This document shows positions 1 through 37,086 of a DNA stretch of 37,086 bases, piece by piece; within the stretch, counting starts at the first letter, position 1; the number at the start of each line of letters is the position of its first letter. The translations under genes were made by a program, and so were the position numbers. The DNA comes from Nitrosomonas sp. (GTDB lineage: Bacteria; Pseudomonadota; Gammaproteobacteria; Burkholderiales; Nitrosomonadaceae): the NCBI GenBank assembly GCA_020890945.1, contig JAJHPK010000042.1, forward strand, positions 1 to 37,086, written 5' to 3'. The notes under the pieces were generated by a model. That model ran no database searches, was not told the DNA's origin, and worked only from the letters and a program-made list of their open reading frames with translations.

Positions 1-255
1 CCGCGCATCTCGATCAGCTCATCAAGTACCTTAACAATCCGAGCAGCAGGCAGGCTGGTGTCAATTTCAATGCGAAGTGCTTCGCGGTTGAAGTCATCTA
101 GCACATTGAATATGCGAAAGCGCCGCCCACTCCATAAGGCATCAGTCATGAAATCGACAGACCAAGTCTTATTTGGCATGGACGGCACATCAAGTGGTTC
201 ACGGATAAGCTCCGGCAGCCGCTTTTTGCCCAGGCGCGGCAGGTTGTGTCTCGCG
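1..255 (-). pseudogene. IS3-family transposase OrfB, middle fragment (DDE domain)
   Basis: The minus strand is open from about 255 to the window edge and encodes the region LPRLGKKRLPELIREPL followed by WSVDFMTDAL, RIFNVLDDFN and TSLPAARIVKVLDEL. These match the start of the rve/DDE integrase core of IS3-family OrfB proteins; the D of WSVDFM is the first catalytic aspartate. The second aspartate (usually in VDNGPEF) and the glutamate would lie beyond position 1. The reading starts abruptly at the end of the IS21-type insertion. About 40-45 residues that normally lie between the N-terminal part (ending VIEA) and KKRLP are absent from both orfB pieces. Confidence 0.8.
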
Positions 256-301
256 TCAATTATCATGGCTGATTACACGACAATTATGATGGCCGGTTGA
301 G
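256..301 (+). repeat. Terminal inverted repeat, left end of IS21-type element
   Basis: The 46 bases at 256-301 match the reverse complement of 2615-2660 at 33 of 46 positions by hand alignment. The best blocks are CAATTA near the tip, ACGACAATTA in the middle and CCGGTTGAG at the inner end. The repeated CAATTA motif inside each end is typical of the multiple short transposase sites in IS21 termini. Confidence 0.7.
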
Positions 302-1062
302 TTTGTTTATTACGTAATGATTTTTTCTGGTTTTTCCTCCTATAGCTTTCACTGTCGATTTCAATGATAATTGCGTGATGAATGATTCGATCGATTGCCG
401 CAACAGTCATCATGGTGTCTGGAAAGATCTGATCCCATTGGCTGAAAGGCTGGTTTGAGGTAATAATGATTAGACTTCCACTTTCATAACGGTGTGCAAT
501 AAATTCAAACAAGGCTTGTGTTTCTGAGTCAGTTTTTTTGACATAACCGATATCATCGATAATCAGTACACGATACTTGTCAAATCGGGTCATGGCGGTC
601 ATCAGATCCAATTCTTTTTTGGCTTGTTGCAAGTGCTGAACTAGCGCTGTTGCCGGTATAGATTTGACTCGAATGCCCTGTTCAATCAGATGCAGTCCCA
701 GTGCTGCGGCAATATGTGATTTGCCCACGCCGGAAGGACCGATCAGCAAGATATTGTCTGCCTGATGTACCCATTGGGTATTGTCGCGAAGCGCAATAAT
801 CTTTTTTTGAACTGCCTGGGGGAGGTCATTGAATACAAGTGTGGCAAAACTTTTGCCACGTGGCAGTTTGGCTTCGCGAGTCCAGCTGCCAGCTGCTGAT
901 CCTACTTTGAAAACGCTGAGCTATTTCTTGTTCGCAAAGTTCAGCAAGATACTGGCTGTAACTCCAGGCATGTTCAGAGGCCCGGTCTTGATAGTCCTGG
1001 TAATATTGGCCAAAGGTGGGTAGCTTAAGCTCTTTGAGCATCAGTGGCAGCGCTTCAGACAT
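273..1062 (-). pseudogene. istB: IstB-like ATPase, frameshifted
   Basis: IstB is the AAA+ helper ATPase of IS21 transposition, related to DnaC. The N-terminal part (from ATG 1062, reading SEALPLMLKELKLPTFGQYY) is in one frame. At about 895-905 the reading must move to another frame, which continues EAKLPRGKSFATL and DNTQWVHQADNILLIGPSGVGK. Walker A is GPSGVGKS (about 733-710), Walker B is VLIIDDIGY, and the sensor region is IIITSNQPF. The frame ends with a TAA at 273-275 inside the terminal repeat. The start overlaps the end of istA by 8 bases, as is usual for IS21. One frameshift is enough to inactivate it, unless it is a sequencing error. Confidence 0.8.
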
Positions 1063-2568
1063 AAGGCATCTCCTGTGTTATCCAGCTTCCGTTGAGTAAT
1101 TGATCATACGCGTCGATGGTGTGTTGCTTTGCTGATATGTCCGGTTGTGTCGCATGATGACGGATAAACCGTTGTTGCAGTGCCTTCAGTTCAGGTAGCG
1201 GATTTTGTTGCAACAATTCAGCAGCCAACTGAATTTCACAATCATGATCATAAGCGAACCGTAATACCGAAACCATCCATTTACAGGCCTGCTGTGGATC
1301 AAACTGTTGCTCGGCCCGCTGCCATAATTGATGATACTGTGACGTTGGCAGCAAATCATCGCGCAACTAGGAGAAACGGAAGGCCTGGGGTTTTGCCGCT
1401 AGTGCATGGATTACGTGCCGGTAATCAATTCGTCTGGCACGACCTTCAGTTTTTTTCGGATACACACGAGGTAACGTAATAACCAATGTTTGGCCGACAA
1501 AGCATTCCAGACGGTCGTGATAGAGATGAACCCGGATGTTTTCCCAATCAGCCTTGATGAAGGAACACTGTATAGGCCGCGCTTGACTGCTATCGTACTG
1601 CTGGTGGTGACCTTAACGGTTAATTCAGTAAAGTCCATAACGCGATAATGCGGCAAGGGTTTAAGATGCGGCTGTTCTTGCGCCAATCTACCCCGGCATC
1701 GCTTGTTCAGCCTATCAACAATCTGATCCAGGAAACGGCGATAGGCTTCCAGGTTTGGAAAATCTCCAGATCCCCGCACTTTGATGGCCTGTTCGATGCT
1801 GTGTTTGAGTGAACCATGAGCATTTTCTATGGCACCGTTTTCATGACTGACACCTGGATTATTCACCGTCGGTTTCATGTCGTAATGATGACACAGTGCT
1901 TCATAAGCTTGTGTCAGCTCCTGGTCTTCTGGGTCGTGTTGATGTAAGCAGCGCTGAGACTGTCCGTGCGATGTTCTGCGGGTATTCCACCAAGTTTATG
2001 CAAGGCATTTTGCAAACCATCAGCCAATGCACTGTAACTTTCTCCGCCCCGGATGATATGAACATCACGCCAATGGCTATAGGCCAGGCGAAACTGGTAC
2101 AGCAGATGCTCAAAGGGTTGACCAGCAATCGTAATTGTCGTGCGAGGTCGGGTATAAAGTCAGATAGTCCCTGCTGACCGATAGGCAATGATTGGCGAAA
2201 AATGACGGATTTCTCCGGGCCCCATGGGTCGCTCGCCAATGTTTGACACGGCGCTGCAAGGTTCTAAGTAATTGCTCAGGGTATTGTCCCGGATAATGAT
2301 CGCCAAGGTATTCCCAAAGCGTAGTGCCGGTTAATTCTGGTTCCCGGGTAAGCAGGGGAATTATTTCAGCCTCCCAAACTGCTTCAAAAGGATCTTGACG
2401 TGTACGCCAGTGACGCTGTTTCTTCCCGCTTCTCTGATTTCTCTCGATACGTCGTCCACTACGAACGCTGATACCGGCTTTTGCGGATGAAGTTTCCTGA
2501 TTAAAACCTCGCTGTCGATTCTTCATGTAAATGCTTTCCTGTTGTTGAATGATATGTTTACCAGGCAA
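1055..2568 (-). pseudogene. istA: IstA-like transposase, multiply frameshifted
   Basis: IstA is the DDE transposase of IS21 elements. The likely start is TTG at 2568 (LPGKHIIQQQ), with AGGAG seven bases upstream at 2580-2576. The HTH region AKAGISVRSGRRIE and the segment YPGQYPEQLLRTLQRRVKHW are in the first frame. The frame then changes near 2235 (VIFRQSLPIGQQGLSDF), near 2150 (ITIAGQPFEHLLYQF, AYSHWRDVHIIRGGESYSAL), near 1935 (ELTQAYEALCHHYDMKPTV, then NPGVSHENGAIE), and again around 1550 and 1440. A TAG stop also interrupts the last part near 1370, before LRDDLLPTSQYHQLW. At least four frameshifts plus a stop show long decay, not one sequencing slip. Confidence 0.8.
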
Positions 2569-2614
2569 GTTCTTACTCCTATTGAATAGGTAAGAACTCA
2601 TACTGGTCCCTTCA

Positions 2615-2660
2615 CTCAACCGGTCAAGTTAATTGTCGTTTGACCGCACAGGGTAATTGT
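2615..2660 (-). repeat. Terminal inverted repeat, right end of IS21-type element
   Basis: This is the partner of the repeat at 256-301. Read on the minus strand it begins ACAATTACCC and ends CCGGTTGAG. Beyond it (2661 upward) the IS3 orfB reading resumes with GCC GTT GTT AGG CGC. Confidence 0.7.
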
Positions 2661-2831
2661 GCGCCTAACAACGGCCTCAATGACCGGCCCATCATTCCTT
2701 GGTTTGGGTTGGTAATACAGTATGGAACAGGAGAGTCTGACGGTACGACACGCCTGCCTTGCAGACAAACCGTGCTCCTTCGTTAGAAACTGAGCCAAAT
2801 CAACCTTCCGCGACGGGGCTAGAGCTTTTTT
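2661..2831 (-). pseudogene. IS3-family transposase OrfB, N-terminal fragment
   Basis: In the frame reached by a -1 shift at the end of orfA, the minus strand reads ALAPSRKVDLAQFLTKEHGL, then SARQACRTVRL, YYQPKPRNDGPVIEAVVRR, and then enters the IS21 end. LTKEHGLS.RQACR.VRLSRS is the typical beginning of OrfB in this IS3 branch. An internal ATG at 2798 exists, but orfB is normally made only as an OrfAB fusion. The fragment holds no catalytic residue. Confidence 0.8.
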
Positions 2832-3085
2832 TCGACAACGTCCTGGAGAGCATCATGCACTGCCAGCTCTGCGTACATCTTCTTCAATTTAGCGTTCTCG
2901 GCTTGAAGCGCGCGCAGTTGTCCAAGTTGAGAAACATCCATGCCGCCGTAGGCAGCCTTCCATTTGTAGTAGGTCGCTTCGCTGATGCCGTATTTACGGC
3001 AAACATCGGCAACCTTGTTGGCACCCAGTTCAACTTCCTTGAGCAGTGAAATGATCTGCTGCTCGCTATATTTCGACTTCTTCAT
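2819..3085 (-). CDS. IS3-family transposase OrfA
   Basis: This 88-residue protein starts with MKKSKYSEQQIISLLKEVE and carries the HTH_Tnp_1 helix-turn-helix typical of IS3 OrfA (VADVCRKYGISEATYYKWK, about residues 26-44). A leucine-zipper-like stretch (LGQLRALQAENAKLKKMYAEL) follows. Known OrfA proteins bind the IS ends and can inhibit transposition. The length is normal for the family and the gene itself is intact. It ends at TAG 2821-2819, just after the A7G slippery run that would fuse it to OrfB. Since orfB is destroyed, it can only make OrfA alone. Confidence 0.88.
   Translation of the reverse strand: MKKSKYSEQQIISLLKEVELGANKVADVCRKYGISEATYYKWKAAYGGMDVSQLGQLRALQAENAKLKKMYAELAVHDALQDVVEKKL
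2825..2832 (-). promoter_or_regulatory. Programmed -1 frameshift signal (A7G) of the IS3 element
   Basis: The minus strand reads GTC GAA AAA AAG CTC TAG, so seven A residues followed by G occur two codons before the orfA stop. A_AAA_AAG is the standard IS3 slippery heptamer. A -1 shift here enters the frame that encodes the OrfB N-terminus, which directly supports its use in the ancestral element. Confidence 0.75.
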
Positions 3086-3259
3086 CTTAGAGATCCTTTT
3101 GGTTAAGAAACTCTACTTCAAACTGGATCAATTTACCGAGGAGACTACAAATCGAATCAATTTTTAATAAGATATCAAATAATCAATAACTTACAGTTAT
3201 TTTATAAATTCAGTTAATCTAGAGCCACCTTTGATTGTTCAGCAATCTATCTGAGAATA

Positions 3260-3288
3260 ACCAGAGAAGCTATATAAGCCTCTCTGGT
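3260..3288 (-). terminator. Candidate hairpin terminator after the iron-sulfur flavoprotein gene
   Basis: ACCAGAGAAGC at 3260-3270 pairs with GCCTCTCTGGT at 3278-3288 with one A/C mismatch and a seven-base loop. It lies about 85 bases after the stop at 3373 of the minus-strand gene. The following minus-strand sequence (TTATTCTC) is only a weak U-tract. On the plus strand it is followed by CATTTTGGG. Confidence 0.4.
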
Positions 3289-3372
3289 CATTTTGGGAGA
3301 AATATGCGATGTTACTCGCAATTTATATAACGGCAATGATTGACTTTTATTCAATCAAAAAATTTTAGTAAT

Positions 3373-6300
3373 CTATTGCACTTCACTCAAACATTTCTTG
3401 ATCCAACGGTTGGTCAATTTTTCTTGTACAGTATTTTGGCGTAAACGCGTTGCTAGTGCAGAAAAATCTACCTGATCCAACGGTTGGTCTTGATTAAAAC
3501 AAGAAAATACGTAGGTTATTTTCCCGGTAACAGGATCTTTATGAGGTTGCAAGCATTGCGCGCAAATCTCTTTCATCATGCATTGCATCGGTGAATTGAT
3601 GGAGCCGATCGCGAAGTGGTCTGATTTGAGATACGGTTTCAATTGATTATGACGTGCTACACCAACCGCTGCCATCATCCTATCTGAACCAATTGCAATG
3701 ATGTGATCGGCATCTTTAAGTGGTACGAGCTGTTCACCGAATTCTCCACTGCCGTAAGCAAGCATTGCTTGCACAATATTGCCGACAAAAGTTTTGTCTT
3801 GAGGTCGAGTGGGCAAAAATCCTGGTGTTTCATCACAGCACCATACTACGATATCCGCTGCTGCTTCAATTTCTGGCACTTTGTAACGATCTACCAGTTT
3901 TTTATAGCCCGCGAAATACAGCACTTTTGATCCGGCAGCCCGTGCAGCGGCGCCGATTGAAAACAAGACGGCATTACCCAATCCACCACCCACCAGCACT
4001 ACTGTTTTTCCAGAAGGGATTTCTGTAGGTGTTCCGGTCGGCCCCATTAGCACGACGGGTTCACCTGGTTTCAGCAATATGCAAAGATCGGAAGATCCGC
4101 CCATCTCTAAAACAATTAATGAAACCAAACCATGCTCAATATCGACCGATGCTCCTGTTAGCGCCATGCCTTCCATTGCTAGATGGGTATCTTCGGTACT
4201 AGAAGCAAAAGTTGCATAATTTTGTAGGCGATAAAATTGTCCGGGAAGGAAATGTTCCGCCGCCATAGGTGCATGTACAACAACTTCTACAATGTTTGGC
4301 GCCAATCTTTCTACTTTATGAATTGTTGGACGTAATTGTTGATTTAAGGTGTCAAAAAATTGTTTTGAAGTTTGTTGAGATGCCGGTTGAATGCGCTCTA
4401 ACACGCGGCTTACTGTGGGGTAGCCTTGTTTAGCGCTGGACATCGCTTTGACCACGTTACCTGAATAAGAAGGGTGTAGATCGCCAAAAAAACTAATAAA
4501 ACGATCATCGTTTTCCCCTTGATAGCGACTTAACAATACCCACGGTTGCTCAGGTTTGGGATTACCAGGTTGTGGTTGAACAGGATTGCCGTTTTCATCA
4601 CATGCTGCGAAATAACGACCATTCAGCTTGTACAGCTCATTGTCTTCTCGGGCTAGTACAGTATTGGGTTGTGTGCCCGCCGCGACCAGTAATGCTCGCG
4701 CAGGCAATTCAGCGCTTCCGGCATCGTGCCACTGACCTGTTTCATCACGTTTCTGGATAGAAAAATTAACCGAACTCGTATGACCCCACTGATCTACATT
4801 TACCCGCGTTGGCGTAAGTCCTTCGGCAAACCAAATTCCTTCTTCTAACGCTTTTTCAACTTCCTCGTGGTTTAAAGTATACGAAGGACTATCAGCCAAT
4901 CGTTTACGATACGCGATAGTCGCGCCACCCCATGATTGCAATAACGGGATAATGTGCGGCGTGCGTCCTTCTTGTTCGGCGGCCTGGCGCTCAGCGCGGA
5001 TAGCTCGTGCATGGGCAAGAAATTCATCGGCAATTTGCAATTCTTCTTTGTCCCAGGCTTGCCGAATGGTGCCTTCGCCTTGTACGGCGGTTAATATCTC
5101 ATAACGTTTGAGAAATTTTTCCACTTGTACGGGGTAATAGGCGAGTGATTCAGTGGCTGTATCGATTGCAGTTAACCCGCCACCAATTACAACCACGGGT
5201 AATCGCAATTGCATGTTAGCAATCGAATCACTATGTGATGCCCCCGTTAACTGGAGCGCCATAAGGAAATCAGACGCAGCGCGTACCCCTCGTGCTAAAC
5301 CATTTGGTAAATCAAGGATAGTTGGACGTCCTGCCCCAGCTGCCAATGCGACGTGATCGAATCCCATGGCGAACGCATCATGTGTGGTTAAGGTACCGCC
5401 GAAACGTACACCACCAAACAGCGCGAATTCTTCGCGTCGCTCAAGCAATAATCGAATTACTTTTAAAAAATTCTTATTCCAGCGAACCGTAATGCCATAT
5501 TCCGCCACACCGCCAAAACCGCCTGGGGTACGCTGATCAAGTTCTTCTTCCAGCGTGCTGATATGATAAATAGCGTTAAAAGGCACACGCTCGCCTCGTT
5601 GATTGACTCCAGAAGTCATTTCCGACAACGGTTCAATTTTTAACCCATCAATTCCAACCACCGTATGCCCATCATTCATCAAATGGTGTGCCAATGTATA
5701 TCCTGCAGGTCCCATTCCGACCACCAATACTTTCTTTCCTGTTGGCGCTTTCGGGACGGGACGACGCAGATTGAGTGGATTCCAACGTGTTAATAAACTG
5801 TAAATCTCAAATCCCCACGGTAATTGCAGTACATCTTTTAAGGTTCGAGTTTCTGCTTGAGGAATATCAACGGGATCTTGCTTTTGATAAATACAGGATT
5901 TCATGCAATCGTTGCAAATACGATGTCCCGTTCCTGCGCACATGGGGTTATCGACGACAATCATCGCCAAACTTCCAATCGCGACACCTTGCGTTTTCAG
6001 TTTGTGAAACTCGGAAATACGTTCTTCCAACGGACAACCCGCTAACAAAGCGCCGAGCTCACTTTTTTTAAACGTCCGCGGTTCATCAGGCGATTTTGTT
6101 TTTTGCACAAACCCTTTAGAGCACGAGTCTTTGCCTTGCTCGTGACACCAAATGCAGTAATTAGCTTCATCCAACGCACCCGTTAAATCCGTGCCCTGAT
6201 CGGTCAATGCGAAACCATTGCGTTCTCGATGATGAGCCAGTCCATGTTTAGGAAATCCTGCGGATTCATCCGTATCAAGGGTCAATAATTTTTGGTAATC

Positions 6301-6921
6301 CAACTTGGCGGGTGATTTAAACAATATGCCTTGTTGGGTATGATGTTGCCCTTCAGGGGTTCTCAACGCCCAAGCTGCATAACGTAAAGCTTTATTCAAA
6401 TTGACTTCATTGTCAGTTTCGGTTTCCATCCATTGCGTCACTTTACTGGCAAAAATCAGTTCTGAAAAATTACCCCCGAATTCTTGCGCCAATTCTTTTT
6501 CCAACGCTAAACCATCAATCGTTGCCAGTTCATCATCACTGATTTTCGATTTTGCGCGTCGTTGCACGAATTGCCGTTTACAAAAATACAGCGGGGCTAG
6601 TTCGTGATGTCTCGCAGCCAATTGTTGTACTGCATTTTCAATACAAAACAAACGGGCGATAAAATCTTCTAACCAAGGCGCGATGTCAATTAACAACGCT
6701 GATTCGTCTTTTGCTGCTAGCTTTTCCGGATATGCACGCGCCAGTTCCATCTTTTGCGATAAAGTTTCATCACTGGTTCGTAAGAAATCGATAAAAAACT
6801 GATCAAGCTTGACCAGGCCATCGCGTTTATAGAGATCGGCGATGGTAAGTCCAAAATCAAGATGCAATGAATCGGTTGTGCTTCCTTTGTGAGTATCGTT
6901 ATTTATGTTTAGATTTGCCAT
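3373..6921 (-). CDS. Iron-sulfur flavoprotein, NfnB/GltD-like plus NfnA/PyrK-like fusion
   Basis: The protein has 1182 residues. Residues 1-250 form a mostly helical region I do not recognise. Cysteines C256, C259, C267 and C296 (in GCPLEERISEF), then C328, C336, C339 and C343, resemble the two 4Fe-4S sites in front of GltD-type flavoproteins. Two Rossmann dinucleotide folds follow (VVGMGPAG at 400-407 for FAD; VVVIGGGLTAIDTATE at 576-591 for NAD(P)H). Residues about 865-1150 form a ferredoxin-reductase module (FLPGQFYRLQ; VVLVGGGLGNAV) with a PyrK/NfnA-type 2Fe-2S cysteine set, C1114, C1120, C1123 and C1141. Known NfnAB carries the same modules on two chains and couples NADH, NADPH and ferredoxin. 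I infer an NAD(P)H-to-ferredoxin or direct electron supplier, possibly for the nearby sulfite reductase. No clear ribosome binding site precedes ATG 6921. Confidence 0.8.
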   Translation of the reverse strand: MANLNINNDTHKGSTTDSLHLDFGLTIADLYKRDGLVKLDQFFIDFLRTSDETLSQKMELARAYPEKLAAKDESALLIDIAPWLEDFIARLFCIENAVQQLAARHHELAPLYFCKRQFVQRRAKSKISDDELATIDGLALEKELAQEFGGNFSELIFASKVTQWMETETDNEVNLNKALRYAAWALRTPEGQHHTQQGILFKSPAKLDYQKLLTLDTDESAGFPKHGLAHHRERNGFALTDQGTDLTGALDEANYCIWCHEQGKDSCSKGFVQKTKSPDEPRTFKKSELGALLAGCPLEERISEFHKLKTQGVAIGSLAMIVVDNPMCAGTGHRICNDCMKSCIYQKQDPVDIPQAETRTLKDVLQLPWGFEIYSLLTRWNPLNLRRPVPKAPTGKKVLVVGMGPAGYTLAHHLMNDGHTVVGIDGLKIEPLSEMTSGVNQRGERVPFNAIYHISTLEEELDQRTPGGFGGVAEYGITVRWNKNFLKVIRLLLERREEFALFGGVRFGGTLTTHDAFAMGFDHVALAAGAGRPTILDLPNGLARGVRAASDFLMALQLTGASHSDSIANMQLRLPVVVIGGGLTAIDTATESLAYYPVQVEKFLKRYEILTAVQGEGTIRQAWDKEELQIADEFLAHARAIRAERQAAEQEGRTPHIIPLLQSWGGATIAYRKRLADSPSYTLNHEEVEKALEEGIWFAEGLTPTRVNVDQWGHTSSVNFSIQKRDETGQWHDAGSAELPARALLVAAGTQPNTVLAREDNELYKLNGRYFAACDENGNPVQPQPGNPKPEQPWVLLSRYQGENDDRFISFFGDLHPSYSGNVVKAMSSAKQGYPTVSRVLERIQPASQQTSKQFFDTLNQQLRPTIHKVERLAPNIVEVVVHAPMAAEHFLPGQFYRLQNYATFASSTEDTHLAMEGMALTGASVDIEHGLVSLIVLEMGGSSDLCILLKPGEPVVLMGPTGTPTEIPSGKTVVLVGGGLGNAVLFSIGAAARAAGSKVLYFAGYKKLVDRYKVPEIEAAADIVVWCCDETPGFLPTRPQDKTFVGNIVQAMLAYGSGEFGEQLVPLKDADHIIAIGSDRMMAAVGVARHNQLKPYLKSDHFAIGSINSPMQCMMKEICAQCLQPHKDPVTGKITYVFSCFNQDQPLDQVDFSALATRLRQNTVQEKLTNRWIKKCLSEVQ

Positions 6922-6960
6922 ATACAGTGATGCAATTTTTTCGAGATATTAAATTGATGT

Positions 6961-8178
6961 TTATAAAACGTTATTGGGGTTATTGAAATTGGATAACCAC
7001 TGAATAAAATCTGACGGCAGCATTGGTTTTGCAACAAAATAACCTTGTATTTCATCACACTCCAATCCGGAAACTAATTCATAATCTGCTTGTGTTTCAA
7101 CACCTTCAACCACGACGTTCAAACCAAAAGCTTTGCCTAATTTTATGCTCGACTCGAGAATCAGGCGAGTAGCAAAATCTTCTGAGGCATTATGGACAAA
7201 AATGCGATCAATCTTGAGTTCGGTAAAAGGAAGATATTTCAGTGTTTCCATAGATGCGTAACCGGTGCCAAAATCATCGATCGATAAACCAAAGCCTTTT
7301 AACCTGATGCGTGTCAAAATGTCCAAAGTTTGTGCAAAATCTTTTCCTAATTTTCCTTCGGTAATTTCCAGAATCACGCGATCAGTAGGCACATTGAAGT
7401 CCCATACGGCTTCTTGATAGATTTCCGGCAAATTAAGTCGATCTAGATTTTCCATGGAAATATTAACCGAAATTTTTAAATCGATACTTTGTTGTAACCA
7501 TATTTCTAATTGCTGAACAGATTTTCTTAAAATGCGACGAGTAAAATCGTTGATAAGATCATTATCTTGTTCAATGATAGAAATAAAATTATCCGGAGAG
7601 ATATAACCATACTTTGTATGCCGCCAACGTGCCAAGCATTCAACGCTCGTTACTTTGCCACTTGATACAGAAACTTTCGGTTGAAAAAATACCTCCATCT
7701 CATTCTCAAGTAACGCTTGTCTAATTTCTTCTACATCGAAAATTCGTTTCTTCTTCGAAGAAAAATCCATTTTTTCATGAAAGGGCAGAGGAACTCTCTC
7801 AAGTACTGCTGCCAGTGAATCTAAATTAATCGGTTTTGCCAAAGCACCAATTACATTTAATCCACGTACAATTGCTAAGCGTTCCGAGGCTTTGAGTAAG
7901 TCCGCATCGATTCCAGAAAACAAAACAATTTTTCCACGATACTTTTTGTTGGCAATATTACGCAGGAACTCAATGCCATCCATACTTGGCATTTCTATGT
8001 CGCAGATTAATAAGTCGATTGGTTCTGTCTCACTGGATAAAATCTGCAATCCTGCTTTACCGTTTTCCGCTAAGAATACTTGAGTAATACCTACCTCTTT
8101 CAACAACTGATTGACGTATTCCAGCATGAACTTGTCATCATCCAGGATTAATACACGTATTTTTTCCCTATTCACCAT
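6961..8178 (-). CDS. Response regulator with receiver and EAL (c-di-GMP phosphodiesterase) domains
   Basis: The protein has 405 residues. The receiver at about 5-125 has the acidic triplet D13-D15, phospho-acceptor D60 (LLICDIEMPSMDG), S88 and K115. The EAL domain at about 155-400 shows NISMEN, EITEGK, DDFGTGYAS, KIDRIF, VVEGVE and QGYFVAKP, the metal and substrate ligands of active c-di-GMP phosphodiesterases. The signature EAL itself reads ECL (180-182), keeping the glutamate. Activity is therefore plausible but not certain. No histidine kinase is next to it; the lone receiver at 8264 precedes it on the same strand and the flavoprotein gene follows after 39 bases. It probably lowers c-di-GMP in answer to phosphorylation. 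Confidence 0.88.
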   Translation of the reverse strand: MVNREKIRVLILDDDKFMLEYVNQLLKEVGITQVFLAENGKAGLQILSSETEPIDLLICDIEMPSMDGIEFLRNIANKKYRGKIVLFSGIDADLLKASERLAIVRGLNVIGALAKPINLDSLAAVLERVPLPFHEKMDFSSKKKRIFDVEEIRQALLENEMEVFFQPKVSVSSGKVTSVECLARWRHTKYGYISPDNFISIIEQDNDLINDFTRRILRKSVQQLEIWLQQSIDLKISVNISMENLDRLNLPEIYQEAVWDFNVPTDRVILEITEGKLGKDFAQTLDILTRIRLKGFGLSIDDFGTGYASMETLKYLPFTELKIDRIFVHNASEDFATRLILESSIKLGKAFGLNVVVEGVETQADYELVSGLECDEIQGYFVAKPMLPSDFIQWLSNFNNPNNVL

Positions 8179-8263
8179 ATGGAAAAACCGTTTGATCGCG
8201 CATAGTCATTGCAATAAATTATCCAATTTCATACTCATCATTCTTCTTGCAATTAATTTTACG

Positions 8264-8659
8264 TTACAACCATTTCAATATAATGTCGATCAATGAGCGA
8301 GGGCCAATGGGCTTTGCGATAAAATCATTCATCCCTACTTGCTGGCAAAGATTTCTATGATGATTGTCTGCATTGGCTGTCAACGCAATGATCGGTAACT
8401 TAGCCCATTGCGGAGAAGAGCGAATCTTTTCTGTTGCCTCCAAACCATCCATGACGGGCATTTGAATGTCCATCAAAACACAGTCGAAAGATTCTCTACC
8501 CAAAGCTTCCAAGGATTCTTTACCATCTGCTGCAATCGTTACATTAGCACCCGCGCGTTTGAGAATTTCCTTGATAACTATTTGATTAAGCTCATTGTCT
8601 TCAACGATTAAAATCCGATATCCATTTAATTTATGGTTAATTGTTTGTGTTAAGTTCAT
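8264..8659 (-). CDS. Single-domain response regulator (receiver)
   Basis: This protein of about 131 residues is a lone CheY-like receiver. Counted from the ATG at 8659, it has an acidic pair at E20/D21 (ILIVEDNELNQ), acceptor D64 (CVLMDIQMPVMDGLEA), T94 (ALTAN) and K116 (IAKP). The VEDNELNQ and MDIQMPVMDG forms are typical of receivers from hybrid kinases. There is no output domain. A TTG start at 8695, with AGGTG seven bases upstream, would add 12 residues and is a real alternative. It is likely cotranscribed with the receiver-EAL gene 85 bases downstream and may work in the same phosphorelay; its kinase is not in the window. Confidence 0.85.
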   Translation of the reverse strand: MNLTQTINHKLNGYRILIVEDNELNQIVIKEILKRAGANVTIAADGKESLEALGRESFDCVLMDIQMPVMDGLEATEKIRSSPQWAKLPIIALTANADNHHRNLCQQVGMNDFIAKPIGPRSLIDIILKWL

Positions 8660-8783
8660 TTTTTGCTTGTTTGTTATTATTGATTTTTCAAGCAATATAT
8701 TACACCTAGTTGATGCTAGAGCAAGAGTGTTCGCTAATGTAAGGTAATAGAAAAAAAGAGTAATCCGCGATGGAGTTCAACCG

Positions 8784-9296
8784 CTACGTTATACTACGTT
8801 CCACTCGACGAAATAAAGGCAGTGGTTGATCTACGGATTTTTGATAAACCTCAGAGAAATCAGTTAATCCTTTTAACGCGTCTTCAATGTTTCGATCGGA
8901 TCGAGGTTCAAAAGCATCAAAACCAACGCGCTGCATATAGAATAATTGATCGCGTAATACATCCCCAATCGCACGTAATTCTTTTGTGTATCCAAGACGA
9001 ACACGCAAATTGTAAGCAATCGAGTACCCTCGTCCATCAGAAAATTTGGGGAAATCAATTGCGATGACAGAAAATCGTTCGATATCGCCTTTAAGCAATT
9101 CAGGGCGTTCATCACTGGCAAACCATACACCGATTTCGGCGCGTTCCAGTAAAGCTTGTCGTTGTTTTAACCAAACTTGCAGCGGAACGATAACTCTCCC
9201 TTCGGGAACCTGGGTATTTTCGGGTAATTGTTGTGCATTGAGTCGTAATACGCTCCAATCATCTTCAACGATAGATTTATTTTTAATAATTTTCAT
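8784..9296 (-). CDS. DUF934 protein linked to sulfite reductase
   Basis: This 170-residue protein of the DUF934 family contains VPLQVWLKQRQALLER, IGVWFASDERPE, IDFPKFSDGRGYSIAYNLR and LRAIGDVLRDQLFYMQRVGFD, which are typical of the family. DUF934 genes usually lie directly downstream of cysI in beta- and gammaproteobacteria, and some annotations call them oxidoreductases, but the biochemical role is unproven. Here the start is two bases after the cysI stop, so the two are almost certainly translated from one message. No cysteine cluster or signal peptide is visible. A small accessory or assembly role in sulfite reduction is an inference from linkage. Confidence 0.85.
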   Translation of the reverse strand: MKIIKNKSIVEDDWSVLRLNAQQLPENTQVPEGRVIVPLQVWLKQRQALLERAEIGVWFASDERPELLKGDIERFSVIAIDFPKFSDGRGYSIAYNLRVRLGYTKELRAIGDVLRDQLFYMQRVGFDAFEPRSDRNIEDALKGLTDFSEVYQKSVDQPLPLFRRVERSIT

Positions 9297-9298
9297 TG

Positions 9299-11041
9299 TT
9301 AAAATCTCGGAGAGTAATAAGGGATATCGTACTGTGCCGGAACAACAGTCTGTTTGTCTGTCGCTGATTCATCTTCAACAGCAAATTCACCCGCGTAGAC
9401 GTAATCTTTAAAAGGTACATAACCGATTCGACGAACGGTATCGATAAAACGTTCAGCTTCGATACGTTCGCGCAAATAAACTTGCAATAAGCGATCGATC
9501 ACTTCTGGTATTTGGTCAAACGAAAAAGAAGGGCCGATAATTTTACCTAGCGAACTTTCATTGCCTTCCGATCCTCCAACCGATACTTGATACCATTCTT
9601 CGTGATCTTTCTTTTCAACGCCCGTGATGCCGATGTTTCCTATGTGGTGCTGCCCGCAAGCATTCATGCAGCCTGAAATATTCAAGGAAATTTCACCAAT
9701 ATCATGCTGAAAATCGATGCTTTCAAATCGTTCAGCGATCACTTTTGCCAATGGAATAGAACGTGCATTGGCCAGTGTGCAAAATTCCGCCCCTGGACAA
9801 CTGATGATATCTGTTAGCAAGCCGATATTGGGTTCTGTTAATTCATAGGCAGTTGCTTCTTGCCACAGGCTGATTAAATCTTTTTGTCGTACATCAGCCA
9901 GAACTATATTTTGCTTATGCGTAACGCGCAGCTCTCCAAAACTATATCGATCGGCGAGTTTGGCCATCGCGTCCATTTGTTCGGCAGTCGCATCACCTGG
10001 TACATTGCCGACTTTCTTCATCGATAATACGACTATGGCATAGCCTGGGACTCGATGTGGCAACACATTGCGCAACATCCAATTCGAAAAAGAACGGCTG
10101 TCTGCTTTGAATTCGTTTAATTTTGAATCATGATTGGGAAGCGTTTCGTACGCTGGATCAACAAAAAAAGATTGGACTCGCGCAACTTCTTCATTCGTCA
10201 GGGTACCTGGCCCATCTTTGAGATGCTGCCAATCGTCTTCAACTTGTCGTTTGAATTCTTCAATTCCCAGCGCTTTGACGAGTATCTTAATGCGTGCTTT
10301 AAATTTGTTGTCGCGACGTCCATATTGGTTGTATACGCGCAAAATGGATTCAACATAGGTCAGAATATGTTGCCACGGAATAAAATCTCGAATTTCAACG
10401 CCGATAATCGGTGTGCGACCCAATCCTCCACCTACTAATACGCGGAAGCCGATTTCACCTTGCGCATTTTTGATGATCGATAATCCGATATCGTGGGCGT
10501 ATATGGCAGCGCGGTCTTCTTTCGCGCCACTAATTGCTATTTTGAATTTACGTGGTAAGTAGGCAAACTCAGGATTAAACGTGCTCCATTGGCGTAAAAT
10601 TTCAGCGTAAGGACGTGTATCGACTACCTCATCTTGTGCGACACCCGCAAATTCATCTGAAGTGATATTGCGGACGCAATTACCCGATGTCTGGATCGCG
10701 TGCATTTCAACAGAAGCAAGATCCTGAAGAATATCGGGCACTTCTTCCAACTTGAGCCAGTTGAACTGGATATTTTGGCGCGTGGTAAAGTGACCATAAC
10801 CCCGGTCATATTTACGAGCAATATGTGCAAACATACGCATTTGCTTAGACGAAATCAAACCATACGGGACAGCAATACGCAGCATATAGCCGTGAATTTG
10901 CATATATAAACCGTTTTGCAATCGTAAGGGCATGAATTCCTCTTCTTTCAATTCACCTGAAAGACGGCGCCTCACTTGATCGCGAAACTGAGCCACTCGC
11001 TCACGTACGATTTGATGATCATATTGATCGTAACGATACAT
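9299..11041 (-). CDS. cysI: Sulfite reductase hemoprotein (siroheme, 4Fe-4S)
   Basis: This 580-residue assimilatory sulfite reductase reduces sulfite to sulfide with six electrons. The two ferredoxin-like halves of the nitrite/sulfite reductase fold are present: GYGHFTTRQNIQFNWLKLEE with QTSGNCVRNIT in the first half, and the siroheme/4Fe-4S ligands C415, C421 (CPGAEFC), C458 and C462 (SGCMNAC) in the second. The start ATG 11041 has AAGGAG ten bases upstream. Upstream lies a 76-residue small gene, downstream DUF934, and the CysB-type regulator is divergent. No cysJ flavoprotein is adjacent, so the electron donor must come from elsewhere; the 1182-residue flavoprotein further downstream is a candidate. 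It could be a ferredoxin-dependent enzyme rather than an NADPH-dependent one. Confidence 0.93.
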   Translation of the reverse strand: MYRYDQYDHQIVRERVAQFRDQVRRRLSGELKEEEFMPLRLQNGLYMQIHGYMLRIAVPYGLISSKQMRMFAHIARKYDRGYGHFTTRQNIQFNWLKLEEVPDILQDLASVEMHAIQTSGNCVRNITSDEFAGVAQDEVVDTRPYAEILRQWSTFNPEFAYLPRKFKIAISGAKEDRAAIYAHDIGLSIIKNAQGEIGFRVLVGGGLGRTPIIGVEIRDFIPWQHILTYVESILRVYNQYGRRDNKFKARIKILVKALGIEEFKRQVEDDWQHLKDGPGTLTNEEVARVQSFFVDPAYETLPNHDSKLNEFKADSRSFSNWMLRNVLPHRVPGYAIVVLSMKKVGNVPGDATAEQMDAMAKLADRYSFGELRVTHKQNIVLADVRQKDLISLWQEATAYELTEPNIGLLTDIISCPGAEFCTLANARSIPLAKVIAERFESIDFQHDIGEISLNISGCMNACGQHHIGNIGITGVEKKDHEEWYQVSVGGSEGNESSLGKIIGPSFSFDQIPEVIDRLLQVYLRERIEAERFIDTVRRIGYVPFKDYVYAGEFAVEDESATDKQTVVPAQYDIPYYSPRF

Positions 11042-11069
11042 TGTTTACTACTCCTTGTTATGCCAATAA

Positions 11070-11300
11070 CTATGAATCTGTTGATGGATAATGTTTGGAT
11101 ACCGGCAACAATAACGCGGCATCCAACGGAAATTTCGCGCCATAACTCAGTATATGATTGACATCATCGTCTTCATCATGCCGTAAAGCCATTCCAATAT
11201 AGGCATGTTCGCCTTTTTCACCTACTACGATCCCGATTCGTCCACCGCAACCATTAAACCATGTAACTTGTTTTGGTTTGTTTTCAATATTTGTACTCAT
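11070..11300 (-). CDS. Small protein of unknown function upstream of cysI
   Basis: The protein has 76 residues, starts MSTNIENKPKQVTWFNGCGG, and then reads RIGIVVGEKGEHAYIGMALRH followed by DEDDDVNHILSYGAKFPLD. There is no signal peptide or membrane segment, and a single cysteine in the NGCGGRIG motif. ATG 11300 has AAGGA upstream. It is the first gene of the putative cys operon, 28 bases before cysI, with the same strand and compact spacing. I do not recognise the family. The position suggests a role linked to sulfite reduction or its control, but nothing in the sequence gives a reaction. Confidence 0.65.
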   Translation of the reverse strand: MSTNIENKPKQVTWFNGCGGRIGIVVGEKGEHAYIGMALRHDEDDDVNHILSYGAKFPLDAALLLPVSKHYPSTDS

Positions 11301-11623
11301 CCATTATCCTTGTCTCAATAATCAAAAACTTCTCTCTCATGCTTGGGTGTATCGCTCAGTGACTCTAAAGCAAAAGCAAGAAAATTTTTCATTACAATGC
11401 AATCAAGCGTAACAAATGGATCATTTTACCAAAAAATAACTTTGCTAGCCGAGGAGTTGATTTAGATTGTTACAGCAAGGCGGCAATTCAATACACTTAA
11501 ATTTTTTATCGCTAATACTGAGTCCCTTTGGGAATCAGCGTCATCATATCAATGCACTTGTATAATTCAAAATAATATTATGTTAGATTTATATAATTAA
11601 TATTTATACGGCTTGAGAAAAAC
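11301..11623 (+). promoter_or_regulatory. Divergent control region between the cys operon and the cysB-like gene
   Basis: This 323-bp AT-rich gap separates the minus-strand cys operon from the plus-strand LysR gene. It should hold both promoters and, by family precedent, CysB binding sites. A TATAAT hexamer at 11592-11597 lies 26 bases before the regulator start, but no good -35 box is placed at the right distance. A small palindrome, TCCCTTTGGGA, sits at about 11523-11533. I see no gene or terminator in it. Confidence 0.45.
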
Positions 11624-12550
11624 ATGAAATTACAGCAATTACGATATTTATGTGAGACTGTAAATCAAAATATGAATTTATCCAAAGCGGCTTTGAAGCT
11701 ACATACCTCGCAGCCTGCTATCAGTAAGCAAATTCAATTACTCGAACAAGAGCTTGGCGTTGATATTTTTTTGCGCAATGGAAAGCGTTTTGTGCAAGTT
11801 ACTCCGGCAGGTCAACTCATTGTAAAAACAGCCAGGGAAATGCTCGGTGATGCAGAAAATCTAAAAAAGATCGCTCAAGAATTCAGTAGTGAAACAGGCG
11901 GAACGTTAACCATTGCTACGACACATACTCAAGCACGCTATGTTTTGCCGACAGTAATCAAACACTTTATGGATCTTCATCCTAAAATTAAATTAACGTT
12001 ACGGCAAGGAAATCCGATGCAAGTCGCTACTATGGTGACTTCGGGAGAAGCAGATATCGCCATTGCAACCGAGGCAATTGAGCATTTTCACGAGCTTGTG
12101 ATGCTTCCTTGTTATGAATGGAATCGCTGTATTGTCGTACCGCCCAAGCATCCTCTTCTAAAAAGCAAGCAGATAACGTTAGAAGTTATCAATCAATACC
12201 CGATTATTACTTATGATTCAGCTTTTACGGGACGATCAAAAATAAATCACGCTTTTGAAAAAGCAGGCATGGAACCCAATATCGTGCTTACGGCGATCGA
12301 CTCGGACGTTATTAAAACTTATGTCGAGCTTGGGTTAGGCATTGGCATTCTGGCTAACATGGCATTTGATCGTAAACGTGACAGTCCGCTTCAATCAATT
12401 GATGCCAGTCATTTATTTGAATCGAGCACTACTCGTATCGGTATTAATCGTAACAGTTATATTCGAAGTTATATTTTTGACTTTGTTGAAATGTTTGCGC
12501 CTCATTTAAAACGGTCAGACATCATCACGAAATTACAAAACCGCAATTAG
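11624..12550 (+). CDS. cysB: CysB-like LysR-type transcriptional regulator
   Basis: The protein has 308 residues. The N-terminal winged helix-turn-helix (1-60) reads MKLQQLRYLCETVNQNMNLS, then KAALKLHTSQPAISKQIQLLEQELG, very close to the CysB/Cbl subfamily. The effector-binding domain at about 90-300 includes TTHTQARYVLP, the family's threonine-rich ligand loop. CysB proteins activate sulfate assimilation genes in response to N-acetylserine. The gene is divergent from the cys operon across a 323-bp control region, which supports this role. The alternative is the sulfonate regulator Cbl; the cysI linkage favours CysB. Confidence 0.85.
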   Translation: MKLQQLRYLCETVNQNMNLSKAALKLHTSQPAISKQIQLLEQELGVDIFLRNGKRFVQVTPAGQLIVKTAREMLGDAENLKKIAQEFSSETGGTLTIATTHTQARYVLPTVIKHFMDLHPKIKLTLRQGNPMQVATMVTSGEADIAIATEAIEHFHELVMLPCYEWNRCIVVPPKHPLLKSKQITLEVINQYPIITYDSAFTGRSKINHAFEKAGMEPNIVLTAIDSDVIKTYVELGLGIGILANMAFDRKRDSPLQSIDASHLFESSTTRIGINRNSYIRSYIFDFVEMFAPHLKRSDIITKLQNRN

Positions 12551-12622
12551 TTTTGATAAAAATACATTAGTACAATTCAGAATACCCGATACATTGTTGT
12601 TCAGAAGGGTCGCTCTCAATTT

Positions 12623-13312
12623 CTAAATAGCTATTTCAAATGAATGTATATTGGTACGCTTATATTGCAGAATGCGAGTAATGGGTAAGTTATTGTGTAT
12701 TTCATCATTCAATTGATCTAAAAGGTCTTGCTTGGCCTTGCTCGCAACGATCAGTGCAATATGATTGCTCCTCGCTATCATAGAAAGGGATAAGCTGACA
12801 CGTGGAGATGGCGCGATAGGCGGGGCGACAGCTACGCAATGCTGCGTTGAAAGCAAATCAAAATGCATGCCGGGAAATAGTGAAGCAACGTGTCCATCTT
12901 CTCCTAAACCCAAGACAGTCAGATTTAACGGTTGAGGTATTTTATTGAGTCGTTGATTGATTTCTTTGATGGCCGTAAATGGATTGTTATGATGAGTTTT
13001 AAGGCTGATAAAAGGTGCGCTTGTAGGTAGGTTTTCGAGTAAGCATTTTTTCACCAGATTCTCATTCGATTGTTCGTCATTAACATCGACCCATCTTTCA
13101 TCGCTCAGCGTAATAGTGATGCGTTCCCAAGGTAAAGGGCATTTTGCTAAAGCGGGCAGATAATGGCGTGGTGTGCTGCCACCGGGTACAACGAGGGAGG
13201 CGAATGGTTTTTTTTCTAAGGCTTTATTTAAAATATCGCTGGCATACTCGGCAAAAGCCTCACTGAGTTGTGCCATATTAGAAAAATTATGTCGTCGCAG
13301 TGAAAAACTCAT
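12623..13312 (-). CDS. pgl: 6-phosphogluconolactonase (DevB/Pgl type)
   Basis: The 229-residue protein has the NagB/Pgl fold. Signature motifs are VVPGGSTPRHYL (42-53), ITLSDERWV (67-75) and LGLGEDGHVASLFPG (134-148). The known reaction is hydrolysis of 6-phosphoglucono-delta-lactone in the oxidative pentose phosphate pathway. No zwf or gnd is next to it; instead it is the last gene of a six-gene operon with the aldolase and cytidylyltransferase, seven bases after the HAD gene. It may serve central metabolism or open a lactone formed in that pathway. The gene faces cysB convergently, with 72 bases between, where I see no hairpin. Confidence 0.88.
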   Translation of the reverse strand: MSFSLRRHNFSNMAQLSEAFAEYASDILNKALEKKPFASLVVPGGSTPRHYLPALAKCPLPWERITITLSDERWVDVNDEQSNENLVKKCLLENLPTSAPFISLKTHHNNPFTAIKEINQRLNKIPQPLNLTVLGLGEDGHVASLFPGMHFDLLSTQHCVAVAPPIAPSPRVSLSLSMIARSNHIALIVASKAKQDLLDQLNDEIHNNLPITRILQYKRTNIHSFEIAI

Positions 13313-13319
13313 GTCTAAT

Positions 13320-13961
13320 TTATGTCACCAAGCAACGTAGATCCGGAATAGTGTTAATGTGTGCTGGAAAGGGATTAGAATCACCCGGGAAAATGCGACC
13401 GAGAAATGCAGTATTATTAGCCGTTGCACCTTCATAATCAGCCATTGCATCACCAATCACCAGTACTGTGTCAGGTTTTAAAGCATATTTTGCCAAAATT
13501 TCCGCGACAATGGTTTTTTTTAACGCAGGTGAACCACGCACTTCTTTGAAGTATGGTTTCAAACCACGCCGCTCAATGATTACTTTGAGTTCGTTTTCCG
13601 GTGTGCCAGAAGCGACAAATAATGGAATTCTTTCCGCTTGCTGTTGAATGAGTTCGATTGCTCCTGGAACCGCTTCGGCGGCGATGACTGCCTCAACGAC
13701 CAATTCAGAGAAGCGAATATCCAATGCTTTTTCTTCTGCTTCTGTTAGCGGTGGTTTGTGCAGGAAGTGTTCCTGAAAATGGCGGAATTTACGATAGCGC
13801 GACATGCCGCCATTTTGTGTATGAAATTGCACGACTTGGGCGACGATTTCATCACCATACGGCCGATATAATTCAGCAAAAGCCTGTGTTTTGATTTTGC
13901 CAGATTCTGCGATGACGCCATCAAAATCGAAAATAATCGCTTGCCAATTGAAAGATTTCAT
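13320..13961 (-). CDS. HAD-superfamily hydrolase (phosphoglycolate phosphatase-like)
   Basis: The 213-residue protein shows HAD motif I IIFDFDGVIAES (nucleophile D12, acid/base D14), a helical cap (residues about 20-80), motif II VASGTPE and motif IV VLVIGDAMADYEGA. It belongs to the beta-phosphoglucomutase/phosphoglycolate phosphatase group. Known members remove phosphate from small sugar phosphates or act as mutases; the substrate cannot be read from sequence. It sits fifth in the operon after the epimerase (15-base gap), where a sugar-acid phosphatase step like that of KdsC would make sense, although it is not of the KdsC class. Confidence 0.8.
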   Translation of the reverse strand: MKSFNWQAIIFDFDGVIAESGKIKTQAFAELYRPYGDEIVAQVVQFHTQNGGMSRYRKFRHFQEHFLHKPPLTEAEEKALDIRFSELVVEAVIAAEAVPGAIELIQQQAERIPLFVASGTPENELKVIIERRGLKPYFKEVRGSPALKKTIVAEILAKYALKPDTVLVIGDAMADYEGATANNTAFLGRIFPGDSNPFPAHINTIPDLRCLVT

Positions 13962-13976
13962 GGTTTCAACGACCTT

Positions 13977-14921
13977 TTAAGCTCTATTATCCGATGTGCT
14001 AGGCAGCGGATCGTTGACCTCATCCGCTTGATGCAAATCTTGATGAATTTCTCGCAAGCAATCCAGTATTCCTTGACCAAGATCGACATGTTCATTCAAT
14101 ACGAGTTTCCGGCCAATACGTGGATGAAACGCATAAGGAGTAATTTCATAATGATGCACCGTGTTCGCTTCGTCAAAGTGCAGTTCAACAGACCACGGTA
14201 AAATTTCAGAAATCATCGTCATCACATCTTTGATGCGCATTTTCTCTTGCCCAGTCAAGATGAGATGCCGATTGGCAAATTCCGGTGCCAAGACTTGCAC
14301 ACTCATGCGTGCCGCATCTTCTACGTGAATATATTCCCGCATCGCTTCGCCACTGCCTTTGTAGGTAATCGAATGATTTTTGACGGCTTCGAATAGCATG
14401 CGGTAGATTCCGTTGCGATTGTCGGCGCGCCGACCATATAGCGATCCATACCGTAAAATGTTGTAATCCAAGCCATAGCGCTCGTGATAGGTTTCTGTAA
14501 ATCGTTCCGCAGCTTGTTTGCTGGCGCGGTAGAACGATCCGGATTCAGAATAAACATACACGCTACTGGCGAACACGAATCGGCGTGCCCCGCTGATGCG
14601 CGCAGCTTCCAGCGCGTGCATATTGCCGAGCACATTAATGGTTGCAGTAGCAATCGGTTTATTGTGTGCTTCATCGATATCTGCGATCGCTGCGAAGTTA
14701 TATACGATGGAACATCCTTTCGCAGCTTCAACGACTTGATCGAGATTCATGATATCGCCAATAATCATTTCTTGATTTGGCTTATGATAAGGCGATACGC
14801 TGCGATCAAACAGCCGCACTTGATAACCGGCGGCAGTTAAAGCATCTGCTACATGGCTGCCTAAAAAACCACTGGCACCCAAAACGATAACTTGCTCACC
14901 TGGGACGGCTTTGCTAATCAT
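13977..14921 (-). CDS. NAD-dependent epimerase/dehydratase
   Basis: This 314-residue extended short-chain dehydrogenase has the nucleotide-binding motif GASGFLG (15-21), catalytic serine region FASSVYVYSE (about 117-126) and YxxxK at Y131/K135 (FYRASKQAAERF). Such enzymes act on nucleotide sugars as epimerases, dehydratases or reductases. The C-terminal substrate domain (about 180-314) is present, so length is normal. Its ATG overlaps the stop of the dehydrogenase gene by four bases, showing translational coupling. The exact sugar is unknown. Confidence 0.85.
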   Translation of the reverse strand: MISKAVPGEQVIVLGASGFLGSHVADALTAAGYQVRLFDRSVSPYHKPNQEMIIGDIMNLDQVVEAAKGCSIVYNFAAIADIDEAHNKPIATATINVLGNMHALEAARISGARRFVFASSVYVYSESGSFYRASKQAAERFTETYHERYGLDYNILRYGSLYGRRADNRNGIYRMLFEAVKNHSITYKGSGEAMREYIHVEDAARMSVQVLAPEFANRHLILTGQEKMRIKDVMTMISEILPWSVELHFDEANTVHHYEITPYAFHPRIGRKLVLNEHVDLGQGILDCLREIHQDLHQADEVNDPLPSTSDNRA

Positions 14922-15850
14922 TTGACCATACCTATGTTAATTAAACCGCGTAATAAGTTATCCGCCGCTTCGATTTCCATGCGTTGACGGGATTCTCTCG
15001 CCAACGAACCTACATGAGAAGTCAGAACAGTATTATCGCAAGCACATAGGTCGCCGTGATACGGTTCTTGTTCAAATGTATCGAGTGCAGCTACGCTGAC
15101 TTTACCGCTATTCAGTGCTTCAGCGAGCGCGCATTCATCAACCAACCCACCCCGCGCTGTGTTGATGATAATTGCTTCTGGTTTCAATGATTGCAGCGCT
15201 TTATGATCTAATAAATGATGTGTTTTGGCGGAATAAGGTAGATGTAACGTAACAATGTCGGCGCAACTAAGTAATGGTTCCAACGGCATCAATGTCACAC
15301 CTTCTGGTATTTGTGTGGCAAAAGGATCATGTGCAATCACTTTGGCTTCAAAAGCCTGACATAGCTTAGCAACGCGACGACCGATGTGACCGAGTCCGAT
15401 AATGCCAACCGTTTGTGCCGCCAGTAGACGGCCTTGCGTACGGGGCCATTCACCTTTACGAACGGCTTGATCCGTTTGATTGATCTGGCGCAATAGGGAC
15501 AACATCATCCCCATCGTCAGCTCGGCAACAGCTTGTGCAGGAGCTTCTGGTGTATTAAAAATCGTAATGCCATGATTTTGTGCCGCCTGAAGATCGACCG
15601 TATCCAATCCGGTACCACAGCGGGAAATCACTTTAAGAGCAGGCGCCGATTGAAAAACACGCTCGGTCAGTGGTTCGATGCCGGCAATTAATCCAACTAT
15701 CCCGCCGCTCAGCAGTTCAATAATTTCATCCTCTGTTAACTTCCGCCGGTGCGGATTGCTCATGATGCGAAAATCTTGTTGTAACAGTTGCTGCAGCGGT
15801 GGATTATTGTCAATATCAAACGAAGAAGTGGAAATGGCCAGTGTGTTCAT
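14918..15850 (-). CDS. D-isomer-specific 2-hydroxyacid dehydrogenase (SerA-like)
   Basis: The protein has 310 residues from ATG 15850; this start lies two bases after the aldolase stop and is preferred to an upstream ATG at 15895 inside the aldolase gene. NAD-binding GLGHIG is at about 152-157 (VGIIGLGHIGRRVA). The catalytic set is Arg in NTARGGLVDE (about 233), Glu in DTFEQEP (about 260-262) and His in TSHVGSLARESR (about 279). It resembles phosphoglycerate dehydrogenase without the ACT domain. The expected reaction is reversible reduction of a 2-keto acid. In this operon it may act on the aldolase product or a precursor. Confidence 0.87.
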   Translation of the reverse strand: MNTLAISTSSFDIDNNPPLQQLLQQDFRIMSNPHRRKLTEDEIIELLSGGIVGLIAGIEPLTERVFQSAPALKVISRCGTGLDTVDLQAAQNHGITIFNTPEAPAQAVAELTMGMMLSLLRQINQTDQAVRKGEWPRTQGRLLAAQTVGIIGLGHIGRRVAKLCQAFEAKVIAHDPFATQIPEGVTLMPLEPLLSCADIVTLHLPYSAKTHHLLDHKALQSLKPEAIIINTARGGLVDECALAEALNSGKVSVAALDTFEQEPYHGDLCACDNTVLTSHVGSLARESRQRMEIEAADNLLRGLINIGMVK

Positions 15851-15852
15851 GA

Positions 15853-16617
15853 TTATTTCAGTGCGGCACGAATGTTTTGCAAATGGGTGCGACAAATGGA
15901 ATCCAGAATGCGGATGTCCAAACCGTAACCGAGAAAATTAAATCCCGCTTGAATGCGTTGTTGCAACGCTTCTGGGTCCGGTTCTATGACATGAATACCA
16001 CCTGGTTTTTGCGCGCGGTGTCCCGCTTGCATGATTTGCGTAATTGCTGCTTGCACATCGGGATGATTCAAGTCACCGGGGCGTCCCATTGAACCCGATA
16101 AGTCATACGGTCCTATGATATAGCCATCTACCCCTGGAACGGCGAGAATGTCATCAATGGCTTTGACTGCATCGATATGTTCAATCATGACAATGACAAC
16201 CGCATTGTTTTCCAGCCACTGGCGATAAGCCTGAAAGCTATGGCCGTAGCCTTGAGCACGCGCCAAACCCACACCTCGTTGACCACGCGGCGGATAATAC
16301 ATGCTACTCACGGCATCTTTGGCATCCGCAGCCGATTTAATCATTGGCACCATGATGCCAGTTGCACCGGCGTCCATGACACGTTTTATTTGATCGGGAT
16401 GATTGGAAGTCAAGCGCACAATGGCGGGACATTGTTTGCTATCCAGCACTTGAATAAGCGTTTGTACTTCGCTTAATTCAAGCACGCTGTGCTCCATATC
16501 CAGCACCAGCCAGTCAAAACCTGCTGCGGCCATGATTTCGGCAATCGAAGGGTGGCCCAACGTAACCCACGACCCTATTGTCAATTCGGAACGGTTCAAA
16601 CGTGATTTGAGTGACAT
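15853..16617 (-). CDS. HpcH/HpaI-family aldolase
   Basis: The 254-residue class II pyruvate aldolase has catalytic features of the HpcH/HpaI family: H43 in VLDMEHS, R68 in AIVRLTS, metal ligands E146 in VMIEH and D172 in GPYDLSGSMG. Known members cleave or form 4-hydroxy-2-oxo acids, such as 2-keto-3-deoxy-L-rhamnonate, using pyruvate and an aldehyde. In this operon, next to a CMP-sugar synthetase, the synthetic direction (pyruvate plus a sugar aldehyde) is attractive, but catabolic enzymes look the same. ATG 16617 is 26 bases after the kdsB-like gene. Confidence 0.87.
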   Translation of the reverse strand: MSLKSRLNRSELTIGSWVTLGHPSIAEIMAAAGFDWLVLDMEHSVLELSEVQTLIQVLDSKQCPAIVRLTSNHPDQIKRVMDAGATGIMVPMIKSAADAKDAVSSMYYPPRGQRGVGLARAQGYGHSFQAYRQWLENNAVVIVMIEHIDAVKAIDDILAVPGVDGYIIGPYDLSGSMGRPGDLNHPDVQAAITQIMQAGHRAQKPGGIHVIEPDPEALQQRIQAGFNFLGYGLDIRILDSICRTHLQNIRAALK

Positions 16618-16643
16618 AGTGATTTTTGACTGGTTAATAATGA

Positions 16644-17393
16644 TTAGTAGCGGGATAGCAAAGGATCATTTTTCATGAGCTGTTCGACTCGCGCCAAATC
16701 GGCAGGGGTATCTACAGCTTGTGTATTGAATTCGGTGGGTACCATTTTTACGGTGAGACCATGCTCGAGCAATCGCATCATGTCGACTGATTCCAGTTGT
16801 TCCAGTGGTGTCGGCGCCAAACGCGTATATTGAAACAATGTTTCACGGCGAAACGGAATAATGCATACTTGTTTATGGGCTGCCGTGCCTGCAAACCCTG
16901 ATTTAGCTAACGAAGGGATGGGTCGGCGTGACATATACAACGCTTCATTACACTGATTCATGACAACCTTGATGGTATTGAAATCCATGTAATCAGCTTC
17001 GTTATCGATTTTACGTACTAAATTCACACAACCCAGTTTCGGATCGCTTTTAAAGGGTGCAACAGCGGTATCAATCATGTCAGGGTGCGTCATAGGCTCG
17101 TCGCCTTGCACCATGACGATTAAATCGGCGTCTAATTTTTCAACGGCTTCGGCAACACGGTCGCTGGCGCGTTCATGCGTATCGGCCGTCATGAGGACTT
17201 GTGCGCCAAAGCCTTCTGCCACCTGACGAATTTCTTCATCGCAAGTGGCAATATACGTGGCATCAAGAGACTTACTCATGGCAACACGTTTATAAATATG
17301 TTCAATCATTGGGCGCCCGAGGATTTTTGCAATTGGTTTGCCGGGAAAGCGCGAAGAGCCCATACGAGCGGGTATGACAGCGATAGTTTTCAT
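16644..17393 (-). CDS. 3-deoxy-manno-octulosonate cytidylyltransferase-like protein
   Basis: The 249-residue protein of the KdsB family shows IPARMGSSRFPGKPI (7-21), the CTP-binding loop, and VMVQGDEPM (93-101). The expected reaction is CTP plus a 3-deoxy sugar acid giving the CMP-sugar. Length is normal for KdsB. It is the first gene of the six-gene minus-strand operon. It may be the ordinary Kdo enzyme, but the company of an aldolase, dehydrogenase and epimerase and the lack of kdsA, kdsD or waaA point to a dedicated paralogue acting on another 3-deoxy acid. No clear promoter is identified in the long gap upstream. Confidence 0.83.
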   Translation of the reverse strand: MKTIAVIPARMGSSRFPGKPIAKILGRPMIEHIYKRVAMSKSLDATYIATCDEEIRQVAEGFGAQVLMTADTHERASDRVAEAVEKLDADLIVMVQGDEPMTHPDMIDTAVAPFKSDPKLGCVNLVRKIDNEADYMDFNTIKVVMNQCNEALYMSRRPIPSLAKSGFAGTAAHKQVCIIPFRRETLFQYTRLAPTPLEQLESVDMMRLLEHGLTVKMVPTEFNTQAVDTPADLARVEQLMKNDPLLSRY

Positions 17394-17613
17394 GAAGATT
17401 CTGTGCGAATTTAGATGCGTAAATAGTTAATTGAAAATAATTGCATCGATTATCCAGTTTTTTTTGCGACTTGAGCAATAACTTTATTAAGCATGCAGTT
17501 AAAATAATTTCACAACAAACTTGTTAAGTCTTGGCTTTCATCTTAAATGGTGTCTGCGATGAACTTAGGCTTATTTTCTTTAAATCAGCACGCTATTTTG
17601 CAAAAAAATGCAG

Positions 17614-17645
17614 AAAAACAACAGATACATGTACCTGTTGTTTTT
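17614..17645 (+). terminator. Strong hairpin with T-tract, terminator-like in both directions
   Basis: AAAAACAACAG (17614-17624) pairs perfectly with CTGTTGTTTTT (17635-17645) around a ten-base loop. The right arm ends in five T residues and the left arm starts with five A residues, so it could act on both strands. No protein gene is directly upstream on either strand, so it may end a small RNA or shield the operons from each other. Confidence 0.55.
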
Positions 17646-17964
17646 AAATTACAACAAAAAGTAAATTTTTGTCAGAAAATTACGGTGCAATAATTTCTTG
17701 CTGTCGCATCTGACTGTAAAAATATACTGAATTAATGTTCATACGGCTGTTTCGGTTACCTCAATGGGAAATGTCATTTATTCACCTAATCGAACCGTTC
17801 GCTACCGATGACAAGTCCTCCGTTTCTTTGTTAGATCGTACTGACATACAAATTGAAGTTCCTGTTGTGCCATAAAAGGGATCGATGCGTCAACTTAGCC
17901 GACAGAGAAAAATAAACAACCTTTCGAGCGTTTCAAAAAATCATCTAGAAAAATTTCCTTTCAA

Positions 17965-17980
17965 TGTGAGATTTATCACA
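17965..17980 (+). promoter_or_regulatory. Perfect CRP/FNR-family palindrome
   Basis: The sequence TGTGAGATTTATCACA is an exact TGTGA-N6-TCACA match, the consensus half-sites of the CRP branch of the CRP/FNR family. Its centre at 17972.5 is about 47 bases before the start site predicted from the -10 at 18008, near but not exactly at the class II activator position. It lies about 165 bases before the first gene of the multicopper oxidase region. Confidence 0.55.
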
Positions 17981-17985
17981 GACAG

Positions 17986-18013
17986 TTGTAATGATCTTAA
18001 TGAAAAATATAAG
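17986..18013 (+). promoter_or_regulatory. Candidate sigma70 promoter for the multicopper oxidase region
   Basis: TTGTAA (17986-17991) and TATAAG (18008-18013) are spaced by 16 bases, just downstream of the CRP-type palindrome. A second AT hexamer, TATAAA at 18019-18024, is an alternative -10. The leader would be about 125 bases long. Confidence 0.4.
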
Positions 18014-18144
18014 CGTTCTATAAAACATTAATCATTCAATATTTGCGTTTTTTCCAATGTTTTATATCAATGTCTAAAATAAAAAGAACAAGCTGGGCTG
18101 CTAACGGTGAATTTTTGATGATTCAGTTTTGTTAAGGAGAAATG

Positions 18145-18999
18145 ATGGCAATTGTGCCTGATGCAAATGTAGAAGGGCCTATCGCCCAACTTCCAAACTT
18201 GAGTGGTGATCAACTTACGCTAATAGTAGCTGGCGTTACAGTAATCGCTGATTTGAATACGATTATCCGAACACCAACCCGACAACTTAATCTTGTAGAA
18301 GTAGCAGACCCAACTCCATTCCCAGGACGAGCAGATCCAGGATTTGTTAAAGGATCTGCACAGGCCGATGGTTCTTACGATACGACAAATGGTGTCTTAC
18401 GTGCGGACAGACTTTTTCTTGAGCCAGGAGAGCATGTACTGGTGGGGCCTATTGCAAATCCCACTGAAGCAGGTGCTATCGTAAATGGCGTCAATGCAGA
18501 GCTTACCAATGACACTAGAATTCCTTCCTATCAAATACTCAATGAATTTGGATTCCCTATTCAACCAGCTTCTATCCCAGTGGACTCAACAACAGCAGCT
18601 GAAGGGTATTATGACGGGAATATACTCCGTGCTTTCGCAATTTCAGTTGATGCGCCAGATGCAATATTGAAAATAAATCCTATTATTCAACCACAGATCT
18701 CGCTCTTGCGCGCACGGGCCGTTGAAAAAGATAGCACGTACCGGTTAGATATTCGCGGGGCTGTGACGTTGCATCATTCTCCAGGATTTCAGCCACAAGA
18801 GATTGATGTTTATCGATTGGATGATAACAATGTAACAACATTTCTTGGCAGAGCAAGAACAAGGCGAGCTCCAGGTACTTCATTTGGAAAATACGATCAA
18901 GAATTCCGTAATCTTCCTGGAGAACCACCTACATGCATACGAGTAATAAATACTACTGCAATGAATCAGCCCAGTGCTGATCTCTATGTTGATTTGTGA
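18145..18999 (+). CDS. Unknown protein with an internal duplication, upstream of multicopper oxidase
   Basis: The protein has 284 residues from the second of two adjacent ATG codons (18142 and 18145); AAGGAG at 18134-18139 is five bases from the second. It has no signal peptide, membrane segment or cofactor motif. Two beta-rich segments look duplicated: about 30-95, ending in GSYDTTNGVLRADRLFLEP, and about 115-172, ending in GYYDGNILRAFAISVDAP. This resembles small OB- or DUF5666-like modules, only as an impression. The C-terminal third (about 185-284) is also beta-rich, with IDVYRLDDNNVTTFLGRARTR. It lies 185 bases before the oxidase gene on the same strand, behind the CRP-type site. Function unknown; a structural or export partner of the oxidase is speculation. 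Confidence 0.75.
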   Translation: MAIVPDANVEGPIAQLPNLSGDQLTLIVAGVTVIADLNTIIRTPTRQLNLVEVADPTPFPGRADPGFVKGSAQADGSYDTTNGVLRADRLFLEPGEHVLVGPIANPTEAGAIVNGVNAELTNDTRIPSYQILNEFGFPIQPASIPVDSTTAAEGYYDGNILRAFAISVDAPDAILKINPIIQPQISLLRARAVEKDSTYRLDIRGAVTLHHSPGFQPQEIDVYRLDDNNVTTFLGRARTRRAPGTSFGKYDQEFRNLPGEPPTCIRVINTTAMNQPSADLYVDL

Positions 19000-19184
19000 T
19001 TATTGTAAAGATTGCTTGTTAAATTATGGTGTTAGCATGTTTACTGGTGAATTGGAAGGGACTTTAACCATGCTTGGCATAATGTTTCTATTAATTAGAA
19101 TTACTATAAACATCAAAAAAGTATCTTTGATCTTCTAACGCAATATTTACATATTGAAGATCAAGAAAAATGAGGGGGGTGGCC

Positions 19185-22100
19185 ATGAAGTTCAAGTGTA
19201 AGTTTTTCTGGGTAGTGATTTCACTGTTAAGTTTCTTTGTTGTTGGTTCTATATCAGCACAAACATCACAATCAATAGACGATCGGAACTCTCCAGATCA
19301 ACGATCAACTGCGAGCTGTCCGATTGATGCTTTGGAGGCTGATGTCGTAGCGATTGATCATCCGATGGTTTTCAATCGACTTGGTGCGCAGAATGTGAAC
19401 TGGATGATGTATGCGTTGCGTCATGACATCATCGATGTGGCAAGCAATAAAACATTGGATTACACAATTAAAGGTGATCAATTATTTGCAAGTGTCAAAG
19501 CAAATCAAACCAGTCGCGGCATTGCATTAAGGCCGGATTTACGTCCTCGTCCATTGGTACTACGTGTGGCAGCAGGTGGTTATCTAAAAGTGAATTTTAC
19601 TAATTTACTGCATGCGAAATCTAATCCTTTTGATTACCCGGATCAATTTTTAGGTATTCAGCATCCAACAGAACACTCTCCAATTGATCAACTTGGATTA
19701 GATGCAGGTGGTTTGCATAAAACCTATTCCTTGGATGATCAAGTGGCGAGCCGTACGGTAGGGTTTCACCCACAAGGACTAGAGTTAGTTAATAGTGTTA
19801 ATGATGACAGTTCTTATGTTGGAAAAAATAGTAACAGCATGGCGGCTCCCGGGCAAACTAAAACTTATTGTTTCTATGCTCCAAAAGAAGGTGCGTATTT
19901 GGTTAGCAGTGATGGCGCTGTTTTCGGTGGAGAAGGTACTTCAGGTAACAGTGGAGTGGGGTTGTTTGGTGCTGTGATTGTGGAACCCAAAGGTGCTCGA
20001 TTTTACCGCTCCCAGATTACCGAAGAAGAGATGCGTTTGGCAAAACGAGGCACTGTCTCTGGTCATCCTAAAATCGATTATGAAAAAATCTATCCCGATG
20101 ATTGTAAAAATCTCCAAAAGGGAAGAGCTGAAGATGGAGTTTGGTGTCAGGAAGGAAAGGCAAATAAGCCTATTCTAAAAATGACACAAGAAATAAAGAA
20201 TGAGCAAAGCAGATCTACTGGGCGTTCACGCATCATTCACGGCGATATCAATGCACTGATCATTGGTCCAAATAATGACGGCAGCTTCCCGGAGGATACC
20301 TATCCACTTGAATCAAGAGGGTATCGTAATCCATCAGTACCAAACCGCTTGGAGGCATTCCGCGAATTCGTTTCAATTTTCCACGATGAAAATGCTGTTA
20401 CACAAGCTTTTCCTTATTTCTTTCAACATCCTGAACTTAAGCATACGTTGCATGGAGTGCGAGATACTTTCATGATCAACTATGGTTCGGGCGGTGTGGG
20501 GGCTGAAATCATCGCCAATCGTTTGCAAGTAGGGCCAATGCAAGATTGCTTGGATTGTGTATATGAAGAATTTTTTCTATCAGCATTTGCAGTGGGTGAT
20601 GCTGCTATGCTGGTTGATAATCCTGCTAACCTTTTGACTAGCCAATGCCAACCAGAGTTTATTGCTATGGTGGTTGATCCATCTAATCCAGAAAATAAAA
20701 TATTTGATCCGAAGTACGAGACTGAACGAAAAAAATTCTGCCTCCTCCCTGAGACTGAGAAAAAGATAGCGAGTGAAGCCTATTATCCACATGATCCGGC
20801 TAACGTAAATCACAGTTATATCGGGGATTTTGTCAAGATTAGGAACATGCATTCTGGTAAGGAGCAACACATTTTTCATCTGCATAATCATCAATGGTTA
20901 TTTAATCCTAATGACGATAATTCCAATTATATTGACGCACAGGGAATTGGTCCGGGCTCGGGTTATACCTATGAAATTGCCTTTGGTGGATCCGGCAATC
21001 GCAATAAAACTGTAGGCGATGCCATCTACCATTGTCATTTCTACCCTCACTTTGCCCAAGGCATGTGGTACATGTGGCGTAATCATGATGTTTTTGAGGC
21101 GGGAACACGGCTTGCTGTTTCAGGGGAAGGGGAAAATGGCTTTCATAAACTTCCATTTGACTTGAAATCAGGAAAACCAGCCAAAGAGGCTCGCGCACTA
21201 CCTGACGGTGAAATTATCGCAGGCGCGCCCATTCCGGCTGTTGTACCATTACCTGGGAAAGGCATGGCGCCGATGCCAGAAGAAGTTCATGTTACGAAAA
21301 AAGAGGGTGGCAAGGGTTCAAAAGCGGTGTTATCAACCCCTTTTAATCAAAGAACCAAAAATCCTGGATATCCATTCTGGGTTGCGGGAGTAACTGAACA
21401 TGGCAGTCATCAGTCTTCCATAGGATCACGTCCTACAACTCCGCCGCTTGATATGAGCAGCATACCTGGCGTAATCAGCGGATGGGATGGTGGTTTACCA
21501 CGGCATGCCTTAGCAGGAATATCGAGTGACGGAGAACTTAAATTTGAAATTAGTCGGTTTACGGCTGAAAAATCAATAGAGTCAGCAAAGCCCATTTATT
21601 TCCCGGAAGAAGGTACCGGACTCGAACAGATCGCGATGGACTTCCATGCTGTTCGTAAACACCCAACGCATATGATTGATATGCTAGGCAAAGTCTCTCC
21701 GGCCGATTTTATTACCAATGGTTCTCCAAGAATTCCGGGAGCGCCATACAATGAACCCTGCATTGATGATCTCGGTAATCCGTTGATGACGGAAGGGGAT
21801 GGTCACTTTTTTGGTGGCCGCAAAGGTGACTATATCAATGTGAAATCTTCATTGCCTGGTGGAATCGAATTTGGGAGCGACAGGCCGCGTGTCTATAAAG
21901 GTGCCAACCTGCAGCTCGATGTGGTATTCAATAAACTGGGTTATCATTATCCACAGCAACGTATCCTGGCACTGTGGGAAGATGTGGGTCCTTTACTCGA
22001 GAGAACACGTCCTCCGGAACCATTAGTCATGCGCTTAAATACATTTGATTGTGCCATGTATGCGCATACTAATCTGGTACCTAGCTATTTTTCTGGGGAT

Positions 22101-25100
22101 GACTATCAAATTACGACACCGACGGATGTAATTGGACAACATATTCATTTGCCCAAATGGGATTTGACTTCAGCCGATGGTAGTGCGAATGGATGGAATT
22201 ATGAAGATGGTACATTTTCACCTGGAGCTGTACGTGAACGTATTACTGCAATTAATCGTTGGAATAATAAGGCTGAAGAAAAAGGGAAAGTTGTAGTCTC
22301 TACACTGGAGGGAAATGTAACACTGACTCCAGAAATACATCCGTACTTTAATTTTACAAATATACCTAAACATCAGAGAACCGAAAAATATTGTAATGAT
22401 GGTTGGAAAGCAGTTGACGGCGATGCACATGAATTTGAAAAACAGTATGGCATGCCCGGTGTTTGTGATTGGTTTGGTGCACGCACCACTTTGCAGCGCT
22501 GGTTTTCTGATCCTGTAGTTAACACCGGCGGCATTCACCGTGGATTAGGAATTACTTTTACTCATGATCATCTAGGCCCATCAACTCACCAGCAGTTGGG
22601 ACTTTACGCTACGATGTTGACCGAGCCGCCGGGATCAGAATGGAGACACAATGAAACGGGAGAAAAGCTTTACACCCGTCAAGATGGTGGCCCTACATCC
22701 TGGCAAGCCGCTATTACGGGGAAAGGTGGTCAATCCATTAATTTTGATGGAATTAAAGGTGATGATTCTCATCGTGAATTCTTCCTGCAGTTTGGCGATT
22801 TTCAGCATGCCTATGTTAAAGGCGCGTCTTTCGGTGTAAATGATGATGGTAGCTATCTGTTCCATGAGAAGGCGGCCGCTACTCGTCCGACGACTGAAAG
22901 TTTTCGCAAGGCAATTAATCCGTCTGTGAGAAAACCTGCTGACCTAGGATCTCCGGACATTATCGCATTTACACCAACGTGCCCTGGTGTAGATATTAGG
23001 GAAGATGGGAAGAATGTGGGAGAAGAGCTACTTCCTGGCGCAGTTTATGATAAAACAACCCCACCACCACGTCCTTGTCCTGAAGCCATCTCAGCAGATG
23101 ATGTCGGTATGATGGTAGTGAATTATCGGAATGAGCCAATTGGTGCCCGGGTGTTTGATCCAAGCGCTATAGCGCGGGATGGCAAGAAAGGCAAGCAAGC
23201 AGATGATCTGGCAGGCGATCTGGCTTTTGCGATGCAATCGCGAACAGATCGTAAGATTCCAGAACTTAATACAAAATTAGGAAACACACCTTATCCTTCA
23301 TTAACTTCTGGAATACTAAATGGAGACCCGTTTACACCGATCATGCGTGTTTATTCAGGTGATCAAGTACGAGTAAAAATACAAGGTGGTTCGCATGAGC
23401 ATGAACATAACGGATCGATCAATGGACTGGGTTGGCTCCAGGCAGGTTCAGGATTTGGTAAGGCGCCGCATTCGGGATGGCGTAATTCACAAAATGCTGG
23501 ACTATCGGAACAGTTTACATTCTATTCCAAAATTACCGACACTCAAGGTGCTGCTGATAACCTTTATTTCAGTGACCGCATGTATACAATCGACAGTAGC
23601 CAGGATGGTTTATGGAATGGGGTATGGGGGGTAATGAGAAGCCACATGCGACGTTCAGAAGATGATGGTCTTTTCTTAATACATTCGCCAAAAGTGCTAG
23701 GTAAAGATTATAGTTGTCCTGAGGATGCACCGCGTCGGGTATATAAAGTTTCAGCAGTATTAGCCAATCAAGTACTTGATAAAGTATCAACGGTATTAAA
23801 TAACGGTAAAGCGATTGAAATCAGTCCTCCGAAGGCTTCAGCAGGAACGCTTGATCAGAATGGTGGAACACTGGTCTATAATCCTAGAGGTACTCAGATT
23901 GAGATTGAAGTCTGGGATGAAAAAGCTAACCAACTTTCGGGACCACTGCACGATCCAACTGCGATTATGTTCGTTCTTGATGACGACCTTGATTTGAAAA
24001 CGAATGCTCCAAAAATCAAACCGTCTAAACCTATAGAACCATTGGTTTTACGAGCTGCAGCTGGGGAATGTATCAAGGTTGAATTAACTAATCGGCTACC
24101 TGAGGTTCCAGGCAATATGCCTGATCTGGATGGGTATACTTCCTTGTCGGGTATCATTGTCCGTGAGGAAGGTTCTTTGGAATCTAAGATGACAACATTC
24201 AATAATAACCTCATTCGCCCATCCAATCATATCGGACTGCATCCACAGTTGGTTCACTATGCTGTACATGACTCTGATGGTAATAACATCGGCAAGAATC
24301 AGGTTAACACTGTCGCACCGGGAGAAAGGAAAACTTATACTTGGTACGCAGGTGCGTTGCAAGTTTCCAATTTAGCCAATGCGTGCCCTATGAATGATGA
24401 AGATGATGAGGATTTTCTTCAAGCATACATTGATTTCCATTCTTTGCCCAATAAATACTCGGAGAGCTTTTCAAAATTATATGATGATGAAAATCATGAT
24501 TTTAATGACTGGATAGATTTTCTTAAAGAGACGATCAAAGACAGTGAAAAAGAAAGACCGAAAAAGTTTAAGGAATTACTCTCCCACCTTTCTATGAGTG
24601 GCAAATCGGAGAAAAAAGTAGCCGAAGGGTTAGTTAAAGGCAAAAAACGACAGGGCGATCTGACCCCGATAGAAAAACTCAAAGAAATCTTTAAAAGACA
24701 TAAAGAGGATGGAGAACATAAAGAGAAAGGAAAACATACAGAGTTAATTGCTCGAGAATTTGATCCGGAGAGTGAAGACTCCAAGACGGAGAGTGAAGAT
24801 TCCAAGAAAAGCTATGCTGATATTGTTTCAACGATCAAAGATAGGAACCTGACTCACTTTGTTAAACTATCGCCTCCTCATGGTCGGAATCATGGCGAAA
24901 GTAAAGAAAGGGGTTGTGATGCTGATATTCGCTATGTTCCGGTCGAATTCGGTGGGACTAATTTAACACCACCGGATCGAATCAAACAAGGTCAGAAAGG
25001 TGCGGTTGGAGCGCTTGTTATTGAACCCGAAGACTCAACCTGGGTCGAGAATGATCAAGTAATCGACCGTCAGAATCTAGATGGAAATCAATCTAAAAAA

Positions 25101-25979
25101 CGTGGCACACGAACGATGGCAGATGTCACTTATCCGGTAATTGAAGCGAATGGAGTTAAGGGGAAGCGTATATTCCGTGATTTGGTGATGGTTCACCAGA
25201 AGGGACTGAATCTGCGCTATAAGGATGGATCTGCCGTACCCAACATTGCGGCTGAAAAGGAAAATCCTAATGAACCTATCAATCTGACGGCCCCGGAAGA
25301 TGCGCATGATTCCGGTCATATGGCAATTAACTATGGTGCTGAGCCGATGTGGTTCCGTTTTGGTTTGTCGCCCGATACTATTTTTGGCAAAGAAGGATTT
25401 GGCGGTGCGCTTAGTGCATGGCAAGCATTTAGTAATCAAGACTGTTGTGATAACGGTGGTACAGTAGTGAGTGCGGACAAGCTCAACGTCAAAGGTCAAC
25501 CAGAGCCTTATATTCCGATAATGAAAGCATTTGCTGGGCAAGAGATGCGAATTCGCTCATTATTACCTACTGGCGTTGGTCGAGCTTCAACCGTAGAATT
25601 GCATGGACATAGCTGGCCACGCGATCCTTACCTTGCAGAACATGTTGTGCAAACCGATAGAGGCGCTTTCCCTCTGGGAGCCAGTGGTGCTTTGTGGGGA
25701 TTTCCTTCCAAATGTATCGGTGGAAATGCATTGGCGATACAGATGGGGGGACAGGAAAGTCTTTCTCCAATGGCGCATTTTGACATGGTATTTCCACGTG
25801 CCGGTGGGTATAAAGGGATTAAGGGTGATTTCCTGTGGCGTGATCATGGCGGGTTTGGTATTACCAATGGACTATGGGCATTGATTAGAGTTGAAGAAGT
25901 TCCGCCGGAGTCTAGCAAAATATACAAAGGTAACTTTGCTCCCGCAATGTTACGGACTAGTTGCGATATACCCGGATGA
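19185..25979 (+). CDS. Giant secreted multicopper oxidase, manganese-oxidase type
   Basis: The protein has 2264 residues from ATG 19185 (GAGGGGGG just upstream; an ATG at 19170 is less likely). A Sec signal peptide is followed by cleavage near SISA/QTS. Residue numbers here count from 19170. A complete copper centre is formed by HIFHLHNHQW (567-576) and HCHFYPHFAQGM (621-632), with type 1 Cys622, His627 and Met632. A second, cysteine-free site has HIHLPKWD (991-998) and THDHLGPSTHQQLGLY (1131-1146). Further His clusters, HEHEH (1409-1413) and ELHGHSW (2143-2149), belong to later cupredoxin-like domains. Such architecture is seen in MofA- and MnxG-type Mn(II) oxidases, though this one is longer. 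A charged insert at about 1740-1910 interrupts one domain. The product should be a periplasmic or outer-surface oxidase; the substrate is unproven. Confidence 0.85.
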   Translation: MKFKCKFFWVVISLLSFFVVGSISAQTSQSIDDRNSPDQRSTASCPIDALEADVVAIDHPMVFNRLGAQNVNWMMYALRHDIIDVASNKTLDYTIKGDQLFASVKANQTSRGIALRPDLRPRPLVLRVAAGGYLKVNFTNLLHAKSNPFDYPDQFLGIQHPTEHSPIDQLGLDAGGLHKTYSLDDQVASRTVGFHPQGLELVNSVNDDSSYVGKNSNSMAAPGQTKTYCFYAPKEGAYLVSSDGAVFGGEGTSGNSGVGLFGAVIVEPKGARFYRSQITEEEMRLAKRGTVSGHPKIDYEKIYPDDCKNLQKGRAEDGVWCQEGKANKPILKMTQEIKNEQSRSTGRSRIIHGDINALIIGPNNDGSFPEDTYPLESRGYRNPSVPNRLEAFREFVSIFHDENAVTQAFPYFFQHPELKHTLHGVRDTFMINYGSGGVGAEIIANRLQVGPMQDCLDCVYEEFFLSAFAVGDAAMLVDNPANLLTSQCQPEFIAMVVDPSNPENKIFDPKYETERKKFCLLPETEKKIASEAYYPHDPANVNHSYIGDFVKIRNMHSGKEQHIFHLHNHQWLFNPNDDNSNYIDAQGIGPGSGYTYEIAFGGSGNRNKTVGDAIYHCHFYPHFAQGMWYMWRNHDVFEAGTRLAVSGEGENGFHKLPFDLKSGKPAKEARALPDGEIIAGAPIPAVVPLPGKGMAPMPEEVHVTKKEGGKGSKAVLSTPFNQRTKNPGYPFWVAGVTEHGSHQSSIGSRPTTPPLDMSSIPGVISGWDGGLPRHALAGISSDGELKFEISRFTAEKSIESAKPIYFPEEGTGLEQIAMDFHAVRKHPTHMIDMLGKVSPADFITNGSPRIPGAPYNEPCIDDLGNPLMTEGDGHFFGGRKGDYINVKSSLPGGIEFGSDRPRVYKGANLQLDVVFNKLGYHYPQQRILALWEDVGPLLERTRPPEPLVMRLNTFDCAMYAHTNLVPSYFSGDDYQITTPTDVIGQHIHLPKWDLTSADGSANGWNYEDGTFSPGAVRERITAINRWNNKAEEKGKVVVSTLEGNVTLTPEIHPYFNFTNIPKHQRTEKYCNDGWKAVDGDAHEFEKQYGMPGVCDWFGARTTLQRWFSDPVVNTGGIHRGLGITFTHDHLGPSTHQQLGLYATMLTEPPGSEWRHNETGEKLYTRQDGGPTSWQAAITGKGGQSINFDGIKGDDSHREFFLQFGDFQHAYVKGASFGVNDDGSYLFHEKAAATRPTTESFRKAINPSVRKPADLGSPDIIAFTPTCPGVDIREDGKNVGEELLPGAVYDKTTPPPRPCPEAISADDVGMMVVNYRNEPIGARVFDPSAIARDGKKGKQADDLAGDLAFAMQSRTDRKIPELNTKLGNTPYPSLTSGILNGDPFTPIMRVYSGDQVRVKIQGGSHEHEHNGSINGLGWLQAGSGFGKAPHSGWRNSQNAGLSEQFTFYSKITDTQGAADNLYFSDRMYTIDSSQDGLWNGVWGVMRSHMRRSEDDGLFLIHSPKVLGKDYSCPEDAPRRVYKVSAVLANQVLDKVSTVLNNGKAIEISPPKASAGTLDQNGGTLVYNPRGTQIEIEVWDEKANQLSGPLHDPTAIMFVLDDDLDLKTNAPKIKPSKPIEPLVLRAAAGECIKVELTNRLPEVPGNMPDLDGYTSLSGIIVREEGSLESKMTTFNNNLIRPSNHIGLHPQLVHYAVHDSDGNNIGKNQVNTVAPGERKTYTWYAGALQVSNLANACPMNDEDDEDFLQAYIDFHSLPNKYSESFSKLYDDENHDFNDWIDFLKETIKDSEKERPKKFKELLSHLSMSGKSEKKVAEGLVKGKKRQGDLTPIEKLKEIFKRHKEDGEHKEKGKHTELIAREFDPESEDSKTESEDSKKSYADIVSTIKDRNLTHFVKLSPPHGRNHGESKERGCDADIRYVPVEFGGTNLTPPDRIKQGQKGAVGALVIEPEDSTWVENDQVIDRQNLDGNQSKKRGTRTMADVTYPVIEANGVKGKRIFRDLVMVHQKGLNLRYKDGSAVPNIAAEKENPNEPINLTAPEDAHDSGHMAINYGAEPMWFRFGLSPDTIFGKEGFGGALSAWQAFSNQDCCDNGGTVVSADKLNVKGQPEPYIPIMKAFAGQEMRIRSLLPTGVGRASTVELHGHSWPRDPYLAEHVVQTDRGAFPLGASGALWGFPSKCIGGNALAIQMGGQESLSPMAHFDMVFPRAGGYKGIKGDFLWRDHGGFGITNGLWALIRVEEVPPESSKIYKGNFAPAMLRTSCDIPG
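24768..24809 (+). repeat. Tandem 21-bp repeat in the charged insert of the oxidase
   Basis: Two adjacent 21-base units (24768-24788 and 24789-24809) differ at three positions and encode ESEDSKT and ESEDSKK. They lie at the end of the Lys/Glu-rich low-complexity insert, suggesting that it grows by replication slippage. Confidence 0.7.
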
Positions 25980-27877
25980 AATGGATAATTTCTAAACTCT
26001 TCCTCGTACAACTGCTTTCTGTAGTAGTTGTACAGGCAGGGCCGCCGCCACTGTATCTTGATCGAATCATTGAACGTGAAGGTATCAGTATGCATGTTCG
26101 TTTGGAGGCCCTTGAAGACAACGCGCCATCCAAGCTGCAAGTCGGTCAACCTGTTCGATTATGGCTTGAAGGTAAGCGTTTAGCTGATGATCAGCCAATC
26201 AACAATTGGCAGTTGGGAGCTTGGTTTGATCGGGAAACTGATGTTATGTCGGGGGCTGTGCCGGTTTGCGGTCAAAGGGTCTCGCGGTATCTGAGTGGCA
26301 ACCTAATTGAACGTCCATTGCTGGATCTGACAGGATACTATGTGCTGAGCTTGGATGCTGAATCCAGCGTTTCAGTGTTGGATCCATCGGTTAGTTTTAG
26401 CGGACGTAGCAGCTTATACAGTGCGATGAAGCTCGATGGAAAAGGATTCGATTGGATCAAAACCAGTGATGATATGCGATTATTTGTGGCATTGCCGAAT
26501 GAAAACAAGCTGGCGATTGCCGATTTGCAAACACTCAGTGTATTGGATCACTTGGTTTTGTCTGGACAACCTACGCGCCTAGCATTACAGCCGGATGAGC
26601 GCTTGCTGTGGGTGGGTTTAACTGGAACAAGTCCGCAGGAAAGTGCCATTGAAATCATCGATACCATTCATGATAAATCTGTAACAAGAATTCCTTTATC
26701 ACCCGGCTATCACGAAATCGCTTTTTCTAGTGATGGTCGCCATGCTTTTATCAGCAATCGACAAAGCAAATCGATGACTATCGTCGATGCAATCACATTA
26801 AAAGTGGTGCGTGAAGTTGATCTGGGTTTTGAGCCACTTGGTTTGGTTTTTGTAGATAAGCAGTCATTGCTGTGGGTAGTCAATGCCAAGGCTGGGCGCA
26901 TTCATCGCTTTGACACCAAGGGCAATCCAATCGACAATCTAGTATTGGAACCCGGTCTAGGACCAATCAAGCTGACGCCGGACGCACGCTATGCTTTGGT
27001 AGTCAATCCAAGTCAGCATTGGATTCATGTACTGGATGTTGAAACCGGTAAAGAAAAGCATCGCGTCACTCTTTCCGGTCAACCTTACGATATTTTGTTT
27101 TCCGAGAAATACGCGTACATCCGAACCTTGCAAAGTGAACAGATTGGAATGTTGTCGCTCAGCAGCCTCGAAAGTGAACAACCGATTGTGAAGTTGGTTC
27201 CAGCCGGTGCTGGTGCATTATCGGAAACACAGAATCTTCCACGCGCTTCCAGTATGTCACTGACGCTGGATCGTTCTGGCGCCTTCTTCGCAACACCATC
27301 CGAACGTACACTCTATCATTATATGGAGGGGATGAATGCGCCCAATTCAGGTTTAAAAACATTTGGACATACTCCCATGTCGGCGATGGTAGTACGACGT
27401 GGATTGCGTGGAGTTAAACCCGGTCAATATTCCGCAGTGATTCGACTGCCATCTGCGGGACGAATGGTATTGGCTTTAGCAAGTGAAGCTCCGGTATTGA
27501 GAGAATGTTTGGGATTGAAGATTGATACAACGGTTAACACGAGTAGCGATGATGACATTGTCGTGCACTGGCTCAGTGATGGGATACAAAAAACGAGCAC
27601 CAATTTACCTGTAGATTTTCGCGTCAAAGTTAAAGAACAGTCTAAAGACACGGGATCGCCCATCAGTCAATTAAGACTGCGGATTGTTCCGGTAAAAGGT
27701 GGTACTGCAGCAATCTGGCCTATGCAAGCCGACCCCGAAAAACCAGGTGAATGGTTTACCCGCGGGAAGCTCACGCAGAGCGGCGGTTATTACGTTCATA
27801 TCGAAGGAAATAGACCTGTAAAATCATCTTTTTCGACCGTGTTAGTAGAAAAACCAAAAAATCCTTTGGAGAACTAA
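25976..27877 (+). CDS. Secreted YVTN-type beta-propeller protein
   Basis: The protein has 633 residues. The start ATG 25976 overlaps the oxidase stop as ATGA, so translation is coupled. A Sec signal peptide (MKWIISKLFLVQLLSVVVVQA) is followed by a region of about 130 residues with two cysteines, then propeller blades between about 140 and 420: LFVALPNENKLAIADLQTL, FISNRQSKSMTIVDAITLK, VVNPSQHWIHVLDVETGK. These are YVTN/cytochrome d1-like repeats without a CxxCH heme site. A beta-rich tail of about 200 residues (VDFRVKVKEQ) resembles an Ig-like domain. Such proteins bind partners or ligands in the periplasm. The tight coupling indicates a partner of the multicopper oxidase. Confidence 0.83.
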   Translation: MKWIISKLFLVQLLSVVVVQAGPPPLYLDRIIEREGISMHVRLEALEDNAPSKLQVGQPVRLWLEGKRLADDQPINNWQLGAWFDRETDVMSGAVPVCGQRVSRYLSGNLIERPLLDLTGYYVLSLDAESSVSVLDPSVSFSGRSSLYSAMKLDGKGFDWIKTSDDMRLFVALPNENKLAIADLQTLSVLDHLVLSGQPTRLALQPDERLLWVGLTGTSPQESAIEIIDTIHDKSVTRIPLSPGYHEIAFSSDGRHAFISNRQSKSMTIVDAITLKVVREVDLGFEPLGLVFVDKQSLLWVVNAKAGRIHRFDTKGNPIDNLVLEPGLGPIKLTPDARYALVVNPSQHWIHVLDVETGKEKHRVTLSGQPYDILFSEKYAYIRTLQSEQIGMLSLSSLESEQPIVKLVPAGAGALSETQNLPRASSMSLTLDRSGAFFATPSERTLYHYMEGMNAPNSGLKTFGHTPMSAMVVRRGLRGVKPGQYSAVIRLPSAGRMVLALASEAPVLRECLGLKIDTTVNTSSDDDIVVHWLSDGIQKTSTNLPVDFRVKVKEQSKDTGSPISQLRLRIVPVKGGTAAIWPMQADPEKPGEWFTRGKLTQSGGYYVHIEGNRPVKSSFSTVLVEKPKNPLEN

Positions 27878-28464
27878 TGTACGCGAAATTTAGCGTTATT
27901 TTGATCTCGCTGATAGCAACCATAGGGTGGGCTCAACCGCCTGAAAATTTAAAAAAACACACGAAAATAAGCAACGCACATCAGACACAACTTGTTTTGC
28001 CAAATATCATCGTTGTGGACAGTCAGAATCATGAACATCGACTGTTGAATTTATTGCAAGATCAAGTTGCAATTGTTAATTTTGTCTTTACTTCCTGCAC
28101 GACAATTTGTCCTGTGCTTAGCATGACCATGCAAGCCATCGAAAAGCAGTTGCAGAATCAATTGGGGAAAGGTGTTATTTTGATTTCTATTTCTGTCGAT
28201 CCAACAAGGGATACACCGGAGAAATTACGCATATATGCAGAAAAATTAGGTGCAGGGCAGCACTGGTATTGGTTGACCGGAAGACTGTCAGAGATTAATC
28301 AAGTGTTGAAAGCATTTGGAATTCCAGTCGGACGTCCCGAAGATCATCCGCCGGTTATTCTGGTAGGTAATACAAATTCTGATCATTGGTTACGTTGGGT
28401 TGGCATTCCATCCCCAGAAACCATCATTGACGCAATTGATGTGGTTGCCAGAGAAAACTTGTAG
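27877..28464 (+). CDS. SCO1/SenC-family copper chaperone (first of two)
   Basis: The 195-residue thioredoxin-fold protein has an N-terminal signal or anchor segment (MYAKFSVILISLIATIGWAQ). The copper-binding cysteines are C74 and C78 (FTSCTTICPVLS), with a candidate third ligand H157 (RPEDHPPVILVG). SVDPTRDTPEKL is the family signature. Sco proteins deliver copper to, or reduce thiols in, copper sites of oxidases. The start overlaps the propeller stop as TAATG, with GGAG six bases upstream. In this operon the obvious client is the giant copper oxidase and not cytochrome c oxidase. Confidence 0.88.
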   Translation: MYAKFSVILISLIATIGWAQPPENLKKHTKISNAHQTQLVLPNIIVVDSQNHEHRLLNLLQDQVAIVNFVFTSCTTICPVLSMTMQAIEKQLQNQLGKGVILISISVDPTRDTPEKLRIYAEKLGAGQHWYWLTGRLSEINQVLKAFGIPVGRPEDHPPVILVGNTNSDHWLRWVGIPSPETIIDAIDVVARENL

Positions 28465-28469
28465 AGGAA

Positions 28470-29057
28470 ATGATGAAAAAAGTCACTCTATCACTAGTAC
28501 TGATATTGGTTAGCTTGATATCAACAACCATTCAAGCTTCGGCAACTAATGCACAACCAGAGAATCGACTGGAGCGTGCACGCAATTATTTCGGTGATGA
28601 TCTTTTAATCGATCAGAATGGGGTGTCACATCGATTTGTCAGCGATTTGCTGAGTCAGCATGTGGTATTAATTAATGTTATTTTTACTCACTGCCAGGAT
28701 GCCTGCCCGATGCAAACTCAAAAACTACAAGCCGTTCGGAAACAACTTGGGAAGCATTTTGCCTCTCACATTGCTTTCTTATCATTATCAGTGGATCCCA
28801 AACGTGATGATTCTACTGCACTAAAAGCTTTTGCAGAGAAGCAGCAGGCCAATGTTCCTGGGTGGTTGTTTCTCACAGCGGATGAAACAACCATGGCAAA
28901 AATTTTGGGTCGCCTAAATCAGTGGACGGATGATCCTAACAACCATAGTACGTTATTGATTGCTGGCAACGCACGCAATGCGCACTGGGTAAAATTACGA
29001 CCAGATTCACCGCCTGAACGCATTGTGGCTGATTTACTTCGTTTGATTGGACAGTAA
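28470..29057 (+). CDS. SCO1/SenC-family copper chaperone (second of two)
   Basis: The 195-residue paralogue of the preceding gene starts five bases after it. A signal peptide (MMKKVTLSLVLILVSLISTT, cleaved near IQASA) is followed by C75 and C79 (FTHCQDACPMQ), SVDPKRDDSTAL and H159 (PNNHSTLLIAGN), all three copper ligands. Two ATG codons are adjacent at 28470 and 28473; GAGG upstream is better spaced for the second. The two Sco copies are clearly divergent outside the motifs, so they may have separate roles, for example metal delivery versus disulfide reduction. Confidence 0.88.
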   Translation: MMKKVTLSLVLILVSLISTTIQASATNAQPENRLERARNYFGDDLLIDQNGVSHRFVSDLLSQHVVLINVIFTHCQDACPMQTQKLQAVRKQLGKHFASHIAFLSLSVDPKRDDSTALKAFAEKQQANVPGWLFLTADETTMAKILGRLNQWTDDPNNHSTLLIAGNARNAHWVKLRPDSPPERIVADLLRLIGQ

Positions 29058-29060
29058 AAA

Positions 29061-30419
29061 GTGCCTCGACTGCACTATGTTTTTCTTCTGCTTAGTTTCT
29101 GCTTAATTAGTCCTATTAACCTTGCACTGGCAACTAGTTCAATAGACCTTGGACGTTCAATCTATGAAAAAGGCGTCGGTCGAGATGGGAGAGAAATCGG
29201 TGCAATAGGACATGGCAGTGTTTCCTTGAAAGGTGCCGCTATAGCGTGTATCGGTTGTCACGGTATTGATGCGCGCGGTGGTGGTGAAGCCTTTGTTCGA
29301 GTGCCCGATATTCGTTGGATGAATCTCAGTAAACAATACCCAGCAAGACGTATGGGAGCTACCGAAACATCCTATGATCAATCAAGTTTCTCCACGGCAG
29401 TGCGAACCGGCATAACGGCGACTGAGAGAAAATTAGATCCGGTAATGCCACGTTTTGATTTGGCAGACGATGAAATCAATGGCTTGATCGCATATCTTAG
29501 CTCCATTGATCAATTAAAAAATGCAGAACAAGCCCGGTTGGTTATTCTTGGTTTACTTCCAAAATCAGGCCGGAATGCTCTTGCTGATGCGTTGGATTCG
29601 AAACTTAAAAATTGTTCTACGAATGAAAATGGTTTTCCGATTGCAGCCATCGACACGATTTATTTTGATACGCCAGAAGATGCAATTATTAAGTTAATGG
29701 AGCGTTTGAAAGAAAATCCAAATGCGATGATTTTAGCGCCTTTCTTGCTGGGTTGGGAACATCAATATGCTAAAGCGATGCAACAATACAATGATGTGCC
29801 AACAGTTCTACCATTCTCCCTGTTAAATCCACTCGGTGAGAACAACTGGATTTTCTCCTTCCCAGGTCTCGAATCTCAAATATTAGCTTTACTAAAATCT
29901 GCAAAAGCAGAAGGCTATACGCAATTACGCATTTACTCTGAGCCAGAAAATACCCTTAGCGTAAAACTCGCTACAGTCGCTATTGAAATGGCTAATGCGC
30001 ATGGAATGTCGACCATAGCAGATGTATCAGAAAGAACGCATAAACAAGGAAAGATTGCTTCATTATGGCTAAAACAATTTAACCCAAATCAGGTAGAACA
30101 GAGCTTACTAAAAGATGAGCTGATGCTTGTACCGGTTCTGTTTTTCAAACCTAATCAATCGAACGAAAACTCTCAAAAGAATCTGCTGCCACAACGGTAT
30201 ATAGCTTACCCGTATAATCCAAAAGTTGGTGAAAATGGAGCATGGCGTAAGCCAGTCGATGTTTGGGCTGGGGCGGGTTGTAAATTTTTGTCACTCATTG
30301 GCGAAAAATCGCTAAGTCTCAATAAACTACCAGAAATCTTAAAATGGGAGGATCATCTCTTTTTATATAACAGGCCCAATCTTGATTTACTCTCAGATCA
30401 GGTGTTTATTTATAAGTGA
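29061..30419 (+). CDS. Cytochrome c fused to a periplasmic-binding-like domain
   Basis: The protein has 452 residues from GTG 29061, three bases after the second Sco gene. A signal peptide ends near ALA/TSS. A class I cytochrome c domain (about 28-155) carries heme motif CIGCH (63-67) and a probable axial Met129 (LDPVMPRFDLAD). Residues about 160-452 lack a second heme; segments such as AMILAPFLLGWEHQY, VPTVLPFSLLNP and YTQLRIYSEPENT look like a type I periplasmic-binding or ABC-receptor fold, with ligand unknown. It is the last gene of the operon and the likely electron acceptor or donor of the copper oxidase. The fold call for the second half is from sequence impression. Confidence 0.78.
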   Translation: MPRLHYVFLLLSFCLISPINLALATSSIDLGRSIYEKGVGRDGREIGAIGHGSVSLKGAAIACIGCHGIDARGGGEAFVRVPDIRWMNLSKQYPARRMGATETSYDQSSFSTAVRTGITATERKLDPVMPRFDLADDEINGLIAYLSSIDQLKNAEQARLVILGLLPKSGRNALADALDSKLKNCSTNENGFPIAAIDTIYFDTPEDAIIKLMERLKENPNAMILAPFLLGWEHQYAKAMQQYNDVPTVLPFSLLNPLGENNWIFSFPGLESQILALLKSAKAEGYTQLRIYSEPENTLSVKLATVAIEMANAHGMSTIADVSERTHKQGKIASLWLKQFNPNQVEQSLLKDELMLVPVLFFKPNQSNENSQKNLLPQRYIAYPYNPKVGENGAWRKPVDVWAGAGCKFLSLIGEKSLSLNKLPEILKWEDHLFLYNRPNLDLLSDQVFIYK

Positions 30420-30515
30420 ATTTGATCTAACCTATCAGCTCTTTTGCCAAGTCGAGTAACTGTCAAATATAGTATTAAAAGTAATACATTCGTGTGGCAA
30501 GAAGGCAAAGCAACT

Positions 30516-31034
30516 ATGTCGATTCAGGTATTACCCCTAGCGCCGCCCGACGTACAAGTGGTTTCGGTTTTGGCTGATGCAATTTGGAGGCATCATTATG
30601 CTGGTATCATTTCATCCGAACAAATCGAATATATGTTGGCACAGCGCTATCAGCCAACTGTAATTCTGACGCAGTTATCTACCGCCGGAATTTGGTGGAG
30701 AAAACTAGCTCTTAATGAAGAAATCATTGGTTTTTGTTGCTGCATGGTTACGGATAATCCGAAAGAACTGAAAATTGACAAACTGTATATACATTGCAAT
30801 CATCATCGAAAAGGATATGGTGCTTTACTCGTTGCTGAAGCAATCAAAATCATGCGGGAAAATAATTTGCAGTCTTTGATATTAACCGTTAATAAACATA
30901 ATCAAACCGCGATTGATGCCTACCACAAGTATGGCTTTGAAATCACCCGTGATAGTATTGTCGATATTGGCGAAGGATTTATCATGAATGATTATCTAAT
31001 GACGCTTGCGCCAACAAAGATGAGAAAGACATAG
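30516..31034 (+). CDS. GNAT-family N-acetyltransferase
   Basis: The protein has about 172 residues from ATG 30516 (GAAGG about ten bases upstream); a TTG at 30444 would add an unlikely 24 residues. The acetyl-CoA binding motif A is [20 protein letters not shown], with the HRKGYG loop, followed by [21 protein letters not shown], the typical last motif. The substrate is unknown. It lies between the oxidase operon and dapF, 11 bases before dapF, so it may be read with the dapF-xerC group. Confidence 0.85.
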
Positions 31035-31044
31035 TGACTTATTT

Positions 31045-31893
31045 ATGAATTTGAAATTTACCAAAATGCACGGCTTGGGCAATGATTTTGTCGTGCTGAA
31101 TGGCATTGATCAAACGATCGATTTAACACAATCACAGATTCGTTTTTTGGCCGACCGGCATTTTGGCATTGGGTGCGACCAAGTGTTGTTGGTCGAAAGA
31201 GCGCAAGGTGAGGCCGATTTCCGCTATCGTATTTTTAATGCGGATGGTGGCGAAGTTGAACAATGCGGAAACGGGGCCCGTTGTTTCGTGCGGTACGTGC
31301 ACGATCATAGTTTGACGCAGCAACGAGAAATTCGAATTGAAACACTCAGTGGTGTAATTTCTCCTAAATTAGAAGGCAATGGAAATGTGATGGTTAATAT
31401 GGGCAAACCCATTTTTGAACCTGAAAAAATTCCCTTTATAGCAGAAAGGGTTGCAAAAACTTATTCGCTTGAAATTGATGGCAATCTCGTTACAATAAGC
31501 GCATTATCCATGGGCAATCCACACGCTGTACGAATTGTCGAGAATGTTGAAACTGCTCCGGTTGATACCGAAGGTGCGTTAATTGAGTCTCACCAACGTT
31601 TTCCGAAAAAAGTAAATGTCGGTTATATGCAAATCGTTGATCGAAACCATATTCAATTACGTGTTTTCGAACGCGGCGCCGGAGAAACATTGGCCTGCGG
31701 TACAGGTGCGTGTGCAGCGGTTGTTGCAGGAATCAGCTTAGGATTACTAGAACATCGCGTTGTTGTTGGTACTAGAGGGGGAGAATTAACCATCCATTGG
31801 CCCCAAGAGGATGAGCCAGTCTGGATGACTGGACCAGCGGTAACAGTTTTTGAAGGTGAAATTAATTTGCAATCAATCAAGGAAATACCATGA
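31045..31893 (+). CDS. dapF: Diaminopimelate epimerase
   Basis: The 282-residue enzyme interconverts LL- and meso-diaminopimelate for lysine and peptidoglycan. It starts [20 protein letters not shown]. The two catalytic cysteines are in [10 protein letters not shown] and in [14 protein letters not shown], with ERGAGET before the latter. Length is typical. The stop overlaps the ATG of the next gene by four bases. The order dapF-DUF484-xerC is widespread in proteobacteria. Confidence 0.96.
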
Positions 31894-32597
31894 AATCGGA
31901 AGAGGTCGCGCATTACTTAAAAGAAAATCCGCAATTTTTTAATGAATTTTCTGATTTACTGGCTGATGTTGAAATTCCACATCCTCAAGAAGAAAAAGTC
32001 GTTTCTTTGCATGAGCGTCAAGTTGTTTCACTGAGAGATCGTAACCGCGTTTTACAAGATAAACTGCTCGAGCTTATCAGTTTTGGAGAGGAAAATGATG
32101 CCATCGGTGAAAAAATGCATCGATTGGTGATCGCATTGCTAGCTACAAGTACCATTGACGAAGTATTCAACGCACTCTATTTCAGTCTCAAAGAAGATTT
32201 TTCGGTGCCCTGTGTCGCTGTTCGTTTTTGGGATATAGCCTGCACTGATCCAATGAGAATTGAATTTTCAGCAACCAGTGAAGATGTGCACGCTATTGCC
32301 GAAAGCTTGGCTCAGCCTTACTGTGGTAATCATATTGCGGATGAAATCAAACATTGGTTCGGCGAGGGGCATGAGCACCTGAATTCATTTGCGATGATTC
32401 CATTAAATACCATGCAAACTATTGGTCTGCTCATACTGGGAAGTCCTGATGCAGAAAGATTTTACCCTGAAATGGGCATACTGCATTTGAAACGCCTTGG
32501 TGAACTGATTTGTATCGCAGTGACTCGTTATCATATCGCCAATCAAGTAAGCACAGCATTGATCCAGGATAATGCTTCCAATGACCAGCAAACGTGA
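31890..32597 (+). CDS. DUF484 family protein (GAF-like)
   Basis: This 235-residue cytoplasmic protein is always close to xerC in this gene order. An N-terminal helical part ([20 protein letters not shown], then [20 protein letters not shown]) looks coiled-coil forming. The C-terminal GAF-like domain (about 75-225) has [21 protein letters not shown] and [17 protein letters not shown]. The biochemical function is not established. ATGA overlaps the dapF stop and its 3' end overlaps the xerC start by 26 bases, so all three are translated from one message. Confidence 0.9.
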
Positions 32598-33477
32598 GTC
32601 ATTAGCTACTGCATTTATTCATCACGTTATCTATGAACGGCGCCTATCGACGCTGACCGGAATTAACTATACGAAGGACATTCGAGTACTTTTTACGCAT
32701 CTACGCAAAGAAGACTTAGAGCAGGTTCAAACACAAGACATACGTTTGATTATTGCGCAATTACATGGAAAAGGCTTGTCCGGTCGAAGTTTAGCTAGAA
32801 TGCTATCGGCTTGGCGCAGTTTTTATGAGTACTTAATTCGTGAAAACTATTGCGAACATAACCCTTGTGTTGGCATACGCGTTCCAAAATCCGCTCACAA
32901 ATTGCCCAATGTGTTGTCGCCTGATCAAGCCATGCAATTACTCGCATTTCCGGCTGAAAACTTACTCAGTGCCCGTGACAGCGCTATGTTTGAATTGTTT
33001 TATTCCTCCGGTTTACGCTTAGCTGAGTTAACTCAACTTAAACCAGAAAATATTCATTTTGCTGAAGGTGTTGTCAGGGTATTGGGAAAAGGCGGAAAAA
33101 CGCGCATTGTTCCAGTCGGAGATTTTGCTATCCAAGCGTTAAAAAAATGGCTTGAACAACGACCGAGTATCGCCAAACCGGAGACTACTGCGTTGTTTGT
33201 ATCGCATCGCGGTGATCCAATCAGCGCACGCACGATTAGTCATCGTTTAAAAAATCGTGGCATAAAACAAGGCATTCATCAAAATGTGCATCCGCATATT
33301 TTGCGCCACTCATTTGCATCGCATATCTTGCAATCAAGTGGTGATCTGCGCGCCGTTCAAGAAATGCTTGGACATGCCAGCATCACATCAACACAAGTCT
33401 ACACGCATCTGGATTTCCAGCATTTGAGTAAAATTTACGATCAGTCACACCCACGAGCAAAAAAAAGAAACGATTAG
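32572..33477 (+). CDS. xerC: Tyrosine recombinase XerC
   Basis: The 301-residue XerC acts with XerD at dif to resolve chromosome dimers. The N-terminal core-binding domain (about 8-95) is followed by the catalytic domain with R149 (SSGLRLAEL), a lysine at 173-176 (LGKGGKTRIVPV), H242 and R245 (HILRHSFA), H268 (LGHAS) and nucleophile Y277 (TQVYTHLD). All residues are present, so it should be active. A second ATG at 32581 would give MTSKRES, which is also possible. The position after dapF and DUF484 separates it from phage integrases. Confidence 0.93.
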   Translation: MLPMTSKRESLATAFIHHVIYERRLSTLTGINYTKDIRVLFTHLRKEDLEQVQTQDIRLIIAQLHGKGLSGRSLARMLSAWRSFYEYLIRENYCEHNPCVGIRVPKSAHKLPNVLSPDQAMQLLAFPAENLLSARDSAMFELFYSSGLRLAELTQLKPENIHFAEGVVRVLGKGGKTRIVPVGDFAIQALKKWLEQRPSIAKPETTALFVSHRGDPISARTISHRLKNRGIKQGIHQNVHPHILRHSFASHILQSSGDLRAVQEMLGHASITSTQVYTHLDFQHLSKIYDQSHPRAKKRND

Positions 33478-33550
33478 CGGTTTTTTCTATCAGAAAGCAA
33501 GATAGGTTATACGTTATAATCGCTTTTTGTTTTTAACAATTGCATATTTC

Positions 33551-34072
33551 ATGACAACAATCGTTTCAGTTAGACGCGGCCGGCAAGTAGCCCTCGGCGG
33601 TGATGGTCAAGTTACTCTCGGCGCAGTAGTGGCCAAATCCAGTGCGCGAAAAGTTCGCAGGCTCTACCATGAAAAAATATTGGCTGGATTTGCGGGTGGA
33701 ACCGCCGATGCCTTTACGCTGTTCGAGCGCTTCGAAAACAAATTGGAAACACATCAAGGCCACATCATGCGCTCTGCCGTGGAATTAGCCAAAGACTGGC
33801 GCACAGATCGTATTTTACGAAGATTGGAAGCCATGCTGGTAGTTGCTAATGCGGAAGCTACCTTGATTATCACCGGTGCGGGTGATGTCATTGAACCAGA
33901 GCAAGGTCTTGCGGCCATCGGCAGTGGTGGTTCTTTTGCACTCGCCGCTGCGCGCGCTTTGCTGGAAAATACTGATTTGGCGCCTAAAGAAATTGTTAAA
34001 AAGGCGCTGACAATAGCTGGAGATATTTGTATTTATACCAATCAAGATCATGTGATCGAAACAATTGATTGA
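33551..34072 (+). CDS. hslV: HslV peptidase of the HslVU protease
   Basis: The 173-residue proteasome-like peptidase starts at ATG 33551, because cleavage of Met exposes the catalytic threonine of TTIVSVRRG; an upstream TTG at 33527 would destroy this. Further signatures are [12 protein letters not shown] and [18 protein letters not shown]. It forms a double hexamer capped by HslU and degrades misfolded proteins. A TATAAT at 33515-33520 is a likely -10 box, but no clear -35 box or heat-shock promoter is seen. hslU follows after 76 bases. Confidence 0.96.
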
Positions 34073-34148
34073 GTACATGAATTTATTTTTTGTTATTTAT
34101 TGAAATACATAAGCTTATCTTCATCGAATTTTTATAGAACATACAACC

Positions 34149-35480
34149 ATGTCTCAAATGACTCCTCAGGAAATTGTTCATGAACTGGACAAACATATTA
34201 TCGGTCAAGATGCTGCCAAACGCGCGGTTGCAATTGCATTACGAAATCGTTGGCGTAGGCAACAAATAGCCGATCCGCTCCGACAAGAGATCACACCGAA
34301 AAATATTCTCATGATAGGGCCTACCGGTGTTGGGAAAACTGAAATTGCCCGGCGACTGGCAAAGCTCGCGCATGCGCCTTTTATCAAAATTGAAGCAACC
34401 AAATTTACCGAAGTAGGGTATGTTGGGCGTGATGTCGATTCTATTATTCGCGATTTGGTGGAAACCGCTATTAAAGAAGCGCGCGAAAGAGAAACTAGAA
34501 AAAAACAGCCACTCGCGGAAGATCGTGCGGAAGATCGTATTTTGGATGCTTTGCTGCCTGCTGCTCGTGACTTCGATCTTCAATCTACGGCTGAAGATCG
34601 GGATAGCACAACGCGTCAGAAATTTCGCAAGAAACTACGCGAAGGGGAATTGGATGACAAAGAAATTGAAATAGAAATTGCTGCACCACGTGCTAGCATG
34701 GAAATCTTCGCGCCTCCCGGCATGGAAGATCTCACTTCGCAAATTCAGGGAATGTTTCAAAACGTGACTGGAGAGAAAAAGAAAGCTCGAAAATTAACCA
34801 TTCGCGAAGCGAGAAAACTATTGCTGGAAGAAGAAGCGGGGAAAATGGTCAATGATGAAGAATTAAAGATAAACACCATACAAAATGTTGAACAAAACGG
34901 CATTGTATTTCTGGATGAGATTGACAAAATTGCTAGCCGCTCCGGTCATACAGGCGGCGATGTCTCGCGCCAAGGCGTTCAACGGGATTTGCTTCCATTG
35001 GTCGAAGGAACTACCGTATCCACCAAGTATGGCATGATCAAAACCGATCATATTTTATTTGTCGCCAGCGGTGCGTTTCATATGTCCAAACCGTCTGATT
35101 TGATTCCGGAACTGCAAGGACGCTTTCCGATTCGGGTTGAACTCGCCAGCTTAAGCGTCAGCGATTTTGAACAGATTCTGACCAATACAGATGCTTGTTT
35201 GACGCGTCAATACGAAGCACTCTTGGCTACTGAAGGAGTTAAATTGGAATTTGCTGGTAGCGCCATAAAACGCCTGGCTGAGATTGCTTTTTCGGTTAAC
35301 AGCAAAACCGAAAACATCGGTGCGAGACGACTACACACGGTTATGGAAAAACTTTTGGAAGACGTTTCATTCAATGCAACCAAGCATAGCGGACAAACAA
35401 TTGCTATTGACGCATCGTATGTCGATGAAAGACTTAAGAATTTAGCACAAAGCGAGGATTTATCTCGCTATGTTTTGTAA
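34149..35480 (+). CDS. hslU: HslU ATPase of the HslVU protease
   Basis: The 443-residue Clp/AAA+ unfoldase has Walker A GPTGVGKT (57-64), the pore motif GYVGRDVDS just after it, the I domain (about 110-240) rich in charged residues, and Walker [12 protein letters not shown] (251-261). The C-terminus ends SEDLSRYVL, the usual tail that docks into HslV. No Shine-Dalgarno sequence stands out before ATG 34149. Full length and intact. It is the last gene before the tRNA. Confidence 0.97.
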
Positions 35481-35598
35481 TAACATAATGATAGAATTTT
35501 CTTAATATTCAGCGCATTTAAGACAATTTTTATTTTTTGAATAAATTTGCTCGAAATAACGATCTCGTTTATTCTTTGCCCGCAATAATATTTAATTT

Positions 35599-35690
35599 GG
35601 AGAAGTGACCGAGCGGCTGAAGGTGCACGCCTGGAAAGCGTGTGTACGGCTCAAACCGTACCGCGGGTTCGAATCCCGCTTTCTCCGCCA
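35599..35690 (+). tRNA. tRNA-Ser (anticodon GGA)
   Basis: The 92-base cloverleaf includes an encoded CCA. The acceptor stem GGAGAAG pairs with TTTCTCC, the anticodon arm CACGC-CTGGAAA-GCGTG gives anticodon GGA, a long variable arm (TGTACGGC/CCGTACC) is as expected for serine, and the T arm is GCGGGTTCGAATCCCGC. The 3' half is a usual integrase attachment site, and an integrase gene starts 195 bases downstream. Confidence 0.96.
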
Positions 35691-35804
35691 GTGATACCAA
35701 AATCAACACCTACCGTCAGCAATAAACCACTATAAATAATTGTAAACACACAATTTATAGCCATCTCCAGTCAATCATGTGAGCATAGGGTAGCATTCTA
35801 AATT

Positions 35805-35852
35805 GTGAGTACTTTTGTGAGTATCTTTTAACTACTCACGCAACGTACTCAC
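35805..35852 (+). repeat. GTGAGTA box cluster upstream of the integrase
   Basis: The heptamer GTGAGTA or its complement TACTCAC occurs at 35805, 35817, 35833 and 35846, two in each orientation, making an imperfect inverted repeat in 48 bases. Further copies lie inside the integrase gene at 35937, 36083 and 36106. This resembles integrase arm-type or excisionase sites near an att site. Confidence 0.55.
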
Positions 35853-35885
35853 AAATTGCACAAATATTTATGCCTAGGGGTTTAC

Positions 35886-37013
35886 GTGAAACTGACAGAT
35901 TCAATTATTAAAGCCGCAAAGATTAAAGATAAGGATTACTCACTTGCTGACGGGCATGGATTAACCCTGTACGTAAAAAAGTCAGGTTCAAAGTTATGGC
36001 GCTATCGATATAGATTCAATGGCACTCCTAAAATTCTTGCATTAGGTGCATACCCCGAAGTTACTCTCAAACAAGCACGAGATACTCACAAAAATCTAAG
36101 AGAGATACTCACAAAAGGCATAGACCCGTCAGTTGATCGCCAAGAACAAAAACTAAAAGCCGCCATTGCATCTGAGAACAGCTTCCAATCGGTTGCGCAT
36201 GCCTGGTGGAATCATTGGAAGCATGACAAAACTCTAAAGCACTCAAACAATATAGCACGCAGACTTGGAGTTGATATATTCCCTGTATTAGGTAATCAGT
36301 CTGTCAATGACATCACAGCGGCTATGTTGATAGCGATGGTACGCAAGATTGAATCAAGGGGCGCATTAGATATCGCTAAGCGTGTACTGACCATGTGCGG
36401 TCAAGTGTTTCGTTATGCGGTCGCGCATGGATTGGCTGAGCGTAATCCAGCCGCAGATATTAAACCTGCTGACGTGCTCAAGTCTACCAAGAAGAAACAC
36501 TATGCACGTATTGATGAAAAGGAATTACCTGAACTGCTTAGAAAGATCGACGCATATGACGGTCAACCACTAACTAAATATGCGCTGCAACTGATGACAT
36601 TAACGTTCGTGCGTACCAGTGAATTAATTGGTGCGCAGTGGGATGAGTTTGATCTAATAAATAAACAATGGCGCATACCGGCTGAGCGCATGAAAATGCG
36701 TACCCTTCATATAGTACCGCTGTCCGATCAATCTATAACTATACTAATTGAAATTAAGAGCATGGCATGCGATGACGTTCTGTTATTTCCTAGTGAAAGA
36801 CGGAACGGTAAATCGATGAGCAACAACACTATCCTTTATGCGCTTTACCGCCTTGGTTATCACAGCCGCATGACAGGGCATGGATTTAGAGGCATAGCAT
36901 CAACTATCTTGCATGAGGAAGGTTACGATCATGCGCATATTGAGCTACAACTAGCACACAGTGTGTCAATCGTCATGCAAAACTATCCAGGGTTGAGTGG
37001 AAAACAGCGTTGA
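35886..37013 (+). pseudogene. P4-type tyrosine integrase, C-terminus lost
   Basis: The likely start is GTG 35886 (VKLTDSIIKAAK) with AGGGG five bases upstream. A DUF4102-type N-terminal domain (DYSLADGHGLTLYVKKSGSK, ALGAYPEVTLKQAR) is followed by a SAM-like core-binding domain and the catalytic domain with Arg (FVRTSELIGAQW) and HxxR (GHGFRGIAS). The normal protein runs to LAHS (IELQLAHS), at 36963, then changes to unrelated residues until TGA 37013. The expected segment with the catalytic tyrosine (typically AAYNHAxYL) is missing. The break coincides with the end of a second IS21-type element. It should be inactive. Confidence 0.85.
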
Positions 37014-37086
37014 AAAGTATCCACTCTGAGATGATAAATTACCGGCATTTTGCCGGAGAACTCTGGAGTGATAGAGATGGATATAA
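36964..37086 (+). mobile_element. Left end of a second IS21-type element, running out of the window
   Basis: The element is proposed to begin at TGTCAATCGTCATG (36964), similar to TCAATTATCATGG at the end of the first IS21 element. GAGTGGA (36995-37001) pairs with TCCACTC (37020-37026). A perfect hairpin, CCGGCA-TTT-TGCCGG, lies at 37042-37056. A probable gene start, ATG 37077 with TGGAG eight bases upstream (or GTG 37068), would be istA; only three codons are visible. The family is inferred from the ends and layout. Confidence 0.5.

Follow-up and report, generated by a model that had tools for sequence, protein, structure and literature searches.

The five co-directional genes that occupy positions 19185 to 30419 of the window (the whole stretch of 37,086 nucleotides of Nitrosomonas DNA analyzed here) almost certainly constitute an mnxG-type operon. 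The best overall explanation, to which we assign a probability of about 0.7, is that they represent an exported manganese-oxidase operon of the mnxG type. The preliminary description of this DNA held that the gene combination could not be named, but its order is that of the published mnxG operon of Pseudomonas putida GB-1. The gene set is thus known and named, and the window contains an mnxG operon in an ammonia-oxidizing host, with an enlarged oxidase.

All five genes lie on the forward strand and, as initially described, are tightly joined, with junctions of -4, -1, +5, and +3 bases. The first gene (positions 19185 to 25979) encodes an mnxG-type multicopper oxidase (MCO) of 2264 residues, counted from the ATG at 19185; another in-frame ATG is found at 19170. 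It is followed by the genes for a predicted exported β-propeller of the YVTN/cytochrome d1 type (25976 to 27877; 633 residues from the ATG and 638 from a TTG at 25961), two Sco-type copper chaperones, A (27877 to 28464) and B (28470 to 29057), and a predicted exported fusion of a mono-heme cytochrome c with a binding-protein-like region (29061 to 30419; GTG start). The N termini of all five proteins contain a hydrophobic segment with no RR pair and no lipobox, which agrees with the earlier view of an exported gene set, as judged by a hydropathy check rather than a trained signal-peptide predictor. The GC fraction of the operon is 0.440, close to the values of 0.437 and 0.429 in its flanks, and foreign base composition was rejected as an indication of recent arrival.

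The preliminary description included a sixth gene, located at positions 18142 to 18999 of the forward strand and coding for a 285-residue protein. Of 85 genomes from the genus, just two, including the window's own, carry this gene, in both cases immediately upstream of the oxidase, and it is absent at an E value of 1e-4 from the other loci examined (L021 to L112). Given this rarity, the gap of 185 bases that separates it from the oxidase gene, and the absence of an N-terminal signal segment, it was rejected as an operon member and is better regarded as a neighbor. The protein has a weak DUF5666-like start (E value of 0.11), and the third-position GC of its gene, 0.280, is the lowest among the window genes measured.

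Counts of regulatory signals across the window are near those expected by chance: 35 sigma-70-like sites versus 31.2 expected and 12 terminator-like sites versus 11.6. One sigma-70-like site, matching at 10 of 12 positions, is located at 19074 to 19101, immediately before the oxidase. Manganese oxidation in Pseudomonas strain MS-1 is described as dependent on sigma-54 in the accessible text of PMC11409713; the window has 25 matches to the sigma-54 consensus, with 23.66 expected, and none of them stands out. Elsewhere in the window, the reverse strand at 3373 to 6921 encodes a 1182-residue protein with a pyridine nucleotide-disulfide oxidoreductase domain and a weak, sub-cutoff match to Fer4_20.

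The oxidase was described from the outset as a MofA- or MnxG-type enzyme, and profile searches and its copper motifs bear this out. It matches the NCBIfam MnxG family (NF041487) with 2007.6 bits and has no Pfam match at 0.001. The equivalog cutoff of NF041487 is 3100 bits, so the curated rule would not label this protein a manganese oxidase; a P. putida orthologue (L104) scores 3921.8 bits, above the cutoff, whereas two other members of its own long clade (L036 and L040; see below) score 2112.5 and 2137.4 bits, also under it. The protein is thus a homologue within the MnxG family to which the curated functional label does not extend. The copper motifs consist of HxxHxH (residues 562 to 567), HCHxxxHxxxxM (616 to 627), HIH (986 to 988), and HDH (1127 to 1129). 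These four blocks are kept across 22 aligned oxidases, with HQH in place of HIH in a distant MofA-like row, and are common to the window protein and the P. putida strains retrieved for comparison (GB-1 is not among these). Over aligned columns, the window oxidase is 52% identical to the P. putida MnxG rows. The solved structure 9bxa, which we take to be a Bacillus-type MnxG, matches it in a profile comparison with an E value of 5.9e-109, and the HxxHxH, HCH, HIH, and HDH motifs of the two proteins align in order.

The phylogeny of the oxidase was examined in a quick, midpoint-rooted tree of 36 rows hand-chosen from 93 (the window and 92 loci), in which support is weak for 4 inner branches and the window row is among 9 flagged for unusual composition. 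The window protein groups with 5 other Nitrosomonas oxidases (SH-aLRT of 99 for the six rows). A long-MnxG clade of 13 rows (SH-aLRT of 100) unites Nitrosomonas members, the window included, with those from Nitrospira, Methylomonas, Xanthomonas, and Lysobacter. Together with the Pseudomonas MnxG rows, it forms a 29-row clade (SH-aLRT of 100) to which the remaining Nitrosomonas oxidases do not belong; the greatest distance in the tree is that of two Nitrosomonas rows that we labeled MofA-like. With lengths measured from the earliest possible start, members of the long clade have 2249 to 2482 residues, versus 1930 to 2018 in the 16 rows that make up the rest of the 29-row clade; the 11 Pseudomonas oxidases in the tree have 1943 to 1975. 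The preliminary description called the window oxidase giant, and its length of 2264 residues is indeed as stated. The term is relative, however, as the 5 other Nitrosomonas oxidases of the same branch are longer still (2403 to 2482 residues), so that it fits the lineage and not the window protein alone.

More than half of the additional length is found in one place. Relative to three Pseudomonas rows, segments of at least 12 residues add 326 residues to the window oxidase, and 178 of these belong to a single poorly conserved insert at about residues 1727 to 1909 (approximately positions 24363 to 24911, forward strand). The main segment of this insert comprises 151 residues in the window protein and 155 to 247 in the further 11 rows of the long clade that were compared, versus 2 residues in each of the three Pseudomonas rows. 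The clade-specific insert clearly sets the structure of these oxidases apart from that of the Pseudomonas enzyme.

Both the large clade-specific insert and the score below the curated MnxG cutoff would fit an MnxG-family oxidase acting on a substrate other than manganese, e.g., Cu(I), Fe(II), a phenol, or, in an ammonia oxidizer, a nitrogen intermediate (hydroxylamine or NO), and promiscuity of MCOs toward their substrates is raised in the accessible text of PMC11995701. However, the full operon is kept in the arrangement of the Pseudomonas manganese oxidase, and we consider a different substrate possible but unlikely. As for a nitrogen compound in particular, members of the long clade are also present in Xanthomonas and Lysobacter, neither of which is known as an ammonia oxidizer, so a role in nitrogen metabolism would not be general. 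Mn(II), the leading candidate in the preliminary description, is favored by orthology to mnxG of P. putida and is more likely than not the physiological substrate of the enzyme.

Both Sco-type proteins match the Pfam SCO1-SenC family, chaperone A with an E value of 2.2e-19 and chaperone B with 1.4e-16. They retain the CxxxCP motif (CTTICP and CQDACP, respectively) and a conserved distal His, which is His157 in chaperone A. These features support the earlier proposal that the two proteins serve in copper loading, a role that would follow from what is inferred for their orthologues.

The propeller matches the Pfam Cytochrom_D1 family (E value of 3.4e-9) as well as a YncE-type family and is 67 to 84% identical to its counterparts in four congeners. 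Foldseek matches of its predicted model (pLDDT of 84.4) include 1l0q, NirF, N2O reductase, and a subunit of hydrazine synthase; such similarities speak to the fold and not to the function.

The last protein of the operon contains a Cytochrom_C domain (Pfam; E value of 2.6e-5) with a CIGCH motif at residue 63. Residues Cys63, Cys66, His67, and Met129 are invariant in 20 aligned proteins, making Met129 the candidate axial ligand. For its C-terminal part, a similarity to LivK-type binding proteins is predicted: the model of the fusion protein (pLDDT of 79.9, pTM of 0.61) matches LivK-like proteins with a best E value of 6.8e-07, yet with a TMq of only 0.40 and an rmsd of 7.5. Pfam searches detected no binding-protein match in this receptor-like half, whereas a P. 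putida counterpart matches Peripla_BP_6 (E value of 1.3e-28), suggesting that this domain is reduced in the window protein.

On the manganese-oxidase reading, the oxidase would be exported by Sec, and its type 1 (mononuclear) and trinuclear copper sites would be loaded outside the cytoplasm with the help of the two Sco proteins. It would then take electrons from Mn(II), probably from Mn(III) too, and reduce O2 directly, with deposition of manganese oxide. The propeller and the cytochrome fusion might be accessory, perhaps in assembly, docking, or an electron side path, although any roles assigned to them are speculative. In the accessible text of PMC3798386, mnxG and mcoA of P. putida GB-1 are described as directly involved in catalyzing manganese oxidation, and cytochrome c maturation genes are reportedly involved in manganese oxidation by P. 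putida MnB1 (PMC11409713, likewise in its accessible text). The latter observation makes a part for the operon cytochrome c plausible. It would also be compatible with energy-coupled oxidation of Mn(II), in which electrons pass through this cytochrome to a terminal oxidase and not directly to O2, as would the conservation of the CxxCH motif and the invariant Met. However, the trinuclear site of an MCO is itself the place of O2 reduction, and the motifs of that site are intact in the window oxidase. Furthermore, Pseudomonas, which is not known to grow on manganese, accounts for most of the complete operons in the survey described below, and energy coupling appears very unlikely.

The check proposed with the preliminary description, a search for the same gene order in other genomes, was performed on a one-genome-per-species collection scanned with a 7-row oxidase alignment. 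At least 564 candidate stretches encode a relative of the oxidase; the best 80 of these were examined, a sample that, as the top of the ranking, leans to close relatives. In 10 of the 80, the sequence ends too early after the oxidase gene (fewer than 5500 bases left, a threshold of our own), leaving 70 testable loci. Among these 70, taken from the best 80 of at least 564, the order oxidase, propeller, Sco, Sco, cytochrome on one strand is found in 66. A lack of co-occurrence, named in the preliminary description as a refutation, is contradicted by this count. The four exceptions carry one Sco gene (L069), the propeller only (L074 and L100), or the oxidase only (L096). By a hand count of record titles, 54 of the 66 complete operons come from Pseudomonas and 12 from other organisms: Nitrosomonas (3), Nitrospira (2), Lysobacter (2), and one each from Methylomonas, Xanthomonas, Anaeromyxobacter, Henriciella, and an unclassified gammaproteobacterium. 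Several of these records are metagenome bins, whose organism names depend on the binning. Of the three Nitrosomonas loci, L035 and L044 appear to duplicate the contigs of L024 and L021, respectively, and so add no evidence beyond those.

Three Pseudomonas MnxG paralogues (L074, L096, and L100) group in a single branch, and neither Sco nor cytochrome genes follow them. L074 is found on the same contig as the full-operon locus L066, and L100 comes from the same isolate (PS910) as the full-operon L106.

A close copy of the oxidase is present in 5 of 101 genomes, including that of the window, the other four showing 61 to 75% identity in the matched segments; some other members of the genus encode more distant oxidases. 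The window operon is followed by GNAT, dapF, DUF484, and xerC genes. None of dapF, DUF484, and xerC is seen around the operon copies of the four congeners (G013, G058, G059, and G024), indicating that the window operon occupies a different chromosomal place. The dapF gene was located in 8 genomes and its surroundings were compared in 5; dapF, DUF484, and xerC are found together in all 5, with no mnx genes in those stretches, of which the one from G013 meets the end of its contig just about 3 kb upstream. The preservation of the same order at other chromosomal sites in congeners, as well as in 66 of the 70 testable loci (from the best 80 of at least 564) and several genera, leaves a negligible probability that the cluster is a chance assembly of unrelated copper and heme genes.

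In G059 and G024, an amoC gene located apart from the amoA copies is found immediately upstream of dapF (L147 and L148); the window and three other genomes have the GNAT gene at this position.

A scan of viral contigs with the first Sco protein found no relative, and plasmid records contain only oxidases that are less than 60% identical to the window protein (30 records, of which 2 cover at least 80% of the query). It is conceivable, although quite unlikely, that the long-insert mnxG lineage has spread horizontally among the nitrifiers Nitrosomonas and Nitrospira and the methanotroph Methylomonas, enabling Mn(II) oxidation, with the cytochrome c feeding part of the electrons to respiration. 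If that were true, nitrifiers would themselves remove manganese in groundwater filters. According to the accessible texts of PMC12070406 and PMC11995701, the removal of ammonium in rapid sand filters seems to be linked with that of manganese in both directions, and nitrifiers are suspected, though not proven, to oxidize manganese. A complete Nitrosomonas mnxG operon that falls into one clade with the Nitrospira and Methylomonas copies offers a defined gene set for testing.

A genome-wide search for ammonia monooxygenase found no match in the window's genome, and the multiheme family PF13447, used here for hydroxylamine oxidoreductase, gave a sub-cutoff match alone. However, a piece of amoC in this genome ends at a contig edge (C98, positions 31112 to 31300 of 31302), and similar gaps are seen in relatives: searches for ammonia monooxygenase found nothing in G013 or G058, and those for PF13447 found nothing in G024, G058, or G034. 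A host without ammonia oxidation was therefore put aside, and collapsed repeats are the likely cause of these gaps.

MnxG-like proteins have been noted in nitrifiers before. MoxA, MnxG, and McoA are reported from almost all nitrifier metagenome-assembled genomes (MAGs) studied and from published Nitrosomonadaceae genomes in the accessible text of PMC11995701, according to whose authors no member of that family has been demonstrated to oxidize manganese. MnxG is mentioned for Nitrospira MAGs (PMC12070406), an MCO of 1886 residues from N. europaea is listed among six-domain proteins (PMC3600357), and no mnxG was found in Gallionellaceae (PMC10734462), in each case as far as the accessible text of the source goes. 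In our literature search, neither a complete Nitrosomonas operon nor the long-insert clade was found to have been described, which is weak evidence of absence, as most subscription journals and supplements were not covered.

Several known systems resemble the window operon to different degrees. The Bacillus-type MnxG works with the partners MnxD, MnxE, and MnxF, which are absent from the window operon; at 1227 residues, 9bxa is about half as long as the window oxidase but has its motif blocks in the same order. The mofABC operon of Leptothrix discophora, as far as its accessible description goes, combines an oxidase with a cytochrome c (mofC), as in the window, whereas mofB is of the Mip type and neither a propeller nor twin Sco proteins are named. 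A second MnxG-like system is found in Nitrosomonas G034 and G006 (L025 and L027), with an oxidase, a propeller, and one Sco gene on one strand and a cytochrome match in G034 only. Its oxidases have 2054 to 2062 residues, are 38% identical to the window oxidase, and occupy a separate branch of the tree; overall, the proteins of this system are 24 to 38% identical to those of the window.

The closest known system is the operon of P. putida GB-1 (PputGB1_2447 onward), which shares the five genes and their order with the window. The accessible text of PMC11409713 (Table 4) gives it as mnxG, a YVTN propeller, SCO1, SCO1, an ABC substrate-binding/cytochrome c protein, and SurA, and strain OF001 is likewise described as having an mnxG operon with five genes besides mnxG (PMC8218464, accessible text). 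The P. putida operon ends with the SurA gene, whereas no such gene adjoins the operon in the window. The latter also differs in its longer oxidase with the large insert (2264 residues versus 1943 to 1975 in the Pseudomonas rows), in the reduced binding-protein half of its cytochrome, and in its host.
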